Part shown: positions 1 to 64,000 of the stretch, piece by piece | How the letters are laid out: every line of letters begins with the position of its first letter | Numbering within the stretch: position 1 is the first letter of the stretch | DNA from: an uncultured Phycisphaerales bacterium | Lineage (GTDB): Bacteria > Planctomycetota > Phycisphaerae > Phycisphaerales > UBA1924 | DNA length: 64,000 nt | Assembly (NCBI GenBank): GCA_937995595.1 | Contig: CALKJW010000027.1 | Coordinates: 1-64,000 of the forward strand | Direction of reading: 5' to 3' | Program-made: the position numbers and the translations under genes | The notes under the pieces: model-generated | What the model saw: the letters and a program-made list of their open reading frames with translations, nothing else | Told to the model about the DNA's origin: nothing | Database searches by the model: none

Positions 1-495
1 CTCGATAAGCGCGGTCTCTTCGCCGCAGACATAGGCGCCGGCTCCCATGCGGATTTCGATGTCGAAGTCGAAGCCGGAGCCGAGGATGTTCTTGCCGAGC
101 AGGCCCTGCTGCCGGCGCTCGGCCAGCTTGGCTTCGAGGCCGGCCTTCATGTAGGTGTACTCGGCCCGGAGGTAGATGACGCCGAGCCTGGCGCCGATGG
201 CGTAGCCGCCGATGGTGATGCCGTCGAAGAGGACACCGGGCCGCTCGGACAGGAGCAACCGGTCTTTGAAGGTGCCCGGCTCGCCTTCATCGGCATTGCA
301 GACGATGAACTTCTTCGGAAACTGGGCTGCGGCGCAGAGGTTCCATTTCACCGCGGTCGGGAAGCCGGCGCCGCCGCGGCCGCGGATGCCCGATTCGCGC
401 ACGGCGCGAATCACGTCCTGCCGCGACATGGAAAGCGCCTTTTTCAGGCCGGAGCCCGGTTCGTAACGCTCCATGATGTGAATAACGCTAGCCAT
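1..495 (-). CDS. NuoF/HoxF-like NADH dehydrogenase flavoprotein subunit (partial, 3' end beyond window)
   Basis: Flavoprotein subunit that takes hydride from NAD(P)H onto FMN and passes electrons to iron-sulfur clusters. The 165 visible residues include GRGGAAFPTAVKW (NAD/FMN loop), NADEGEPGTFKDR (FMN binding) and GAGAYVCGEETALIE, all typical of NuoF, HoxF and HndC. ATG at 495 overlaps the 3' end of the upstream nuoE-like gene by 8 nt, so the two are translationally coupled. The C-terminal 4Fe-4S part lies outside the window. With a response regulator and a NuoE-like gene upstream, this could belong to a NAD-linked hydrogenase or formate dehydrogenase rather than classic Complex I. A second, different nuoF sits at 39965. 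The family is certain; the complex is inferred. Confidence 0.9.
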   Translation of the reverse strand, partial: MASVIHIMERYEPGSGLKKALSMSRQDVIRAVRESGIRGRGGAGFPTAVKWNLCAAAQFPKKFIVCNADEGEPGTFKDRLLLSERPGVLFDGITIGGYAIGARLGVIYLRAEYTYMKAGLEAKLAERRQQGLLGKNILGSGFDFDIEIRMGAGAYVCGEETALIE

Positions 496-1006
496 GGAGA
501 CCACCTTTCTGGGCGTAGGTCGGGCCAAAGGTCCGGCGGTAGTGTTCGATGATGTCGGAAACGAGTTCCGGCGAGACTTCGGTGTAGACATCGTCGTTGA
601 CCAGCAGCGCCGGCGCGTGGTCGCACATTCCCAGGCAGTTGCAGTATTCGAGGGTGAACATCCGGTCCCTGGTGGTCCCGCCGAAGCCGATGCCCAGCTC
701 GTTTTCAAGCTGCCGGGCCACCGCCTGCTTGCCGGCGAAGTCGCACGAGAGGTTGCGGCACAGCCGGATTACAAATCGGCCTTTGGGTTCGGTGGAGAGG
801 TAGGAATAGAAGGAGACCACGCCATAGACTTCAGCCGGAAACACGCCGAGCTGCCGGGCGACTTCCTGCATCGCGAAATCGGAGATGTAGCGGTACTTCT
901 CCTGGATTGCCTCCAGAATCGGCAGCATCCCGTCGCGCTTGTGCTCATACTTTTCGGCCAGCTCGGCAATCTCCCGGCGCAGGGATTCGCGTTCGGTTGC
1001 CAGCAT
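488..1006 (-). CDS. NuoE/HoxE-like [2Fe-2S] thioredoxin-fold subunit
   Basis: 172-aa partner of the NuoF-like flavoprotein, carrying the N1a-type 2Fe-2S cluster of Complex I or of NAD-linked hydrogenase and formate dehydrogenase diaphorases. The N-terminal half is helical (ILEAIQEKYRYISDFAMQEVARQLG). It is followed by the thioredoxin-like cluster domain with both cysteine pairs, LCRNLSC (C-x4-C) and CLGMC (C-x3-C), then the usual DHAPALLVND segment. Length is normal for the family. It starts 1 nt after the response-regulator stop codon and its own stop overlaps the start of the next gene, so all three form one leftward operon. Family assignment is firm; the parent complex is not determined here. 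Confidence 0.92.
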   Translation of the reverse strand: MLATERESLRREIAELAEKYEHKRDGMLPILEAIQEKYRYISDFAMQEVARQLGVFPAEVYGVVSFYSYLSTEPKGRFVIRLCRNLSCDFAGKQAVARQLENELGIGFGGTTRDRMFTLEYCNCLGMCDHAPALLVNDDVYTEVSPELVSDIIEHYRRTFGPTYAQKGGLHG

Positions 1007-1007
1007 C

Positions 1008-1397
1008 TTACGCCTGCCTTTTCTTCAGCAGCGCCTTGACCCGGGCGACCAGCTCGGCCGGCGCCACCGGCTTGGAGACAAACTCGTCCACCGGCGCGAC
1101 TTCGGAGTCCTTGCCGTACTGGTAGCCGGTGACATGGCCGATTGACGACAGGATGACAATCGGCGTCTTGACGCCTTTCCGGCGCAGGTCCTGAGCCACG
1201 ACAAACCCGTCGTCGGGCTGCTCCATCATCACGTCGAGGATGATGAGGTCGGGCCGCTCGTCCGTGGCTTTCTGCAAACCCACGTGCCCATCGGCCGCGG
1301 TGTCGGTGCGATAGCCCGCGCGACGCAGGTTGTACCCAAGCACATCCGCCAGGTCGGCTTCGTCCTCGATGATCAGGATGCTCTTGGATTCATCCAT
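1008..1397 (-). CDS. Receiver-only response regulator
   Basis: 129-aa stand-alone receiver (REC) domain with no output domain. Visible phosphorylation-site elements are the acidic pair in IIEDEADL, the phospho-acceptor aspartate in LIILDVMM, and the conserved lysine in FVSKPVAP. Because it lacks a DNA-binding part it probably acts by protein contact, as CheY-like or Spo0F-like proteins do. ATG at 1397 is preferred over an upstream in-frame ATG at 1466, because the REC fold begins immediately after it and AAGG lies about 12 nt upstream. It is the first gene of an operon with the NuoE- and NuoF-like subunits. This suggests redox or hydrogenase regulation, but no histidine kinase is visible in the window. 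Confidence 0.88.
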   Translation of the reverse strand: MDESKSILIIEDEADLADVLGYNLRRAGYRTDTAADGHVGLQKATDERPDLIILDVMMEQPDDGFVVAQDLRRKGVKTPIVILSSIGHVTGYQYGKDSEVAPVDEFVSKPVAPAELVARVKALLKKRQA

Positions 1398-1998
1398 GTG
1401 CTTGTCTGCCTTGGACTTAGGGTAGCCCCGCTCGGCCGCGGAAACCGCCACGATGGATTGACGCACTCAACCGGCGGGCCCGCCGGGTTGGACGACGAAT
1501 TCTCCCTTGGAGCGGTCGGGACGTCTGTGCGGACTGTGTAAATCTCCGGCAAATGTTCACGAAGGGGGGGGTGGAAAGCCGACGGGCAGGAGTGAGTTTG
1601 CGTTCGCTAAGTCGGATGGATAGGCTGCGCACCCCCTTGGCGAACGAATGACGTGAGGCCTTGCGAACAGCGGCCGCTCTGGCCGCGGGCAGTTGGAAGC
1701 GGGTTCACCGCCGGAGGTCCGGGATTGGGCGATTGATCAGGCGTCCGACCGCCCGGCACAGATCAAGGCGGAGATCGCTCATCGCAACGGCCAACTGCTG
1801 GATGGCGCAAGACTTGCGCGACTTTTCAACACGTGATTCGAAGACCGATTGACAATTTCGCGGGGTGGGTGGAAAGCGCGAGTGAGAACTCGCTAACATG
1901 CGGCCCTCGTTCTCGGTCCAGTTTCTGACGAGAAGCGTATTCGAGGGCCGAGAGACAAGGCAGTTCCCCTGATCAGGACCTAGGTGAAAGGAGACAGG
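1398..1998. other. Divergent intergenic region between response regulator and porin
   Basis: 600-nt gene-poor gap between two divergent transcription units. It holds two copies of GGGTGGAAAGC (1569-1579 and 1867-1877), each followed by GAGTGAG and CGCTAA; a perfect inverted repeat GCGAGT/ACTCGC (1878-1893); a TTGACA hexamer (1849-1854); and a bulged hairpin (1901-1950) in the probable porin leader. Short open frames here have no RBS and no recognisable sequence, and were not called. Confidence 0.6.
1901..1950 (+). promoter_or_regulatory. Bulged hairpin in the 5' leader of the first porin
   Basis: CGGCCCTCG (1901-1909) pairs perfectly with CGAGGGCCG (1942-1950). Directly inside, TTCTCG (1910-1915) pairs with CGAGAA (1929-1934), leaving a 13-nt loop and a 7-nt bulge at 1935-1941. 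The structure ends 48 nt before the porin ATG. It could control mRNA stability or translation; that role is inferred from the pairing alone. Confidence 0.5.
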
Positions 1999-3279
1999 AT
2001 GACGAAGGTGACGACTCTCATGTTGGCTGCTGGCCTCGCGGCGGCGGCCCCGGCGTTTGCGCAGACGAGCACCGACACGGTGCGTGCGCAGGTGGCCGAG
2101 ATGATGGCGGACGCGGAGACGCGCTCCAGCCTGCTGGCCGCGGGTGACGCGGGCCACGACGGCCGGTTCTTCATCGCCGGCGACGGCTTCCGCCTGAACA
2201 TCGGCGGGCAGATCCAGTTCCGCTACATCCTCAACTTCCGCGACGACGAGAACCCGGGCGACGACTTCAGCAACGGCTTCCAGACCCGTCGGACCAAGAT
2301 CGACCTCAACGGCGAGATCCGCAACGACTGGTTCTTCCGCGTGCTGGGTGCGTTCGAGCACGAGGGCGGCGGCTTCGTCCTCGAAGAGGCGTTCGCCGGC
2401 TACAAGTTCGCCAACGGCGTCAAGGCCCGCTGGGGTCAGTTCAAGCTGCCCCTGCTCCGCGAAGAGCTCGTCAGCAGCGCCCGCCAGTTGGCGGTCGAGC
2501 GCTCGCTCATGAACGAGGCCTTCACGCAGGACCGCTCCCAGGGCATCGAACTGTCCTACGCCACTGAGAACTGGCGCATCGCCGCGGCGTTCAGCGACGG
2601 TCTGGACTCCGAGAACACCGACTTCAACGACGCCGGCCCGACCTCGGGCTCGCCGTTCATCGTTCGCGGCGAGGCCGAGTACGCCTTCACCGCCCGCGCC
2701 GAGTTCATGGTCTCGGGCAACGACTGGAAGGTCTGGGACGACTTCACCGCTCAGAAGGGCCAGGACTTCGGCTTCCTGATCGGCCTTGCCGCCCACTGGC
2801 AGCAGAGCACCCAGACCCCCAGCCCGACCGACGTCGACACCGACACCCTCGTGGTGACGGCCGACCTCTCGTTCGAGGGCGACAGCTGGAACCTGTTCGC
2901 GGCCGGCGTGCTGCGCTGGCAGGAGCAGTCGGCTCTGGGCGTCAGCGACACCGACGTGACCGACTACGGCTTCGTCATCCAGGGCGGCTGGCGCTTCGCC
3001 GAGAACACCGAGGTCTTCGCCCGCTGGGACGCGATCTTCGCCGACAGCGACCGCCCGGGCTTCACCAGCGGTGAGGACAACTTCAACTTCCTGACCATCG
3101 GCCTCAACCAGTACTACGCCGGTCACGCCGCGAAGGCGACGATCGACCTGGTCTGGTCGTTCCAGGACACCACCAACCTGGTCAACTCCAGCCTGCTGCC
3201 CAACTCGGGCACCGCACTGCTGGGCGACAAGGAAGAGAACGAGGTCGCCATCCGCGCCCAGTTCCAGTTGCTGTTCTGA
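1999..3279 (+). CDS. OprO/OprP-family outer-membrane porin, copy 1
   Basis: 426-aa beta-barrel porin of the phosphate-selective OprO/P type. A signal peptide (MTKVTTLMLAAGLAAAAPAFAQ) is followed by a short helical N-terminal piece (VAEMMADAETRSSLL) and then alternating aromatic/acidic strands such as FRLNIGGQIQFRY, WFFRVLGAFE and WELF-type repeats, ending in the aromatic outer-membrane motif FQLLF. ATG at 1999 was chosen over an in-frame GTG at 1984 because AAAGGAG lies 5-6 nt before it. A strong terminator follows at 3315. The next gene is a paralogue with the same N-terminal motif, so this is a tandem duplication. Substrate specificity cannot be read from the sequence. Confidence 0.9.
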   Translation: MTKVTTLMLAAGLAAAAPAFAQTSTDTVRAQVAEMMADAETRSSLLAAGDAGHDGRFFIAGDGFRLNIGGQIQFRYILNFRDDENPGDDFSNGFQTRRTKIDLNGEIRNDWFFRVLGAFEHEGGGFVLEEAFAGYKFANGVKARWGQFKLPLLREELVSSARQLAVERSLMNEAFTQDRSQGIELSYATENWRIAAAFSDGLDSENTDFNDAGPTSGSPFIVRGEAEYAFTARAEFMVSGNDWKVWDDFTAQKGQDFGFLIGLAAHWQQSTQTPSPTDVDTDTLVVTADLSFEGDSWNLFAAGVLRWQEQSALGVSDTDVTDYGFVIQGGWRFAENTEVFARWDAIFADSDRPGFTSGEDNFNFLTIGLNQYYAGHAAKATIDLVWSFQDTTNLVNSSLLPNSGTALLGDKEENEVAIRAQFQLLF

Positions 3280-3314
3280 TCCTCGCGATCAGGCCTCAAC
3301 ACCCCCTACACACC

Positions 3315-3351
3315 AACAGCCCCGGGTTTCGGCCCGGGGCTGTTCTTTTTG
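3315..3351 (+). terminator. Intrinsic terminator after porin copy 1
   Basis: Perfect 12-bp stem AACAGCCCCGGG (3315-3326) / CCCGGGGCTGTT (3333-3344) with loop TTTCGG, followed by CTTTTTG. It lies 36 nt after the porin stop codon. Confidence 0.93.
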
Positions 3352-3370
3352 TCCACACCGATTATCCACA
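3349..3370 (+). promoter_or_regulatory. Pair of DnaA-box-like 9-mers
   Basis: TTGTCCACA (3349-3357, one mismatch) and TTATCCACA (3362-3370, exact consensus DnaA box) lie 4 nt apart in the same orientation, just after the terminator and about 236 nt before the second porin. No dnaA gene or further exact boxes were seen nearby, so this is more likely a DnaA-titration or regulatory site than oriC. Confidence 0.45.
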
Positions 3371-3506
3371 GTTTCACGCGTATCACGCCGTTCTGTCTCG
3401 AAAGCGCAACTGGTTGTTTGGCAGATACTTGCGCTGCCCATGGGGCGAACACGTGCTTGACAGGAGAAAAAATCCTGCCCGACAGAAACAAGAGTGATTT
3501 ATCCGA

Positions 3507-3512
3507 TATACT
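3507..3512 (+). promoter_or_regulatory. Possible -10 element for porin copy 2
   Basis: TATACT (one mismatch to TATAAT) in an AT-richer stretch, giving a leader of about 87 nt. No good -35 lies 17 nt upstream. A TTGACA (3457-3462) and the inverted repeat CAGGA/TCCTG (3461-3477) lie further up and may be operator-like. Confidence 0.35.
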
Positions 3513-3605
3513 CGCTCGCCGGTCGGACGACCGGGTGTGCCCTGCAGGCGCGCGGGCCCGATGGTCGGGCGGCGCGCGGGCAGGACCAGGATCAGGAGGC
3601 AACAC

Positions 3606-4853
3606 ATGAACAGTCGAGATCGGAGAGTGGCCGGAGCGCTCGCCGCGGCGGCGGGCCTGGTGTGTTCGGCGGGCGCGATGGCGCAGAGCGCCGACGAGGT
3701 TCGGGCGCAGGTGGCCGAGATGATGGCCGACGCGGAGACGCGCTCGAGCCTGCTGAGCGCGGGCGACGCCGGACACGACGGGGCGTTCTTCGTCGCCGGC
3801 GACGGCTTCCGTCTCAACGTCGGCGGCGCGCTGCAGTTCCGCTACGTCGTGAGCGTGCGCGACGACAAGAACGCGCCCGACGACGACTTCAGCAACGGGT
3901 TCCAGACCAACGACACCCGCATCAACTTCGGCGGCACGGTCCACAAGGACTGGGCGTTCTTCGTCGAGGGCAAGTTCGACAAGGACGGCGGCGCGTTCAC
4001 GCTTCTCGACGCCTATGCGGCGTACACCTTCGCCAACGGCGTGAGCCTCGCCTGGGGCCAGGTCAAGGCCCCGATCATCCGCGAGGACATGACCAGCGAC
4101 TTCAAGCAACTGGCCGTCGACCGCGCGCCCAGCACCGACTTCATGCGGCACGACCGCGTGAAGGCGATCTGGCTGAGTTACTCCGCGGAGAACTGGCGCA
4201 CGTGGATCACCTTCAACTCCGGCGCGAACACCGACAACACGGACTTCAACGCCCTGAGCAACGCGGACTACGCGTTCTCCGGCCGCGTCGAGTTCCTCTT
4301 CGCCGGCGCGTGGACGCAGTTCGCCGACTTCACCTCGCCCAGGGGCAGCGACTTTGGCGCGATGCTCGGCCTCGCCGCGCACTACCAGGGGCCGCACAAC
4401 ACGCCAGCCTTCGCCGACGTGGACACCTCGGTCTTCCTCTACACGGCCGACCTGGGCCTGGAGGGCGACGGGTGGAACTTCTTCGCCTCATTCATCGGCC
4501 GGCACATCGACGCCGACTCGTTCGCCGGCGACGCCGAGTTCGACGACTTCTCGTTCGTCGTGCAGGGCGGTGTCATGCTCACCGACCGCTGGGAACTCTT
4601 CGGCCGCTTCGACGCGCTCTCGCTCGACGACGACCGCGGCACGGCCGAGGACTTCTTCCCGTTCCTGACCGTCGGCGTCAACCACTACTTCGCCGGTCAC
4701 GCGGCCAAGGGAACGCTCGACCTGGTGTACGCCTTCGAGAAGGCCGGCGACCTGACGGGGCTGGGCCTGCTGCCCAACACCGACCAGGGCCTGCTCGGCG
4801 ACGTCGAAGAGGGCGAGGTCGTCATCCGCGCCCAGTTCCAGTTGCTGTTCTGA
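3606..4853 (+). CDS. OprO/OprP-family outer-membrane porin, copy 2
   Basis: 415-aa paralogue of the preceding porin. It has a signal peptide (MNSRDRRVAG... to AMAQ), the shared VAEMMADAETRSSLL segment right after the cleavage site, FRLNVGGALQFRY as the first strand, and FQLLF at the C-terminus. AGGAGG lies 6 nt before ATG 3606, which fixes the start against an in-frame ATG at 3537. It lacks the aligned SGSPF loop of copy 1 and its middle strands have diverged (for example KAIWLSYSAENWRTW), suggesting different substrate specificity. It has its own terminator and a probable promoter, so the two porins can be regulated separately. Confidence 0.9.
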   Translation: MNSRDRRVAGALAAAAGLVCSAGAMAQSADEVRAQVAEMMADAETRSSLLSAGDAGHDGAFFVAGDGFRLNVGGALQFRYVVSVRDDKNAPDDDFSNGFQTNDTRINFGGTVHKDWAFFVEGKFDKDGGAFTLLDAYAAYTFANGVSLAWGQVKAPIIREDMTSDFKQLAVDRAPSTDFMRHDRVKAIWLSYSAENWRTWITFNSGANTDNTDFNALSNADYAFSGRVEFLFAGAWTQFADFTSPRGSDFGAMLGLAAHYQGPHNTPAFADVDTSVFLYTADLGLEGDGWNFFASFIGRHIDADSFAGDAEFDDFSFVVQGGVMLTDRWELFGRFDALSLDDDRGTAEDFFPFLTVGVNHYFAGHAAKGTLDLVYAFEKAGDLTGLGLLPNTDQGLLGDVEEGEVVIRAQFQLLF

Positions 4854-4911
4854 CCGAACGGCCCTTCTCATCCTGATCCCGCCGCGTGTATCCGTCGCGG
4901 CGAGGGAACCC

Positions 4912-4946
4912 GGCCCCGGGCGCACCCGCCCGGGGCCATCTTTGTT
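4912..4946 (+). terminator. Intrinsic terminator after porin copy 2
   Basis: Perfect 11-bp stem GGCCCCGGGCG (4912-4922) / CGCCCGGGGCC (4927-4937), loop CACC, followed by the weak T-rich stretch ATCTTTGTT. Confidence 0.85.
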
Positions 4947-5036
4947 CTGCTCCCCGGTGCGCCGCTTGCCGCCGCGGTTATGGGCCGCCCCGCCGACGCG
5001 CGGGACACGGGCCGCGGGCCGATACGATCTGCACCC

Positions 5037-6713
5037 ATGCCGCCCCCCCCTCCGACCGCCTCCCCGTCGCCCGCGTCCGTCCTGCGGGTCTACAACACGC
5101 TGACGCGCCGCGTCGAGCCGCTGGTCGCGCGCGACCCGGCGCACGTCACGTTCTACACCTGCGGGCCGACGGTCTACGACGACGCGCACATCGGGAACTT
5201 CCGCTCGTTTCTCGCGGCGGACGTTCTGCGAAGGTGGATCGAGTCGCCGCTGTGTGCGCTGGCGACCCGCGACGGCGCCGCGCACACCGGGCCGCGCACC
5301 GTCACGCACGTGATGAACATCACCGACGTTGGCCACATGACCGACGACGCCGAGGGCGGCGAACGCGGCGAGGACCGCATGGTCGTCGCGGGCCGGCGCA
5401 TCGCCGAGGCCAAGAAGAGCGGCAGACTCCCCGCCGGCGCCGACATCGACCCGGCCGACCCGTGGCAGATCGCCCGGTTCTACGAGGACCGGTTCAAGGA
5501 AGACGCGCGCCGGCTGGGGCTGAAGGTCGCGATCGAGGCGCGGCACGACCCGACGCTCATGCCCCGCGCGACCGAGAGCGTCGAGGGGATGAAGGCGTTG
5601 ATCGCGCGGCTGATCGCCCGCGGGCACGCGTACGTGGTCGGCTCCGCGGGCTCGCGCGTCGTCTACTTCGACGTGCGATCGTTCGCGCCCTACGGCCGCC
5701 TGAGCGGCAACACGCTCGACGCGCTCAAGGAGGGCGAGGGCGGGCGCGTCAGCGCCGAGAACCAGGCGGGCAAGAGGCACCCGGCCGACTTCCTGCTCTG
5801 GAAGGAGGACGCGAGCCACGTCATGAAGTGGGACTCGCCGTGGGGCGCGGGCTACCCCGGATGGCACATCGAGTGCTCGGTGATGAGCGCGTCGCGCCTG
5901 CGCGCCCGCGGCGGCCGGCCGCTCGACGCCGCGGCGCTGGCGGCCATGACGCTCCCCGACGGCGAGAGCGTGATCGACGTGCACTCGGGCGGGGAGGACA
6001 ACATCTTCCCGCACCACGAGTGCGAGATCGCGCAGAGTTGCTGCGCCTTCAACGCCGCGCCCGAGCAGGGCTCGTTCGCCGCGACGTGGTTCCACCCGCG
6101 GTTCCTGCTCGTCGAGGGCGACAAGATGAGCAAGAGCAGGGGGAACTTCTTCACGGCGCGCGACCTGTTCGGCCCGCCGCACGGCGTCGAGCCCGGCGCG
6201 CTGCGCCTGGAACTGATCAAGACCCACTACCGCGCCAACGCGAACTTCACGATGCAGGGCCTGAAGGACAGCCAGCGCACCGTCGAGCGGTGGCGGCGGT
6301 TCCTCGAAGGTGCGGGCGCGCCGGCGCCCGCGGGCGGCGCGCCGTCGCGCGTCGAACTCGCCTTCGCCGCGGCGATGAACGAGGACCTGAACGTCGCGGG
6401 CGCGATCGGCGAGGTGAACAAGTGGATCGGCGAAACGCCCTCGCCGTCGGGCGAGGACGCGCGCGCGTTGCTCAACATCGACGCGGTGCTCGGCGTGCTC
6501 TCGCTCGAGAAGCCGCGGGCGGCGCAGACGAGCATCGGCGTGTTCGTCGGCTGCGACGCCGACCCGGCGGTGCTCGCCAAACTCGAGGAGCGCGCCGCCG
6601 CGCGAAAGGCCGGGGACTTCGCCGCGTCCGACCGCATCCGCGACGAACTGGCGGCGATGGGCTACGCGATCAAGGACGTGGCGGGCGGGAAGGTGGAAGT
6701 GCGGCGGGGATAG
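5037..6713 (+). CDS. cysS: Cysteinyl-tRNA synthetase
   Basis: Class I aminoacyl-tRNA synthetase charging tRNA-Cys in the cytoplasm; 558 aa. The zinc-binding cysteine in YTCGPTVYD (about residue 42), the HIGH-equivalent HIGN (51-54), the zinc motifs GWHIECSVM and HHECEIAQ, and KMSKS (about 362-366) are all present, followed by the DALR-type helical domain (AFAAAMNEDLNVAGAI). It is roughly 100 aa longer than the E. coli enzyme. The extra length lies mainly after the signature, between LRRWIESPL and the TDVGHMTDD region, and in the acidic segment that follows. ATG 5037 has no Shine-Dalgarno, but TACGAT lies 8 nt upstream, suggesting a near-leaderless mRNA. An upstream in-frame ATG at 4980 would add a proline/arginine-rich tail and is disfavoured. 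Confidence 0.96.
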   Translation: MPPPPPTASPSPASVLRVYNTLTRRVEPLVARDPAHVTFYTCGPTVYDDAHIGNFRSFLAADVLRRWIESPLCALATRDGAAHTGPRTVTHVMNITDVGHMTDDAEGGERGEDRMVVAGRRIAEAKKSGRLPAGADIDPADPWQIARFYEDRFKEDARRLGLKVAIEARHDPTLMPRATESVEGMKALIARLIARGHAYVVGSAGSRVVYFDVRSFAPYGRLSGNTLDALKEGEGGRVSAENQAGKRHPADFLLWKEDASHVMKWDSPWGAGYPGWHIECSVMSASRLRARGGRPLDAAALAAMTLPDGESVIDVHSGGEDNIFPHHECEIAQSCCAFNAAPEQGSFAATWFHPRFLLVEGDKMSKSRGNFFTARDLFGPPHGVEPGALRLELIKTHYRANANFTMQGLKDSQRTVERWRRFLEGAGAPAPAGGAPSRVELAFAAAMNEDLNVAGAIGEVNKWIGETPSPSGEDARALLNIDAVLGVLSLEKPRAAQTSIGVFVGCDADPAVLAKLEERAAARKAGDFAASDRIRDELAAMGYAIKDVAGGKVEVRRG

Positions 6714-6735
6714 CGGGGCCGCGTCAAGGCCTTTC

Positions 6736-6778
6736 AACGCGAAGGGCGCGAAGGCGCGGCGATCGGGGCCTTCGCGTT
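6736..6778. repeat. 10-bp inverted repeat between convergent genes
   Basis: AACGCGAAGG (6736-6745) and CCTTCGCGTT (6769-6778) are perfect complements flanking a 23-nt loop that itself holds GCGCGAAGGCGCG. It sits between the 3' ends of cysS and the usp gene and may serve both as a T-tract-less terminator. Confidence 0.5.
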
Positions 6779-6804
6779 CGGGCTGTTCGCCGGCCCGCGG
6801 CCGT

Positions 6805-7689
6805 TTACCGCACCGCCAGCACGCTCCGGCCCGCGCTGCGGATGACGCGTTCGGCCGTGCTGCCCAGCAGCAGGTCCTTGAGGTTTGTGCGTCCGCGCGT
6901 GCCCAGCACGATCAGGTCGGCGTTCTCGCTCTTGGCGAACTCGACGATGCCGCGCCCGTGGCTGGCGTGCTCGACGATCTGGGCGTGCGGCTTGAGGTAC
7001 TTGAACTCCTCGCCCAAATCGGCCCAGAACGACTCGACCTTCTGGCGCAGCGCGTCGCGGAAACGGGCCTGCCCCTCGGCGCTGACCGGCGGGAGCATGA
7101 GCAGGCGGTTGTCGCGCCACGGCGCGCGGAACACGTGCAGCACGTGCAGCGTGCTGCTGTCCTGCAGCGCGACCCGCCCCGCGGCCTCCAGCGCGCGGCG
7201 CGACGCGTCGGAGAAGTCCACGCACGCGACGATCGTGCGGAACGGCCCGCGCTGCCCCTCCTGCGCCAGCATCACGGGGCACCCGGCCCGGTGCATGCAC
7301 GCGGTCGCCAGCGGGCCGGGCCCCTTGCCCCCGGTGTCGTCGCCGCGAACGCCCAGCACGAGCAGGTCCGCGTGCAACTGCTCGGTCAGGCCGAGCAGCG
7401 CGTGCCGCGCGTCGTTGACGACGACGTGGAAGCGGCAGTCGGCGCGCCCGGGCAGATCGGGCATGAACGCGGCCCAACGCTGCGCCGCCTCGGCCTCCAG
7501 CGCCTTCTGGATGTCGGCCTGCAGCATCGACATCGCCTCCTGCGTCTCCAGCAGCACGCCCGTGTCGACCACGTGCGCGGCGTGCACGGCCGCGCGGCTC
7601 CACGCGCCGATGCGCAGCGCCTGCGCCAGCGCGGCCTCCGATGCCCTGCCGAAGTCCACCGCCGCGACGATCGTCCGAAGGCTGTTCAT
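6805..7689 (-). CDS. Tandem universal stress protein (two UspA domains)
   Basis: 294-aa cytoplasmic protein built of two UspA folds. The first starts with LRTIVAAVDFGRASEAALAQAL, and the second begins near residue 150 with FRTIVACVDFSDASRRALE. The second half carries the ATP-binding motif DLIVLGTRGRTNLKDLLLGS followed by AERVIRSAGRSVLAVR, the G-2x-G-9x-G(S) pattern of nucleotide-binding Usps. ATG 7689 is preceded by GGAG at 6-7 nt; an upstream in-frame ATG at 7722 lacks such a site. It is convergent with cysS and divergent from the DUF2071 gene. The role is probably starvation or redox stress survival; targets are unknown. Confidence 0.93.
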   Translation of the reverse strand: MNSLRTIVAAVDFGRASEAALAQALRIGAWSRAAVHAAHVVDTGVLLETQEAMSMLQADIQKALEAEAAQRWAAFMPDLPGRADCRFHVVVNDARHALLGLTEQLHADLLVLGVRGDDTGGKGPGPLATACMHRAGCPVMLAQEGQRGPFRTIVACVDFSDASRRALEAAGRVALQDSSTLHVLHVFRAPWRDNRLLMLPPVSAEGQARFRDALRQKVESFWADLGEEFKYLKPHAQIVEHASHGRGIVEFAKSENADLIVLGTRGRTNLKDLLLGSTAERVIRSAGRSVLAVR

Positions 7690-7749
7690 GGCCGGTCTCC
7701 GTGCGCGGGTGTCGAACCGCACCGGATCGTAGTGCGCCGGCCGGGCGGG

Positions 7750-7755
7750 TATGCT
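7750..7755 (+). promoter_or_regulatory. -10-like TATGCT for a near-leaderless DUF2071 gene
   Basis: TATGCT ends 8 nt before ATG 7764, with no Shine-Dalgarno between them. This matches the TAnnnT spacing seen at many starts in the window. Confidence 0.45.
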
Positions 7756-7763
7756 CGGCCGGC

Positions 7764-8525
7764 ATGCCGCGGCCGTTCCTCTCCGCCCGATGGCGCCACC
7801 TGGCGATCGTCACCTACGCCGTCGATCCGGCGCGCCTCGCCCCGTTCCTGCCGCGCGGCGGCGCGCTCACGCTCGACACGCGCGACGACCTCGCGGTGCG
7901 CGGCGGCCCAGCCGGTCGCGCCGCGCTGCTCTCGCTGGTCGCGTTCGAGTTCCTCGATACCCGCGTGTTCGGCGTCCGCTGGCCGACGATGGTGAACTTC
8001 CCCGAGATCAACCTGCGGTTCTACGTCCGCCGCGGCGAGCAGCGCGGCGTGATGTTCCTCCGCGAGATCGTGCCGCTGGCCGCGATCGCGTTCGTCGCCC
8101 GCCACGTGTACGGCGAGCCGTACGTCACCGCGCCGGTCGAGGCGACCATCACCCATGACGACCAAAGCGTGCGGGCGGAGTACGCCCTGACCTGGCCCGG
8201 CGGGGAATCCCCGCATGGTCATCGGCGGCACGTTTTGCGCGTCGAGGCCCACCGGTCGCCGAGCCTCCCAGCCCCAGACTCGCTCGATCACTGGATCAAG
8301 GAGCACCAGTGGGGCTTCACCGCCGACCCTCGCGGCGGGGCGTGGGCCTACGAGGTCCGGCACCCGGTCTGGCGGGCCTATCCCAACCCCGCTGCGGAGG
8401 TTGCGTTCGGCTTTGGCGCGGTCTATGGCCCCGCGTGGGTTGACCTGGACTCGGCCCGGCCTGTGTCCGTCGTGCTGGCCGAGGGTTCGGATGTGTCGGT
8501 GTTCCCGCGCCGCCGGGCCGACTGA
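7764..8525 (+). CDS. DUF2071 (YqjF-like) family protein
   Basis: 253-aa soluble protein of the DUF2071 family, whose biochemical role is not established. Family-typical features are an N-terminal WRHLAIVTYAVDPARLAPFLP, the central FEFLDTRVFGVRWP and NFPEINLRFYVRR, then REIVPLAAIAFVARHVYGEPY, the signature of YqjF-like proteins that resemble acetoacetate decarboxylase folds. ATG 7764 is chosen because the conserved region starts a few residues later and a TATGCT element lies 8 nt upstream. It is divergent from usp. A longer frame from 7641 would antisense-overlap usp and is rejected. Confidence 0.85.
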   Translation: MPRPFLSARWRHLAIVTYAVDPARLAPFLPRGGALTLDTRDDLAVRGGPAGRAALLSLVAFEFLDTRVFGVRWPTMVNFPEINLRFYVRRGEQRGVMFLREIVPLAAIAFVARHVYGEPYVTAPVEATITHDDQSVRAEYALTWPGGESPHGHRRHVLRVEAHRSPSLPAPDSLDHWIKEHQWGFTADPRGGAWAYEVRHPVWRAYPNPAAEVAFGFGAVYGPAWVDLDSARPVSVVLAEGSDVSVFPRRRAD

Positions 8526-8739
8526 AACCCGTTGGCCGAGGCCGGGATCGGGGCTTGGGAGGGCGGGTGGCCTTCGCGTCGTTGCGCGCGATTGCTCGCG
8601 CCGCCCGCCCACAACCGATCACCATGCCGCTGCGTAGGTTGAAGTAGGCGGGCGGGGTCGTTACGCTCCTGCCTGCGCCGGCGGGCCCTGTTTCGGGTCG
8701 GCGGCCGGTTTGGTTCGCGTTTTGCCCGGAGAGCCCGAC

Positions 8740-9603
8740 ATGGCCAAGATGTTCTATTCGATCGAAGAAGCCGCCGCGAAACTCGGCATGAGCACCAGCG
8801 AGGTGCAGCAGTTGGCGGCCTCGGGCAAACTGCAGGAGTTCCGCGACCGCGACAAGTTGGTGTTCAAGGTCGAGCAGGTGGACCTCTTGGCCCACGGCGA
8901 CGAGCACATCCCGCTGGCCGACTCCAAGGGCGGCTCGGGGCTCGAACTCGCGCTGGAGGATTCCTCCGGCCTCTCGGGCTTTGGAAGCCCGGCCGGCAGC
9001 GGCTCGCAACCCGGCTCCGGTTCGGGCATGGAGATCGACGACGGGGGCAAGGAGCGCTCCGGCATCTCGATCTTCGACACCGAGTCAACCGAGGAGGGCG
9101 ACCCGTCGGCGGTGACGCGCATCACGCCCGCGGCGGGGGGCGGCGAGGCGCTCACGCTCGAATCCGTCGGCTCGGGTTCGGGCCTGCTGGACCTGACGCG
9201 CGAGGGCGACGACACCTCGCTGGGCGCGGACCTGCTCGAGGACGTGTACAAGAGCGACGAGGACGCGGGCAGCTCGCAGACAACCGGCGCATCGGGCCTG
9301 TTCGAGCCGACCGCCGCGGCGTCGGACGTCTCGCCCGCCATGGCCGGCGCGCCGGCGCTGGCGATGATCGCCGCAGAGCCCTACGACGGCGCGGGCTCGG
9401 GGCTAGCCGGCGGCGCGGCGTTCGCCGGGCTGCTCATCGCCGCGGCGACGATGTTCGCGACCATCGCCGGGATCATCGGGGCGCAGGACAATCCGATCGT
9501 CTCGATGGTGTCGGGCAACCCGATGATGTGGCTGGGCATCGGCGTGGGCGTGCTGGTGGTGAGCATCGTGGTCGGCCTACTGATCGGCCGAAAGACGGGC
9601 TGA
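8740..9603 (+). CDS. Excisionase/MerR-like HTH protein with C-terminal membrane helices
   Basis: 287-aa protein with an unusual layout. Residues 1-55 form a helix-turn-helix of the excisionase type (YSIEEAAAKLGMSTSEVQQLAASGK, then LQEFRDRDKLVFKVEQVDLL). Residues about 60-210 are a low-complexity linker rich in Gly, Ser, Asp and Glu, and the last 70 residues hold two hydrophobic segments (AFAGLLIAAATMFATIAGIIG and WLGIGVGVLVVSIVVGLLIG). ATG 8740 follows GGAGAG at a normal spacing. Membrane-tethered HTH proteins of this shape recur in planctomycetes, but no function is established. Possible roles are a membrane-anchored regulator, or a scaffold using the HTH fold for protein contact. Confidence 0.82.
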   Translation: MAKMFYSIEEAAAKLGMSTSEVQQLAASGKLQEFRDRDKLVFKVEQVDLLAHGDEHIPLADSKGGSGLELALEDSSGLSGFGSPAGSGSQPGSGSGMEIDDGGKERSGISIFDTESTEEGDPSAVTRITPAAGGGEALTLESVGSGSGLLDLTREGDDTSLGADLLEDVYKSDEDAGSSQTTGASGLFEPTAAASDVSPAMAGAPALAMIAAEPYDGAGSGLAGGAAFAGLLIAAATMFATIAGIIGAQDNPIVSMVSGNPMMWLGIGVGVLVVSIVVGLLIGRKTG

Positions 9604-9680
9604 GCGACATTGCGGAGGGAAGGGCTTTCTGCAACAAGGACCCGCATCTCGGGTTCTTGTGCGCCTTTGGCCCGGCGCGC

Positions 9681-10145
9681 TCAGTGCCGCTCGCGGCGCG
9701 TGTCGGTCATCCACGCGACGGCGCCGATGACCAGCGCCAGCAGCAGCGCGGCGCCGCCGATCGCCTGCACCACCGGGTCGGCGCGGCGCGTCCCGGCGGA
9801 GACCACCACCAACCCCACGAGCACCAGCACGAGCACGGTCGTCCACGTGAATCTGCTGGAGGGCCGCTCCGCGTCGAACTGCTCACCCAGGTCGGCCGAG
9901 TCCCAGTCGACCGCCGCGCCCTCGGCGCGGATCCGCCGCAGTTCCTCGCGCGCGGCTTCGAGGTCGCGCTCGTAGACCAGCACCTTCGCGCTGCCGATCG
10001 CCCCCGACCACACCTGCGCCGAGGCCGTGTCGACCGCCTGTGCGGCAAACCCCCGGTGCCGCAACGCCGCGGCGATGGTCTCGGCCTCGAACGCGCTGCG
10101 CGTCGTCGCCAGAACGGCCGTGGATTGATCGGACTCAAGAAACAT
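9681..10145 (-). CDS. DUF2007-like signal-transducing domain protein with two membrane helices
   Basis: 154-aa protein. The N-terminal 70 residues (TTRSAFEAETIAAALRHRG, VLVYERDLEAAREELRRI) resemble the DUF2007 putative signal-transducing fold, a small ferredoxin-like alpha/beta unit. Two hydrophobic segments follow (TVLVLVLVGLVVVSAG and AIGGAALLLALVIGAVAWM). ATG 10145 has AAAGGGG upstream. Longer in-frame extensions run through arginine/proline-rich nonsense and are rejected. It faces the LOG gene divergently. Function unknown; the domain call is moderate and the membrane topology is clear. Confidence 0.75.
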   Translation of the reverse strand: MFLESDQSTAVLATTRSAFEAETIAAALRHRGFAAQAVDTASAQVWSGAIGSAKVLVYERDLEAAREELRRIRAEGAAVDWDSADLGEQFDAERPSSRFTWTTVLVLVLVGLVVVSAGTRRADPVVQAIGGAALLLALVIGAVAWMTDTRRERH

Positions 10146-10313
10146 CGTGCCCCTTTGCCGCCCCTCGGAGACCATCCCCGCACACAGACCGTATGACGGT
10201 TCGGCGCGCCGGGCGCGGGCGATTGCGCCAAAACCCTGCTGTATCCCCGCCGCGGCGGCCCCCGAGCGCCGCAACACACCCCGCCCGGCGAGCCGATAAT
10301 CACCCCTGCCGCC

Positions 10314-11171
10314 ATGAACGCCACGCCCGATCCCAACGAGCAGTCGCCCGTCTCCACGCAGGAGCGGCCGCGCACCGGGGCGCCCGCCAACGGCACGCCG
10401 CCGCCGCAACCGCCCAACGGCAACGGCCAGCGGCGCTGGGGCAAGGCCACGCGGAACGTCGAAGAGGGGCAGTTTCTCGAAGGGCCGCGGACGCGGCGCT
10501 TCGAGTTGTGGCGCGTCCTGCGGATCGCGGCCGAGTTCCTCAAGGGCTTCCGCCGCCTGCACTTTGTCGGCCCGTGCGTGACGGTGTTCGGCTCGGCGCG
10601 GTTCAGGGAGGACCACCGCTACTACGCGCTGGCGCGCGACGTCTCGTCGCGCCTGAGCCGGCTGGGGTTCACCATCATGACCGGCGGCGGGCCGGGCATC
10701 ATGGAGGCCGCCAACCGCGGGGCGCGCGACGCGGGCGGGCGGTCCATCGGATGTAATATTATGTTGCCGATGGAGCAGCGGCCCAACCCGTACCTCGACC
10801 AGTTCGTCGAGTTCCGCTACTTCTTCGTGCGCAAGGTGATGCTCGTCAAGTACTCGTACGCGTTTGTCGTGCTGCCGGGCGGGTTCGGCACGCTCGACGA
10901 GGTCTTCGAGACCCTCACGCTGGTGCAGACGGGCAAGATCCGCGACTTCCCGATCATCCTGATGGGTCGCGACTACTGGGAGCCGCTGCTCACCTTCTTC
11001 CGCGAGCGCCTCGTGGCCGAGAAGACCATCGACCCGCGCGACCTGGACCTCATGACCGTCACCGACTCGCCCGAAGAGGCCGTCGACCGCATCGCCGACG
11101 TGGCCCAGCGGCACTTCGGCTTCATCTGGACCAGCCGGCCCAGGCAGAGTTGGCTGCTGGGCGAGAGGTGA
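10314..11171 (+). CDS. LOG-family (TIGR00730) Rossmann-fold protein
   Basis: 285-aa member of the LOG/lysine-decarboxylase-like family, some of which are cytokinin riboside 5'-monophosphate phosphoribohydrolases or nucleotide 5'-monophosphate nucleosidases. The glycine-rich MTGGGPGIMEAANRGA and the catalytic PGGFGTLDEVFE (family motif PGGxGTxxE) are both intact, and EFRYFFVRKVMLVKYS between them is typical. The first 60 residues are a proline/asparagine-rich extension outside the core fold. GATAAT lies 13 nt before ATG 10314, giving a very short leader. The family is certain; the substrate (purine 5'-nucleotide?) is inferred. Confidence 0.92.
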   Translation: MNATPDPNEQSPVSTQERPRTGAPANGTPPPQPPNGNGQRRWGKATRNVEEGQFLEGPRTRRFELWRVLRIAAEFLKGFRRLHFVGPCVTVFGSARFREDHRYYALARDVSSRLSRLGFTIMTGGGPGIMEAANRGARDAGGRSIGCNIMLPMEQRPNPYLDQFVEFRYFFVRKVMLVKYSYAFVVLPGGFGTLDEVFETLTLVQTGKIRDFPIILMGRDYWEPLLTFFRERLVAEKTIDPRDLDLMTVTDSPEEAVDRIADVAQRHFGFIWTSRPRQSWLLGER

Positions 11172-11521
11172 GCCGCGGGCAACGGGTCCTTGGTGCCGGG
11201 TCCTGAGTGCCGGGTCCTGAGCCCTGCGTCCGGAGTGCGGAGCGCCGCACGCCGTACGGAGCGGCGTGCGGCGGTCGTTGCGGTCTTGGCGTGCTCCGCG
11301 CCACCGCGACGAGTCTCTCGCAGAGGCGCAAAGGGCTCGGAGAGTCAGCGGATCTCGGAAGTCCGGGCAGGAACGCACGACCGCGGGCCGCCAACGCGAA
11401 GCCCACTGCGTTCTCCGCGCCCCTGCGCGAACTCTCTCGCAGAGGCGCAAAGAGCGCGGAGGATGCTGGAACATTGATCGTAGAATCGTGTTTACTTCCC
11501 ACTTCACACTTCCCACTCACC
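11172..11521. repeat. Intergenic REP-like repeats
   Basis: 350-nt gap without a gene. It contains a 14-nt tandem repeat (GTGCCGGGTCCTGA, twice, near 11192-11219). It also has two identical 20-nt copies of TCTCTCGCAGAGGCGCAAAG (11314-11333 and 11433-11452). The second copy is enclosed by the 8-bp inverted arms CTCCGCGC (11413-11420) and GCGCGGAG (11454-11461). These look like short interspersed palindromic elements of the kind common in planctomycete gaps. A related GC-rich repeat lies near 32041-32115. Confidence 0.6.
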
Positions 11522-12304
11522 GTGCTCTCCTTCTTCCGCAAACGCCGCCGCGGCAGGGTCCTCGGGCCCGGGGCGCGGTCGCGCATCGCCTCGATCCTGG
11601 CGCGCGACCTTGCCCTTTGGCGCACGCTGAGCGCGACCGAACGCGACCGGCTGTGCGATCTGGCGCTCGTGCTCATCGCCGAGAAGCGCTGGGAGGGTTG
11701 CGCGGGCCTGACGCTGACCGAGGAGATGCGGGCCCTCATCGCCGCGCAGGCCGCGCTGCTGCTGATGGGCTTTGACCTCGACCCGCTGACCTCGCCCGTC
11801 TACCCCAACGTGCGGGACGTGCTGGTGTACCCGAGCGGCTACTTCGCGACGACCAGGCGGCGCGACGCGATGGGCGTGGTGCACGAGGGCTCGCCGAACC
11901 TCGGCGAGGCGTGGTACGGCGGGCCGGTGATCGTGTCTTGGGAACACGCCGCGCACGGCGCGCGCGACGGGTCCGACGGCCGGAATCTGGTGCTGCACGA
12001 GTTTGCGCACAAGCTCGACATGCTCGACGGCGTGGTCGACGGCACGCCCCCGCTGGCCGGGGCCGCGGCGTACAGCACGTGGCGGCAGGTGATGAACGAC
12101 GCGTTCGCGCGGCTGCGCTCGGCGCGGCCGGGCGCCTCGGTGCTGGTGCTGGACCGCTACGGCGCGACCAGCCCGGCCGAGTTCTTCGCCGTGGCGACCG
12201 AGGCGTTCTTCGAGCGCCCGCGCGAGATGCGCGAACGCGAGCCCGCGCTGTACGACACGCTGGCGATGTACTACCGGCAGGACCCGGCGGCGCGGGGGCC
12301 GTGA
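11522..12304 (+). CDS. mtfA: MtfA-like zinc peptidase (M90 family)
   Basis: 260-aa homologue of MtfA, a gluzincin peptidase that in E. coli binds the Mlc repressor and modulates sugar PTS gene expression. The zinc site NLVLHEFAHKLDMLDG (HExxH) is present, and ATEAFFERP supplies the downstream glutamate that acts as third ligand in the family. The front part (LTLTEEMRALIAAQAALLLMGFD, YPNVRDVLVYPSGYF) matches the MtfA pattern. GTG 11522 is the best start: the homologous region begins right there, and longer in-frame extensions read through the repeat-rich gap. No Mlc or PTS genes are nearby, so the regulatory role is uncertain. Confidence 0.9.
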   Translation: MLSFFRKRRRGRVLGPGARSRIASILARDLALWRTLSATERDRLCDLALVLIAEKRWEGCAGLTLTEEMRALIAAQAALLLMGFDLDPLTSPVYPNVRDVLVYPSGYFATTRRRDAMGVVHEGSPNLGEAWYGGPVIVSWEHAAHGARDGSDGRNLVLHEFAHKLDMLDGVVDGTPPLAGAAAYSTWRQVMNDAFARLRSARPGASVLVLDRYGATSPAEFFAVATEAFFERPREMREREPALYDTLAMYYRQDPAARGP

Positions 12305-12610
12305 CCAAACCTGAACTTCGGAAGCGAGGTTGATCGTGGGCGGCATGCATCCAACATGGATCTCACCGCGGGGACGCGGAGAACGCCGAGCATACGGGAC
12401 GTACCGAAGGTTGACTCTGGGACCGGGAGCAATCGTCGTTCCTCGTTCTTCTGCTTACTCCGCGCTTCTGCGGTGTCGCTCGCCCGCACACGCCGCCGAG
12501 CGCAAGCATCATCGAGAGCCGGCACACCGGCGCGCGCAGACACAAGGCCCCGGACATCGCGTCCGGGGCCTTGAGCGTGATCGCGAATCAGGTTGTCGCG
12601 CTGCCGCGCA
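12305..12610. other. Convergent intergenic gap
   Basis: About 305 nt between convergent genes, AT-richer than its surroundings around 12420-12480. Apart from the stem-loop at 12544-12572 and a fragment resembling the intergenic repeat family (GGGGACGCGGAGAACGC near 12372), nothing was recognised. Confidence 0.5.
12544..12572 (-). terminator. Stem-loop terminator after the metalloprotease
   Basis: Perfect 12-bp stem AAGGCCCCGGAC (12544-12555) / GTCCGGGGCCTT (12561-12572), loop ATCGC. It lies 39 nt past the leftward metalloprotease stop. There is no strong T tract on either side, so direction is inferred from position. Confidence 0.75.
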
Positions 12611-15583
12611 TCACGGCTGCGGCACGGGGCTGAGCGCGTCGTAGAAGGTCGGCACGGCGCCGGCTCCCGGCGCTGGGGGCGCGGGGGCCGCGGGCGTCGC
12701 CGCGGCGGGCTGGCCGAAGAAGAACGGCGGCAGCGCGCCGCCGCCGCCGATCTTGTTGGCGTTGTAGATGAACTGGGCGTCGAGGACCTTCTCGATGCGG
12801 AGCGCGGCCTCGGCGAGGTGCGCGCGGGAGTAGTCGTCGATGCGGCCCGCGCCGTCGCCGGCGTTGATGCGCTTGATGCGCTCGTGCAGTTCGCGCAACT
12901 TGGCGGTGGCGAGGTTGGCCACGGGCTTGCCCGCCGCGCCGCGGATGGTGCCGGGCATCGAGAGGTCGATCAGCCGCTCCATGTGCTCGCGCTGCAGGTT
13001 GCGGCGCAGGCTGGAGATGAACGGCTTGCGGTTGGTGTAGGAGCCGGACGGGCCGGACTCGATCTCGGTCCACACCGCGCTGGTGACGGAGTTGAGCAGT
13101 TCCGGCAGCGTGAGCATGTCCTGATCGGCCGGGACGCGGAACTCGTTGTCGTAGACGCGCTTGAGGATGGTGGGGTTCATGAGCATCGTGAGCGTCGCGG
13201 CCTGGATGCCCAGGATGCGGTCGTGCACGGCCCACGTCGGGTCCTCCATGATCTCGTTGCGCCCGCCGTCGTCCCACCACTTGTCGACGGTCATGTACTG
13301 GAGCATCTCGGGCGTCAGGCCGAAGGCCTCGTCCTTGAACGCGTTGTCGATGACGAAACGGAGGGCGGCGCGCTGCGTCTGCGCGGGGACGACCTGCACC
13401 GGCGCGCGGCCGTTGGGGTCGCCCTTGCGGTCGCGGTTCACGTGCGCACCGCCGACCCACGCCGACATCATGTTCACCGACTGCATCTGCTGGTTGAGCG
13501 TGAGGTTGTAGCCGCGGCGGGCCTTGGACCAACTCTCGCCGTCCTTGACGAACCGCGACAGCAGGCGGTCGCGGTAGTAACGGACCAGTCGCATCTGATT
13601 CTGCGCGTAGTCGAGCGGGTCGGCCGAGAAGTCGTACTGCCGGGCCAGCGGGTCGGGCCCGCCGACGTCCTCGTCGGTGAGGTAGACCAGTTCGGGGTCG
13701 GCGACGCGGGCCAGCGCCTTCTTCGGGTCGCTGCCGTAGCCGTACTCGATCACCCACAGGTCGTAGGGCCCGATGTCGATCATCGCGTAGTCGCCCTGCA
13801 GCGGGCCGGACTCGCGGTTGATGTTCACCGGGGTGTAGTCCATCACCGACCCGGTGAAGGGCTTCCTGCCCTTGATCGCCTCGGAGTTGATATCACTCAA
13901 CTTGTAGATCGACGAGGCCTTGAAGTTGTGGCGCAGGCCGAGCGTGTGTCCGACCTCGTGCGCCACCAGGTCGGCGAGCATCGGGCCGACGAACCACTCG
14001 GGGATGCCGTCGATGAGTTCGTCCTCCTTCTTGCGACGCGGCTGCTTGTCGTCGTCCTTCTTGGCCGGGTCGCCCTCGCCCTCGGCCGGCGGGTCGTCCA
14101 GTTCGGCCATGAGGTCCTCGAGTTCCAGGTGCATGCGCATCATGGCCATGTCGAAGGCCTTGCCGCGCGCGGCCAGGCACAGGCCGTTGAGTTGGCTGGT
14201 GCGGCCGACCAGACCGTCGAACTCGTTGGTGCCGTAGAGCGTGGGGTCGACCGAGCCGACGGGGTGCCCGCCGTAGCGCAGCACGCCGCGGTTGGCGCGC
14301 ATCGCCAGGAGGTAGTCCCGGTCTCCGGGGTCGGCCAGGCGGATGCGCGGGTCCCAGTCGGGGTTGGCGTCGAGGAAGGCGAGCGTCTCGGGGCTGAAGC
14401 CCTGCATGGCCATCTCAGGGAGCAACTGGTTGGCCTGGAACCAGAAGTGGCGGATCCACCCGTCGGTCAGGACGACGTCGGCGTCGAGGATCTGGCCGGT
14501 GCGGGGGTCGGTGCGGCTGGGGCCGATGGCCGTGCCCATGTCGTTGGACAGCCAGCGGATGAAGTTGTACCGCACGTCCTCCGGGTCCTTGTCCATGTGG
14601 TTGCCGGTGGCCTTGTCCTGGTACTCGACCTCGATGGCGTTGAGGATGCCGACGCGCTCGAAGGCCTTGTTCCAGTACTCGATGCCCTGGCGGACGTAGC
14701 GCCGGTAGCGGACGGGCACGGTGTGCTCGACGTAGAAGACGATCGGGCGCTTGGCCGGGCTCAGCCGCGCGTTGGGCTCGCGCTTCTCAAGGTGCCAGCG
14801 GTTGATGTAGCGGACCCACTTCTGGTCGTCGCGGTACTTGCCCAGGTCGCGGTAACTGGTCGTGAAGTAGCCCACGCGCTCGTCGGCCTCGCGCGGCTTG
14901 TAGCCGGTGTTCTCGGGCAGGCGGCTGATCGAGTAGTGGAACGTGCGCAACTGCCCGTTGCCCACCGGCATCTCGATCGTGATCTCGACGTTCTCCGGGA
15001 ACGCCTTGACCTGCTTGATGGTCGCAAGTCGCGGGTTCGCGCCCGCGGCCTGACGGCCGAAGAACCGGCCGGCCTGACCGACCAGCAGCGCGTCCAGGTC
15101 GATCACCGGCTGGCCCGAGGGGCCCATGCAGACGATCGGCAGGTCGAGGATCACCGTGTCGGTGAACTGCTGGCTGACGCCCGCCTTGGACTCCTCGTCG
15201 CCCGTCGTGCGGGTGTCGAAGTTGGGCGCGATCATCGCCAGCGTCTTGTCGTAGCGGCGCCAGTAGAACACGTTGTCGCCGCCCTGCAGGCCGGCCCAGA
15301 TGTCGCCGCCGGCCACCGTCATGGCGATGAAGTGCCTCTGGTTGGCGAAGTTGCGCGGCAGCTCGGCCAGCAACTGGTTGTCGCGGTTGCGCCGCCAGAT
15401 GGTGTACAGGCTGTCCGCCCCGTCGGCGGTCGAGACCACCTTCTCGTAGTCCTTGGACACCTCGGCAAAGGGCGGGAACTCGGGCCGCGGCGGGCCGCCG
15501 CCCTCCTGAGCCGACGCCGCGCCGCCCAACGCCCCGAGCGCCGCCAACGCGGCCCATGCGAACCGTTTCGAGATCCTGCTCAT
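12611..15583 (-). CDS. Secreted zinc metalloprotease (DUF5117/DUF4953 family)
   Basis: 990-aa secreted protease. A signal peptide (MSRISKRFAWAALAALGALG...ASAQ) is followed by the DUF5118/DUF5117-type N-terminal region, and near residue 540 by the zinc site LVAHEVGHTLGLRHNFKAS, a complete HExxHxxGxxH metzincin motif, with the downstream SVMDYTPVN methionine-turn segment. After that comes the DUF4953-type C-terminal half, and it ends in a proline/alanine-rich tail. AAGGAG lies 6 nt before ATG 15583. The family is broad in Bacteroidetes and Planctomycetes and its substrates are mostly unknown. Extracellular protein degradation is a reasonable inference. It is transcribed alone. Confidence 0.92.
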   Translation of the reverse strand: MSRISKRFAWAALAALGALGGAASAQEGGGPPRPEFPPFAEVSKDYEKVVSTADGADSLYTIWRRNRDNQLLAELPRNFANQRHFIAMTVAGGDIWAGLQGGDNVFYWRRYDKTLAMIAPNFDTRTTGDEESKAGVSQQFTDTVILDLPIVCMGPSGQPVIDLDALLVGQAGRFFGRQAAGANPRLATIKQVKAFPENVEITIEMPVGNGQLRTFHYSISRLPENTGYKPREADERVGYFTTSYRDLGKYRDDQKWVRYINRWHLEKREPNARLSPAKRPIVFYVEHTVPVRYRRYVRQGIEYWNKAFERVGILNAIEVEYQDKATGNHMDKDPEDVRYNFIRWLSNDMGTAIGPSRTDPRTGQILDADVVLTDGWIRHFWFQANQLLPEMAMQGFSPETLAFLDANPDWDPRIRLADPGDRDYLLAMRANRGVLRYGGHPVGSVDPTLYGTNEFDGLVGRTSQLNGLCLAARGKAFDMAMMRMHLELEDLMAELDDPPAEGEGDPAKKDDDKQPRRKKEDELIDGIPEWFVGPMLADLVAHEVGHTLGLRHNFKASSIYKLSDINSEAIKGRKPFTGSVMDYTPVNINRESGPLQGDYAMIDIGPYDLWVIEYGYGSDPKKALARVADPELVYLTDEDVGGPDPLARQYDFSADPLDYAQNQMRLVRYYRDRLLSRFVKDGESWSKARRGYNLTLNQQMQSVNMMSAWVGGAHVNRDRKGDPNGRAPVQVVPAQTQRAALRFVIDNAFKDEAFGLTPEMLQYMTVDKWWDDGGRNEIMEDPTWAVHDRILGIQAATLTMLMNPTILKRVYDNEFRVPADQDMLTLPELLNSVTSAVWTEIESGPSGSYTNRKPFISSLRRNLQREHMERLIDLSMPGTIRGAAGKPVANLATAKLRELHERIKRINAGDGAGRIDDYSRAHLAEAALRIEKVLDAQFIYNANKIGGGGALPPFFFGQPAAATPAAPAPPAPGAGAVPTFYDALSPVPQP

Positions 15584-15826
15584 GCCGTCTCCTTCGACGA
15601 AAATGTCCCAGACCGGAACCAGCGGAACCGCCGAACACGCGCGAGGCGTCCGGGCCGGCGCGCCAAGCCGACCGCGGGAACAGGCCCGTCGGTCCGCGCT
15701 GCCGCCCGCGTTGAGTTTAGCCGGAACGGGGCCGGAACCGGGGGCCGCGCCGTCCTTGCGCCTGCTCGGGCGTCGCGAATCGGTCGTACCGACTCGGGCG
15801 CGGGCGGTGGCGGGAAACGACCGCCG

Positions 15827-18580
15827 CTAGGCCTCGCCGCCGGACCGCAGCAGGCGGCGGACGGCCTTCTCCGCCTCGACGATCACCAGCACGGCGGCCC
15901 CCGCCGCGCCGATGCGCGCCCAGGCCTGCGCGTCCAGCGGCGCGGACCGGAACAGCGTGTTCATGAACGGGGCGTGCACGAACGCGGCCTGCAGCGCGGC
16001 CATCGCGCCGATGCCCGCCCACAACCAGCCGTTGCTGAACAGCGGGACCGCCCACGCCGGACGCAGCAGGGCGCGACTGCTGAACAGGTAGAACGCCTGG
16101 GCCACCACGATCGCCGTCACCGCGGCGGTCCGGGCCGAGGGCTCGCTCTCGCCCCGGGCCAGTTCCCAGTGGAACAGCCCGGCCGAGGCCACGCACAGCA
16201 GGATCGAAACCAGGCCCGAACGCATGAACAGTTCGAAGGTGAAGATGGGCTTGCGCGGGTCGCGCGGCGGGCGCGACATGAGGTCGGGCGCCTTGCTCTC
16301 GAACACCAGCGGGATGCCCAGCAGGACCGCGGTGGCCATGTTGACGTACAGCGCGTGCGTCGGGAGGATCGGCAGCGCGGTGCCCAGCGCCACGCCCGAG
16401 ACGATCACCAGCGCCTGCCCGCCGTTGGTCGGGAGCGTCCAGACGATGAACTTGACGAGGTTGTCGAAGACCGCTCGCCCCTCCTCGACCGCGGCGCGGA
16501 TCGACGCGAAGTTGTCGTCGGCCAGCACCATATCCGCCGCGTCCTTGGCCGCCTCGGTCCCCGAGAGGCCCATGGCCACGCCGATGTCGGCCTGCTTGAG
16601 GGCGGGCGCGTCGTTCACGCCGTCGCCGGTCATGGCGACGATGTGCCCGCGGCTCTGCAGCGCCTTGACGAGCCGGAGTTTCTGCTCGGGCGTCATGCGC
16701 GCAAAGACGGCGGTGGACTCGGCCTCGTCGGGCAGCCGGTCGTCGGGCACGGCCGCCATCTGCGCGCCGGTCAGCACGCGGGGCGTCTGCCCCGGCGCTT
16801 CGTTGTCGGCCGCGATGCCCATCATCGTGGCGATGGACGCGGCGGTCGCGCCGTGGTCGCCGGTGATCATCTTCACGCGGACGCCCGCCGCGCGGCACGC
16901 GGCGACGGCCCGCACCGCCTCCTCGCGCGGCGGGTCGAGCATGCCGACCAGACCGATGAACACCAGCTCGCGCGACGATTCCAGCGCGTGCGCGTCGAGC
17001 GTCGATTCGCCCGGCGCGGCGTCGCGCTGCGCCAAGGCCAGCACGCGCAGGCCCTGCGAGGCCAGGCGCGTCGCCGCGTCGTGCACCGCGCCCGCGTCGA
17101 GCGGGCCGGTGCGACCGTCGGGCAAGGCGGCGAGGTCGCACATGCCGAGCACGCGCTCGACCGAGCCCTTCACGCACACCAGCGGGGCGCGCCGGTCGAA
17201 GGCCTGCAGCGTGGCCATGTACTGCCGCTCCGACTCGAACGGCACCGCGCCGAGCCGGCGCGCGTGCGCCGCCGCGGCGTCGGCGTCGAGTTGCGCGTCG
17301 CCGAGTTTGCGGGCCGCGACCAGCAGCGCGCCCTCGGTGGGGTCGCCGTCGATGCGCCACGCGGCGGGCGGGCCGTCGCTCCGGTGCAGCGCGGCGTCGT
17401 TGCACAGCGCGCCGCAGCGGAGCAGGTCGGCCAGCGCCGGGTGCGCGCCGGGCTCGACGGGCCGCTCCTCGCCGGCGGCGCGGACCTGGCCCGCCGGGTC
17501 GTAGCCGGCGCCGGTGAACTCGTACGTTGCGCCGCCGACCCACGCCGCGCGCACGGTCATCTGGTTCTGCGTCAGCGTGCCGGTCTTGTCGGAACAGATG
17601 ACGGTGGTGCTGCCAAGGGCCTCGACCGCGGGCAGGCGGCGGATGACGGCGTTGCGCGCCGCCATGCGCCCGACGCCGATGGCCAGCATGACCGTCACCG
17701 CCGCGGGCAGGCCCTCGGGGATCGCGCTGACCGCCAGCGCGACCGAGGCCATGAACATCTCGACCGGGTCGTGCCCGCGCACGACGCCGACGAGGAACGA
17801 CGCCGCGGCGACGGCGAGGATGATCCACAGCAGGACCTTGCTGAACGAGGCGATCTTGCGCGTGAGCGGGGTGTCGAGGTCGTCCGCCGCGGCGATCATC
17901 TGGCTGATGCGTCCGACCTCGGTGGCGTCGGCGACGGCGACGACGACCCCCGCGCCCGTGCCGCGCGTGACGAGCGAGCCGGCGTAGAGCATGTTCCGCC
18001 GGTCGGCCAGTTGCGTGCCCGTGTCGAGCGCCTCGGGGCGCTTGGAAACGGGCTTGCTCTCGCCGGTGAGGGCCGATTCGTCGGCGTGCAGTTCGTGCGA
18101 CGCGAGCAGGCGCAGGTCGGCGGGCACGCGGTCGCCCGCCTCGGCCAGCACGACGTCGCCGACGACCAGGCCCGCGGCGTCGATTCGGATCCGACGGCCG
18201 TCGCGCCGGACCACCGCCTCCATCTTCATCGAGCGCGCCAGCGAGTCGATCGCCTTGACGGCGCGCGTCTCCTGCGCAAAGCCGATGAGCGCGTTGACGA
18301 GCACCACCGCGAAGATCACCGCGCTGTCGAGGTGCTCGCCCAGCGCCAGCGTGACGGCCGACGCGATCAGCAGAATGTAGATGAGCGGGGCGTGGAACTG
18401 CCGCAGCAGCCGCGACCACCACGGGCGCGGCCGGCGCGTCGAGATGACGTTCGGCCCGTCGCGCGCCAGACGCCGGGCCGCTTCTTCGGCGCTCAGGCCG
18501 CGCTGCGCATCGGACGACAGTTCGCGCACAACGTCCGCGGCGGGCATGGCGTGCCAGGCGCTTGTGCGGGCTTCGGGCAT
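15827..18580 (-). CDS. Cation-transporting P-type ATPase (Ca2+/IIA-like)
   Basis: 917-aa ion pump of the inner membrane. The order is N-terminal cation-ATPase domain (RGLSAEEAARRLARDGPN), actuator with TGES in ADESALTGESKPV, membrane motif SAIPEGLPAAVTVMLAIG (PEGL as in SERCA and related type II pumps), phosphorylation site ICSDKTGTLTQNQM near residue 330, nucleotide domain, hinge MTGDGVNDAPALKQADIGVAMG, and a C-terminal set of membrane helices. ATG 18580 has TATGCT 6 nt upstream and no Shine-Dalgarno, a leaderless pattern; an in-frame ATG at 18547 is possible. The PEGL motif favours Ca2+, but other monovalent or divalent cations cannot be excluded. Confidence 0.94.
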   Translation of the reverse strand: MPEARTSAWHAMPAADVVRELSSDAQRGLSAEEAARRLARDGPNVISTRRPRPWWSRLLRQFHAPLIYILLIASAVTLALGEHLDSAVIFAVVLVNALIGFAQETRAVKAIDSLARSMKMEAVVRRDGRRIRIDAAGLVVGDVVLAEAGDRVPADLRLLASHELHADESALTGESKPVSKRPEALDTGTQLADRRNMLYAGSLVTRGTGAGVVVAVADATEVGRISQMIAAADDLDTPLTRKIASFSKVLLWIILAVAAASFLVGVVRGHDPVEMFMASVALAVSAIPEGLPAAVTVMLAIGVGRMAARNAVIRRLPAVEALGSTTVICSDKTGTLTQNQMTVRAAWVGGATYEFTGAGYDPAGQVRAAGEERPVEPGAHPALADLLRCGALCNDAALHRSDGPPAAWRIDGDPTEGALLVAARKLGDAQLDADAAAAHARRLGAVPFESERQYMATLQAFDRRAPLVCVKGSVERVLGMCDLAALPDGRTGPLDAGAVHDAATRLASQGLRVLALAQRDAAPGESTLDAHALESSRELVFIGLVGMLDPPREEAVRAVAACRAAGVRVKMITGDHGATAASIATMMGIAADNEAPGQTPRVLTGAQMAAVPDDRLPDEAESTAVFARMTPEQKLRLVKALQSRGHIVAMTGDGVNDAPALKQADIGVAMGLSGTEAAKDAADMVLADDNFASIRAAVEEGRAVFDNLVKFIVWTLPTNGGQALVIVSGVALGTALPILPTHALYVNMATAVLLGIPLVFESKAPDLMSRPPRDPRKPIFTFELFMRSGLVSILLCVASAGLFHWELARGESEPSARTAAVTAIVVAQAFYLFSSRALLRPAWAVPLFSNGWLWAGIGAMAALQAAFVHAPFMNTLFRSAPLDAQAWARIGAAGAAVLVIVEAEKAVRRLLRSGGEA

Positions 18581-18586
18581 GCACCG

Positions 18587-18592
18587 AGCATA
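18587..18592 (-). promoter_or_regulatory. -10-like TATGCT for the P-type ATPase
   Basis: On the minus strand TATGCT ends 6 nt before ATG 18580, with no room for a Shine-Dalgarno leader. It pairs divergently with TATCAT at 18625-18630, so two promoters lie within 60 nt. Confidence 0.5.
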
Positions 18593-18624
18593 CTCCCGCT
18601 TCCCCGTTCCGTCGGCCCGGCACG

Positions 18625-18630
18625 TATCAT
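18625..18630 (+). promoter_or_regulatory. -10-like TATCAT for the small membrane protein
   Basis: TATCAT ends 8 nt before ATG 18639, supporting this start and a short or absent leader. Confidence 0.4.
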
Positions 18631-18638
18631 GCCGAACG

Positions 18639-18962
18639 ATGAGCCAGCCGAGCACGCCTTGGTGGGCCCGCGCGCTGACGGGCGCGATCGTCGGGCTGCT
18701 CGCCAGCGTGGCGCTGTGCGCGCTGGTCGCGGCGGTGGCGCTGGTCCTGACCTTGGTTTCGCCGGGGCTCGGCGTACCGCGGATCTGGCGCGCCGCCGCG
18801 GCGGTCATGATCCTGACGGCGATCGCGGGCGTGGCTCGATTGGTCTGGCGCTCGGTGACGAGTCCGCCGCGTTCCCCGACTGCGCTCAAACCGCCGCCGC
18901 GTGACGCTCCGCGCCGAACCACGTCCGACCCAGCCACAGCGAGACGTGCACAAGGCCGATGA
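18639..18962 (+). CDS. Small hypothetical membrane protein
   Basis: 107-aa protein with two clear hydrophobic segments ([20 protein letters not shown]...VALVLTLV and [22 protein letters not shown]), then a charged proline/arginine-rich tail. TATCAT 8 nt upstream supports ATG 18639. The last 77 nt overlap the 3' end of acr3 on the opposite strand, so the tail may be longer than in relatives. No family was recognised. It lies between the ATPase and the arsenic operon, on the strand opposite to both. Confidence 0.5.
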
Positions 18963-19992
18963 GCGCGGGCACCTCGACCAGCGGCCCGACCACCGCCGCG
19001 AACGCCACGCCGCTGCCAAGTCCGAAGACCGCGATCGCCACGGCGATGGCCAGGTCGAAGTTGTTGCCGCTGGCGGTGAAGGCGAGCGTCGCGCAGCGCT
19101 CGTAGTCGGCGCCGGCCCTGCGCGCCAGCCAGAAACTGACGAAGAACATGACGCCGAAGTACAGCCCCAGCGGCACGGCGATGCGGACAAGGTCGAGCGG
19201 CAGGCGCACGATGGCGTCGCCCTTGAGGCTGAACATCGCGACGATGGTGAAAAGCAGCGCGACCAACGTGACGGGCGCGACCCGAGGCACGAACACGCGG
19301 GTGTACCACTCCTCGCCCTTGATCGGCCGGAGCACCAGCCGCGTGAGCATGCCCGCCGCGAACGGGACGCCGAGGTAGATCACCACGCTCCGGAAGACCT
19401 CGCCGATGGAGACCGGCACGACCGAGCCCTGCAGGCCGAAGAGCGGCGGCAGGACCGTGATGAACAGCCACGCGTAGACGCTGAAGAACAGCACCTGGAA
19501 GATGCTGTTGAAGGCGACCAGCCCCGCCGCGTACTCGGCGCTGCCTCTGGCCAGGTCGTTCCACACCAGCACCATGGCGATGCACCGCGCCAGGCCGACG
19601 AGGATCAGGCCCGTCATGTACTCGGGCTTGTCGGCCAGCAGCAGCGCGGCCAGCGCGAACATGAGCAGCGGGCCGACGATCCAGTTCTGCACCAGCGAGA
19701 TGCCGAGGATCTTCCAGTCGCGGAACACGCGCGGCAGTTCCTCGTAGCGCACCTTGGCCAGCGGCGGGTACATCATCAGGATCAGGCCGACGGCGATGGG
19801 GATGTTGGTCGTGCCGACCGAAGCGCGGTCGAGCAGGCCCGCCGCGCCGGGCACCAGCCGGCCGATGGCCACGCCCGCGCCCATCGCCAGAAAGATCCAC
19901 AGCGTGAGGTAGCGGTCGAGGAACGACAGGCGCGTTGCGCGGCAGGGCTGGCACGAAGACGCTCGCGGTTGAGGCTCCGGCTCGGCCCTCAT
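18886..19992 (-). CDS. acr3: ACR3-family arsenite efflux transporter
   Basis: 368-aa inner-membrane arsenite [As(III)] exporter of the Acr3 type, with about ten hydrophobic segments. Recognisable pieces are [61 protein letters not shown] and [20 protein letters not shown]; the last carries the cysteine known to be essential in Acr3 proteins. The first 20 residues are an extra cysteine-containing extension (SSCQPCRA). It starts 1 nt after the stop of the DF family gene and is the last gene of the ars operon. It completes the arsenate-to-arsenite-to-export path. Confidence 0.95.
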
Positions 19993-19993
19993 A

Positions 19994-20299
19994 TCATCGC
20001 TCCTCCGCGGCGCGTCGGAGCGCGCGGACCATCTCGGCCGCGCCCGGTACGCCGCCCGCGTAGACGCGGCAACTCATCTCCGCGCCGCTCGGGGTCGGCT
20101 CGCCGAAGACCTCGCGTCCGTCGAGCAGGACCGACGGCGATCCGTACCCCCGGCGCAGATCATCCGGCGGCAGGGTTTCCTGATTGACCATCGACAGCCG
20201 CCAGCCCGCGCCCAGCGCGACGATCGCCTGCTCGGTGTTGCGTTGCAGAACCTGAACGGTCGGGCACCCTTCGAAGTAGACGAGTTCGACGTGCTTCAT
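19994..20299 (-). CDS. DF family (seleno)protein-like thioredoxin-fold protein
   Basis: 101-aa protein with an N-terminal [10 protein letters not shown] motif, the C-P pair in a thioredoxin-like first strand and helix, and a later [15 protein letters not shown] that matches the cis-proline strand of thioredoxin folds. This arrangement is typical of small DF family (seleno)proteins often found in arsenic and mercury loci; here the redox residue is cysteine (TGC), not selenocysteine. GGGAG lies 6 nt before ATG 20299. A longer in-frame frame from 20404 would add a cysteine-rich leader and is less likely. Its place between arsM and acr3 suggests a role in thiol or metalloid chemistry, unproven. 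Confidence 0.8.
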
Positions 20300-20407
20300 G
20301 TGTGTCTCCCGTGCGGCAGGCGCAGACGACGGGCCGGCGCACCCGGCACTGACAACAAGCGGCAGGATGCACGCCGCCGGGCTCCTTCGATTCGCAGTGA
20401 TCATCGG

Positions 20408-21442
20408 TCAAGTCCTCTTTCGCGCCGCGATGTCGAGGCTGGTGATGTAGTCGCCGGGCTTGGCGCCCGCCGGCAGCGCGTCGATGATCCTGCGGTACAG
20501 CGGGTCCTGCCAGTCGGTCATGGCGTCGATGTATCCGGGCTTGGGCGTGAGCACGATGTCCGTCAGCCCCGCCGCCTGCATCTGCGCGCGCGTCTCCTCC
20601 ACCAGCGCCGCGCCCGCGACGCACCCGATCAGCGCCTCGACGTCGGCCCGGACCGCCTCGGGCAAGGGGCGCAGCAACGCCAGGTCCGAGACCGCGACCC
20701 GCCCGCCGGGCTTGAGCACGCGCGCGATCTCGCGCCACACCCGCGGCTTGTCGGTCGAGAGGTTCAGCACGCAGTTGCTGATCACCACGTCCGCCGTCGC
20801 GTCCGCCACCGGCAGGTTCTCGATCTCGCCGAGCCGGAACTCGACGTTGCTCAGCCCCGACTGCTTGGTGTACGCGGCGATGTTCTTCCGCGCCTTGCTC
20901 AGCATGTCCGGCGTCATGTCGACGCCGATCACGCGGCCGGTCGGGCCGACCTTGGGCCCGGCGACGAAGCAGTCGAACCCGCCGCCCGAGCCGAGGTCGA
21001 TCACCACCTCGCCGGGCCGGAGCGCGGCGATGGCCGTCGGGTTGCCGCACGACAGGCCCATGTTCGCGCTCTCGGGCGTCGCGGCCAGGTCGCTCGGCGA
21101 GTACCCGATCGCCGCGGCGAGTTGCTCGGGCGAGAACGTCGCCGGGCCGCAGCACCCGCCGCCGGCCTGCGACCCGCCGCAGCAGCCGGAGGAGGACTTC
21201 GCCGGTGCGGCCGTCGCGCTCCCGCCTGCGCCGAGTTGCGCCCCGGACCAGCCGCCGCTGCGCGCGATCTGGCCGTAGCCCTCGCGCACCTTCTCGCGCA
21301 CGGCGTCCGCCGCGGCTTCATCGATCGGGCTCTGCGTTGCGCCGGCCGCCGCGGCGTTTCGCACGCTCTCTACGCCGCAGCAGGTCGGGCCGCAGCCGCA
21401 GGAGGCCGTGTCGTTGTTCGTGCTTGTCGTGGTCGTGTTCAT
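20408..21442 (-). CDS. arsM: Arsenite S-adenosylmethionine methyltransferase
   Basis: 344-aa cytoplasmic enzyme methylating As(III). The SAM site is VIDLGSGGGFDCFVAGPKVG, followed by GVDMTPDMLSKAR and the family hallmark VISNCVLNLSTDKPRVWREIARVLKPGGR. Cysteines expected for arsenic binding are in MGLSCGNPTA and EALIGCVAG. In addition the N-terminus is unusually rich in cysteine pairs: SCGCGPTCCG near residue 17 and SGCCGGSQAGGGCCGP near 85. The first extends beyond usual ArsM N-termini and could bind or sense metalloid. ATG 21442 is preferred over a longer frame from 21550. Second to last but two in the operon, between arsC and the DF family gene. Confidence 0.93.
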   Translation of the reverse strand: MNTTTTSTNNDTASCGCGPTCCGVESVRNAAAAGATQSPIDEAAADAVREKVREGYGQIARSGGWSGAQLGAGGSATAAPAKSSSGCCGGSQAGGGCCGPATFSPEQLAAAIGYSPSDLAATPESANMGLSCGNPTAIAALRPGEVVIDLGSGGGFDCFVAGPKVGPTGRVIGVDMTPDMLSKARKNIAAYTKQSGLSNVEFRLGEIENLPVADATADVVISNCVLNLSTDKPRVWREIARVLKPGGRVAVSDLALLRPLPEAVRADVEALIGCVAGAALVEETRAQMQAAGLTDIVLTPKPGYIDAMTDWQDPLYRRIIDALPAGAKPGDYITSLDIAARKRT

Positions 21443-21558
21443 GATCGTGGACCTTTCGTGGTTCTTCGTCCTTGGCCCCACCCCGAAGCCTCGCCCCCTC
21501 GCTATCCCACTTCCTCGCGTTCTCACGCACGTGCGAAACTCGTGCGACACTCAGGCAG

Positions 21559-22008
21559 TCAGCCCAACCCAATCGCTCCCGGCAGTGTTTCGACATAGGC
21601 CCGGATCTCGTCGCGCACGCGCCGGTAGTGCGCCATCGCTTCTTCGTCGCTCGCCGCGCCCTTGGCCAGCCGCGGCGGGTCGTCGAACCCCGCGTGCACG
21701 ACCCGCGCGCCGGGAATGACCGGGCAGGCCTCGTGCGCCGAGTCGCACACGGTCACCACCACGTCGAACTTCACACCCCTGGCGGCAAGGTCCTGGGGCG
21801 TCTTGGAGGTGTGCCGCGAGATGTCGATGCCGACCTCGGCCATCGCGCGCACGGCCAGCGGGTTCAGGCCGTGCGGGTTGGTGCCGGCGGAGTGCGCCTC
21901 GATCCTGTCGCCGCGGAGCGCGCGGGCGAAACCCTCGGCCATCTGGCTGCGGCACGAGTTGCCCGTGCACAGGAAGAGCACGCTGGGTTTGCGTCGCGGC
22001 TCAGCCAC
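21559..22008 (-). CDS. arsC: Thioredoxin-type arsenate reductase
   Basis: 149-aa low-molecular-weight phosphatase-fold arsenate reductase that converts As(V) to As(III). The P-loop VLFLCTGNSCRSQMAEG (C-x5-R) and the redox pair in VVTVCDSAHEACPVIPG (two cysteines seven residues apart) identify the thioredoxin-coupled class, as in Staphylococcus ArsC, not the glutaredoxin class. The DP loop corresponds to HAGFDDPPRLAKG. It overlaps arsR by 8 nt and is followed by arsM after about 115 nt. Confidence 0.95.
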   Translation of the reverse strand: MAEPRRKPSVLFLCTGNSCRSQMAEGFARALRGDRIEAHSAGTNPHGLNPLAVRAMAEVGIDISRHTSKTPQDLAARGVKFDVVVTVCDSAHEACPVIPGARVVHAGFDDPPRLAKGAASDEEAMAHYRRVRDEIRAYVETLPGAIGLG

Positions 22009-22423
22009 AGCACCCCCCTTTGCCGCGGCCTTCGCCGCACGCGCCGTCGGGACAGCAGGCGTCGATCGCGTCGGCCAGCGCGCGGAGTTTGTCGCTCAGC
22101 CCGGTGAACCGCACGCGGTAGAAGACCGTGCGCCCCTGCTTGGTCGATCCCAGCACGCCCGCGTCGGCCAGTTGCGACAGGTGCCGCGAGACGACCGACA
22201 GATCGACCCTGCAGCACTCGGCGACCTCGCCGACCGAGCAGGCCCGGCCGCACTTGGCCAGGCAGGCGAGCAGGCTCACCCGCGTGGGGTCGCACAGGGC
22301 CTTGAACAGGTCTGGGTCGAGCAGCGCGTCGAGGGGGGACTTCCTCGCCGCGGCCTGCCTGGGCGTGGCGGGGCGGCGGGCGGCTTTGCGGGCGGGCGCG
22401 GATCGCTTGTGTACTTGCACCAT
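22001..22423 (-). CDS. arsR: ArsR/SmtB-family metalloid-responsive repressor
   Basis: 140-aa winged-helix repressor. After a basic/alanine-rich extension of about 28 residues the ArsR fold begins at LLDPDLFKALCDPTRVSLLACLAKCGRACSVGEVAECCRVDLSVVSRHLSQL, and wing residues TVFYRV follow. Cysteines in the recognition region (ECCRVDLS, CGRACS) fit an As(III) site, and the C-terminus has several more (DACCPDGACGEG, GGCCG). ATG 22423 lies inside a palindrome and directly after a promoter, so the mRNA is probably leaderless and autoregulated. It overlaps arsC by 8 nt. Confidence 0.94.
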   Translation of the reverse strand: MVQVHKRSAPARKAARRPATPRQAAARKSPLDALLDPDLFKALCDPTRVSLLACLAKCGRACSVGEVAECCRVDLSVVSRHLSQLADAGVLGSTKQGRTVFYRVRFTGLSDKLRALADAIDACCPDGACGEGRGKGGCCG

Positions 22424-22458
22424 AATGCAAGTATTGGCCGCCGCCCGTGCTGTGTCAA
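22412..22458 (-). promoter_or_regulatory. ars promoter and palindromic ArsR operator overlapping the arsR start codon
   Basis: On the minus strand an exact TTGACA (22458-22453) is followed after 17 nt by AATACT (22435-22430). Transcription would start at about 22424-22423, at the arsR ATG. The perfect 8-bp inverted repeat TACTTGCA/TGCAAGTA (22412-22419 and 22426-22433, 6-nt spacer) spans the -10 end and the start codon, as expected for an ArsR-blocked promoter. Confidence 0.8.
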
Positions 22459-22480
22459 GCCGCGCCCGCGGCACGCCCGG

Positions 22481-23494
22481 TTACGTCATCCACCCCAGTT
22501 TCACGCCCACCAGCAGCCCGACCGTGAGCAGCGCGAACACCGCGCACGCCGCCTGGAAGGGCCGGTCGCGCGTCGCCAGTTCCGTCGGGTCGTCGTACAC
22601 CCCGCGCTCGATGAGGACGATGCACCGCAGCAGGCCGTAGGTCGCTGGCAGGATCGTCAGCCACAGCAGGTTGAAGCCGATGGTGTAGGTCTTGCTCTGC
22701 GAGACCACGTAGTCGGAGTAACTCAGGAGCGTGGCCACGCCGGTGACGACGACCGACATGCGCAGGAAGTCGTCGGTGTAGAGCGCGTGCACGTCGCGGG
22801 CCGCCGCGGCGTCGGCCCCGAGCGTCCGCCGCTCGCCCAGGCGCTTGCCCAGCGCCAGGAACATCGAGACAAAGAAGGTGCAACTCAGCAGCCACGGCGA
22901 GGGCGCGACGCCCACCGCCGCGCACCCGCCCAGCACCCGCAGCACAAACCCCATCGCCAGGCTCACCACGTCGAGCACGGTGGCCCGCTTGAAGAACAGC
23001 GAATAGAGCACCGTGTTCGCCGCGTACAGCAGCACGCACAGGCCCAGCAGGCCCTGGCTCAGGCGCTGGTGGTCCGCGGCCTGTTCGCCGCCTGGGACCA
23101 GCAGCACAGCGCCCAGCGCCAACGCGCCCAGCACGCCGGCGTACAGCCGCGCCGCGCCGGCGTTCACGCGCCCCGAGGCGATGGGCCGCCGGCTCTTGCG
23201 CGGGTGAGCGCGGTCGAGTTCGCGGTCGCGCAGGTCGTTGACCACGTACCCCGCGCTGGCCGCAAAGCCGAACGCCAGCACCGCCCCCGCCGCGCCCTGC
23301 GCCGCTTCGAGCCAGTCCGACGCGCCGGTGTTGTGCCGGGCCAGATCGGCCAGGCCGTAGAGCGGCCCGACAAGCACGAAGCCGCCCTTGACCCACTGCT
23401 TGGGCCGCGCCAGGCGGACCAGGTCGCGCGCAAGGCCCGGTGCCGGTGCTGCGGCCGCGGCGACAGGCGCGATTGGCTGAGGGTCGGGGCTCAT
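22481..23494 (-). CDS. UbiA-family prenyltransferase (decaprenyl-phosphate phosphoribosyltransferase-like)
   Basis: 337-aa multi-pass membrane enzyme of the UbiA superfamily. The first aspartate motif is VVNDLRDRELDRAHPRKSRRP (N-D-x2-D-x3-D), and LARPKQWVKGGFVLVGPLYG at the N-terminus matches 5-phosphoribosyl-1-PP:polyprenyl-phosphate transferases (Rv3806c type). A second acidic region is DAAAARDVHALYTDDFLRMS. Such enzymes make decaprenylphosphoryl-ribose, the precursor of decaprenylphosphoryl-arabinose. ATG 23494 was chosen because upstream sequence is not homologous-looking; TAGACT lies 11 nt before it. The neighbouring surface-polysaccharide genes support a role in glycan precursor synthesis. 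Confidence 0.88.
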   Translation of the reverse strand: MSPDPQPIAPVAAAAAPAPGLARDLVRLARPKQWVKGGFVLVGPLYGLADLARHNTGASDWLEAAQGAAGAVLAFGFAASAGYVVNDLRDRELDRAHPRKSRRPIASGRVNAGAARLYAGVLGALALGAVLLVPGGEQAADHQRLSQGLLGLCVLLYAANTVLYSLFFKRATVLDVVSLAMGFVLRVLGGCAAVGVAPSPWLLSCTFFVSMFLALGKRLGERRTLGADAAAARDVHALYTDDFLRMSVVVTGVATLLSYSDYVVSQSKTYTIGFNLLWLTILPATYGLLRCIVLIERGVYDDPTELATRDRPFQAACAVFALLTVGLLVGVKLGWMT

Positions 23495-23718
23495 CGGCGG
23501 TCGCGAGTCTATCGGATGGATGCCCAACGGCGTCCATACGGCTTGCAACGTCGGCGGGATCGGCGGCGGGCCAGCGCCGCGCACAAAGTGCGCGAACGGG
23601 CCGGATGAACAGGGACCTGCTCCGGCCCGGCAACACTTCTGCTGGTGCGAACGACCGCAGCACGGTGCGCGTAGTGCCGATCGGCCGATGCACTTGGCTC
23701 GCACGCCCTTGTTCCGAG

Positions 23719-25245
23719 ATGCCGCCCCTACCCGCACGCAATCCGAATGTCGTCCTCCCGGAACCGCGTAGGGCGGCTGCGGTTGCTTCGTTGGTCGGCG
23801 CGGGGGTGTTCTTCGCCTTCGCCCTCCCGCTCATCCTGTCGCAGAACCTGCTTGGACGCGGGGCGTTCGATCAGATCCACTTTCACGAGCCGGTGGTGCG
23901 CGCGTTCGCCGGCCAACTCTCGCACGGGTGGTCGCATCTGGATTTCTCCGACTACCGCTCGGCCACGACGCCGGGGTATCACCTGCTGCTGGCGGTGGTG
24001 GCGCGGCACGTGCACCCCTCGCCCGTACTCCTGCAGGTCGTGGGGTCGCTGTTCACCGGCGCGCTGGTCGCGCTGCTGGCGGGCGCGGCGGCGACGCTGT
24101 GCGCGCTTCGCGGCCACGCGCGGCCCGCGCTGCGGGGCCTCGTGCTCGCCGCGCCCGCGCTGGCGTCGATGTACGTCCTGTTCCCCGGCGTGTGGTTGCT
24201 GCCCGACAACCTCGGATGGCTGCTCGTGCTGGGAGTCGGCCTGGTCGCGCTGCGGATGATCGAATCGCGCAGCGCTTCGCACGCCGCGCCGCTCGCGTTC
24301 GGCGGCGCACTGCTGCTGGCGCTGGTGCTGGTGCGGCAGAGCCACCTCTGGGCCGCGGCGATGCTCTGGGCCGGGGCGTGGATCGGCGGCGCGCCGGGCG
24401 AGCGGGTGCTCGACGACCTGCCGCGCCGCGCCCGCGCCGCGCTGCTCGCGCTGCCGGCGACGCTCCCGGCGTTTGTCGCCGTCGGCGCGTTCGCGCACCT
24501 CTGGGGCGGGCTGACGCCGCCGAGTTTCCGCGCCCAGTACGGCGGGGGTGTGAATCCCGCCGCGCCCGCGTTCATCCTGTCGCTCGCGGCGGTCTTTTCG
24601 GTCTTCTTCGCGGGGTTCATCGGCCCCGCGGCGGTCGCGCTCGCCCGCACGCGCCCGGTGCCGCTCGTCGGCGCGGCGATGGCCGGCCTTGCGCTCGCGG
24701 CGGTGCCCGAGACCACGTTCGTCTACGAGGCGCGCGCCACCGGCCTGTGGAACCTGGTGAAGGTCGCGCCCGTGCTCGGCGGGCGCACGTCGGTCGTGCT
24801 GCTCGCGCTCGCGCCGCTGGGCGCGGTCGCGCTGTGCGCGTGGGCGGCCGCGCTGCCGACGCGCGCGCGGTGGCTCTTCCTCGGCGCGCTGGCGGCGTTT
24901 GCCGCGGCCCAGACCGCCAGCCCCTTGTGCTGGCAGCGCTACATCGAGCCGTTCCTGCTGGGTCTGTTCGCGCTGGGCGCAGGGACGACGGCCGACGCGC
25001 CAGGCCGCGCGCCGGCCGCGGCGCGGTGGGCCGGGCCCGCGCTGCTCGGCGCGGCGTGCGCGGCGTTGTCCGCCGCGACATTGCTCCGGGCCGAGGTGCC
25101 CCCCGACACCGAGCCGACGCCGGACGGCCGACGCAAAGTCCGCGAACTCTCCGGCCCGGCGGTGATTCCTCCGGGCCCGATCTCTTCCGCCGCGCTCCGA
25201 CCGTCTGCGATCCTCTCCCCGTCCGGACCGATACACACACCATGA
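23719..25245 (+). CDS. GT-C-like multi-pass membrane glycosyltransferase (ALG10-like), putative
   Basis: 508-aa protein with about ten hydrophobic segments. After the first membrane helix comes [20 protein letters not shown] and, in the same loop, [20 protein letters not shown]. An acidic/His loop followed by TTPGYH resembles the first luminal loop of ALG10/GT-C transferases (D-E-x-F-H...TTLPGLY), so a lipid-linked sugar donor is likely. ATG 23719 lies in a region divergent from the prenyltransferase. The stop overlaps the gmd start by 4 nt, so it heads the polysaccharide operon. The family call is moderate, based on one motif and topology. Confidence 0.75.
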
Positions 25246-26336
25246 CCGCCGCCCCTCCACCACCGACGCCGCGGCCGAGGGTCGCGCTGATCACCGGCAT
25301 CACCGGCCAGGACGGCTCGTACCTTGCCGAGTTCCTGCTGGGCAAGGGGTACGAGGTGCACGGGATCGTCCGGCGCGCTTCGCTCTTCAACACCGCGCGG
25401 ATCGACCACCTGTACACCGACCCGCACGCGCCCGCCGCGCCGGGGCGCGGCCGCATGACGCTGCACCACGGCGACATCACCGACGCGAACATTCTGGAGC
25501 GGCTGGTGCGCTCGATCGCGCCCGACGAGGTGTACAACCTCGCGGCGCAGTCGCACGTGCGCGTGTCGTTCGAGATGCCGATCCACACGATGGAGAGCGC
25601 GGGCGGGGGCGCGCTGAAACTGCTCGAGGCGGTGCGCGACTACCAGCAGGTGTCGGGGCGCGCGGTGCGCTTCTATCAGGCGTCGAGCAGCGAGATGTTC
25701 GGCGCCGTCGCCGAGACCCCGCAGCGCGAGACCACGCCCTTCCGCCCGCGCTCGCCCTACGCCATCGCCAAACTCGCCGCGCACTTCGCCACCGTCAACT
25801 ACCGCGAGGCCTACGGCCTGCACGCCTCGTGCGGCATCCTCTTCAACCACGAGTCGCCGCGCCGCGGCGAGACGTTCGTCACGCGGAAGATCACCCGCGC
25901 GGCGACGCGCATCAGCCTGGGCCTGCAGGACGCGCTGTACCTGGGCAACCTCGACGCCGAGCGCGACTGGGGCTTCGCCGGCGACTACGTCCGGGCCATG
26001 TGGCTCATGCTGCAACAGGACAGGCCCGACGACTACGTGATCGCCACCGGCGTGTCGATGACCGTGCGCGAGTTCGCCGAGCGCGCCTTCGCGCGGCTGG
26101 GCCTGCGCGCGGCGGACTTTGTCCGCATCGACCCGCGCTACCTCCGCCCGGCGGAGGTCGAGCGCCTCCGCGGCGACGCCTCCAAGGCCCGGCGCGTCCT
26201 GGGCTGGTCGCCAACGACCTCGGCCGATCAACTCATCGCGATGATGGTCGACAGCGACCTGGAACTGGCCCGGCGCGAGCGCACGCTGCGCGACGCGGGC
26301 CACGCGCCCCAACCGCCCGCCGCGCACGAGCGCTGA
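25242..26336 (+). CDS. gmd: GDP-mannose 4,6-dehydratase
   Basis: 364-aa SDR-type nucleotide-sugar enzyme converting GDP-mannose to GDP-4-keto-6-deoxymannose, the precursor of GDP-fucose and GDP-rhamnose. NAD(P) motif [18 protein letters not shown], then [37 protein letters not shown], catalytic SSSEMFG and [11 protein letters not shown] (YxxxK), and [19 protein letters not shown] are all diagnostic. ATG 25242 overlaps the upstream stop (ATGA). No fucose synthase or reductase lies in the window, so the final sugar is unknown. Confidence 0.96.
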
Positions 26337-26347
26337 CGAGACCAGCC

Positions 26348-27946
26348 ATGCAGACCGCCGGCGCACCGCCGCCTCCCCCCTGCCCCCCAACCGCGGACGC
26401 GAGCCCGCCGGGCCGCGACGAGCGGACGCCCGGCTTCGGCCGGCGCGCGGCGGTCGGGTTCATGCTCATGTCGTTGCAGAGTCTGGCGACGCGCGTGCTC
26501 ACCTTCGCCGCGCAGTTCGCGCTGGCCGCGCTCCTGCTGCCCGACGACTTCGGCCTGGCGGCGATCGCGATGACGGTCGGCGCGTTCGCCGCGCTGGTGC
26601 AGCAACTGGGCACGCGCGAGGTGCTCGTCGCGCGTCAGCACCGGTTCGGCGCGTGGGAGGCCGCGGCCCATCGCGTCGCGCTGGGCGCGGGCGTGCTCAT
26701 CGGCGGCGTTGTCGCGCTGGCCGGGCCGGTTCTGGCGCTCGTCTACGGCGACGCGCGGCTGGTGGGTCTGGTGGCGGTCGTCGCGCTCTCCGCGCCGATC
26801 AACGGCGTCTCGATCGTGCACGAGGCACGCCTGCAGGCCGACCTGCGCTTCAGGGCGCTGGCGGGGCTCAACCTGCTGCAGGGCTCGCTCCAGCCGCTGC
26901 TGGCGATCGCGCTGGCGCTGCTGGGCTTCGGCGCCTACGCGTTCGTGATGCCGCGGACGGTCACGGCCGTCGCCCGCGCGGCGTACCTGCTGCCGCTGGT
27001 CACGGTCCGCACCGGCGGTCGGCGGGCGGCGCGCTGGCGGCTCATCGGTTCGCTGGGCGCGCCCGCGTTCGCGACCAACATCATGCACACGCTGGGCTCG
27101 GCCGCGCCCGCCGCCGCGCTGGGGCTGTTCGCCGACAAGGCGGTCGTCGGGTTCTTCGCGTTCGCGTTCAACGTCGCGGTGCAGACGGTGCTGCTGTTCG
27201 CGCAGACGCTCGACAGCATCCTGTTCCCCACGCTGGGCCGCCTGCGCGCCGAGCCCGCGCGCCAGCGCGACGCGGTGCTGCGCTCGGCCCGCGCACTGGC
27301 CGCGAGCATCGTGCCCGTGTGCGCGCTGCAGGCCGTCGGTGCGCCCGCCGTGCTCGACCTGCTCTTTGTCGACAAGTGGGACGACGCCGCGCTGCCCACG
27401 CAGATCCTCAGCGCGGGGATGGTCTTCTTCGCGCTCTACATCCCCGCGGGCAGCCTGCTGCAGGCGCACGGCCGCTTCCGCGACCGGCTGGTCATCGCCT
27501 CGATCTGGAACATCGCGCTTGCCGCGCTGGCCGTCCCCGCGTCCGCCTTCGCGGGCGTGCCGGGCCTGTGCGGGGCGATGATCGCCTGCTACGCCGGCGC
27601 CGCGGCACATATCTGGGTCGCCGCGATCCGCCCGCTGGGCGGGGGCGCCTCCGACGCGCTCCGCGTCGCGCTGCCCTCCCTCGCCATCGGGGCGGCCGCC
27701 GCGGCGGCGGGCTTCGCGGCCGACCACTTCGCCTCGGGCGCGCCGCTTTCGGGACGAACGCTCGCGCTGGCCCGCTGCGCCGCCATCGGCCTGAGCGTGA
27801 CCGCCGCGTACACGCTCCTGCTGCGGTTCGCCCTGCCGCGAACGTGGAACGACCTGCTCTTCGCGTTGTCGCCCATCACCTCGCGCGTGCCGATCGCGGC
27901 GCGCCTCCTCTCGCCGCGGGCGGACCGCGCCGCCCCCGCGGCGTGA
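26348..27946 (+). CDS. Wzx-like oligosaccharide flippase (MATE/MOP superfamily)
   Basis: 532-aa inner-membrane protein with about 12-14 hydrophobic segments, of the polysaccharide-transport (Wzx/RfbX/MurJ-like) superfamily. The front sequence [44 protein letters not shown] is the classic first repeat. It probably flips an undecaprenyl-linked glycan built by the neighbouring enzymes. It begins 11 nt after gmd, in the same operon. The first 30 residues are a proline-rich cytoplasmic tail. Confidence 0.9.
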   Translation: MQTAGAPPPPPCPPTADASPPGRDERTPGFGRRAAVGFMLMSLQSLATRVLTFAAQFALAALLLPDDFGLAAIAMTVGAFAALVQQLGTREVLVARQHRFGAWEAAAHRVALGAGVLIGGVVALAGPVLALVYGDARLVGLVAVVALSAPINGVSIVHEARLQADLRFRALAGLNLLQGSLQPLLAIALALLGFGAYAFVMPRTVTAVARAAYLLPLVTVRTGGRRAARWRLIGSLGAPAFATNIMHTLGSAAPAAALGLFADKAVVGFFAFAFNVAVQTVLLFAQTLDSILFPTLGRLRAEPARQRDAVLRSARALAASIVPVCALQAVGAPAVLDLLFVDKWDDAALPTQILSAGMVFFALYIPAGSLLQAHGRFRDRLVIASIWNIALAALAVPASAFAGVPGLCGAMIACYAGAAAHIWVAAIRPLGGGASDALRVALPSLAIGAAAAAAGFAADHFASGAPLSGRTLALARCAAIGLSVTAAYTLLLRFALPRTWNDLLFALSPITSRVPIAARLLSPRADRAAPAA

Positions 27947-27971
27947 CACTGGCCGTACGCTCTGACGAACC

Positions 27972-28748
27972 GTGACCGACGCGCTCTACAACCCCGCGTT
28001 CTTCGCCGGCCACCAGGCCGGGAGCCTCGCGTCCGCGCGACTTGTCGTGCCCGCCGTGCTCGCGCTCGTGCCGGCGCGCCGCGTTGTCGATGTCGGCTGC
28101 GGCACCGGCGCGTGGCTGAGCGTGTTCGCCGAGCAGGGCGTCGGCGACGTGCGCGGCGTCGACGGTCCGTGGGTCGAGCGCGCCCGGTTGCTCATCCCCG
28201 CCGACCGCTTCATCACCGCCGACGTCGGCGCGCCGCTGCCGCCCGAACTCGGCGCGGACTACGACCTGGCCTGCTGCCTCGAAGTCGGCGAGCACCTGCC
28301 CGCCGCGGCCGCGCCGACGCTCGTCGCGTCGCTCACGCGGCTCGCGCCCGTCGTGCTGTTCTCCGCGGCGGTCCCGGGCCAGGGCGGGACGGGTCACGTC
28401 AACGAGCAGTGGCCGACGTGGTGGGCCGCGCTCTTTGCGCAGCACGGCTTTCGGCCGGTCGACTGCCTGCGCCCGCGCCTGTGGAACGAGCCCGGCGTGC
28501 AATGGTGGTACGCGCAGAACTCGATCCTGTACGCATCGGACGATGGCCTGCGCCGCAACCCCGCGCTCGCGGCCGAGGCGCGGCGACTCGGCGACGCGCC
28601 GCCCCTGCCGCTGGTTCACCCGCGCTGCTTTGAGTCACGCCTGCGCGAGCCGCTCGGCCTGCGCAGACTGTTGCGCGAGGGGCCCGCGGCGGTCGGACGG
28701 GCGGTCGGCGCGCTGGTCGCGCGAGCGGGCAGGGGTGACAACGCGTGA
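27972..28748 (+). CDS. Class I SAM-dependent methyltransferase
   Basis: 258-aa soluble enzyme. The SAM motif RRVVDVGCGTGAWLSVFAEQG and the acidic loop VRGVDGPW are followed by DYDLACCLEVGEHLP (post-I region) and a histidine/tryptophan-rich stretch HVNEQWPTWWAALFAQHGF that resembles methyltransferases of glycan clusters. Start is GTG 27972, 25 nt after the flippase; the stop overlaps the GT2 start by 4 nt. It likely methylates a sugar or glycan terminus; the target is not deducible. Confidence 0.88.
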   Translation: MTDALYNPAFFAGHQAGSLASARLVVPAVLALVPARRVVDVGCGTGAWLSVFAEQGVGDVRGVDGPWVERARLLIPADRFITADVGAPLPPELGADYDLACCLEVGEHLPAAAAPTLVASLTRLAPVVLFSAAVPGQGGTGHVNEQWPTWWAALFAQHGFRPVDCLRPRLWNEPGVQWWYAQNSILYASDDGLRRNPALAAEARRLGDAPPLPLVHPRCFESRLREPLGLRRLLREGPAAVGRAVGALVARAGRGDNA

Positions 28749-29686
28749 AGGTCTCGATCCTCATCCCCACGCACAACCGCGCCGCGCTGCTGCGGCGCAC
28801 GCTCGAGAGCGTGTCGCGCCTGCGCACCCCGCCGGGCGTCGCGTGCGAGTGCGTCGTCGTCGCCAACGCGTGCACCGACGGCACCGAGCGCGTCGTGTCC
28901 GAACTCGCCGCGGCGTTCCCGATGCCGCTGCGCTGCGTGCCCGAGCCGCGCACCGGACTGGGCGCGGCGCGCAACCGCGCCGTGCGCGAGGCGACCGGCG
29001 ACGTGCTGGCGCTCATCGACGACGACGTCGACCTCGACCCGGCGTGGCTCGAAGCGCTCGCCGCGGGCGCGGGCGAGAGCGGCGCGGCGGTCTTCGCCGG
29101 TCGCATCGACCTGTGGTGGGAGGCGGCGCAGCGCCCCGAGTGGCTCACCCCCGGCATGGCGACGCTGCTGAGTTGTCTGGACCGCGGGCCCGAGCCGATC
29201 GACCTGGCGCGCCCCGACGTGGTCGGGGCCAACTTCGCCTTCACGCGCCGCGCGTGGGAACTGGCCGGCCCGTTCCGAGAGGACATCGACCGCGTCGGCG
29301 ACGCGCTGCTGGGAGGCGGCGAGACGTACTTTGCTCGCGCGGCGCAGCAGCGCGGCCTGCGCATCCGCTACCTGCCGGGCATGTTCGCGCGGCACTGGGT
29401 CGCCCCGCACCGCGTTCAGCCGCCGTACCTGTGCGCCGTCAGCGCGGGCAACGCCGTCTCGATCCTGCTGATGAAGCAGCGCTACACCGCGCTCGACGCC
29501 GCGCGCACCTTCCTGATCGGCCTTGCGCGCATCGTCGCGCACGGCCTGCTGCTGCCCGCGGCGCGCCTCGCGGGCCGGCGGGGCGCGGCGATCAACCACC
29601 GCGTGCGCATCGCCATCGGGCGCGGCCAACTCGTCGGCGCGTGGCGCCGGCTCCGCGACGGCCCGCTACGCCCCGCGCGCGGCTGA
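28745..29686 (+). CDS. Family 2 glycosyltransferase
   Basis: 313-aa GT-A fold inverting transferase. The front is [22 protein letters not shown], then [44 protein letters not shown] with the metal-binding DDD, and [17 protein letters not shown] near the acceptor site. GTG 28745 overlaps the methyltransferase stop. It is the last gene of the operon; its 3' end overlaps pdxJ (opposite strand) by 21 nt. It adds a sugar during surface glycan assembly; donor unknown. Confidence 0.92.
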
Positions 29687-30502
29687 GGCGACCATCAGCG
29701 ACTTCATCTCGCGCACCGCCTCGCGCAGGCCCGTGAACACCGCGCGGCTCACGATCGCGTGGCCGATGTGCAGTTCGGCGATGCCCGGCAGCGCGGCGAT
29801 CGGCCCGACGTTGTGGTAGTTCAGCGCGTGCCCCGCGTTGAACCGCAGCCCCGCCCCGCGGATGCGCCGCCCCGCCGCGGCCACCTTCTCCAGTTCGGCC
29901 GCCAGTTCGGCCCGGCGGAAGTCGCCCCCGCACGCCGCGAACGCGTGCGCGTACGGACCCGTGTGCACCTCGCACACGTCGAAGCCCGCCTCGATCGCGG
30001 CGGCGATCTGCGCCTCGTCGGCGTCGATGAACGCCGAGACGATCATGCCCGAGGCCTTGAGCCGCGCGACGACCTCCTTCATGCGCGGCAGGTTCCGCGA
30101 CACGTCCAGCCCGCCCTCGGTCGTCACCTCCTCGCGCCCCTCGGGCACGAGCATCGACGTGTGCGGCTGCACGCGGCAGGCGATGCCGACCATCTCGTCG
30201 GTCGCGGCCATCTCGAGGTTGAGTTTCACGCGCACGAGCCGGCGCAGCAGGTCGACGTCGCGGTCCTGGATGTGCCGCCGGTCCTCGCGCAGGTGGATCG
30301 TGATCCCGTCGGCCCCGCCCAGTTCGGCCTCGTGCGCCGCGCGCACCGGGTCGGGCTCCCCGCCCGCGCCACCACCCGCGCCCGCGCCCGCGTCGAGCCC
30401 GCCCGCCCCGGCCAGCGCGCCGCTACCCGCGCCCCCCCTTGCGCGGTACCGCGCCTGCCGAACCGTCGCCACGTGGTCGATGTTCACGCCCAACTGGATC
30501 AT
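29666..30502 (-). CDS. pdxJ: Pyridoxine 5'-phosphate synthase
   Basis: 278-aa TIM-barrel enzyme condensing 1-deoxyxylulose 5-phosphate with 3-amino-1-hydroxyacetone phosphate in vitamin B6 synthesis. Diagnostic stretches are [91 protein letters not shown] and [14 protein letters not shown]. An unusual glycine/alanine-rich insert of about 25 residues (positions 23-48, nt 30356-30439) sits between the first strand and [14 protein letters not shown]. Usual length is about 240. ATG 30502 has TAATCT 6 nt upstream, overlapping the plsC stop. Confidence 0.95.
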
Positions 30503-30511
30503 GCGAACAGA

Positions 30512-31333
30512 TTAGCCCGGACCCGTGCCGTGCGCGGGCGTTTGATCGCCCTGCTCCAGGGGCCGCCAGCCCGTCTCGGCGATCAGCCGCGCGCGCAGGT
30601 CCGCGGCGATCTCGGCCGCTCGTGCGTTCCCGTACTCGCGCAGCGGCAGGAAGCGCACCCGCGCCCGGCCGGGACGCAGCAGGCTGCCCCACGCGCTGTC
30701 CGTCTGCGGCGTGCCGTCGATTACCGCCTGCAGGACCTTCGCCCCCGTGCGCGAGACCAGCAGGCCCACGCCGGGCAGGAACTCCCCCACGCGCCCGCGC
30801 GGGACGATACGGCCCTCGGGGAACACGCCGATCACCCCGCCTCCCTGCAGGTGCCGGATGGCCTCGCGCGCCGCGGTCGCGTCGCTCCCGCGCCGCCCCC
30901 CACCACCACCTCCACCGACCCCACCGCCCGCTGCACCCTCCGCCGCGTCCAGCCGCGTCACGCCGATCACGCCCGTGAACTCCCACAGCCACGCCAGCGC
31001 ATCGGGCTGCATGTCGCGGGCCATCATCCAGCGCACCTCGAAGGGCAGCGCGGCCTGGATCAGCAACGGGTCGACGCCCGCGGTGTGATTGGCCACCACC
31101 ACCAGCGGCCCGACGCGCCGCCCGCGCGGCGCGTGCTCGACGCCCTCGACCCGCAGACGCTGCACCAGCCGCGCGTACAGCACGATGGCCAGCATCGCCA
31201 GCCCCGCCCAGAGGTCGGGCCGGCCGCGTTCGTCCTCGCGCGGCGTGATCCGCGCCAGCGCGTGCACGAACGCCGCCCACAGCGCCCACGCCGCGAGCCC
31301 GCCCGCCGCGACCATCGCCCAGCCGTTGATCAT
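30512..31333 (-). CDS. plsC: 1-acyl-sn-glycerol-3-phosphate acyltransferase (PlsC family)
   Basis: 273-aa membrane-associated acyltransferase of phospholipid synthesis. An N-terminal hydrophobic anchor (WAMVAAGGLAAWALWAAFVHAL) is followed by the catalytic ANHTAGVDPL (HX4D), the arginine-containing substrate segment VIGVTRLDA, and FPEGRIVPRG (EGxR). A glycine-rich insert (residues about 131-150, nt 30884-30943) separates the last two. TAACAT 6 nt before ATG 31333 suggests a leaderless mRNA. It is divergent from the HD-hydrolase gene with only 59 nt between the start codons. Confidence 0.9.
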   Translation of the reverse strand: MINGWAMVAAGGLAAWALWAAFVHALARITPREDERGRPDLWAGLAMLAIVLYARLVQRLRVEGVEHAPRGRRVGPLVVVANHTAGVDPLLIQAALPFEVRWMMARDMQPDALAWLWEFTGVIGVTRLDAAEGAAGGGVGGGGGGGRRGSDATAAREAIRHLQGGGVIGVFPEGRIVPRGRVGEFLPGVGLLVSRTGAKVLQAVIDGTPQTDSAWGSLLRPGRARVRFLPLREYGNARAAEIAADLRARLIAETGWRPLEQGDQTPAHGTGPG

Positions 31334-31339
31334 GGGCCG

Positions 31340-31345
31340 ATGTTA
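31340..31345 (-). promoter_or_regulatory. -10-like TAACAT for plsC
   Basis: On the minus strand TAACAT ends exactly 6 nt before the plsC ATG. It faces TACGCT at 31381-31386 on the other strand. Confidence 0.5.
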
Positions 31346-31380
31346 GCGTGCACCAACGATCGCGCCGCGCCCGCGCGCGG

Positions 31381-31386
31381 TACGCT
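31381..31386 (+). promoter_or_regulatory. -10-like TACGCT for the HD hydrolase
   Basis: TACGCT ends exactly 6 nt before ATG 31393, leaving no room for a Shine-Dalgarno, and it fixes the choice of start over ATG 31348. Confidence 0.5.
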
Positions 31387-31392
31387 GCGGGC

Positions 31393-32040
31393 ATGGCCGA
31401 GGCGCTGCGACATCGCTGGGAGCGGTTGTGCGAGCGCGTCGGCGCGTTCAAGAAGGCCGAGGAATCGGACCTGACCTTCGAGATGCTCTCGACGATGTAC
31501 GCCCACCCGCCGCGGGCCTACCACAACCTGGCGCACATCGAGCAGTTGCTGGGCGTGTTCGACTCGGTGTCGATGCTCGCCGAGGACGCCGACGCCGTCG
31601 AGTTCGCCATCTGGATGCACGACTGCGTGTTCTTCGCCGAGCGGCCCGACAACGAGTCGCGCTCGGCCGACGCCGCGGCGATGATCGCGGGGCTGCTGGG
31701 CTGCTCGGCCGACTTCACGCGGCGCGTGCGCGAACTCATCGCCGCGACCCGGCACAGCGAGCCGCCGGCGCGCGGCGACGCGTCGCTCGTGGCCGACATC
31801 GACCTGTCCATCCTCGCCGCCCCGCGCCCCGAGTACGACCGCTACCGCGCGGCGATCCGGGGCGAGTACGACTTCGCCGACGACGCGATGTTCCGCGAGG
31901 GCCGCGCGGCGTTCCTGCAGCGCATGCTCGACCGCGAGCACGTCTTCAACACGGCGTACTTCCGGCGCGAACACGAACGCGCCGCGCGCGACAACATGCA
32001 GCGCGAACTCGACGAACTCCTCGACGCGGCGGGGAGTTGA
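31393..32040 (+). CDS. HD-superfamily metal-dependent phosphohydrolase
   Basis: 215-aa soluble protein of the predicted HD-superfamily hydrolases (COG4339 type). Metal-binding residues are visible in RAYHNLAHIEQLL (H-x3-H), FAIWMHDCVFF (HD), LIAATRHSE and VADIDLSILA. Substrate unknown; relatives may act on nucleotides. ATG 31393 was chosen by the 6-nt spacing from TACGCT; the in-frame ATG at 31348 would overlap the plsC promoter. Confidence 0.88.
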   Translation: MAEALRHRWERLCERVGAFKKAEESDLTFEMLSTMYAHPPRAYHNLAHIEQLLGVFDSVSMLAEDADAVEFAIWMHDCVFFAERPDNESRSADAAAMIAGLLGCSADFTRRVRELIAATRHSEPPARGDASLVADIDLSILAAPRPEYDRYRAAIRGEYDFADDAMFREGRAAFLQRMLDREHVFNTAYFRREHERAARDNMQRELDELLDAAGS

Positions 32041-32128
32041 CGTCCCGAGCCCACGGTCCTGCGCGAGTGACAGGGAGTCCCGACTCAGGACGCAGGACCC
32101 GGGACTTCGGACCCGGGATCCCCGTCCT
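32041..32128. repeat. GC-rich imperfect repeats between convergent genes
   Basis: Contains GGACCCGGGA twice within 27 nt and inverted GTCCCG/CGGGAC arms. Resembles, in opposite orientation, the repeat cluster at 11180-11230. It may act as a bidirectional transcription stop. Confidence 0.4.
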
Positions 32129-33247
32129 TCACACGCCGAAGCACGTCCCGACGGCGCGGGCCGCGCCGAGCAGCGCGTGCTCCTCGCCGGGACCGACGGG
32201 CACCAGCCGCTGCCTGCCCGCGGGCACGCGCAGGTCGACGTCGGTCATCACGCCCACCGACAGCCCCTGCATCGCGACCATGCGCGAGCGCGCGCCCGAC
32301 CGCAGCAGGCCCATCGCGTGGTGCCCGAAGCGCGTGCCGAGGATGCGGTCTGCCGCGATCGGCGAGCCGCCGCGCTGCACGTGCCCGAGCACGACGAACC
32401 GCGACTCGATGCCCGTCAGGTCCTCGACGCGGTCGGCCACGACCTTGCCGATCCCGCCCAGACGGATCGGATCGGGGGAGGTCGGATCGACGCGGGCCAC
32501 GACCTGCTCGCCGTCGCGCGGCCGCGCGCCCTCCGACACCACGATGATCGACGACCGCTTGCCGATCGTGCGCCGGTGCGACACCGCCGCGGCGATCGCC
32601 TCGAACGTGAATGGCAACTCCGGCAGCAGGATCACGTCCGCGCCGCCCGCAAGCCCCGCGTACAGCGCGATCCACCCCGCGTGCCGGCCCATGACCTCGA
32701 CGACCATCACGCGGTGGTGGCTCGCGGCGGTCGTCTGCACGCGGTCGATGGCGTCGGTCGCCGTCTGCACCGCGGTGAGAAAGCCGAAGGTCAGGTCGGT
32801 GCCGAACAGGTCGTTGTCGATCGTCTTGGGCACGCCGATGATGTTCACGCCGCGCTCGGCCAGGTCCGCGGCGATGGTCATCGAGCCATCGCCCCCGATC
32901 ACGACCAGCGCTTCGACGCCGCGGCGCGCCAGGTGCCGCAGGCAGTCGGCGGTGCAGTCGACAAAGCAGGGCGTGCCGTCGGGGCTCCTGCCGCGCGCCA
33001 GGCGCAGGGGGTTGGCCCGGTTGTGCGTGCCCAGGATCGTCCCGCCGGTGTGCAGGATGCCCGACGTGTTCGCGTCGGTCAGTTCGGTGGCGCGGTCCTC
33101 GATCAGGCCCAGGAACCCGTCGTGAAAGCCGGTGACGGCGATCCCCGCGCGGAGCGCCTCCTTGGCGACCGCGCGGATGACCGCGTTCAGGCCCGGGCAA
33201 TCCCCGCCGCCGGTGAGCAGCCCGATGCGCCGGATGGATGTCGTCAT
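32129..33247 (-). CDS. pfkA: 6-phosphofructokinase
   Basis: 372-aa glycolytic enzyme. LLTGGGDCPGLNAVIRAV, VVIGGDGSMTIA, PKTIDNDLFGTDLTFGF, VEVMGRHAGWIAL, EARPRDGE-type loop and LGHVQRGGSPIAADR are all present. At the phosphoryl-donor sites it has glycine (GGDGS, residue equivalent to 104 of E. coli) with lysine (PKTIDND, equivalent to 124). This is the combination of the so-called group III or mixed-type PFKs: Gly favours ATP, while Lys is usual in PPi-dependent enzymes. TAGCAT 6 nt before ATG 33247 indicates a leaderless transcript. Confidence 0.95.
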   Translation of the reverse strand: MTTSIRRIGLLTGGGDCPGLNAVIRAVAKEALRAGIAVTGFHDGFLGLIEDRATELTDANTSGILHTGGTILGTHNRANPLRLARGRSPDGTPCFVDCTADCLRHLARRGVEALVVIGGDGSMTIAADLAERGVNIIGVPKTIDNDLFGTDLTFGFLTAVQTATDAIDRVQTTAASHHRVMVVEVMGRHAGWIALYAGLAGGADVILLPELPFTFEAIAAAVSHRRTIGKRSSIIVVSEGARPRDGEQVVARVDPTSPDPIRLGGIGKVVADRVEDLTGIESRFVVLGHVQRGGSPIAADRILGTRFGHHAMGLLRSGARSRMVAMQGLSVGVMTDVDLRVPAGRQRLVPVGPGEEHALLGAARAVGTCFGV

Positions 33248-33253
33248 GCGGCC

Positions 33254-33259
33254 ATGCTA
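33254..33259 (-). promoter_or_regulatory. -10-like TAGCAT for pfkA
   Basis: On the minus strand TAGCAT ends 6 nt before the pfkA ATG, matching the leaderless pattern. Confidence 0.5.
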
Positions 33260-33387
33260 CCACGCGCGCCGGGAGAACGTCCGAGAACCGCGCCGCGGCA
33301 GAACTTCCACGCCGGGTGCCGATATCAATGCGGCCGTCGGGCCCGGCCGCCCGTCGCGTCACGTTCGACCCTGCAACGGAGATCCGT

Positions 33388-33999
33388 ATGACCCGCGACC
33401 TTCGCCGCCTGTGCGCCGCGCTGCTGTGCGTGCCGCTGATCGCCTGTGTCCAGGGCTGCCCTCCGCGGGACGGGACGGCACGCGACGACCGGCGCCCGCC
33501 CGACTCGGGCGAGCGGGCCGCCGACGGCGCCGCATCCGGCGGCGAGGTGCGCGGGCTCGACCCCTCGCCGGTGCTGTCGCGCACCGACATGGGCAACGGG
33601 CTGGTCATCGAGGACCTCAAGCCCGGCGAGGGCGACCCGGTCTGGCCCGGCGGCGTGGTCCGTGCGCACATCCGCGGGTGGGCCGTGGCCAACGCGAAGA
33701 TGTTCGACGACACCTACGCCAAGGACAAGCCGGTCGATATCGGGCTGCGCAACGCGATCAAGGGCATCGCCGAGGGCGTGCCCGGCATGCGGACCGGCGG
33801 CAAGCGCCGCCTGCACATCCCGCCGCACATGGGCTACATGTTCACGACCATCCGCGGCGAGAACGACGAGGTGCTGGTGCCGCAGGCGTCGCCGCTGATC
33901 ATCGAGATCGAGATCCTCGAGATCCGCCCCGCGCGGTTCGTGACCAGCGAGGACTCGTCGGTCACCGACCGCCCGAAGGACTCTCCGCCTCGGCGCTGA
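33388..33999 (+). CDS. FKBP-type peptidyl-prolyl isomerase lipoprotein
   Basis: 203-aa lipid-anchored foldase. The N-terminus is a lipoprotein signal (MTRDLRRLCAALLCVPLIAC, lipobox LIAC with Cys20), followed by a charged linker of about 35 residues. The FKBP domain then begins at LVIEDLKPGEGDPVWPGGVVRAHIRGW, continues through KMFDDTYAKDKPVDIGLRNAIKGIAEGVPGMRTGGKRRLHIPP (the family core) and ends with VPQASPLIIEIEILEI. GGAG lies 7 nt before ATG 33388. It would assist folding of envelope proteins. Its 3' end overlaps the next, convergent lipoprotein gene by 38 nt. Confidence 0.92.
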   Translation: MTRDLRRLCAALLCVPLIACVQGCPPRDGTARDDRRPPDSGERAADGAASGGEVRGLDPSPVLSRTDMGNGLVIEDLKPGEGDPVWPGGVVRAHIRGWAVANAKMFDDTYAKDKPVDIGLRNAIKGIAEGVPGMRTGGKRRLHIPPHMGYMFTTIRGENDEVLVPQASPLIIEIEILEIRPARFVTSEDSSVTDRPKDSPPRR

Positions 34000-34459
34000 C
34001 CGGCTCGTCGCGCTCGGGCGGGGGCCACATCTCGCGCGGCACGGGCGCGATCGTCGAGACCGCGGGCACGCGCTCGAAACGCAGTTCGCCGCGGTGCCCG
34101 AAGACGCGCACGACGTACGGCTCGGGCGGGTTGAGTTCCAGCCAGTGCTGCACGACGCGCTTGAACGACGCGCCGATGGGCTGCACCTGCACGCGCACGA
34201 ACGACTCGCTCTCGGAGCGGTAGCCGCACGACTCGTTGAACGGCTTGCTGACGCGCTGGCCCGGGCGCAGTTCGAGCACCTCGTCGGGGCGCACCGCCGC
34301 TGGGTCGGCGTGATCGGGCCCGCGGTCGCCGACCCAGAAACGCACCTTGATCACGCAGTCGGAACCGTTCTGCACGCCGATGGTGCGACCGCGGGCCTCG
34401 CACCCGGCGCACGCCGCGAGCGCCAGCGCGAGCGACAGTACAAGCAGACGAACACCCAT
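33962..34459 (-). CDS. Hypothetical lipoprotein
   Basis: 165-aa protein with a lipoprotein-type signal (MGVRLLVLSLALALAAC, lipobox LAAC). The mature part has two cysteines (GSDCVIKVRFWVGD and NESCGYRSES) and beta-strand-rich sequence such as VRVQVQPIGASF and VVRVFGHRGELRFERV, consistent with a small beta-sandwich. GGAG lies 7 nt before ATG 34459. No family was recognised. The last 38 nt overlap the FKBP gene. Confidence 0.8.
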   Translation of the reverse strand: MGVRLLVLSLALALAACAGCEARGRTIGVQNGSDCVIKVRFWVGDRGPDHADPAAVRPDEVLELRPGQRVSKPFNESCGYRSESESFVRVQVQPIGASFKRVVQHWLELNPPEPYVVRVFGHRGELRFERVPAVSTIAPVPREMWPPPERDEPVSAEAESPSGGR

Positions 34460-34496
34460 GGTTGCTCCGTCAGGACAGGACGCGCCGGCGGGGACT

Positions 34497-34727
34497 CTAC
34501 GAGCGCTGGTCGTTCACCGGGTCCGGCTCCGGCCGCACCTCGACCTCCTCGATCACCGTGCGGCGCAGGATAACGCTCCGGCCGTCGGCCGTCGTGGCGG
34601 GCCGTTCCACCGTCTCCTCGCGCACGACCGTGCGGCGCGGCCCGGTCGGGTCCGACGCGACCGCGCGGGCCACGTGGCCCACGAACTCGCCCAGCGACCG
34701 CATGATGCCCTTGCGCTCCGCGCTCAT
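34497..34727 (-). CDS. Small hypothetical protein
   Basis: 76-aa soluble protein, MSAERKGIMRSLGEFVGHVARAV at the N-terminus and then a strand-like, charged middle (RRTVVREETVERP, SVILRRTVIEEVEVRP). GGAG lies 6 nt before ATG 34727, fixing the start. It lies between two small envelope genes on the same strand and is probably co-transcribed with the gene ending at 34750. No family recognised. Confidence 0.7.
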   Translation of the reverse strand: MSAERKGIMRSLGEFVGHVARAVASDPTGPRRTVVREETVERPATTADGRSVILRRTVIEEVEVRPEPDPVNDQRS

Positions 34728-34749
34728 CGGAACTCCATCAGCCACCCGG

Positions 34750-35052
34750 TCAGGGCTGGCGCACCACCACGCGCACGTTGCGCCGGCCGTCTTCGTCGCG
34801 AAGACCCGGCGAGCGCAGACGCTCAAGCCAACGCCACGCCGCGCCGAACCCGACCAGCGCGAACCCAGCCAGCACCAGCAGCACGAACACCGGCAGCAGG
34901 ATCAGCACCAGGAGCGCCGTCGCAGCGCCGAGCGCCATGTACGTCAGCCCGGTCGGCCGCGGCACGCCCTCCGCGCGCGCACCGCCGAAGTAGACCACGC
35001 GACGCCGCGCGGCGTGCACGCTCTGCCAGAAACCGGACCGCGGCGATTCCAC
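34750..35052 (-). CDS. Small membrane protein
   Basis: 100-aa protein. A basic N-terminal third (SGFWQSVHAARRRVVYFGGARAE) is followed by one long or two short membrane helices (LTYMALGAATALLVLILL, PVFVLLVLAGFALVGFGAA) and the charged tail RWLERLRSPGLRDEDGRRN. GTG 35052 is taken as start because it is the last start codon before the conserved-looking part and comes 38 nt after the terminator at 35091-35127; a start at the internal ATG is also possible. That terminator in front of it could act as an attenuator. No family recognised. Confidence 0.6.
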   Translation of the reverse strand: MESPRSGFWQSVHAARRRVVYFGGARAEGVPRPTGLTYMALGAATALLVLILLPVFVLLVLAGFALVGFGAAWRWLERLRSPGLRDEDGRRNVRVVVRQP

Positions 35053-35090
35053 GCCCAATCGTACGGTTTTCGACCGCGTGCCGTTTGGCC

Positions 35091-35127
35091 CAAAAAACAA
35101 GGACCCTTCGGGTTGGACCGAAGGGTA
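35091..35127 (-). terminator. Leftward intrinsic terminator or attenuator
   Basis: On the minus strand, the 9-bp stem ACCCTTCGG/CCGAAGGGT (35126-35118 and 35111-35103) with a 6-nt loop is followed by CCTTG and six Ts (35097-35092). No leftward gene precedes it, so it ends a non-coding transcript or conditionally blocks the gene starting at 35052. Confidence 0.8.
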
Positions 35128-35449
35128 CTTGACGGGACGAGCGGGTCCCGGTTGGTTTGTCGGCGCGCCGTGGGACTGCACGCCGCGAATCGACGGGTCC
35201 GCGGCCGCCGGGCAGCCGCGACTTCTTCCCGCATTTGGAAGAGATCTGCTCCCCCAAACACGTGGCCTTGCGCCGCCACGGAGCATGGCCTAAGTCACGA
35301 ATTTACATTGGTTTACGGGACACACAAGCCCCCGGTTTGGAAAAGTGCCCATTTCTGGGTGGTTTGCTGCCAGAGGCTGTTTTTATTGGACCATCTCCGG
35401 CTCCCGACGGTCACCACGCCGGGGTTGCACCGTGTTCGAGTTGATGATG

Positions 35450-35455
35450 TAGAAT
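35450..35455 (+). promoter_or_regulatory. -10 element TAGAAT for a leaderless dockerin-tailed gene
   Basis: TAGAAT (one mismatch to consensus) ends 7 nt before ATG 35463. TTGCAC lies at 35425-35430 with a long 19-nt spacer. Transcription would start about at the A of the ATG. Confidence 0.55.
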
Positions 35456-35462
35456 GCCGCGG

Positions 35463-36311
35463 ATGTCGCCGAGACTGAACATCTGCGCAGGCCTGTTGCT
35501 TGGAGGGCTTGCCACGGGCGAACACGGTGCGCTCGGCCAGGTCGCGATCGGGTCGGCCTCGACGCTTCGGGTCTCAGTCACCCTCGGCAACCAGACCGGC
35601 GACTACTGGCCCACGGGCTGGCCCGCGCCCCAGCAGGCGAGTCTGGAGGTGAGCATTCATACTTCGCCGCAGGGGCACGCGACGGGCATCTCCATCGCCA
35701 GCGCCGCGGCGGCATTGCCCGGCGCGCACACGTTTCCCGTGCCGGTCAGCCCGTTCGGGTCGGTGGTGGTCGGCGTGCGCGACCTCGCGCTCAACGTCGG
35801 CACGCCGGGGCCTGTGCTCCCTGTTGCCGAAGACGGCTCGTTCGCGGGCGTGCTGACGGCCGCGGCGTTCGGCGCGACGCTGACGTACTCGACGCACGGG
35901 ACGCAGTGCGGGCAACTGCTCGCGGCGGGCGCACCGTGCGCACACGACGGGCCGGTAGGTCCCTCGCCCGTCGCGGCGGCCGTCAACGGGCGCATCACCC
36001 GCGACGAGATCGAACCCGGCTGGCGGATCGAACTCGCCCTCACTGCGCAGGCGCCGATCTGGCCGCAGAACCCGAGCGGGGGCACGCTCTCCGCCACGGC
36101 GACGATCCGCGGCACCGTGAACGACCAGCCGGTCAACTGCCCCGCAGACTGGAACGGTGACGCGCTGGTGACCGTCGCGGACGTCTTCGCCTTCCTGTCG
36201 GCGTGGTTTGCAGGAACGGCTCAGGCGACCGAGTACGGCGGCACAAGCGGGGTGCCCGCCATCTTCGCGTTCCTGTCTGTCTGGTTCTCGCACGGGGTTG
36301 GCCCGTGCTGA
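35463..36311 (+). CDS. Secreted protein with GC-type dockerin-like tail
   Basis: 282-aa exported protein. A signal peptide (MSPRLNICAGLLLGG...GALGQ) is followed by a beta-rich body of about 190 residues with no family recognised. The tail CPADWNGDALVTVADVFAFLSAWF...GVPAIFAFLSVWFSHGVGPC consists of two related halves. The first has a dockerin/EF-hand-like DxNGDxxVxxxD loop; both end in F-x-F-L-x-x-W-F. This matches the GC-type dockerin tails found in Phycisphaerae proteins. ATG 35463 is preferred over ATG 35454 because of the TAGAAT spacing. It lies beside a second protein with the same tail. Confidence 0.85.
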   Translation: MSPRLNICAGLLLGGLATGEHGALGQVAIGSASTLRVSVTLGNQTGDYWPTGWPAPQQASLEVSIHTSPQGHATGISIASAAAALPGAHTFPVPVSPFGSVVVGVRDLALNVGTPGPVLPVAEDGSFAGVLTAAAFGATLTYSTHGTQCGQLLAAGAPCAHDGPVGPSPVAAAVNGRITRDEIEPGWRIELALTAQAPIWPQNPSGGTLSATATIRGTVNDQPVNCPADWNGDALVTVADVFAFLSAWFAGTAQATEYGGTSGVPAIFAFLSVWFSHGVGPC

Positions 36312-36484
36312 GCACCCGCCAACGCGGGTATCGGGCGTTCGAGATCATTGGGAAACCGCGAAAACTCGCGAGGAACTGACACTCCGGCCGCGCTATCGTG
36401 CGGAATCCCGCGGATTCTGCGGTACATTTTGAGCATGCCGGACGGCCACGACCGCCGCGAGGCAGCACGGTCCCAAGGCCCCGG

Positions 36485-38083
36485 TTGTTCGAAGGAGCGC
36501 GCGTCATCTTCACCGGCAGTCGAGTATCCGCGGCGGTTGCCGCGGCCGTGGTTGGCCACGCCGCGTGCGCGATGGCTGCGCAGCCGGCCGTGCCACCGAC
36601 TACGCCGACGGACCTTGCCGGGTTTGAGTCCGAGCGCGCTTCGCTCCGGCCGATCGTCGCAACCGTCGAGGGCTTCACGCCATCTGCGCAGCCGCGCGGG
36701 CCGGGCGTGATCGTCTACGACTCCATCTCGGGGTGCATGAACTTCACGCGATTCACCGCCGCGCCCGCGGGCATTCTCGACGATTGCAACTTCACGCCCG
36801 GCCCCGCGGCCGCGCTGGGCGCGACGATCAGCGGCATGGACATCATGATCCGGCCGTTCCAGGCGATGCCGGTCATCCGCATCCGCGTGACGTTCTTCGA
36901 CATCATCACCGTCGCCGGCGCGGGCTCGCCGCCGATCGTGCAGAGCGGGCCGCTGGGCACGGCCACGCTCGTGCTGCAGGGCACGCCGGCCAACACGATG
37001 CTCGCGGCCCACCTCGTGACCGCCGAGGTGCCCTCGATCACGATCCCGAACAACACGTTCGGCGTCGAACTCGCGTTCGTCGACGCCGCGGGCCAGATCC
37101 TGCCCAACGGTTTCATCACCGGCATGTTCCCCGCGCCGGATTGCGCGCCGACGCAGCCGGTGGTCGGCTCGAGCCTGGCGCTGTTCTGGATCGACAACGA
37201 CTTCGGCAATCTCAGCGGCGACGGCATCCGCTACGAGCCGCCCAACCCCGGCGCACCGGGCACCGATCAGGGCGACCAGTTGTTCTGGAACCCCGGCGGG
37301 GCGGACAACAACCTGGCGATCCGCCTTCGCGGCACACCCATCACCGTTTCCGTCGGCGCGTGCTGCCTGACCGCGCCGCCGTACACCTGCACCGTCGTCG
37401 CCCAGAACCAGTGCACGGGCGCGAACCAGTTGTACATCGGGCCGGGCACCTCGTGCGACACCGCGCACTGCCTGCCCCCGCCGCCCAACGACTCGTGCGC
37501 AAGCGCCGCGACGATCGAGGGATTCGGCGAGTTCTTCTACGACAACCTCGGCGCGACCAGCGGCGGCCCGGCCGACTGCCCCGACGGCGTGTCGGCCGAC
37601 ATCTCGCGCGACGTCTGGTTCCGATGGACGGCCCCCTGCGACGGGACCGTGCAGCTGGAGACCTGCCGCGCCAACGTCACCGACGACAAGGCGGCCGTGT
37701 ACGCCGCGTCGTCGTGCACCGCGCTGGCCGGCTCGCAGGTCGCCTGCACCGACGGCGGCTGCGGCGGCGGGACCTTCCAGGTGCGACTGACCTTCGAGGC
37801 GACGCGCGGCGTGACCTACCTGCTCCGGCTCGGCACGCACAACAACACGCCGGGCGCTTCGGGCAACTTCTTCCGGCTCGAACGCCTCAACGCGCCCTGC
37901 CCCGTCGAGTGCCCGACCGACTGGGACGGCGACGGCAACGTCACCGTCGGCGACATCTTCGAGTTCCTGACCGCGTGGTTCGCCAACGACCCCGCGGCGC
38001 TCGCCTTCGGCGGGGAACTCGGCGTGCCGGCGATCTTCGCGTTCCTGGGCGCGTGGTTCGCGCACGGCGTCGGGCCGTGCTGA
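36485..38083 (+). CDS. Secreted beta-domain protein with GC-type dockerin-like tail
   Basis: 532-aa exported protein. After a signal-like N-terminus (VSAAVAAAVVGHAACAMAAQ) there is a domain of about 280 residues, then a pre-peptidase C-terminal-like beta domain from about residue 335 (NDSCASAATIEGFGEFFYDN, then DVWFRWTAPCDGTVQLETC) that is also found three times in the protein at 58674. It ends in the dockerin-like tail (DWDGDGNVTVGDIFEFLTAWF, then HGVGPC). No ATG fits. TTG 36485 with AAGG 6 nt upstream gives a good signal peptide. GTG 36398 is an alternative, and AAGGAG at 36492-36497 would point to a non-standard ATC at 36506. The start is uncertain. Confidence 0.82.
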   Translation: MFEGARVIFTGSRVSAAVAAAVVGHAACAMAAQPAVPPTTPTDLAGFESERASLRPIVATVEGFTPSAQPRGPGVIVYDSISGCMNFTRFTAAPAGILDDCNFTPGPAAALGATISGMDIMIRPFQAMPVIRIRVTFFDIITVAGAGSPPIVQSGPLGTATLVLQGTPANTMLAAHLVTAEVPSITIPNNTFGVELAFVDAAGQILPNGFITGMFPAPDCAPTQPVVGSSLALFWIDNDFGNLSGDGIRYEPPNPGAPGTDQGDQLFWNPGGADNNLAIRLRGTPITVSVGACCLTAPPYTCTVVAQNQCTGANQLYIGPGTSCDTAHCLPPPPNDSCASAATIEGFGEFFYDNLGATSGGPADCPDGVSADISRDVWFRWTAPCDGTVQLETCRANVTDDKAAVYAASSCTALAGSQVACTDGGCGGGTFQVRLTFEATRGVTYLLRLGTHNNTPGASGNFFRLERLNAPCPVECPTDWDGDGNVTVGDIFEFLTAWFANDPAALAFGGELGVPAIFAFLGAWFAHGVGPC

Positions 38084-38093
38084 GCAGACGGAC

Positions 38094-39740
38094 CTATGCG
38101 CGGGCGCGCCGCCGCCGCGTCGCGGCGAGGCCGAGCAGGGCCATCAACCCCGCGGCGCCCGGGGCGGGCACGACGAAGAACACGTTGTCCTGGATCGACT
38201 GCGCGTCGGTGTTGAGCCGGATGATGTCCGACAGCCGGACCCCCTGCAGGAAGGCCAGTTCCGACTCGCCCAGCGCGCCGTCGTTGAGGTAGAAGAACCG
38301 GTCGCCGTCGCGCAGCCTGCCGAACTGATCGCGGAACACCGCGGCCATCGTCGCGCCGACGCTCGCTCCCGGCAGGTGGTCCTCGGCCATCAGCCCGATC
38401 CACGGGTCGATGCTGTCGACGTCGCCGTAGACGCTCGCCAGCGCCGCGGCCAGCGCGGGGTCCGAGGTGATGTCCGAGAAGTTGGCGACCCGCGCCAGCC
38501 CGTAGTCCTCGCGCAGCGTGTTGAAGTCCGGCAGGCCGTGGTCGCGCCCGCGCTGCAGATTGAGCGCGACCAGGTCGCGCCCAACGCCCGGGCCGAACAG
38601 CAGGTTCCGAACGCCGTCGATGACCTGCGTGTCGATCTCGTTGGCCTGCTGGGCGCCCAGCCCGCGGATGACCGCGGCCAGGTCGGCCGAGGTCGCCACG
38701 GTCGTCGGCTGGAAGAACGACTGGAACAGGTTGAGGTGCCCGCCGGCGTACGGCGTGCCGTCCTCGTTCAGGCGGAGCAGCAGGTCGTTGAGCATCGTGT
38801 GCCCGAAACGGAACGCCGCGGTGCTGAACGCCGTGTTGATCGACGGGTTCACCTGCGGGTCGTACCCCGCGTAGGACCCGAGCCCGTGCCCGCCCAGGAG
38901 CGCGGGCAGCCACTCGTTGTACGTGATCGCCTGCACCTCCGCCGCGACGATGCGCCGCGCGTGCTGGTAGACCTGCTCGTCGGACCATCCCGGGTTGCCG
39001 GCGGAGATGATGTCCGCGAGGCGGTTGTGCTCGCGCACAAAGAGCGTGTGCATGGCGATCAGCCCCGACTGCTCGTTGACGCGCACGTCGCCCGCCAGAT
39101 AGCCCGCCGCGCCCAGACCGCCGCCGTTGGGCAGGCCCGCGGTGTTGAACGGGAGCATGTTGCCCGGGCTGGTGGCCAGGCGGCCGCCGACGCCGCTGCG
39201 CAGCGCGGCCGCGCGGACCGCGTCCGAGCCGTACACCATGCTCGCGTCGATCCAGTGCGTCAGCGCGTTGGTGTGCTGGCGCGGGCCCATCACGCCGTCG
39301 ATGCAGACCGACCGCTGGAACGGCATCGTCGCCGTGCCCGTGTTGAACGGGTCAAACACCGGGTCGCCCGCGGGAATCGAGATCGGCGCGCTCTCGCCCG
39401 GCAGCGTGCTCTCGTCCACCAGCGCAAAGTCGTGGTCGATGAACTGCCCCCACTGCCAGAACATGCTCGAAAGCCCGCGCGCATTGCCCAGACCCGCCGG
39501 CGTCTGCGCACCGAGCATGTTGCTCGCCGTGCGCGGGTTGGCCCGCGGCATCAACGAGCCGATCCCGTCGAAGTAGTGTGCGCCGCTTGACCCGCGGATC
39601 AGCGGGCTGCCCAGACTGCCCCACGCGGGATTGGCCAGATTATTCCCCCAGCCGTCGATCGTCCGATCGTCGGCCCACGCAGCGCCCGCCGCGGCCAGCA
39701 GAACGCACACGCACCCAGAACGCCAAGAGAGAGCGACCAC
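38094..39740 (-). CDS. Secreted animal-type heme peroxidase with PEP-CTERM-like anchor
   Basis: 548-aa exported heme peroxidase (peroxidase-cyclooxygenase superfamily). A signal peptide ends near AGAAWADD. Distal-side WGQFIDHDFALVDE, the Ca/Arg region HTNALTHWIDASMVYGSD, FVREHNRLADII, the proximal histidine in FRFGHTMLND and LNLQRGRDHGLPDFNTLREDYGL are all intact, so it is probably active. The C-terminus VPAPGAAGLMALLGLAATRRRRARA is a PEP-CTERM-like sorting tail: motif, membrane helix, basic cluster. GTG 39740 is chosen because GGGAGGT lies 5 nt before it and a signal peptide follows directly. It is convergent with the dockerin gene, 10 nt apart. Confidence 0.9.
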   Translation of the reverse strand: MVALSWRSGCVCVLLAAAGAAWADDRTIDGWGNNLANPAWGSLGSPLIRGSSGAHYFDGIGSLMPRANPRTASNMLGAQTPAGLGNARGLSSMFWQWGQFIDHDFALVDESTLPGESAPISIPAGDPVFDPFNTGTATMPFQRSVCIDGVMGPRQHTNALTHWIDASMVYGSDAVRAAALRSGVGGRLATSPGNMLPFNTAGLPNGGGLGAAGYLAGDVRVNEQSGLIAMHTLFVREHNRLADIISAGNPGWSDEQVYQHARRIVAAEVQAITYNEWLPALLGGHGLGSYAGYDPQVNPSINTAFSTAAFRFGHTMLNDLLLRLNEDGTPYAGGHLNLFQSFFQPTTVATSADLAAVIRGLGAQQANEIDTQVIDGVRNLLFGPGVGRDLVALNLQRGRDHGLPDFNTLREDYGLARVANFSDITSDPALAAALASVYGDVDSIDPWIGLMAEDHLPGASVGATMAAVFRDQFGRLRDGDRFFYLNDGALGESELAFLQGVRLSDIIRLNTDAQSIQDNVFFVVPAPGAAGLMALLGLAATRRRRARA

Positions 39741-39949
39741 ACAGCACCTCCCGGGCACGGCCCGAACTTGCAGCCAGTCCGCCGAGGGTCCGCGAACCCG
39801 GCGGCCTCTCTCTCCAACAACTTTGTCCAAAATACAGCGGAACGTCGCCCGGTCAACCCCCGAGCACCGCAAAAACAACATGAGTTCCGCGGGTTTTTGG
39901 GGTCGCCCCGCTGATCGGCCCGCGTTCCCGCTCACGCCCCGCGCCCCCA

Positions 39950-39955
39950 TACACT
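39950..39955 (+). promoter_or_regulatory. -10-like TACACT for nuoF
   Basis: TACACT ends 9 nt before ATG 39965, suggesting a leader of only a few nucleotides. Confidence 0.4.
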
Positions 39956-39964
39956 CCCGTCCCC

Positions 39965-41398
<1,434 letters not shown>

Positions 41399-41653
41399 CT
41401 CGGAGCACGGGCATCCTGCCCGTGTGCCCGTCAGCAGCATGCAGCCGGACCGTCAGGGAGGGCGTCCGCGGCAACGCCGCGGCCCGCATGCATGATTGAG
41501 CCCGCCCTCAAATCCCTGCGGGGGCGTGGACGTCGTGCGGAGCGTGGGAGGGCCACTCGTAGCACTGACATCCTCTGCCTATGCGTTCTTCACGTCTACT
41601 CATCGCCCAACAGGGAGGGGGGCTGCGCAGCAAGCGGCGATGTCCTCCGCGCT
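41399..41653. other. Gap at the left edge of the accessory patch
   Basis: About 255 nt with no gene recognised. CACGGGC/GCCCGTG (41406-41424, loop ATCCT) forms a 7-bp hairpin just after nuoF; without a T tract it is a weak terminator or a REP-like element. Confidence 0.45.
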
Positions 41654-41731
41654 CTACACTTCCTCGCAGCGCCTGGCCAAGCAGAACACTCTGTTCTTGG
41701 TGATATCGTTGCCCTCAGAGTTCCGCGCCAC
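41654..41731 (-). CDS. Very short ORF overlapping the preceding small gene
   Basis: 25 codons from GTG 41731: MARNSEGNDITKNRVFC..., ending in CEEV. It overlaps the end of the 82-codon gene in another frame, with GGAG about 9 nt upstream. The composition looks protein-like, so this may be a coupled micro-gene or the continuation of the upstream gene after a frameshift. Low confidence. Confidence 0.3.
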   Translation of the reverse strand: MARNSEGNDITKNRVFCLARRCEEV

Positions 41732-41963
41732 AGTCTTCAATCTCCATCGCCTCCGCGAGCGCGACACAGTTTGCGAGTACGGCAGTGCCGTACTGCCGCG
41801 CAAGCATTTCTACGACTGCGGCCTCGTGCTCGGCTTGGTCCGCTTGCTGGACCAGTGCAGCGCGCAACTGCTCGCCACCAGGCTCCTGCCCGATGCTCTG
41901 GATCAACGACCGATATTCTTCAACACACTCTGGGACGCATGCTGGGTGTGACTTGACGTGCAT
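41715..41963 (-). CDS. Small hypothetical protein in accessory patch
   Basis: 82-aa acidic, helix-prone protein (VPECVEEYRSLIQSIGQEPGG, then QADQAEHEAAVVEMLARQYG and VALAEAMEIEDCG). The composition is more convincing than the frame on the opposite strand. The start is uncertain: ATG 41963 has only AAGG upstream, and the frame stays open further. No family recognised. Divergent from the DUF2075 gene; possibly a small partner or a degenerate gene. Confidence 0.45.
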   Translation of the reverse strand: MHVKSHPACVPECVEEYRSLIQSIGQEPGGEQLRAALVQQADQAEHEAAVVEMLARQYGTAVLANCVALAEAMEIEDCGAEL

Positions 41964-42106
41964 TGCCTTGATCCCGACTTCGCCGTCTGATTTACAACGT
42001 TGAGCCCGCGCTGCAGACACGCGATCAGATTCGTAACTATGGAGAACCCAGTTGTAGCCTGTCGTGCGTCCTGCTACACTCGGCTGCTGACTCACCGGAG
42101 CCACTT

Positions 42107-44104
42107 TTGCTTGAACGGTCGTATTACTCCGACTTGATCGGTACCTTTCTCGGCAGGTCAGAGTCCGAGATACTCGGCACGTTGTCGCGCCGCAGCACGT
42201 TCGCCGACCACCCTTCCCAGAAGGCAGCGTGGGCTGATCAGATACGCATCTTGAAGGGCGTGCTCGGTCGGCATCGAGAAGCGTGGTCCGGTGGCAAGGT
42301 CTACTTCGAGTTCGACGTACCACGGATGGGCAAGCGAATCGATGTGGTCGCGGCGATCGGCCATGCCCTCTTCGTGCTGGAGTTCAAGGTAGGCGGCACC
42401 GAGTTCGCGCCGAGCGCGATCGACCAAGTGTACGACTACGCCCTGGACCTCAAGCACTTCCACGAGACGAGTCACAGGCTCATCATTGCGCCGATTCTGG
42501 TTGCGACTCAGGCACAAGCGGCGCCTCTTACGATCGAATCAACATCGCACGACGATGGCCTGCTCGTACCACTCCGGGCTACTCCGGGGACACTCTGCGA
42601 GATCATCGAGAGGGTGCTCGCTGCGCGCAAGGGTCCGTTGATTGACCTCGCGCAGTGGGAGCAGGGTCGATACTGCCCAACACCCACGATTGTCGAGGCC
42701 GCTCTCGCGCTCTATGGGGGCCACTCTGTGGAGTCGATCTCACGTAGCGATGCCGGCGCAATCAACCTGAGCCAAACATCCAGAACAATCTCGACTGTGA
42801 TTCGCGATGCGCGGGACAACAACCGTAAAGCCATCTGCTTTGTCACGGGGGTGCCCGGTGCTGGAAAGACCCTGGTTGGTCTGAATGTCGCAACACAGCA
42901 CAGCGATCCGTCCAGTGCCCTGCACAGTGTCTTTCTATCCGGCAATGGCCCGCTCGTGCGGGTGCTCCGCGAAGCCCTCGCGCGCGACAAGGTGAACCGC
43001 CTCGCGACGGCTGGCAGGCGGGTACGTCTCGGTGCCGCCCGCAGCGAAGTTCGCGCATTCATTCAGAACGTTCACCACTTCCGCGATGAGTGCCTTCGGA
43101 ACGAGCGTCCTCCAGTTGACCGAGTCGTCCTTTTCGATGAGGCCCAGCGGGCTTGGAACCGTGAACAAACAGCATCGTTCATGCGACGGAAGAGAGCACA
43201 GGCTAACTTTTCAGCGTCGGAGCCTGAGTTCTTGATCTCCTGCATGGATCGCCACAGTGATTGGGCGGTAATCGTGTGCCTTGTTGGCGGCGGACAGGAG
43301 ATCAACACGGGCGAAGCCGGAATCGGAGAGTGGATCGCGGCCTTGCAGCGGTCTTTCCCACACTGGCACGTATACATATCGCCACGCCTTCAAGATGCCG
43401 AGTACGGCGCGGGACTGGTGTTGAGCGAGCTGGCGGCTCGGTCCAACGTGACATGGAGCGCGGACTTGCACTTGGCCGTGTCGATGCGATCCTTTCGCGC
43501 AGAGAATGTCTCTGCGTTTGTCAAGGCTGTCCTCGATCGAGAGCGCTCTCAGGCGCAGAGGCTGCTTGACGAACTGAATGCGAAGTACCCGATCCGTCTC
43601 ACTCGGGACTTGAACCTCGCAAAGCAATGGCTGAAGCGGCAAGCACGCGGAACGGAGCGATACGGACTCGTTGTGTCTTCGCAGGCCTTGAGGCTCAAGC
43701 CGCACGCCATCGATGTTCGCTCTCCGACAGACCCGGTCCACTGGTTCTTGTACCCAAAGCAGGATGTGCGGTCATCCTACTACTTGGAGGACGCGGCAAC
43801 AGAGTTTGACGTGCAAGGGCTGGAACTGGACTGGTCAGGCGTAATCTGGGATGGCGATTTGCGGCCGCTCGCGAATGGATCCGGCTGGTCGCACCACTCG
43901 TTCGTTGGAACTCGATGGCACAGGATCAACAAGCCCGAGTCGCAGACCTATCTCAAGAATACCTATCGAGTACTTCTGACGCGCGCAAGACAGGGCATGG
44001 TCATCGTCGTCCCTCGGAGCGACCCCGATGACCCGACTCGCGCGCCAGACGTTTACGACCCGACATTCGAGTACCTGCAATCCATCGGGATCAGGCCGTT
44101 GTAG
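42107..44104 (+). CDS. DUF2075 P-loop protein with PD-(D/E)XK-like nuclease N-terminus
   Basis: 665-aa two-part protein. Residues about 65-140 look like a PD-(D/E)XK nuclease core (KRIDVVAAIGHALFVLEFKVG: Asp79, Glu92-x-Lys94). The second part is the DUF2075/Schlafen-type helicase-like ATPase: Walker A FVTGVPGAGKTLVG (about 248-255), Walker B VVLFDEAQRAW (344-347), and the C-terminal motif-VI-like KNTYRVLLTRARQGMVIVVP. TTG 42107 with GGAG about 8 nt upstream is the start. The gene and its surroundings are visibly less GC-rich than the rest, suggesting transfer. DUF2075 proteins occur in defense islands, so an anti-phage or restriction role is plausible but unproven. Confidence 0.88.
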   Translation: MLERSYYSDLIGTFLGRSESEILGTLSRRSTFADHPSQKAAWADQIRILKGVLGRHREAWSGGKVYFEFDVPRMGKRIDVVAAIGHALFVLEFKVGGTEFAPSAIDQVYDYALDLKHFHETSHRLIIAPILVATQAQAAPLTIESTSHDDGLLVPLRATPGTLCEIIERVLAARKGPLIDLAQWEQGRYCPTPTIVEAALALYGGHSVESISRSDAGAINLSQTSRTISTVIRDARDNNRKAICFVTGVPGAGKTLVGLNVATQHSDPSSALHSVFLSGNGPLVRVLREALARDKVNRLATAGRRVRLGAARSEVRAFIQNVHHFRDECLRNERPPVDRVVLFDEAQRAWNREQTASFMRRKRAQANFSASEPEFLISCMDRHSDWAVIVCLVGGGQEINTGEAGIGEWIAALQRSFPHWHVYISPRLQDAEYGAGLVLSELAARSNVTWSADLHLAVSMRSFRAENVSAFVKAVLDRERSQAQRLLDELNAKYPIRLTRDLNLAKQWLKRQARGTERYGLVVSSQALRLKPHAIDVRSPTDPVHWFLYPKQDVRSSYYLEDAATEFDVQGLELDWSGVIWDGDLRPLANGSGWSHHSFVGTRWHRINKPESQTYLKNTYRVLLTRARQGMVIVVPRSDPDDPTRAPDVYDPTFEYLQSIGIRPL

Positions 44105-44230
44105 AGCCCGTGCGACCGCACTGCAGTGTTCGCGCTCCCCATGACCGTGGTGGCAAAGGCTTGACGCGGTGTGCTGCGCGAGCGCTCGAACGGCGCCTTT
44201 GTCAGACCAACCGCCTGCCGCCACGGCCGC

Positions 44231-46243
44231 TCACCCCGCCCCGGGCATGTGCTTCTCGATCCAGTCGTCGTGACGCAGCACGTCGGCGCGCATGCGGCGG
44301 CCGCGGGCCTCGGCCCGGCGCTGCGCGACGCGGAAGACCGCCAGCGCCTGCCGGCGGGCCGCGCCCGAGAGTTCGTCGGACCCGGCGATGGCGCGCAGGT
44401 ACCCAAGCAGGCCGGGGGTGTGGTGGCGGACCAGTTCGTCCTCCAGCGAGACAAAGAGCTGCGACGAGCCGGGGTCGCCCTGTCGCCCGGCGCGGCCGAT
44501 GAACTGCCGGTCGATGCGCTTGGCCGAGTGCATCTCGGTGAGGATGACGTGCAGCCCGCCGTGCTCGCGCGACTCGCGGTCGAGTTTGATGTCGGTGCCG
44601 CGGCCGGCCATGTTGGTGGCGACGGTGATCGTCCCGTGCCTCCCCGCCTGAGCGACGATGTCGGCCTCGTCCTTGTCGAACGACGCGTTGAGGACGCGGT
44701 GCACGAGGCCGCGCGCGGTAAGCCGCGACGCGAGCAGTTCCGAGGCCTCGATCGAGCGCGTGCCGACGAGCACGGGTCGGCGCCGGCGGTGCAGGTCGGC
44801 GATGGAGTCGACGACCGCGTTCCAGCGCGCCTCGCTGGTGCGGAAGACGCGCGTGGGATACTTCACGCGGGCCAGCGGCCGGTTGGTCGGCACGACGGTG
44901 ACGGGCCGCTCGTACACGCGCTGCATCTCGCCCGAGGCGTCGGCCGCGGTGCCGGTCATGCCGCACAGGAACGGGTAGGACCGGAAGAACCGCTGGAAAC
45001 TCATGCGCGCCAGCGTCTCGCGGTCGGCGGTAATCTCGAGGTTCTCCTTGGCCTCGACGGCCTGGTGCAGGCCGTGCTCCCACGAGCGGTCGGGCAGGAA
45101 GCGGCCGGTGTACTCGTCGACGATGACCACGCGGCCGTCGACGATCTGGTACTGGTGCCCGTTGAGGTAGCAGTGCCTCGCGACCAGCGCCTGGCGGACC
45201 AGTTCCTGCGCGCGGCGCGTGGCCCGCCAGATGGGGTCGGCCAGCGCCTCGGCCAGTTGCGCCGTGCGGTGCTCGCCGCGCCGGGTCAGTTCTGCGCGCC
45301 TGCGCAGGTGGTCGATGGTGTAGTCGGCCTTGGCGTCGAGTTTGCGCGCGATCTCCGCGGCGTCCTTGTAGATCGCGGCCATGTCGTCCTCGCGCCGGGC
45401 GCGGGCGATGATCAGCGGGACGACGCCCTCGTCGATCAGCACGGCGTCGGCCTCGTCGACCAGGCAGGCGCGCAGGCCGGGGATGAGCGGCCCGCCCGCG
45501 CCGGGGTGCGACGCGCCCGCCGCGCCCCCGCCGCCGCGCGAGAGCAGCGCGCGGCCGGTCCACGCGGTCGAGAGCTGGCCCAGGCGGATCTGGTCGCGGA
45601 GCCAGTCGGCGGTGATCTGCTTGGGCGTGCCGTAGACGATGGCGCGGGAGTAGATCGGGGCGCGGTCGCGCTCCTCGACGCTCTGGGTGATCGCGCCGAC
45701 GTCGCACGCGCAGCGCCGGTAGATGCCCGCGCGGCTCTCGGCGTCGCGGGCCGCGAGGTAGTCGTTGACGGTGAACACGTGCACGTGCTTGTGGCGCCAG
45801 GCCAGGGGCACCGCGGCGATCGAGCCGGTGAGCGTTTTGCCCTCGCCGGTGACCATCTCGACGATGCGGCCCTTGTAGAGCGCGACCGCGCCCATGAGTT
45901 GGACGATGTACGCCTCTTCGCCCGTTTCTCGCCGCGCGACCTCGCGCACGCACGCGAACGCCCGGCGCACGAGGTCGTCGTCGGCCCGGCCGCGGACGAA
46001 CAACTCGCGCACGGTGCGCAGCACGTCGTCCAGCGCGCGGTCGGAGTGCGTCTTGAGGTCGGGCGCGAGCGCGTCGATGCGCTCGGCCTCGCGGCGGAGG
46101 TAGCCCAGCGTCACCCGCGCGTGGCGGATCTTCATCGCCGCGGTCGCGGCGAGCAGGTCCAGCCCCTTGCGGTTCTCCGGCTTGCGCCGGCGGCTCCGCA
46201 GCGACTCGAACAGGGCGTGGTAGCGGGTGACGGTCTGGGACAT
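44231..46243 (-). CDS. Accessory SecA-like translocase ATPase (short)
   Basis: 670-aa SecA homologue. It has MVTGEGKTLTG (Walker A, 130-140), CLVDEADAVLIDEG (DEAD, about 260), the preprotein-binding and IRA-side core (VIVDEYTGRFLPDRSWEHGLHQAVEAKE), CGMTGTA, TVATNMAGRGTDIKL, and QFIGRAGRQGDPGSSQLFVSLEDEL (motif VI). It ends shortly after the ATPase core, without the zinc-finger tail and with a reduced helical scaffold, so it is some 150-200 aa shorter than housekeeping SecA. A glycine-rich insert lies at about 235-252. ATG 46243 is chosen over 46282. It follows HlyD/M50 genes on the same strand, suggesting a specialised export ATPase. Confidence 0.93.
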   Translation of the reverse strand: MSQTVTRYHALFESLRSRRRKPENRKGLDLLAATAAMKIRHARVTLGYLRREAERIDALAPDLKTHSDRALDDVLRTVRELFVRGRADDDLVRRAFACVREVARRETGEEAYIVQLMGAVALYKGRIVEMVTGEGKTLTGSIAAVPLAWRHKHVHVFTVNDYLAARDAESRAGIYRRCACDVGAITQSVEERDRAPIYSRAIVYGTPKQITADWLRDQIRLGQLSTAWTGRALLSRGGGGAAGASHPGAGGPLIPGLRACLVDEADAVLIDEGVVPLIIARARREDDMAAIYKDAAEIARKLDAKADYTIDHLRRRAELTRRGEHRTAQLAEALADPIWRATRRAQELVRQALVARHCYLNGHQYQIVDGRVVIVDEYTGRFLPDRSWEHGLHQAVEAKENLEITADRETLARMSFQRFFRSYPFLCGMTGTAADASGEMQRVYERPVTVVPTNRPLARVKYPTRVFRTSEARWNAVVDSIADLHRRRRPVLVGTRSIEASELLASRLTARGLVHRVLNASFDKDEADIVAQAGRHGTITVATNMAGRGTDIKLDRESREHGGLHVILTEMHSAKRIDRQFIGRAGRQGDPGSSQLFVSLEDELVRHHTPGLLGYLRAIAGSDELSGAARRQALAVFRVAQRRAEARGRRMRADVLRHDDWIEKHMPGAG

Positions 46244-46313
46244 TGGATAACAGCAAAGAGGGAAACCGGCAAAGCAGCACATGGAGAGGCGTCGCCGCGG
46301 ATCGACGGCCGAC

Positions 46314-46676
46314 TCAACGGCCGCGGCGCTTGGTCCGGGCGATCATCGAGCCGCCGATGGCTCGGAGTTCCGCGGACTCGTCGATCAACGCCCGCAGCCG
46401 AGACTCTCTGATCCACCCTCGACGGCCGATGAAGCGAAGCCAGTATCGAGTCTCGGCAAGTTCGCGCAGCGCGATGCCGATCGGGTTGCAGAAATCGGCG
46501 CGGCTCAACGCCTCGTCGGCCTCGCAGAAGTTCGCGCCCACGGACGTCCCGGCGGCGACCACCTGTTCGACCACTCGGTGAAAGCGACCCTGACGATCGA
46601 TCTCCTCTCCGACGTCGGTCACACGATCCGCGAAGCGCTCGACGCGCTCGATCAGGTCCGGTTGAAGCCTCGCCAT
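46314..46676 (-). CDS. Four-helix-bundle protein (S23/IVP-like, TIGR02436)
   Basis: 120-aa helical protein of the family named after 23S rRNA intervening-sequence proteins. LIERVERFADRVTDVGEEI, VVAAGTSVGANFCEADEALSRADFCNPIGIALRELAETRYWLRFI and ALIDESAELRAIGGSMIAR match the family pattern. AAGGGA lies 7 nt before ATG 46676. Such proteins form pentameric bundles of unknown function and recur as small accessory genes. Here it sits between the M50-HlyD gene and secA, about 70 nt from each, in the same direction. Confidence 0.88.
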   Translation of the reverse strand: MARLQPDLIERVERFADRVTDVGEEIDRQGRFHRVVEQVVAAGTSVGANFCEADEALSRADFCNPIGIALRELAETRYWLRFIGRRGWIRESRLRALIDESAELRAIGGSMIARTKRRGR

Positions 46677-46743
46677 CGTTCATCCCTTCACGCCCCGCCC
46701 AGGCACACCTGCTGCTCTGCTGCTTTGCTCGATCTGCCGGTGT

Positions 46744-48921
46744 CTACAACTGCACCCGCCCCTGCATCTCCTTCTGCAGGCGGTCGAGCCATTGCGTCGC
46801 CAGCGGGCGGCGGGGGAGTTCGAAGCGCACTTTCACGCGTTCGCCGGGGAACGCCGCGGCGATCAGTTCGTCCGGGTTGTCGGCCTCGATGCGCACCGGG
46901 AACCACGGGCGCTTGGTGACGCGCCCCGACTCGTCGCGCATCTCCGGCTCGGCGCGCCCGCCGCCGGCGAAGGTCAGCGCCGCGCTGGGCATGATCGTCT
47001 GCCCCGCCTCGACCGACGGCACGCCCACGCCCTCGATGAGCGTCGACGGGCTGGAGTAGAACCGCACGCTCACGGGCAGGCCGGCCTTCTCGCGCCCCTC
47101 GAACAGCCACGCCGCCTGGCGCTGGTCCATCACCGCGACGACGCGGAGGCGAGACGGGTCCACGACCTCGCAGACGGGGTCGGCCCGCTTGAGGAACCCG
47201 CCGCGCCGGGATTCAAGGTCCGCCCCGGCGATCACGCCCGCGTGCGGCGCGCGGACGACCAGGTCGGCCTGCATGCGCCGGACCTCGTCGAGATTCTCCT
47301 GCGCCACGCGGATGCGCTCCCGGGCGATCTGCACCGCGCCCATCTCCCCCGCGGCCCGCGCCGAGCGCTCCTGCACGCGGAACTCCTCGAGCTGGGCGAT
47401 GATCGCGTCGGCCCGCTTCTGCAGTTCCGGGTTCACCAGCGTGACGATCGGCTCGCCGGCCTCGACCCGCTCGCCGGGGCGCTTGTGCACCGTCTCGATG
47501 AACCCCTCGGACAGGAAGTACAGCGGCGTGCGGTCCAGACTCTCGACGATGCCCTCGCCGCGCCGCCGGTCGGGGAAGGGCACCATGCCCAGCGCGACCA
47601 CGACCAGCGCGACCAGCGCCAGGCTGATGCCCCAGCCGCGCAGGCGGTGCTCGGCGTGCTGCGGGCTGGCCGCGTGCCAGTGGATGAACTTGCCGATCGG
47701 GATGACGAACCAGGCCGAGGCCGTCCACACCGCCAGCAGCAGGCCGATGGCGAAGAGTTTGCCCATCACGTAGAGCGTGATGGTGATGAACAGGAAGATT
47801 CGGTAGGCCAGCGCGGCCAGCCCGTAGACGACGAGGATCGCCTGCTCGCCGCGGAGCGAACTGGGCGCGGTCAGGTTCCGCAGGCGGTAGACGTACTTCT
47901 GCATCAGATGCATGAGCATCTTGTTGGAGCGCTGGGCGAGGTTGGGGACCTCCAGCCAGTCGGCCAGGATGTAGTAGCCGTCGAACCGCATGAGCGGGTT
48001 GGCGTTGAAGAGCACCGTCGAGATGCTGGCGGTGAGCATCGCGTTGTAGGCGAGTTTGGTGGCCAGGTCGCCGGGCTGGCCCGAGACCCACACGAACGCC
48101 GCGACCGACGCGACCGCGAGTTCGAAGATCATGCCGCCGGCGCCGACGGCGACGCGCTTCCACTTGCTGGGGAAGGCCCAGCACGCCGAGGCGTCGACGT
48201 AGGGCGATGGGAACAGCACCAGCAGCATCACGCCGAACTCGGGCACCTGCCCGCCGAACCGCTTGCACAGCACGCCGTGCCCGAACTCGTGGATCGCCTT
48301 GGTGACGACGAACACGATGCCGACCCACACCCACTGCGCCGGGTCGCCGCGCAGATCGTCAAAGCCCTTGACCAGCCGGTCCCACTCGGGCAGGACGGTG
48401 ACCAGCGCGGCGACGAGTAGCGCGCACCAGGCGAGGAAGCCCCAGATGTTCAGGATCGGGCGGATCACCGGCTCGGCCAGCGTGAGCAGCCGGTCGGGGT
48501 TGAACAGCCTGATCTTGAAGTACATGATGCCGATGGCCTGGGCCGCGACCTTCTTCTTGACGCGCTCGCGCCCGCGCCGGAGCAGCTGGTCGGTTTCGGG
48601 CGTGGTGTCGCACGAGAGCAGGTTTGCCGAGTACAACTGGCTGATGAGTTGGATGACCTCGTTCTGCGTCGGCGCCATGTCGCCGAACTTCTGCAGCGAG
48701 GCCTTCCACGCCTCCTCCACGCCGCGCGCGCCGTCGAGCATGCCGACAAAGTCGTTGGCGATGGGGTTGAGGCGGTAGAACTGGTTGCTCGTCGGGTCGT
48801 GCACGACGTGCCACCGCCGCCCGCGGTACTGCTGGCGCGTGACCTGCACGTGCGGACGAAGCCGCGGCTTCATCAGCCGGACGCGGTGCCAGAAGGGAGA
48901 GAATGTGGGACGTTCGTTCAT
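46744..48921 (-). CDS. PqqD-M50-HlyD export protein (putative peptide zinc metalloprotease type)
   Basis: 725-aa membrane protein. Residues about 20-105 form a PqqD-like winged helix (HVVHDPTSNQFYRLNPIANDFVGMLDG). Membrane helices start at about 155 and enclose the site-2-protease motif TKAIHEFGHGVLCKRFGG (HEFGH 211-215) and NPLMRFDGYYILADWLEV (313-317, second metal site). After several more helices comes a HlyD/biotinyl-lipoyl region (LSEGFIETVHKRPGERVEAGEPIV, about 470 onward). The layout equals the putative peptide zinc metalloproteases of peptide-export systems. It lies 93 nt after the GAF-HlyD gene; an AT-rich inverted repeat is in the gap. Confidence 0.9.
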   Translation of the reverse strand: MNERPTFSPFWHRVRLMKPRLRPHVQVTRQQYRGRRWHVVHDPTSNQFYRLNPIANDFVGMLDGARGVEEAWKASLQKFGDMAPTQNEVIQLISQLYSANLLSCDTTPETDQLLRRGRERVKKKVAAQAIGIMYFKIRLFNPDRLLTLAEPVIRPILNIWGFLAWCALLVAALVTVLPEWDRLVKGFDDLRGDPAQWVWVGIVFVVTKAIHEFGHGVLCKRFGGQVPEFGVMLLVLFPSPYVDASACWAFPSKWKRVAVGAGGMIFELAVASVAAFVWVSGQPGDLATKLAYNAMLTASISTVLFNANPLMRFDGYYILADWLEVPNLAQRSNKMLMHLMQKYVYRLRNLTAPSSLRGEQAILVVYGLAALAYRIFLFITITLYVMGKLFAIGLLLAVWTASAWFVIPIGKFIHWHAASPQHAEHRLRGWGISLALVALVVVALGMVPFPDRRRGEGIVESLDRTPLYFLSEGFIETVHKRPGERVEAGEPIVTLVNPELQKRADAIIAQLEEFRVQERSARAAGEMGAVQIARERIRVAQENLDEVRRMQADLVVRAPHAGVIAGADLESRRGGFLKRADPVCEVVDPSRLRVVAVMDQRQAAWLFEGREKAGLPVSVRFYSSPSTLIEGVGVPSVEAGQTIMPSAALTFAGGGRAEPEMRDESGRVTKRPWFPVRIEADNPDELIAAAFPGERVKVRFELPRRPLATQWLDRLQKEMQGRVQL

Positions 48922-48947
48922 CGCCGGAGTCGGGAGTCGGACAACCT

Positions 48948-48964
48948 AGATAATATAACTATCT
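48948..48964. promoter_or_regulatory. AT-rich inverted repeat in the export cluster
   Basis: AGATA/TATCT (48948-48952 and 48960-48964) around ATATAAC, in an otherwise GC-rich gap. On the minus strand it contains TATTAT and TATATT, so it could be a secondary promoter or operator in front of the M50-HlyD gene (start 48921). No matching -35 is evident. Confidence 0.4.
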
Positions 48965-49014
48965 TGCCTGCGTGTGCGCATCCTCCGGCCGCCCGCTTCC
49001 CCCTTCCCGCCCCA

Positions 49015-51027
49015 TCACCACCACCACATCCGCACCGCGTCGATGATCCGGCGCGAGCCGATCCACAGGAGCGAGTGCCGCTGCGTGTCGAACTTGGCGA
49101 TGCCCTCCATCCCCGGCCGGAACCACTCCGGCGCGCCGTCCAGCACCGCCCGCACCTCGTACACGTTCTTGCCCTCCGCGGCCTGCGCCAGCGGGACGAT
49201 CCGCTCGACGGTGAAGTCGATCGGGTCGGCCGGGTTGCTCTTGGTCGCCACGGCGCCGCGCGCGTGCCGGCCCTGCCGGCGCGCCTCGTCGAACGCCCGC
49301 CGCACCAGCGCGATGTCGCGCTCGTCCACCTTGGCCACCAGCACGACGTCGTCCATCGACGCGACCTGGAACATCGGGTCGCCGAGTTTGAGCGTCGAGC
49401 CCACCCGCTCCTTGATGTCGCCGGCGATGATCTCGCCGTCGATCGGCGCGACCACGCGGCACCGCTCGATCCGGTCGCGGTACGCGTCCGCCTCGGCACG
49501 CGCCGCCTTGGCCTGCTCCTCGAACGCCGTCGCCTTGGTCAGGTCGCGCTCCAGCCGCGCCGCCGCGGCCGACTTCTCGGCCTGCTGCAGCTTCGCCTCG
49601 GCGCTGGCCAGGCTCAGGCGGTACTCGGTGTCGTCGAACTGCGCCAGCAACTGCCCCGCCGCGACGCGCACGCCCGGCTCGATGCCCGGCGCCAGCGACT
49701 TCAGACGCGCGTCGAAGGGCGCGGCGACGATCCGCCGCACGCGCGGCTCCAGGTGCGCCTCGGCCCCGACGCGGTAGGTCTTGTGGTACACCGTCACGAA
49801 CACCAGCGCCGCCAGCAGCGCGACCCCCGCGACCTTCCACACCGTGTGCCTGGGGCCCACGGCCCACGCCGCGGCGTGCACCGCGCTGTCCCAGGCGCGC
49901 ACCGGCAGCCAGCGGTCGTCGCTGCGACGCAGGCGGAGCACCGGCGCGACCAGGTCCATCGCGGCCTGCAGCAGTTCGACCGTGTTCAGGTCGATCGGCG
50001 TGTCGCTGGCCGTCTCCAGCAGCACCACGCCCACCACGTCGTCGTCGATGCGCAGCGGGAGCGAGCACAACTTCAGCCGCGCGTTGCCCGAGGCCAGTTC
50101 GCGGTGCGCGTGCACGATCGACTGGGCCAGCAGCACGTCGCCGCCGGGGCCGTCGGCCGCGGGCTGCGGGTAGACGATCGGCTGCTCCTGGTCGAGGCAC
50201 TCGTCCATCGCGGCCTCGATCCGGCCGACCATCGCCATGCGCCGGTCGAAGTGCTCGGTGTCGCTGATGGCCTGCGCGCGGACGGCGTCGCGCCGGACCC
50301 ACCCCAGCGCGACGCGGTCGAGCGCGAACTGCCTGGCGAGTTCGTTGACCAGTTGCAGGCACGCGCCCTTGAAGTTGGGCGCGGTGTTGATCGACGCGAT
50401 CAGCCGGGTCGCCAGGTCGAGCGCGAACGACGCGGTCTGCGTCCGGCGCAGCGCCTGCCGCGCCGCGTGCCCGTGCACGTAGCCGCAGAGCACCTCGGCC
50501 ATCGCCAGCGTCGAGCGGATCGCGTCCTTGCCGCGCGGCTCGATCAGCAGCGTGACCACCGAGACCACCTGCTCGCCCGCGGGCCTGCCCGGCGCGGCGG
50601 GCGCGGGCGCGCGGACCGGCACCGCCAGCACGCACCCCTGCGAGCCGCCCCCGTCGTAGTACAACTCCTGCTTGTCCAGCGAGTACACCCGCGCCTGCCC
50701 GGACGAGAACGCCGAACGGGCCGCGCCGTGCACCTCCTGCGGGAACTCGACCCCCTTGGCCTTGTCGGCCTTGGGCGCGCCCGGCTCGTCGGGCAGCACC
50801 GTCGCCGCGCCCGGCGGGGGCGCGGGCCAGACCAACTCGACCCGCGGCTCGATCTCCTCGCCGTCGGCGCGCTCGGGCGCAAAGAGCACGCCCTGGCGCG
50901 CCGCCGTCACCTGCGACACGATCCGCAGCAGGCGCTCGAGGAACGCGCGGTCGTCGGGCGCGGCGGAGTTCAGTTCCGCCACCACCTGCTGCCAGCCGGG
51001 CGCACGAACGTTCGACAGATCGATCAC
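49015..51027 (-). CDS. GAF-HlyD fusion protein
   Basis: 670-aa protein combining sensing and export parts. Residues about 25-160 and 205-360 look like two GAF-type domains (ERLLRIVSQVTAARQGVLFA; LVNELARQFALDRVALGWVRRD...LPLRIDDDVVGVVLLET). A single membrane helix follows at about 397-415 (VWKVAGVALLAALVFVTVYH), then a HlyD/membrane-fusion-protein region with barrel-sandwich and coiled coil (AAPFDARLKSLAPGIEPGVRVAAGQLLAQFDD, ASAEAKLQQAEKSAAAARLERDL, CRVVAPIDGEIIAGDIKERVG). GTG 51027 overlaps the upstream stop by 4 nt. It is probably a periplasmic adaptor with a cytoplasmic ligand sensor. Confidence 0.88.
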   Translation of the reverse strand: MIDLSNVRAPGWQQVVAELNSAAPDDRAFLERLLRIVSQVTAARQGVLFAPERADGEEIEPRVELVWPAPPPGAATVLPDEPGAPKADKAKGVEFPQEVHGAARSAFSSGQARVYSLDKQELYYDGGGSQGCVLAVPVRAPAPAAPGRPAGEQVVSVVTLLIEPRGKDAIRSTLAMAEVLCGYVHGHAARQALRRTQTASFALDLATRLIASINTAPNFKGACLQLVNELARQFALDRVALGWVRRDAVRAQAISDTEHFDRRMAMVGRIEAAMDECLDQEQPIVYPQPAADGPGGDVLLAQSIVHAHRELASGNARLKLCSLPLRIDDDVVGVVLLETASDTPIDLNTVELLQAAMDLVAPVLRLRRSDDRWLPVRAWDSAVHAAAWAVGPRHTVWKVAGVALLAALVFVTVYHKTYRVGAEAHLEPRVRRIVAAPFDARLKSLAPGIEPGVRVAAGQLLAQFDDTEYRLSLASAEAKLQQAEKSAAAARLERDLTKATAFEEQAKAARAEADAYRDRIERCRVVAPIDGEIIAGDIKERVGSTLKLGDPMFQVASMDDVVLVAKVDERDIALVRRAFDEARRQGRHARGAVATKSNPADPIDFTVERIVPLAQAAEGKNVYEVRAVLDGAPEWFRPGMEGIAKFDTQRHSLLWIGSRRIIDAVRMWWW

Positions 51028-52082
51028 GCCCGCGCCTCCTCGCCCGCACCACGCGCGCACCCCAGGTCGAAACTCTCCGGGTTCTTGATCGCCGGACGCT
51101 CCGGCCACAGGCGCGGCGCGGCGGACTGGCTCGGCCCGGCCGGCGCGCCGCCGTCGGGCGTCTGCGCCCAGTTGCCCCCGCCCGCCGGCGGCCCCGACAG
51201 ACGCACCCGCGCCTGCGTGCCCGCCGGCCAGTTCGCCGGGTTGTCGATCTCCACCCGCACGCGGCGCGACTGGCTCACCGGGTCGGCCACCGGGTCCACC
51301 TCCACCACGCGGCCCTCGATCATCACCGGGCGGTCGGGCACGTCGACCAGCACCCACGCGCGCCCGCCCTCGCGCACGCCCAGACGGATCGTCTCCTCCG
51401 TGCCCACCCACGCGTCGAGCCACAGCCGGTCGGTGTTCACGATCCGCAGCGCCTTCTGCTGCTCGTTCACGCCCTGCCCGGCGTCGACGTACACCTGCGA
51501 GACCACGCCGTCGAACGGCGCGACCAGGCGGTAGCGCTCCGCCTGGGCCTCGAGCTGGCGCAGCCGAAGTTCCTGCTGGTCGCGGTTGAACTTCGCCACC
51601 TCGTGCTGCACCCGCGCGGTCAGCATCTGGATGCGCAGTTCCTCGAACTCGCTGGGCGCGAAACTCCCGCCGCGCTTCAACTGCTCGAACCGGAACTCGG
51701 CCAACTGGCTCGCCAGCAGCGTGCCCTGCACCTCTAGGTCGTTGCTCGCCAGCGAGCGCTGCTGTTCGAGCGCGGCGACGACCTCGGCGTCCCGCGCGCG
51801 CATCAGCACCTCGTCCTTCCTGACCCGCTGCCCGCCCTTGACCAGCACCTCGCGCACCTCGCTGGCGAAGGTGAACGACATCGTCGCGTCGCGGCTCGGA
51901 CGCGTCTCCGACTTCACGCCCCCGAACGCCTCGGCCACGGCGTCGAAGCGCGGCGACATCGGCACGTGGTCGCCGGGCTGCCGCGGGGTCGCCCGCGGCG
52001 CACCGTACACCAAACACGCCCCGGCCAACGGCGCGCACAGGGCCACAATGCCGATCGACAAGGCCTTCTTCATGTCGCCCAT
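51024..52082 (-). CDS. HlyD/MFP-type periplasmic adaptor
   Basis: 352-aa exported adaptor protein. A signal sequence or lipid anchor (MKKALSIGIVALCAPLAGAC) is followed by the lipoyl half (SFTFASEVREVLVKGGQRVRKDEVLMRARD), a long coiled coil (VVAALEQQRSLASNDLEVQG...RVQHEVAKFNRDQQELRLRQLEAQAERY), the second lipoyl half (LVAPFDGVVSQVYVDAGQGVNEQQ) and beta-barrel strands. The C-terminus is proline-rich. Start is ATG 52082, or ATG 52073 three codons later. First gene of the leftward export cluster, coupled to the GAF-HlyD gene. No RND or ABC transporter is adjacent. Confidence 0.88.
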   Translation of the reverse strand: MGDMKKALSIGIVALCAPLAGACLVYGAPRATPRQPGDHVPMSPRFDAVAEAFGGVKSETRPSRDATMSFTFASEVREVLVKGGQRVRKDEVLMRARDAEVVAALEQQRSLASNDLEVQGTLLASQLAEFRFEQLKRGGSFAPSEFEELRIQMLTARVQHEVAKFNRDQQELRLRQLEAQAERYRLVAPFDGVVSQVYVDAGQGVNEQQKALRIVNTDRLWLDAWVGTEETIRLGVREGGRAWVLVDVPDRPVMIEGRVVEVDPVADPVSQSRRVRVEIDNPANWPAGTQARVRLSGPPAGGGNWAQTPDGGAPAGPSQSAAPRLWPERPAIKNPESFDLGCARGAGEEARA

Positions 52083-52346
52083 GATAGAGCCGCTCCCCGC
52101 TGCTACGCCCCCGAACCTGTCCCCAACCACGTCCACGAGTCCGACACCCGCGCCGGGTGCGCGGGCCGGGGCGCGGGCATGCCGTCGCATCGGCCCGCCG
52201 CGGTTCTGCTCTTGATTCGTCGCCGCGGCGTCGAAAGTTCCCCATTCTCGGGCCGGGCAGGCTTAGGTCGGCCCGGTTTTCGGACGATGTTCCCTCCGCG
52301 CCGCGCTGGCCACCCGCACGGCCCGCGCCGCACGAGGACCGCCCGC

Positions 52347-52874
52347 ATGCCCGCCGCAGCAACCGCCGAACGACCCACCCTCTCGACCCCGGCCACGCAG
52401 TGCGTTGCCCCGGACGTCCGCGCCGTCGAACTCGCCATCGCGCGATTCGTCGCGGCCAAGGCCGGGTGGGACCGGCAGTGGCGCACACGGCTGGACGACG
52501 CCCGAGCGGCGTTCGAGTCGCGCCTCAACGATCACATGCGCGAGGTCGAGTCGCGCATGGCCGCGCACCTGCGGCGCATCGACGCGATGCTCGCCACCGT
52601 CGACCGTCGCGCCGCCGCGGCCGAGGCGCGCCTCGCCCTCGCCGCCGACAGCGCCGACGAACGCCTCGCCACGATCGACCGACGCGCCGCGGACCTTGCC
52701 GGACCGATGCTCGACGAGTTCGAGTCGCTCCTCCGCTGCGCGCAGGACCTGCTCGGCCGCGCCGAACAGACCGGCACGCTCGCCGCGGCGGTTGAACACG
52801 CCCGGCAGGCCGTGACCGACTGCAACGACGCGGCGGTGCGACTGGCCGCGCTGGTCGAGCGCTCCGCGCCCTGA
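52347..52874 (+). CDS. Hypothetical coiled-coil protein
   Basis: 175-aa soluble protein, nearly all helical, with heptad-like stretches (TRLDDARAAFESRLNDHMREVESRMAAHLRRIDAMLATV, AEARLALAADSADERLATIDRRAADLAG). No signal peptide, no membrane helix, no family recognised. GAGG lies about 9 nt before ATG 52347. It is divergent from the export cluster, so it could be a cytoplasmic partner, but only position supports this. Confidence 0.7.
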   Translation: MPAAATAERPTLSTPATQCVAPDVRAVELAIARFVAAKAGWDRQWRTRLDDARAAFESRLNDHMREVESRMAAHLRRIDAMLATVDRRAAAAEARLALAADSADERLATIDRRAADLAGPMLDEFESLLRCAQDLLGRAEQTGTLAAAVEHARQAVTDCNDAAVRLAALVERSAP

Positions 52875-52899
52875 CGCGCAACGGCGCGGGCCGCGCCGG

Positions 52900-52905
52900 T
52901 ACACT
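52900..52905 (+). promoter_or_regulatory. -10-like TACACT for the zinc-ribbon gene
   Basis: TACACT ends exactly 6 nt before ATG 52912, another leaderless-type arrangement. Confidence 0.5.
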
Positions 52906-52911
52906 CCCGAC

Positions 52912-53706
52912 ATGCCCGACGCCCCCCAGCGCGACGCCGCGGCCGCGGGCGCTCCGCCGCGCCAGCCCGGCGACCCGTACTGCGCCAACTGCGGCTACTC
53001 GCTGGTGAACCTCACCGACGCCTCCCGGTGCCCGGAGTGCGGCAAGCCGCTGGTCGAGGTGCTGGCGCGCTGGGGCGGCACGTCTCACAGGGCGCGGCGG
53101 TACCGCAGCGAGGCCGAACTCTTCGGCGTGCCCGTCGTCTGCGTCGCCTTCGGGGCGCGGCCCGAGTTCGGCGAGGTCCACGGTCGGGCGGTCGGGATCA
53201 TCGCGCTGGGCGACGTCGCCCGCGGCGGCATCGCCGTCGGCGGCAACGCGGTCGGCGTCGTGGCCATCGGCGGGCTGGCCGTCGGGCTGGGCGGCATCGG
53301 CGGGATGAGCGTCGGCCTGCTCACCACGCTGGGCGGGATGAGCGTTGGCGGGTTCGCCGTTGGCGGCTTGGGCGTCGGCGCCGTGGCCAGCGGCGGCGGC
53401 GCGGTGGGCGGCGTGGCGCAGGGCGGCATGGCGATCGGCTACTACGCGCGCGGCGGGGGCGTCATCGGGCAGTACAAGGTGTCGCCCAACCGGCGGGACC
53501 CCGAGGCGGTGAAACTCTTCGACCTGGCCGCGCCGGTGCTGGGCGGGGCGCAGGGCCCCGGCGGGGCGAGGTTCCCCCTGACCCAGCCCGCCGTGGTCTC
53601 GCTGTCGCTGCTGGCGGCCCTGTCGCTCGCGGTCGTCGCCGGCGCGGTGTACGGCCACGTGACCTGGAACTCGCGCAGCGCGGCGCGCCGCGGGGTGCGC
53701 CCGTGA
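52912..53706 (+). CDS. Zinc-ribbon protein with glycine-periodic repeat body
   Basis: 264-aa protein. An N-terminal zinc ribbon (YCANCGYSLVNL, SRCPECGKPLVEV) is followed by a charged linker, then about 95 residues of short repeats in which G-(I/V/A)-x-x-x-G units recur (VGIIALGDVARGG, IAVGGNAVGVVAIGG, MSVGGFAVGGLGVGAVASGG). A C-terminal membrane helix (VVSLSLLAALSLAVVAGAVYG) ends it. The repeats could form a beta-solenoid or glycine-packed helices. The zinc ribbon may tether it to nucleic acid or another protein. No function is known. Its stop overlaps the cyclase start (GTGA). Confidence 0.82.
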   Translation: MPDAPQRDAAAAGAPPRQPGDPYCANCGYSLVNLTDASRCPECGKPLVEVLARWGGTSHRARRYRSEAELFGVPVVCVAFGARPEFGEVHGRAVGIIALGDVARGGIAVGGNAVGVVAIGGLAVGLGGIGGMSVGLLTTLGGMSVGGFAVGGLGVGAVASGGGAVGGVAQGGMAIGYYARGGGVIGQYKVSPNRRDPEAVKLFDLAAPVLGGAQGPGGARFPLTQPAVVSLSLLAALSLAVVAGAVYGHVTWNSRSAARRGVRP

Positions 53707-54350
53707 CGCACGACCTGTCGCCGACGATCGACGCTCGCCTGAAGGTGTGGCCGGGCGACACGCCGCCGTGCCGCGAGGTGCTGTGCGACATCGCGCGGGG
53801 CGACAACATCACATTAAGTACGATCCGCGCGACCGTTCATCTTGGTTCTCATGTTGACGGGCCGAACCACTACGGCGCGGGCGCGCCGGGCGTCGACGCC
53901 TGGCCGCTGGAGCGGTTCTGGGGCCCGTGCCTCGTGGTCGACGCGCCCGCGCCGCGCACGCCCGGCGGCGCCCGCGTGCGCGAGGCCGACCTGCGCACGC
54001 CGCTTCCCGCGCTGCGCCACCCGCGCGTGCTGCTCAGGACCGGCACCTTCCCCGACCCGACGGTCTTCAACGAGGACTTCGCGGGTCTCGACCCCGCGCT
54101 GGTCGGCGCGCTGGCCGCGCGCGGCGTCCAACTGCTCGGCGTCGACACCCCGAGCGTGGACACGTTCGACTCCAAGGACCTGCCCGCGCACGGCGCGTGC
54201 CTGCGGCACAACATCGCCATCCTCGAAGGCCTCGTGCTGCGCGACGTGCCGCCCGGCGAGTACGAACTGTGCGCCCTGCCGCTGAAACTCGCGGGATTCG
54301 ACGCCTCGCCCGTGCGCGCGGCGCTCAGGCCGCTGGCGCGCGGCGCGTGA
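53703..54350 (+). CDS. Cyclase-family hydrolase, kynurenine formamidase-like
   Basis: 215-aa metal-dependent hydrolase. The metal motif VHLGSHVDGPNHYG (HxGxHxDxPxH) and the N-terminal DLSPTIDARLKVWPGDTPP fit KynB, which opens N-formylkynurenine in tryptophan breakdown. LLRTG and VDTPSVDTFDSKDLPAHGACLRHNIAILEGL are also KynB-like. GTG 53703 overlaps the preceding stop by 4 nt. No other kynurenine-pathway gene lies in the window, so other cyclase-family substrates remain possible. Its 3' end overlaps the next gene (opposite strand) by 26 nt. Confidence 0.88.
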   Translation: MTHDLSPTIDARLKVWPGDTPPCREVLCDIARGDNITLSTIRATVHLGSHVDGPNHYGAGAPGVDAWPLERFWGPCLVVDAPAPRTPGGARVREADLRTPLPALRHPRVLLRTGTFPDPTVFNEDFAGLDPALVGALAARGVQLLGVDTPSVDTFDSKDLPAHGACLRHNIAILEGLVLRDVPPGEYELCALPLKLAGFDASPVRAALRPLARGA

Positions 54351-55554
54351 CGAACGCCTCGACCGCGCGCCCGAGCCGCAGCACGAACACGGCAAACGGC
54401 ACCCGCCCCTCGCCGCGGAGTTCGGCCTGCGCGCGGTCGGTGTCCACGACGCCGCCGCGGGTCTTGACCTCGACCACACCCGCGCCGAGCGCCCGGAGCG
54501 TCTCGCGCACCCGGCGCGCGTTCCACGCCGTGCGCTCGACGATCTGAAAGGCCGGGAAGAACGGCGCGTCCCGCGGCGGCGCATCGCCCGTCAGGACGCC
54601 CAGACCGGGGCAGAACGCGCGCAGCCCGGCGTGCGCGCACGCCGCCCGCAGCAGGCCCGCGCGCTCGAACGCCGGGTCAGGGTCCACCAGCCACGCGCCG
54701 ACTTTGCCCATCGGCGGCTCGCCCGGCTCGCCCGACAGCACGAGCGACGCGTTCTCGCGCAGCGCGGCCGCGGTCGCCGCGTGCCCGCCCCGCAGCGCGC
54801 CCAGCCACACCACCGCCTGCGTCAGCCGCCCGTGCTCGCTGACGTACTCGATCTCGAACGGCTCGTCGCCCAGCGCCGCGCGCACGTCGGCGCGGTCCAC
54901 ACCCGGCCCGAGTTTGATCGCGCCCCCCCACTCCACTCGCCCCGTACGCACGGACTTCGCGCTGCGCCGCGCCGCGTCGGCCAACCCGCGCCACGCCTCG
55001 GGCCCGGGTTCGAGGCGCGCCAGGTCGAACCGCCGCGCGCCGTCGGCGCTTCGGCGCGCCGGGTCGAGATGGAACCACGCGCACCCGAGTTCGCCGGCGG
55101 CCGCCGCGTCGGCGCAGCGCGACTCGCACCCCGCGTTGAGCGCGCACATCCACGCCCGCGCCGGGTCGCGGTCGATCGCGACGACGCCCACCCCCGCCGC
55201 GCGCAGCGCGATCGCGTCGCCCCCGATGCCGCAGCACACGTCGGCCACTGTTTCGCCGCTGCACGCCGCGGCGAACCGCCGCGCCTTGTGCGCGCCGGCC
55301 AGCGGGCCCGTCGCCATCTCCACGCCCGCGCGGTCGGCCACCAGCGCGCCGCCCACGATCGGCCCGAACTTCTCGGCCGCCTTGCGCCTCGCCGCGGCGA
55401 GTTCGAAGGCCAGCGCGACCAGCGCGGCGGGGTGCTCGCGGCGCAGTCGGGCCGTCGCCGCGGGGTCGTGGTCCGGCGCGGCCGCGGCGTCACGGCGCAG
55501 GCCGGCGTACGTCGGTTCCATCAACGTTTGCCAATCCTCCAGCCTGCCGACCAT
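54325..55554 (-). CDS. THUMP-like domain class I SAM methyltransferase
   Basis: 409-aa protein. A helical N-terminus (DPAATARLRREHPAALVALAFELAAARRKAAEKF) precedes the SAM fold: ETVADVCCGIGGDAIALRAAG (motif I), VVAIDRDPARAWMCALNAG and FHLDPARRS (D-P-A as in RNA/DNA N-methyltransferases). The last 120 residues match the THUMP-like region (FQIVERTAWNARRVRETLRALGAGVVEVKTRGGVVDTD). An rRNA or tRNA target is likely. TATCCT lies exactly 6 nt before ATG 55554, favouring that start over ATG 55521. Confidence 0.88.
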   Translation of the reverse strand: MVGRLEDWQTLMEPTYAGLRRDAAAAPDHDPAATARLRREHPAALVALAFELAAARRKAAEKFGPIVGGALVADRAGVEMATGPLAGAHKARRFAAACSGETVADVCCGIGGDAIALRAAGVGVVAIDRDPARAWMCALNAGCESRCADAAAAGELGCAWFHLDPARRSADGARRFDLARLEPGPEAWRGLADAARRSAKSVRTGRVEWGGAIKLGPGVDRADVRAALGDEPFEIEYVSEHGRLTQAVVWLGALRGGHAATAAALRENASLVLSGEPGEPPMGKVGAWLVDPDPAFERAGLLRAACAHAGLRAFCPGLGVLTGDAPPRDAPFFPAFQIVERTAWNARRVRETLRALGAGVVEVKTRGGVVDTDRAQAELRGEGRVPFAVFVLRLGRAVEAFVTRRAPAA

Positions 55555-55560
55555 CCGGCG

Positions 55561-55566
55561 AGGATA
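55561..55566 (-). promoter_or_regulatory. -10-like TATCCT for the THUMP-like methyltransferase
   Basis: On the minus strand TATCCT ends 6 nt before the ATG, with no Shine-Dalgarno possible. Confidence 0.5.
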
Positions 55567-55642
55567 CCGGCCCGGACCCAGCAACCGACCGCAAGGCAAC
55601 ACAGAGTCACCCCGCGCCCGCCCGGGAGCCGATAGACAGTGC

Positions 55643-58462
55643 ATGACCGGGACTCGGCAAGGCGGTGGCGCGCGCGTCGGGCGGCAGGCGGCCGCGGCGT
55701 TCGTGGCGTGCGCGCTGGCCGCGGCAACCCCCGCCCAGCCGCCGGGCGAAGACGGCGTGGCCCGCCCCGAGGGCTCGCGCCGCATCGCCCGCACGTTCGA
55801 CTTCGAGGAACCGGCCAACCCCGACCCGGTGCCGGAAGGGTGGGTCCGCGCTCAGGACAACCCGCTCACGGGCGTGCGGCGGCCGGGGTTTCCTTCGCAC
55901 AACGAGGCGGAGTTCGACTTTGCCGTCGCCGCGTCGGGCGTCGCGTCGGTCCGGCTGCCGACCCGCGGCGGGAGCGCGGCCCTGCGCCTCCTGCCGGGCG
56001 AGGTGGCGGTCTTCCCCGACGCCGACTACGCCGTGACGGCGCTGGTCCGCACCTCCGGCCTGCGGCACGCGCGCGCGTTCGTCTCGGCCCGGTTCCTCGA
56101 TCAGGCCCTGCGGCCGCTGGCCGACGCGCCGGCGCGATCGCGCCCCGCCCCGGCCGACACCGCCGGCGCGTGGACCGAGGTGCTGGTCGAACTCGGGCGC
56201 GCCGGCCCGACCGCCGCGTGGCTGGAGATCGAACTGTCGCTCCTGCAGCCCGCGCAGTTCGCCCCCGGCGACGCGCGGTTGGGCCAGCACGAAGTCCGCC
56301 GCGAGGACGTTTCGGGCGCGGCGTGGTTCGACGACGTGACCATCCTGCAGGTGCCGCGCGTCGCGCTGGGCACCTTCCCGCCGGGCAACATCGTGGCCGG
56401 CCCCGCGCCGGTCGAGATCGAGACGCTGGTGCGCGACCTGGGCGGCGACGTGCTGACGGCGCACCTCGCGGTGCGCGACTTGGACGGGCGCGTCGTCGAC
56501 GAGTTCGTCGCGCCGGCCGATCCCGGCGGAAAGCCGCTGCGCTGGAGGCCCACCCTGCCCGCCTACGGCTGGTACGAGGCGGACCTGACCGTCCGCGCGG
56601 CCGACCGCGTGGTCTCGCGGGCACGCTCGCCGCTGGTCTGGCTCGCGCCCGAGCGCGACGCGGCCCGCAGCGAGCGCCGCCGGTTCGGCCTGCTCATCGA
56701 CGCGCGCGAACCGATCGACGACCCGCTGTCGGGCCTCGTCGCCGCGCGCGCGGGGACGGGCTTCCTCGTGCTGCCGGCGTGGCCCGCGCACGGGCCCGGC
56801 GAGAACCCCGGCGACGAGGCCGCCGCCCGACGCGCCGGCCTCGACGGCCTGCTGCGCGCAGGGCAGGAGGTCACGCTGTGCATCCCCGGCGCGCCGGCCG
56901 ACGCCGCGGCGATGCTCGCCATTGACCCGTCGGCGATGGGCGAACTGGCCCGGCGCGCCCCGGAGCGGTGGACACGCCCGCTCGCGCCGCTGCTGGACCT
57001 CTTCGGCCAGCGCCTGCTGCGGTACCAGATCGGCCCGACCGGCGCCGACGCCTGGTTCTGGGATCAGGACCCTTCCGGCGCGCTGGCGTCGTACCGGCGG
57101 TCGCTCGCGGCGGTCGTGCCCGGACCGCGCGTCGGCGTCCCGTGGCGCGCCGAAACCGACCCCGCCGGCCCGTTGTTTGATGATTCCTCCGGCCCAGACG
57201 GGCGCGCCGACCTGGTCACGCTCTCGATCCCCTCGGGTTTCTTCCCCGGCCCGGCGATGGGCGCGCTCGCGGAGCGATGGTCCGCGCTGCCCCGCGGCGG
57301 TCCGGAACTGACCGCGGTGCTCGAACTGCCTGACCCGGACCTGTTCGGCCCGCGTGCCGCGGCGACGGAACTGGCCCGGCGCGCCGTCGAGTTCTGGGCC
57401 ACGTTCGCCGACACGACGGCGCGCGTGGGCATCGTGCAGCCGTGGTCGCGCACGGCCCGGGCCGATGCGGGCGTCGAGCCCTCGCCGCTGCTGGCCGTGT
57501 TCCGCGAGGTGGTGGCGCGGCTCGACGGCCGCCGCATCGTCGGCGAGTTCCCCGGCGAGATGGGCGTGCGCTGCTTCATCCTGGCGCAGCGGCGCAGCGG
57601 CGGCGAGATGACGCGCGGCGCGCTGGTCGCCTGGGACGAGGGCGCGGAGCCGGCGCGCGCGTTCGTCGACGTGACCGCGCTGGGCTCCGACCTGCGCGTG
57701 TTCGACGTGTTCGGCAACGAGATCGCCGGCGCGGCGCGGGCTCGCGAGGGCCGCATGGTCGTGCCGCTGACCGACACGCCCGTGTTCATCGAGGGCGCGG
57801 AGCCGCACCTGGCCCTGTTCGCCGCGGGCGTGGCGATCGAGCCCCGGTTCATCCGCGCCGTCGCGACCGAGCACGAGCGGCACATCGTCCTGCGGAACCC
57901 GTGGCCGATCCGAATCTCCGGGCAGGTGCAGGTCAAGGAGCACGAGGAGGTGAACTCGCGCCGGCGGGCCGACTGGACCTTCTGGCCCACGGGCGTGGTG
58001 GACTTTGCCATCGGCCCGGGCGAGGAACTCCGCATCCCGCTGACCGTCTCGTTCGGCGCCTCGCAGATCGCCGGCGAGAAGGACCTGTGGGTCGTCGCCA
58101 AGGTGCAGGCCGACCGCGAGTACCCGCCGGTCCGCCTGCGTGCGACGCTCGAAGTCGGCCTGGAGGACCTGGACCTGCAGGCCGAGGCCGCGCCCGCGCC
58201 CGGGCCCGACGGGCCCGACCTGGTCGTCGTCGCGGCGATCACCAACAAGAGCCAGCGCACCCGCGCCCTCCGCGTCGAGGCCTCCGCGTGGGACTACCCG
58301 TCGCAGCAACTGCACGTCAGCGGCCTGGCGCCGGGCCACACCGTGGTCCGCCGCTTCCTGCTCAAGGACGGCGCGTCGAGACTCAAGGGCCGGCGCGTGC
58401 TGGTCAGCCTCTCGGACCAGGAAGAGGCCGAGCGACTCAACAAGGCCGTCGCTGTTCCATAA
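55643..58462 (+). CDS. Large secreted hypothetical protein
   Basis: 939-aa exported protein. The signal sequence ends near ATPAQPPG. Residues about 45-260 look like a carbohydrate-binding or jelly-roll-type domain (RTFDFEEPANPDPVPEGWVRA, then AAWFDDVTILQVPRV, a pattern common before glycosidase-like domains). The middle (about 340-660) has the shape of a TIM-barrel-like module (RFGLLIDAREPIDDPLSG, DAWFWDQDPSGALASYRRS). The C-terminal 270 residues are Ig-like beta strands (HIVLRNPWPIRISGQVQVKE, LRVEASAWDYPSQQLHVSGL). No confident family. It could act on polysaccharide. Alone in its transcription unit. Confidence 0.8.
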   Translation: MTGTRQGGGARVGRQAAAAFVACALAAATPAQPPGEDGVARPEGSRRIARTFDFEEPANPDPVPEGWVRAQDNPLTGVRRPGFPSHNEAEFDFAVAASGVASVRLPTRGGSAALRLLPGEVAVFPDADYAVTALVRTSGLRHARAFVSARFLDQALRPLADAPARSRPAPADTAGAWTEVLVELGRAGPTAAWLEIELSLLQPAQFAPGDARLGQHEVRREDVSGAAWFDDVTILQVPRVALGTFPPGNIVAGPAPVEIETLVRDLGGDVLTAHLAVRDLDGRVVDEFVAPADPGGKPLRWRPTLPAYGWYEADLTVRAADRVVSRARSPLVWLAPERDAARSERRRFGLLIDAREPIDDPLSGLVAARAGTGFLVLPAWPAHGPGENPGDEAAARRAGLDGLLRAGQEVTLCIPGAPADAAAMLAIDPSAMGELARRAPERWTRPLAPLLDLFGQRLLRYQIGPTGADAWFWDQDPSGALASYRRSLAAVVPGPRVGVPWRAETDPAGPLFDDSSGPDGRADLVTLSIPSGFFPGPAMGALAERWSALPRGGPELTAVLELPDPDLFGPRAAATELARRAVEFWATFADTTARVGIVQPWSRTARADAGVEPSPLLAVFREVVARLDGRRIVGEFPGEMGVRCFILAQRRSGGEMTRGALVAWDEGAEPARAFVDVTALGSDLRVFDVFGNEIAGAARAREGRMVVPLTDTPVFIEGAEPHLALFAAGVAIEPRFIRAVATEHERHIVLRNPWPIRISGQVQVKEHEEVNSRRRADWTFWPTGVVDFAIGPGEELRIPLTVSFGASQIAGEKDLWVVAKVQADREYPPVRLRATLEVGLEDLDLQAEAAPAPGPDGPDLVVVAAITNKSQRTRALRVEASAWDYPSQQLHVSGLAPGHTVVRRFLLKDGASRLKGRRVLVSLSDQEEAERLNKAVAVP

Positions 58463-58477
58463 TCGTTCGGTATGCCC

Positions 58478-58513
58478 TGCCCGGCTGGGCAAGACGGGCA
58501 AGCCCGCGTTTTT
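58478..58513 (+). terminator. Weak intrinsic terminator
   Basis: TGCCCG (58478-58483) pairs with CGGGCA (58495-58500) across an 11-nt loop, and TTTTT follows at 58509-58513. Short stem and late T run; tentative. Confidence 0.35.
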
Positions 58514-58673
58514 CGCCTGAAGTTGCGTTCCAGCGGTGCGGGGTTACTCTTAGAGCCGGATTCGGTCCGTGCGCCGCGGCGTTCGTTCCGCGGCGGAGGT
58601 GCGTGCGTGAACCGGCCCGACCCTGCGTGGGCCCGGGCGGTGCTGATTGGCCTTGAGAAGAGGAGCCCGAAGC

Positions 58674-61283
58674 ATGAAAGTCTCGATGTGTGTGCGCGCC
58701 GCCGCGTCCGCGGCGGCCGTGGTCTCGCTCGCGGGAATCGCCGCGGGCGGGCCCGACGTGATCGTCGGCGAACTGGTGGGCACGAGCAACTACGGGACGC
58801 AGGGCACCAAGGCCGCGTTCGCCGTGGGCACGACCTCGTGCAACATCGGCGACGCCCCGCTGTCGTGGGTCTCGAACACCAACAACCACCCGGTCATCTC
58901 GCAGAACCTCTATCGCCTGAGCAACGGGCGGTTCCAGCAGATCGGCCAAGCGTGGCTCAAGCACGGCTTCTGCGCCCTGCAGGGCAACGTGTGCTCGACC
59001 TGCACCCCCGGCGGCAACTGCGCGGCCCTGTTCCCGGGCTGCTCGGACCCGTACTCGTCGGGTCTCAACGGCGACCAGACCGGCCTTGGGCCCAAGAGCG
59101 AGGTCAACGCCTTCACCGGCGCGTTCCCCTACCCGTGGGTCAACAACGGCTCCGGCTCGGGCGTGGCGTTCAAGCGCCTGCAGGCCGACACCTCGATGCT
59201 CGGCACTTCCGGCGCGTCGTACTTCGTGTCGAGCATGTACGTGCAGCCCGAGGACGCCGCGAGCGGCAACGCCCTCAACAACCAGTCGTACCGCCCCGCG
59301 AACGTGACCTTCAGCGGCAGCCAGTGGAACCTATCGCTCACGGGCACCACGCAGCGCGAGAAGCCCGCCATCCAGGCGTGGAAGGACGCCGACGCGGCCG
59401 TGCAGATCGCCAACTTCAACGTCCCCGGCGAGGGCCGCTTCATCGTCGCGATGAAGGCGACCAGCCTCGGCGGCGGCAACTGGCACTACGAGTACGCGAT
59501 CCAGAACTTCAACTCCGACCGCTCGGGCCAGGCCTTCACGATCCCCTTCCCCGCGGGCACGGTCATCAGCAACATCGGCTTCTCCGACGTTGATTACCAC
59601 TCCGGCGAGCCGTACAGCGGGACCGACTGGACCAGCAGCACGACCGGGACCTCGATCACCTGGCAGACCCAGACGCACGCGGCGAACCCGAACGCCAACG
59701 CGCTGCGCTGGGACACCATCTACAACTTCTGGTTCGACGCCAACGCCGCGCCCGGTGCGGGCAGCGCGACCATCACGCTCTTCAAGCCCGGCTCGCCCAC
59801 GAGCGTCAGCGGCAGCATCCAGGTGCCCGGCGGCGCGGGCGGCCCGGTCGCGCCGGCCAACGACGCGTGCGCCAACGCCGCGAGCCTCGGCAACGCCTAC
59901 GGCTCGTTCCCGTTCGACAACACCAACGCCACGACCGACGGCCCCAGCGAGACGCTCTGCTCCAACAACCTGCAGTGCTACAACGACATCTGGTACACGT
60001 GGACGGCCTGCGCCTCGGGCACCGTGACCGTCAACACCTGCGGCGCCAACTTCGACACCAAGGTCGCCATCTACTCCAACACCTGCCCGACCGCGGCCAA
60101 CACCGCCATCGCCTGCAACGACGACTCCTCGGCCTGCGGCACCAACTCGCTGCAGTCCAGCGTCTCGTTCAGCGCGACCAGCGGCACGACCTACCGCATC
60201 CGCGTCGGCAGTTACTACAACAACCAGGTCGTCGGCCAGGGCTTCGGCACCGGCAACCTCACGATCTCCGGCCCGTCGTGCGCCCCCGCTGGCCCGGAGG
60301 GCAACAACTGCGCCGACGCCACGCTGCTCACCGGCTACGGCAGTTTCGCCTTCTCCACCACCGGCGCGACCACCGACGGCCCCGCCGAGTCCGGCCTGTG
60401 CAACTTCTTCGGACACCCGCAGATCGACGCCGACATCTGGCGTCGCTGGACGGCGTGCGCCTCGGGCACCGTCACCTTCCAGACCTGCGGCGCGGCGAAC
60501 TTCGACACCGAACTGGCGCTCTACCCGAATACCTGCCCCACCGCGCCCGGCACCGTCCTGGCCTGCAACGACGACGCCTCGGGCTGCTCGGGCAACACCT
60601 CGCGCATGACCTACAACGTCACCGCGGGCACGACCTACCTCATCCGCATCGGCGGCTACAACGGCGCGACCGGCAGCGGCACGCTCACCATCTCCGGCCC
60701 CGCGTGCGCCCCCGCCGGCCCGGCCAACGACAACTGCGCCAACCGCGAGGGCGTCGCCGGCAGCATCCAGTTCTCGACCGTCAACGCCACCACCGACGGC
60801 CCGGCGCACCCGCTGTGCAACGCCTTCGGCTACGACCAGGTCGGCGCGGACATCTGGTACAACCACCCGTCGTCCTGCCCCGGCGCCCTGACCATCGAGG
60901 TCTGCAACTCCTCCTACGACACCAAGATCGCCGTCTACGACGACGCCGGCTGCACCAACCTCGAGCAGCGCATCATGGCCTGCAACGACGACGCCTGCGG
61001 CACCGGCGGCCTGCGCTCGCGCGTGGTCATCCCCGCGCGCGCCGGTCGCAACTACACCATCCGCATCGGCGGCTATCAGGCCGCGACCGGCACCGGCACC
61101 CTCAGCATCACCTGCTGCCCGGCCGACTTTGACGCCAACGGCGCGGTCGAGGTGCCCGACATCTTCGCCTTCCTCGCGGCGTGGTTCGGCGGCGACCCGC
61201 GGGCCGATTACTCCGGCTCCAACGGCAACGACGTGCCGGACATCTTCGCCTTCCTCTCCACGTGGTTCGCCGGCTGCAACTGA
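58674..61283 (+). CDS. Secreted repeat protein with GC-type dockerin-like tail
   Basis: 869-aa exported protein. A signal peptide (MKVSMCVRAAASAAAVVSLAGIAAGG) is followed by a domain of about 350 residues with no family recognised. Then come three pre-peptidase-C-like beta repeats starting near 393 (NDACANAASLG), 542 (NNCADATLL) and 683 (NDNCANREG). Each holds DIWxxWTACASGTV, an FDTKxAIY strand, a CNDD turn and a final TYxIRxGxY strand. The tail (from about 813, CCPADFDANGAVEVPDIFAFLAAWF...VPDIFAFLSTWFAGCN) is dockerin-like. GAGGAG lies 9 nt before ATG 58674. A strong terminator follows. Probably a cell-surface or extracellular binding protein. Confidence 0.88.
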   Translation: MKVSMCVRAAASAAAVVSLAGIAAGGPDVIVGELVGTSNYGTQGTKAAFAVGTTSCNIGDAPLSWVSNTNNHPVISQNLYRLSNGRFQQIGQAWLKHGFCALQGNVCSTCTPGGNCAALFPGCSDPYSSGLNGDQTGLGPKSEVNAFTGAFPYPWVNNGSGSGVAFKRLQADTSMLGTSGASYFVSSMYVQPEDAASGNALNNQSYRPANVTFSGSQWNLSLTGTTQREKPAIQAWKDADAAVQIANFNVPGEGRFIVAMKATSLGGGNWHYEYAIQNFNSDRSGQAFTIPFPAGTVISNIGFSDVDYHSGEPYSGTDWTSSTTGTSITWQTQTHAANPNANALRWDTIYNFWFDANAAPGAGSATITLFKPGSPTSVSGSIQVPGGAGGPVAPANDACANAASLGNAYGSFPFDNTNATTDGPSETLCSNNLQCYNDIWYTWTACASGTVTVNTCGANFDTKVAIYSNTCPTAANTAIACNDDSSACGTNSLQSSVSFSATSGTTYRIRVGSYYNNQVVGQGFGTGNLTISGPSCAPAGPEGNNCADATLLTGYGSFAFSTTGATTDGPAESGLCNFFGHPQIDADIWRRWTACASGTVTFQTCGAANFDTELALYPNTCPTAPGTVLACNDDASGCSGNTSRMTYNVTAGTTYLIRIGGYNGATGSGTLTISGPACAPAGPANDNCANREGVAGSIQFSTVNATTDGPAHPLCNAFGYDQVGADIWYNHPSSCPGALTIEVCNSSYDTKIAVYDDAGCTNLEQRIMACNDDACGTGGLRSRVVIPARAGRNYTIRIGGYQAATGTGTLSITCCPADFDANGAVEVPDIFAFLAAWFGGDPRADYSGSNGNDVPDIFAFLSTWFAGCN

Positions 61284-61318
61284 AACCGGCCGCCACGCCC
61301 CACAACCCGTGTTCGCCC

Positions 61319-61353
61319 GAGGGCCCGCGCGCAGGCGCGGGCCCTCTTTCGTT
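61319..61353 (+). terminator. Intrinsic terminator after the repeat protein
   Basis: Perfect 12-bp stem GAGGGCCCGCGC (61319-61330) / GCGCGGGCCCTC (61335-61346), loop GCAG, then TTTCGTT. Confidence 0.9.
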
Positions 61354-61415
61354 CCCCCGGCACGCGATTGGTGACCGTCATGCGGCGACGATGCGGCGCA
61401 ATCACCTTCTCCGGC

Positions 61416-61826
61416 TTACTTCGTCACTTCGTCGGCGCCGCCGCGCTGCGCCGCCGGCTCGGGCGCGGCCGACGCGCGCCCCAGCATCGACACCGCCACC
61501 GCGACGAAGATCAGCACGAACGCCGCGACATCGGTCGCGCGCATCTTCTCCTTGGCGACCCACAGCGTGAACGCCGTGAACACCAGCAGCGTGATCGCCT
61601 CCTGCAGCACCTTGAGTTGCGGCAGCGTGAACGGCCCGCCGAAGTCCCTGTGCCCCGCGCGGTTGGCCGGCACCTGCAGGATGTACTCCGGCAGCGCGAT
61701 CAGCCACGAGATCAGGATCGCCGCGACCAGCGGCCACGCGCTCTTCTTCACGTGGTAGTACCACGCGAAGGTCATGAACGTGTTGGAGCAGATCAGCAGA
61801 AAGACCGTCAGCGCGACGCGTTCCAT
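61416..61826 (-). CDS. DUF486 (DMT-superfamily) small membrane protein
   Basis: 136-aa inner-membrane protein with four hydrophobic segments. Family signatures are SNTFMTFAWYYHVKKSAWPLVAAILISWLIALPEYILQVPANR and FTLPQLKVLQEAITLLVFTAFTLWVAKEKM, nearly invariant in DUF486. Probable transporter-like half-unit of the drug/metabolite transporter superfamily; substrate unknown. The C-terminus is a short charged tail. It follows the PIN/TRAM gene on the same strand after 30 nt and may share its transcript. Confidence 0.93.
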   Translation of the reverse strand: MERVALTVFLLICSNTFMTFAWYYHVKKSAWPLVAAILISWLIALPEYILQVPANRAGHRDFGGPFTLPQLKVLQEAITLLVFTAFTLWVAKEKMRATDVAAFVLIFVAVAVSMLGRASAAPEPAAQRGGADEVTK

Positions 61827-61856
61827 GGCTTGGCCCCGCAGTGTGCGAGGCCAAGA

Positions 61857-63218
61857 TTAGCGGCGCGGGTTCCGCGGCGTGCCCGTGCGGCGCAGCGGCG
61901 GCTTGGGCGGGAACGGCCCCGGACGCGCCGGCGGCGTGCCCGTCGGCGCTCCGCTCGCGCCCGGCGCGGGTGGAACTTCCGCGGGCGGCGCGCCCTCGCC
62001 CGGTGCGCCGTTCGCGCCCGTGTCCGCCATCGCCGACAGGCCCGCGTGCGTCCGCTCCGAGTCGGGCGCGGCGTCGACGGTCGCTTCGCCCGACACCTCG
62101 CCGGATTCCAGCGGCCGCGCGAACACCAGGCGACCCGCCGTCGTCTGCATCGTCCCGGTCACCATCAGCAGGGTCTCCTGCCCGAGCCGGTGCACCGCGT
62201 TCTCGGCGACGACCATGGTGCCGTCCTCGAGGTACCCCACCGCCTGCCCCGGCTGCTCGCCGGGCTTGACCAGCCTCAGCAGCACCTGCTGGCCCGGCAG
62301 CATCGACGGCTTGAGTGCGTTGGCGATCTCGTGCAGGTTCAGCACCAGCACGCCGCGGATCTGCCCCACCCGCGCCAGCGCCAGGTCGGTCGTCAGGATG
62401 CGCGCCCCGCCCAGTCGCTGGGCCAGTTCGATGAGCATCTGGTCGACGGCCAGCGCGGAGACCGCGGTGTCGTCGATCTTCACGTCCACCGTGCCCAGCC
62501 GCTGCAGCCGCGCCACCACGTCCAGCCCGCGCCGGCCCTTGGCGCGCTTGAGTTTGTCCGACGAGTCCGCCAGCAACTGCAACTCGGCCAGCACGAACCG
62601 CGGCACCACCAGCGGGGCCTGCAGCAACCCCGTCGCCGCGAGGTCGGCGACGCGGCCGTCGATCAGCGCCGAGGTGTCCAGCAGCACCGGGCGCACGCCT
62701 CGGATCTGCTTGGCGAACTCGACGTACGGGATCACCAGCCGGAACTCGTCCTGGGTCTGCAGCACCGTGGTCACGCCGAGGTAGCACAGGCAGATGCCGA
62801 GCATGACCTTGATCGTGCCCATAAGCGGCCGGAGGTAGTCGACCGCCGTCTTGTTGATGCCCCAGGTCTCGATGATCAGGTCGAGCACCAGGCCCAGCGC
62901 GACCGCCGCGAACATGCCCATGAACAGGCCGAGGAACACGCCCGTGATCGTCGAGACCTTCTTGTTGGGCGTGTAGCGGTCGACGAGGTAGGCGATCAGG
63001 AACATGCAGATCGCCACGCCGACGGGGATCCACCACTGGATGGCCAGATCGACCACCGGCTGGCCGGTGTTGGGCTCGTTGGGCGCCTGCAGGATCGTCA
63101 GCAGCGCAAAGCCGATGATCGACGCGAAGAAGACCCAGCGGATCACCGAGAGAATGAACGCCCGCTGCCGCTTCTCGGCCTCGATCGGGTGCAGGGTTTC
63201 GTCGGGAACTTCGGGCAT
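61857..63218 (-). CDS. PIN/TRAM-domain membrane protein (YacL-like)
   Basis: 453-aa protein. Four hydrophobic segments in the first 165 residues (WVFFASIIGFALLTI, WWIPVGVAICMFLIAYL, ITGVFLGLFMGMFAAVALGLV, IKVMLGICLCYLGVTTVL) precede a PIN-type nuclease fold (RPVLLDTSALIDGRVADLAATG, VPRFVLAELQLLADSSD, ARILTTDLALARV) with acidic metal ligands, then a TRAM-like RNA-binding barrel (LVKPGEQPGQAVGYLEDGTMVVAENA). The last 80 residues are a proline-rich extension absent from Firmicute YacL. ATG 63218 begins just before the first conserved stretch. Likely a membrane-tethered ribonuclease; targets unknown. Confidence 0.92.
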   Translation of the reverse strand: MPEVPDETLHPIEAEKRQRAFILSVIRWVFFASIIGFALLTILQAPNEPNTGQPVVDLAIQWWIPVGVAICMFLIAYLVDRYTPNKKVSTITGVFLGLFMGMFAAVALGLVLDLIIETWGINKTAVDYLRPLMGTIKVMLGICLCYLGVTTVLQTQDEFRLVIPYVEFAKQIRGVRPVLLDTSALIDGRVADLAATGLLQAPLVVPRFVLAELQLLADSSDKLKRAKGRRGLDVVARLQRLGTVDVKIDDTAVSALAVDQMLIELAQRLGGARILTTDLALARVGQIRGVLVLNLHEIANALKPSMLPGQQVLLRLVKPGEQPGQAVGYLEDGTMVVAENAVHRLGQETLLMVTGTMQTTAGRLVFARPLESGEVSGEATVDAAPDSERTHAGLSAMADTGANGAPGEGAPPAEVPPAPGASGAPTGTPPARPGPFPPKPPLRRTGTPRNPRR

Positions 63219-63680
63219 GCCGGAAACGGGAGGCCGCGCTGAACCGCGATGCCGACCGGCTCGCGGGCACGCTCCGCCCAGACTCCATACGGCCCGCCGC
63301 GGGCCGCGGATCGTCCCCGCCCCCCATCCCCCGTCGTTCCCCACCGCCACAGCCTACCGCGCCGCCGACAGTTTCGATACCGGCCAATCGAGCCGGGGTC
63401 CAACTTCCGGCCGCGGCTTTCCTGCCGACCTCGGCCGTGCTTTACTTGGACCTCCACGCCGTCCTGATCGACGGCCGGGCCCGGTGCACGGATGGCCCGT
63501 GAACCTGGTCAGGGCTTGACCGCAGCAGCCATAAGCGGCCGTCGTCCGGTGCCGCCGGTGTCCTGGCCGTCGTTCAGGGGGGCGTGGAGCATGAGCGATC
63601 GATCGCGCGTGGCGCTTCCCTCTACCATTGCCGCCCCCACTCCCCCTACACTGGGACTCTACGAGAAGGAAGGCCCCGAC
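63219..63680. other. Divergent gap upstream of dnaN
   Basis: About 460 nt without a recognisable gene. It holds the GGTCA/TGACC inverted repeat near 63507-63521, and TACACT (63647-63652) as a possible -10 for dnaN with a leader of about 22 nt. No exact DnaA box was seen here, so there is no support for an origin. Confidence 0.45.
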
Positions 63681-64000
63681 ATGAAGGTCATCTGCGATCG
63701 CGCTGCGCTCCTCGACGCCCTCAACATGGTCTCCTCGGTCGTGCCCACACGCACGCCCATGCCCGCCCTGTCGTGCGTCAAACTCGTCGCCTCCAAGGGC
63801 CCGGGGGGCGGCGAACTGACACTCAGCGGCACCGACAACGAGACCAGCCTGCAACTCAGCGTCACCCACGTTGACGTGCAGCAGCCCGGCGGCGGCGCGA
63901 TCCCCGCCGACAAACTCCGCCAGATCGTCCAGGCCGAGGAGGGCGAGCCCACGCTCACGCTCGAGATCGAGGGCGACCAGTGCGTCATCCGCGGGGCCAA
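63681..64000 (+). CDS. dnaN: DNA polymerase III beta sliding clamp (partial, 5' part)
   Basis: First 106 codons of the ring-shaped processivity clamp of replicative DNA polymerase. MKVICDRAALLDALNMVSSVVPTRTPMPALSCVKLVAS and LTLSGTDNETSLQLSVTHVDVQQPGGGAIPADKLRQIV are typical of clamp domain I. The Shine-Dalgarno AAGGAAGG lies 7-8 nt before ATG 63681. The rest runs beyond the window. No dnaA is next to it upstream, unlike the usual dnaA-dnaN order. Confidence 0.95.
   Translation, partial: MKVICDRAALLDALNMVSSVVPTRTPMPALSCVKLVASKGPGGGELTLSGTDNETSLQLSVTHVDVQQPGGGAIPADKLRQIVQAEEGEPTLTLEIEGDQCVIRGA

Follow-up and report, generated by a model that had tools for sequence, protein, structure and literature searches.

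The window, a 64,000-nucleotide stretch of DNA from an uncultured Phycisphaerales bacterium, carries one copy of the secondary SecA_DEAD locus. Judging from the genes and genomes in which the two occur together, this locus is probably an exporter of LEPR-XLL proteins, many of which are giant. The best reading of the sequences is a type-1-like exporter centred on an M50-HlyD protein, with a short SecA as its dedicated partner. The locus was described, with its function unknown, in Planctomycetes, Verrucomicrobia, Proteobacteria, Nitrospirae and Chlorobi by Kamneva, Poudel and Ward in PLoS One in 2015 (PMC4452313), and the first-pass annotation was mistaken in calling it undescribed. Their locus, like that of the window, has a short SecA without SecA_SW beside M50-HlyD, GAF-HlyD and HlyD genes, and a canonical SecA elsewhere. 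In contrast to the present analysis, no cargo, signal or LEPR-XLL link was found in the published description of the locus, nor any mention of a class that lacks the short SecA or of SecA homologues that have lost the ATPase motifs. What is new is the cargo link, that the locus goes together with LEPR-XLL proteins. No such link was found in the open-access literature, which contains a minority of the subscription papers and no bioRxiv preprints, and the one-line description of the LEPR-XLL model, NF012209, names no exporter.

The locus of the window comprises five leftward genes in a row:

51024..52082, minus strand: free HlyD, a periplasmic adaptor with an N-terminal signal peptide (MKKALSIGIVALCAPLAGACLV); ATG at 52082 or 52073
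49015..51027, minus strand: GAF-HlyD, with an N-terminal GAF region, one transmembrane segment (395-413) and a C-terminal HlyD part
46744..48921, minus strand: PqqD-M50-HlyD hub protein, 725 aa, assigned from domain matches and a predicted structure
46314..46676, minus strand: 23S_rRNA_IVP / four-helix-bundle gene between M50-HlyD and SecA (PF05635 3.2e-14, TIGR02436 4.6e-18)
44231..46243, minus strand: short SecA, 670 aa, with NBD1, PPXD, NBD2 and the first scaffold helix

All five had been recognised earlier and match the domains named then; the SecA start and the identity of the bundle protein have been corrected. The free HlyD matches HlyD_D23 (6.8e-15) and HlyD_3 (9.4e-15) in Pfam and has a hydrophobic segment at 7-25 (KD 2.28). 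GAF-HlyD has a GTG start, overlaps the free HlyD stop by 4 nt and matches GAF (1.3e-8) and HlyD_3 (9.5e-11) on either side of its single membrane segment. The hub protein is predicted to consist of a PqqD-like wing (~26-98; PqqD 1.3e-7), about seven hydrophobic helices and an HlyD barrel with a short hairpin, and HlyD_D23 and HlyD_3 are also matched. The Peptidase_M50 match (3.5e-6) is marginally below its cut-off, at 27.0 bits against 27.2; both M50 motifs, HEFGH (211) and FDGYY (313), are intact, as had been reported. A Foldseek search with the whole M50-HlyD model returned only HlyD-type adaptors among its best 50 matches.

The short SecA matches SecA_DEAD (1.7e-79), P-loop_SecA and PP_bind, and Pfam found no SecA_SW in it. 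A relative starts with MSQAVTRY at the place that corresponds to 46243, which makes this a likelier start than 46282. The ATPase motifs are intact and there is no C-tail, in agreement with the earlier description of an ATPase core without a zinc tail. The protein ends before the helical wing, the two-helix finger and the C-tail; in the model, the alignment with B. subtilis SecA stops at about residue 613. It is not the only SecA of its genome, a second and canonical one being encoded at G000:C20. The small helical bundle had been counted as a component of the system. Domain models identify it as 23S_rRNA_IVP / TIGR02436. Matches to it are lacking at all 59 related loci (E<=1e-5, ORFs >=80 aa), and it is therefore taken as an insertion that lies outside the system, seen at the window's locus only.

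The remaining genes form a conserved module. An M50-HlyD gene is present in 93 of the 151 genomes of the window's order (E<=1e-10) and a short-SecA match in 90 (E<=1e-60; a few are longer, canonical-size frames), and the conservation of the two in the order is far above chance. The 59 related loci of the order, each 10-20 kb long, have GAF-HlyD adjoining the M50 gene in 57, an HlyD match within 8 kb of it in 47 and an adjoining SecA in 47. Of the 12 without an adjoining SecA, 11 have a short SecA elsewhere in the genome; the twelfth, G038, is cut by a contig end and has no short-SecA match. GAF-HlyD, M50-HlyD and short SecA follow in this order on one strand at 72 of 80 named loci, a set that leans to Proteobacteria because the first sequence of the scan alignment is proteobacterial. 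GAF-HlyD is an ORF of its own at 77 of these 80 (a tally of 80 includes cross-hits), and the M50 motif HE..H is kept at all 80, including those without SecA ATPase motifs. The neighbours are conserved in close relatives, and the earlier proposal is supported in that the set is a module, though not with five components. A fixed extra gene that could supply the channel had also been envisaged; none was found among the named loci and the loci of the window's order. DUF3467 recurs before GAF-HlyD at 27 of the 80 named loci and at 13 loci of the window's order and is absent at the window. Clustering of the flanking ORFs gave mostly ORFs overlapping core genes and was excluded.

TolC-like matches were obtained at 3 of the 80 named loci and none at the window's locus. 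Some relatives have TolC-like genes (L133, L177, L189, L213), as do L219, L220, L222 and L225 of a divergent M50-HlyD class (class II). Pfam found no ABC exporter among the window's five genes and the downstream helicase gene. None is annotated immediately beside the core in L130, L132 and L133. In L132, ABC genes of the sugar type are found some 5 kb away from the core.

The cargo link comes from co-occurrence in three orders. LEPR matches occur in 86 of the 93 M50-HlyD genomes of the window's order and in 6 of the 58 without M50-HlyD (NF012209, E<=0.1; Fisher 7.7e-26), in 8 of 9 strong M50-HlyD genomes versus 5 of 187 in the Pseudooceanicola order (G153; P 2.4e-10), and in 21 of 25 versus 6 of 175 in the Roseateles order (G193; P 2.4e-19), with P values that overstate the effect since the genomes are not independent. 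The six matches in genomes of the window's order that lack M50-HlyD are weak (E 0.008-0.086), and at E<=0.01 the counts become 73 of 93 and 1 of 58. The window's family taken alone gives 33 of 34 and 1 of 12. 'Strong' denotes E<1e-75, a threshold common to the G153 and G193 orders. At the stricter E<1e-150 the Pseudooceanicola order gives 8 of 8 versus 5 of 188; the move to E<1e-75 adds G357, which has a strong M50-HlyD and a short SecA and no LEPR match. Seven of the 93 M50-HlyD genomes of the window's order and 4 of the 25 in the Roseateles order likewise have no LEPR match. When all M50-HlyD matches are counted, the figures are 10 of 18 versus 3 of 178 (G153 order) and 26 of 42 versus 1 of 158 (G193 order). 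A control cargo family, T1SS_VCA0849, behaves differently, with 1 of 25 strong M50-HlyD genomes versus 30 of 175 (P 0.14), or 6 of 42 versus 25 of 158 for all M50-HlyD matches (P 1.0), and on this control type 1 cargo in general was rejected as the partner. We infer from the LEPR co-occurrence that the locus is probably the machine that exports LEPR proteins.

Adjacency points the same way outside the window's order. It was scored in 49 genomes (50 of the 80 named loci were taken and L153 was left out) by matching coordinates, not contig names. A LEPR match above cut-off is present in 46 of these genomes, and in 31 a LEPR gene lies no more than 3 kb from the core, with the strand shared in 30; L203 is counted as divergent from its in-locus ORF. 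The automatic count had been 36 within 6 kb; L149, L163, L174 and L201 were dropped for contig or strand mismatch and L172 for lying 5.1 kb away. Most of the core-adjacent LEPR genes have 4,500-14,400 codons. In the G153 and G193 orders together, LEPR shares the contig with M50-HlyD at 33 of the 84 places where the latter was matched; in 31 of these the distance is at most 8 kb, and in 29 the strand is the same. A LEPR/IEPR motif occurs in two of the 59 loci of the window's order (L045, L055) and LEDR/LEQR variants in three, and further close pairs of LEPR and M50-HlyD occur in G020, G085 and G106 among the matches listed. Adjacency is rare in that order and was dropped there as evidence; co-occurrence alone holds. 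In M. extorquens AM1, the secondary SecA_DEAD locus is META1p2399-2402 (PMC4452313), and META1_2412, a repeat gene and candidate cargo gene, encodes 15,831 aa in island 2402-2415 (PMC2680597). The nearness of the two was counted in favour of the exporter reading.

Many LEPR proteins are giants with RTX, Ig or cadherin repeats. RTX repeats were matched in three of six giants scanned with Pfam, and a Vibrio LEPR-XLL/RTX protein of ~8,000 aa has been reported (PMC10868602). The motif stands at a basic N-terminus as [FL]E.LEPR.LLSAD, and eight of eight N-terminal stretches picked for a visible motif score above the NF012209 cut-off. The earlier remark that no obvious substrate is present gives way to the LEPR-XLL proteins; the window's genome has six listed LEPR places, two of which pass this cut-off. 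Its cargo candidates, chosen on short motifs, are a protein with a Por_Secre_tail/PPC-like hit, a subtilase, a cyclophilin and one without a domain match, all of ordinary size and none giant.

The SecA component varies across the family, and this variation bears on how export would be powered. Kamneva and colleagues suggested (PMC4452313) that the short SecA alone drives secretion, in place of the type 1 ABC ATPase, with the M50 membrane domain as the pore. Such SecA-powered secretion is possible, though on balance doubtful. It fits the absence of an annotated ABC exporter beside the three cores inspected, the retention of all three ATPase motifs in 62 of 69 uncut SecA genes at named loci, and a survey of 46 genomes at E<=1e-50, chosen rather than drawn, in which strongly decayed SecAs would fall below the threshold. 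All 16 close-class genomes of that survey have a second SecA beside M50-HlyD, and all 30 others have a single SecA of canonical length. However, five uncut SecA homologues lack Walker A, DEAD-box and arginine-finger motifs at loci that retain GAF-HlyD and M50-HlyD, two further ones, of L195 and L204, lack the arginine-finger pattern, and the short SecA has neither wing nor two-helix finger. Short SecA is missing from the divergent class, which adjoins LEPR giants as well. The ATPase of SecA is therefore not required throughout the family; that SecA supplies the energy, as first proposed, agrees with the intact motifs of the window's protein and fails as a general rule.

Another reading is that LEPR proteins leave by ordinary Sec or type 1 export and that the module then processes or anchors them, M50 cleaving and the HlyD parts holding or releasing the giant. 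Lap-type systems hold adhesins at the surface, and the constancy of HE..H where the SecA motifs are gone, the GAF region and a C-terminal motif, [ILV]xW, would suit such a role; the motif, present in 16 of 31 giants against 89 of 1128 blocks, was picked after looking and is only a lead. Nevertheless, this is improbable, since a Sec-type, signal-peptide-like core (15 residues, hydropathy 2.0; one control gave 2.29) is absent from all 42 LEPR N-termini, no type 1 target model matched the last 500 aa of 10 giants (E<=0.001), and several adaptors, with TolC in some loci, point to a conduit. A RiPP-like system for peptide maturation and export, with the LEPR link a by-product of shared mobile islands, is very unlikely: PqqD domains bind peptide leaders, and the daptide intramembrane protease (NF041824, 1.5e-49) and LiaK (NF058609) are similar in sequence to the M50 protein, but the latter scores below both curated cut-offs (169.2 bits for NF041824, 300 needed), the reason why RiPP cargo was rejected, is fused to HlyD here, and is linked to LEPR in three orders with a negative control family.

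Among known systems, the locus shares with type 1 secretion (HlyB-HlyD-TolC) its HlyD adaptors, TolC in some relatives and large RTX cargo. In contrast to that system, it has a SecA-like partner and an M50 protease, no ABC exporter was seen beside the core, and the proposed LEPR signal is N-terminal, not C-terminal. With the accessory SecA2 of Gram-positives, which in some cases serves large surface proteins, it shares a second SecA. SecA2 retains the wing and scaffold and works with SecY or SecY2, whereas the short SecA lacks wing and finger and is partnered with M50-HlyD. It scores below the cut-off of every SecA2 model compared (bits/cut-off: TIGR03714 430.7/930, TIGR04397 465.6/1085, TIGR04221 401.1/725, NF012136 370.6/1100). 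Pairwise alignments of it with five short SecAs from other groups show 41-47% identity across 528-625 aa; the canonical SecA of its own genome aligns in two stretches, with 46% across 190 aa and 33% across 171 aa.

In the proposed mechanism, the LEPR N-terminus would act as the signal for export and be recognised on the cytoplasmic side, where the PqqD-like domain of the hub protein may be the reader. The divergent M50-HlyD protein of L219, the one scanned, has no PqqD domain by Pfam, which weakens PqqD as a general LEPR reader. The short SecA may clamp the unfolded chain and pass it to the membrane part of M50-HlyD, using ATP where its motifs survive. M50 might cleave at or near LEPR-LLSA, and the HlyD parts of three adaptors with an outer-membrane TolC encoded outside the operon would form the channel; the GAF domains may serve sensing or regulation. 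Export itself, the cleavage and the energy source are presumed. We tentatively suggest that this could be a separate kind of secretion system for LEPR-XLL proteins, giants above all. In it, the fused PqqD-like reader, M50 and HlyD would serve both as receptor and as gate, and the chain would be clamped by a wing-less SecA that acts as motor, or only passively if its ATPase motifs have decayed; the divergent form would do without SecA.

Proteins of 5,000-15,000 residues are among the largest of bacteria, and the exporter reading would give those that lack a usual signal a way out of the cell. The locus of 2015 lacked a function, and an N-terminal motif together with a tight gene partnership makes one testable. 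Some organisms carry a single locus and a single giant, and in these one deletion could test both the function of the locus and the export of the giant. SecA homologues that have lost their ATPase motifs and are still in place could show other roles of SecA.

Five leftward genes stand in a row at 44231-52082 of the window, as the first-pass annotation had described. Pfam and NCBIfam confirm four of its domain assignments: a free HlyD adaptor, a GAF-HlyD protein, a PqqD-M50-HlyD protein (M50-HlyD below) and a SecA homologue matched by SecA_DEAD, PP_bind and P-loop models, without SecA_SW. The fifth gene, then counted as part of the set, is an insertion in the operon, since none of 59 related loci from the window's order has a match to it.

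46314-46676, leftward, 23S_rRNA_IVP four-helix-bundle gene (Pfam/NCBIfam), inserted in the operon

Alignment with relatives places the SecA start at 46243, not 46282. A Schlafen group 3 helicase gene (SLFN-g3, 4.3e-82) at 42107-44104 is convergent with the SecA gene. The window's genome (55 contigs, 3.1 Mb) also has a canonical SecA, on contig C20, so the short SecA is not its only one. The row had been proposed as an undescribed export system, which is not borne out: Kamneva, Poudel and Ward described the locus in 2015 (PMC4452313), and the window holds a further member. The authors propose a tie to type 1 secretion, with SecA as the ATPase and M50 as a possible pore, and call the broader biological role unknown.

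The proposed module is real, because gene set and order recur across the window's order and the best 80 loci of a named-genome scan. Among 151 genomes of the window's order, 93 have an M50-HlyD gene and 90 a short-SecA match. Close relatives keep the neighbours: GAF-HlyD adjoins M50-HlyD in 57 of 59 fetched loci and short SecA does so in 47. Eleven of the other 12, all from one family (f6), belong to genomes whose short SecA is encoded at another place and shares 48-53% identity with that of the window; the twelfth (G038) ends at a contig edge, and a short-SecA match was not found in its genome. The named loci come from Alpha-, Beta-, Gamma- and Deltaproteobacteria, Nitrospira, Omnitrophota and one Myxococcota bin. 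GAF-HlyD, M50-HlyD and SecA follow in this order on one strand in 72/80, and several others are cut by contig ends. Neither outcome that the first-pass annotation took as fatal to the module was seen.

Some neighbouring features deserve mention. A DUF3467 gene, absent from the window, precedes GAF-HlyD in 27 of the best 80 named loci (for example L130:17848-18129 and L132:17738-18079) and in 13 loci of the window's order; at a guess, its product is possibly a chaperone. A long-frame SecA, probably canonical, adjoins the M50-HlyD locus of one genome (G052, L040:12883-16995) that has its short SecA elsewhere, and the canonical SecA at L034:1953-6608 has an open frame of unusual length (1,551 codons). 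E. coli and Citrobacter plasmids (hits H36-H40) encode M50-HlyD relatives of 27% identity, annotated as HlyD adaptors.

LEPR-XLL, represented by the 24-position NCBIfam model NF012209, is a short domain at the N-terminus of large repeat proteins. Its distribution follows that of M50-HlyD. In the window's order, LEPR was matched at E<=0.1 in 86 of 93 genomes with M50-HlyD (not in the other seven) versus 6 of 58 without, those six being weak; at E<=0.01 the counts are 73/93 and 1/58. Within the window's own family they are 33/34 and 1/12. Fifty of the best 80 named loci were submitted for the LEPR search, and 46 of the 49 genomes searched have LEPR over cut-off, most of them with one or two matches each. 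The order of Pseudooceanicola nanhaiensis (196 genomes; LEPR at E<=0.01, strong M50-HlyD at E<1e-75) has 13 genomes with LEPR, 9 with strong M50-HlyD and 8 with both (P 2.4e-10), and that of Roseateles cellulosilyticus (200 genomes) has 27, 25 and 21 (P 2.4e-19), both P values being too strong because the genomes share kinship. The ninth strong M50-HlyD genome of the former order (G357) has a short SecA, and a LEPR match was not found in it. As a control, proteins with the type 1 target domain T1SS_VCA0849 were counted in the R. cellulosilyticus order: 31/200 genomes have them, but only 1/25 with strong M50-HlyD (P 0.14); with all M50-HlyD matches counted, the figures are 6/42 versus 25/158 (P 1.0).

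LEPR genes also lie beside the locus. On a Pontibrevibacter plasmid, a 31.8-kb gene annotated 'LEPR-XLL domain-containing protein' is directly followed by DUF3467, GAF-HlyD, M50-HlyD, SecA and HlyD. Plasmid relatives have a 38.2-kb gene (Pseudosulfitobacter) and a 26.5-kb gene (Methylosinus, whose locus also has TolC) in the same position, with ETFEPRVLLSAD and DTLEPRVLLNAD in the N-termini of their products. In 31 of 49 named-locus genomes, LEPR is no farther than 3 kb from the core, on the same strand in 30; of the 31 open frames, 29 span 4,500 to 14,400 codons. In the orders of P. nanhaiensis and R. cellulosilyticus, 33 of 84 M50-HlyD places share a contig with LEPR, 31 of them within 8 kb and 29 on the same strand. 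Against the link, adjacency is rare in the window's own order, where the 59 loci hold two LEPR/IEPR motifs and three LEDR/LEQR variants, with a few further close pairs among the matches listed (G020, G085, G106). Methylobacterium extorquens AM1 agrees with the cargo link: the Kamneva operon is META1p2399-2402 (PMC4452313), and META1_2412, a 15,831-residue repeat protein and candidate cargo, lies in genomic island 2402-2415 (PMC2680597).

The short SecA is reduced in structure. The AlphaFold2 model of the window's protein (pLDDT 89.4, pTM 0.89) matches solved SecA structures (3jv2 with Z 43.3 over 577 residues, rmsd 6.0), but the match stops near B. subtilis SecA residue 613, early in the long scaffold helix. 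By structure match it keeps the preprotein clamp and has no helical wing, two-helix finger or C-tail; it covers a stretch of SecA similar to that of the E. coli truncation SecA-N68 (5k9t, Z 38.8). Walker A, DEAD-box and arginine-finger patterns are all kept in 62 of 69 uncut SecA genes of the named loci, two (L195, L204) retain some, and five retain none:

L161:11793-13265, motif-less SecA homologue
L162:12167-14101, motif-less SecA homologue
L169:12055-13845, motif-less SecA homologue
L181:11826-14078, motif-less SecA homologue
L217:7306-8940, motif-less SecA homologue

All five stay in place beside GAF-HlyD and M50-HlyD, and Pfam still detects SecA domains in all four scanned. Four end in FSGR and L181 in FAG. 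L169 and L181 have an adjacent LEPR giant.

The M50-HlyD model (pLDDT 88.9, pTM 0.73) has an N-terminal PqqD-like wing, about seven hydrophobic helices, of which two are weak by hydropathy, and a HlyD barrel with short hairpin, which matches AcrA/MexA-type adaptors. With an odd number of membrane crossings, PqqD would face the cytoplasm and HlyD the periplasm. All 80 of the best named loci have M50 HE..H, and 74/80 have [FY]DGY. Leader peptides of RiPP pathways are ligands of PqqD domains, so a natural guess is that this one may read the LEPR leader; the guess loses weight with the one divergent M50-HlyD scanned (L219), where Pfam detects no PqqD. LEPR giants are found next to this divergent class too, which shows about 26-31% identity (G278, G294, G487, G513 and G573 are examples). 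TolC, two HlyD proteins and M50-HlyD are encoded at L219, L220 and L225. At L222 these gene kinds form two groups that diverge, fewer parts are seen at L221 and L223, and none of the six has a SecA match. Among 46 chosen genomes (E<=1e-50), a second SecA lies beside M50-HlyD in 16/16 with the close class, and a single, canonical-length SecA was found in 30/30 with the divergent class only or neither. Because the SecA-less class also adjoins LEPR giants, M50-HlyD is the constant partner of LEPR proteins and short SecA the dedicated partner of one M50-HlyD class. In three further divergent loci (L224, L226, L228), a SecA match was not found; several of these nine loci adjoin LEPR-type giants and have TolC and HlyD genes.

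The window's genome has two NF012209 matches over cut-off, and a cyclophilin falls below it; none of the three is giant.

Candidate 1, over cut-off: protein with a Por_Secre_tail/PPC-like match; adjoins a divergent gene with LEERRLLF
Candidate 2, over cut-off: subtilase with LEARVMLN
Candidate 3, below cut-off: cyclophilin with LEARMLLD

In 42 LEPR N-termini with guessed start sites, the median distance between chosen start and motif is 43 residues, the residues ahead of the motif carry a median net charge of +4.5, and no 15-residue window reaches a hydropathy of 2.0 (median maximum 1.0); the single control, the window's HlyD signal peptide, scores 2.29. No type 1 target model was matched in the last 500 residues of ten giants, and Pfam scans of six of them found RTX repeats in three and a matrixin domain in three. 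The motif [ILV]xW[GSDTEAN], chosen after looking, occurs within the last 80 residues of 16/31 upstream giants (L130-L215) versus a 7.9% background.

In summary, the link of the locus to LEPR-XLL proteins, its proposed cargo, is well supported by genomics. The most likely function of the locus is their export, for which we infer an M50-HlyD-centred, type-1-like route with putative cleavage and a presumed energy source; the wing-less SecA would serve as clamp or motor. The system, known as a locus since 2015 but left unexplained there, here gains a link to a proposed cargo.
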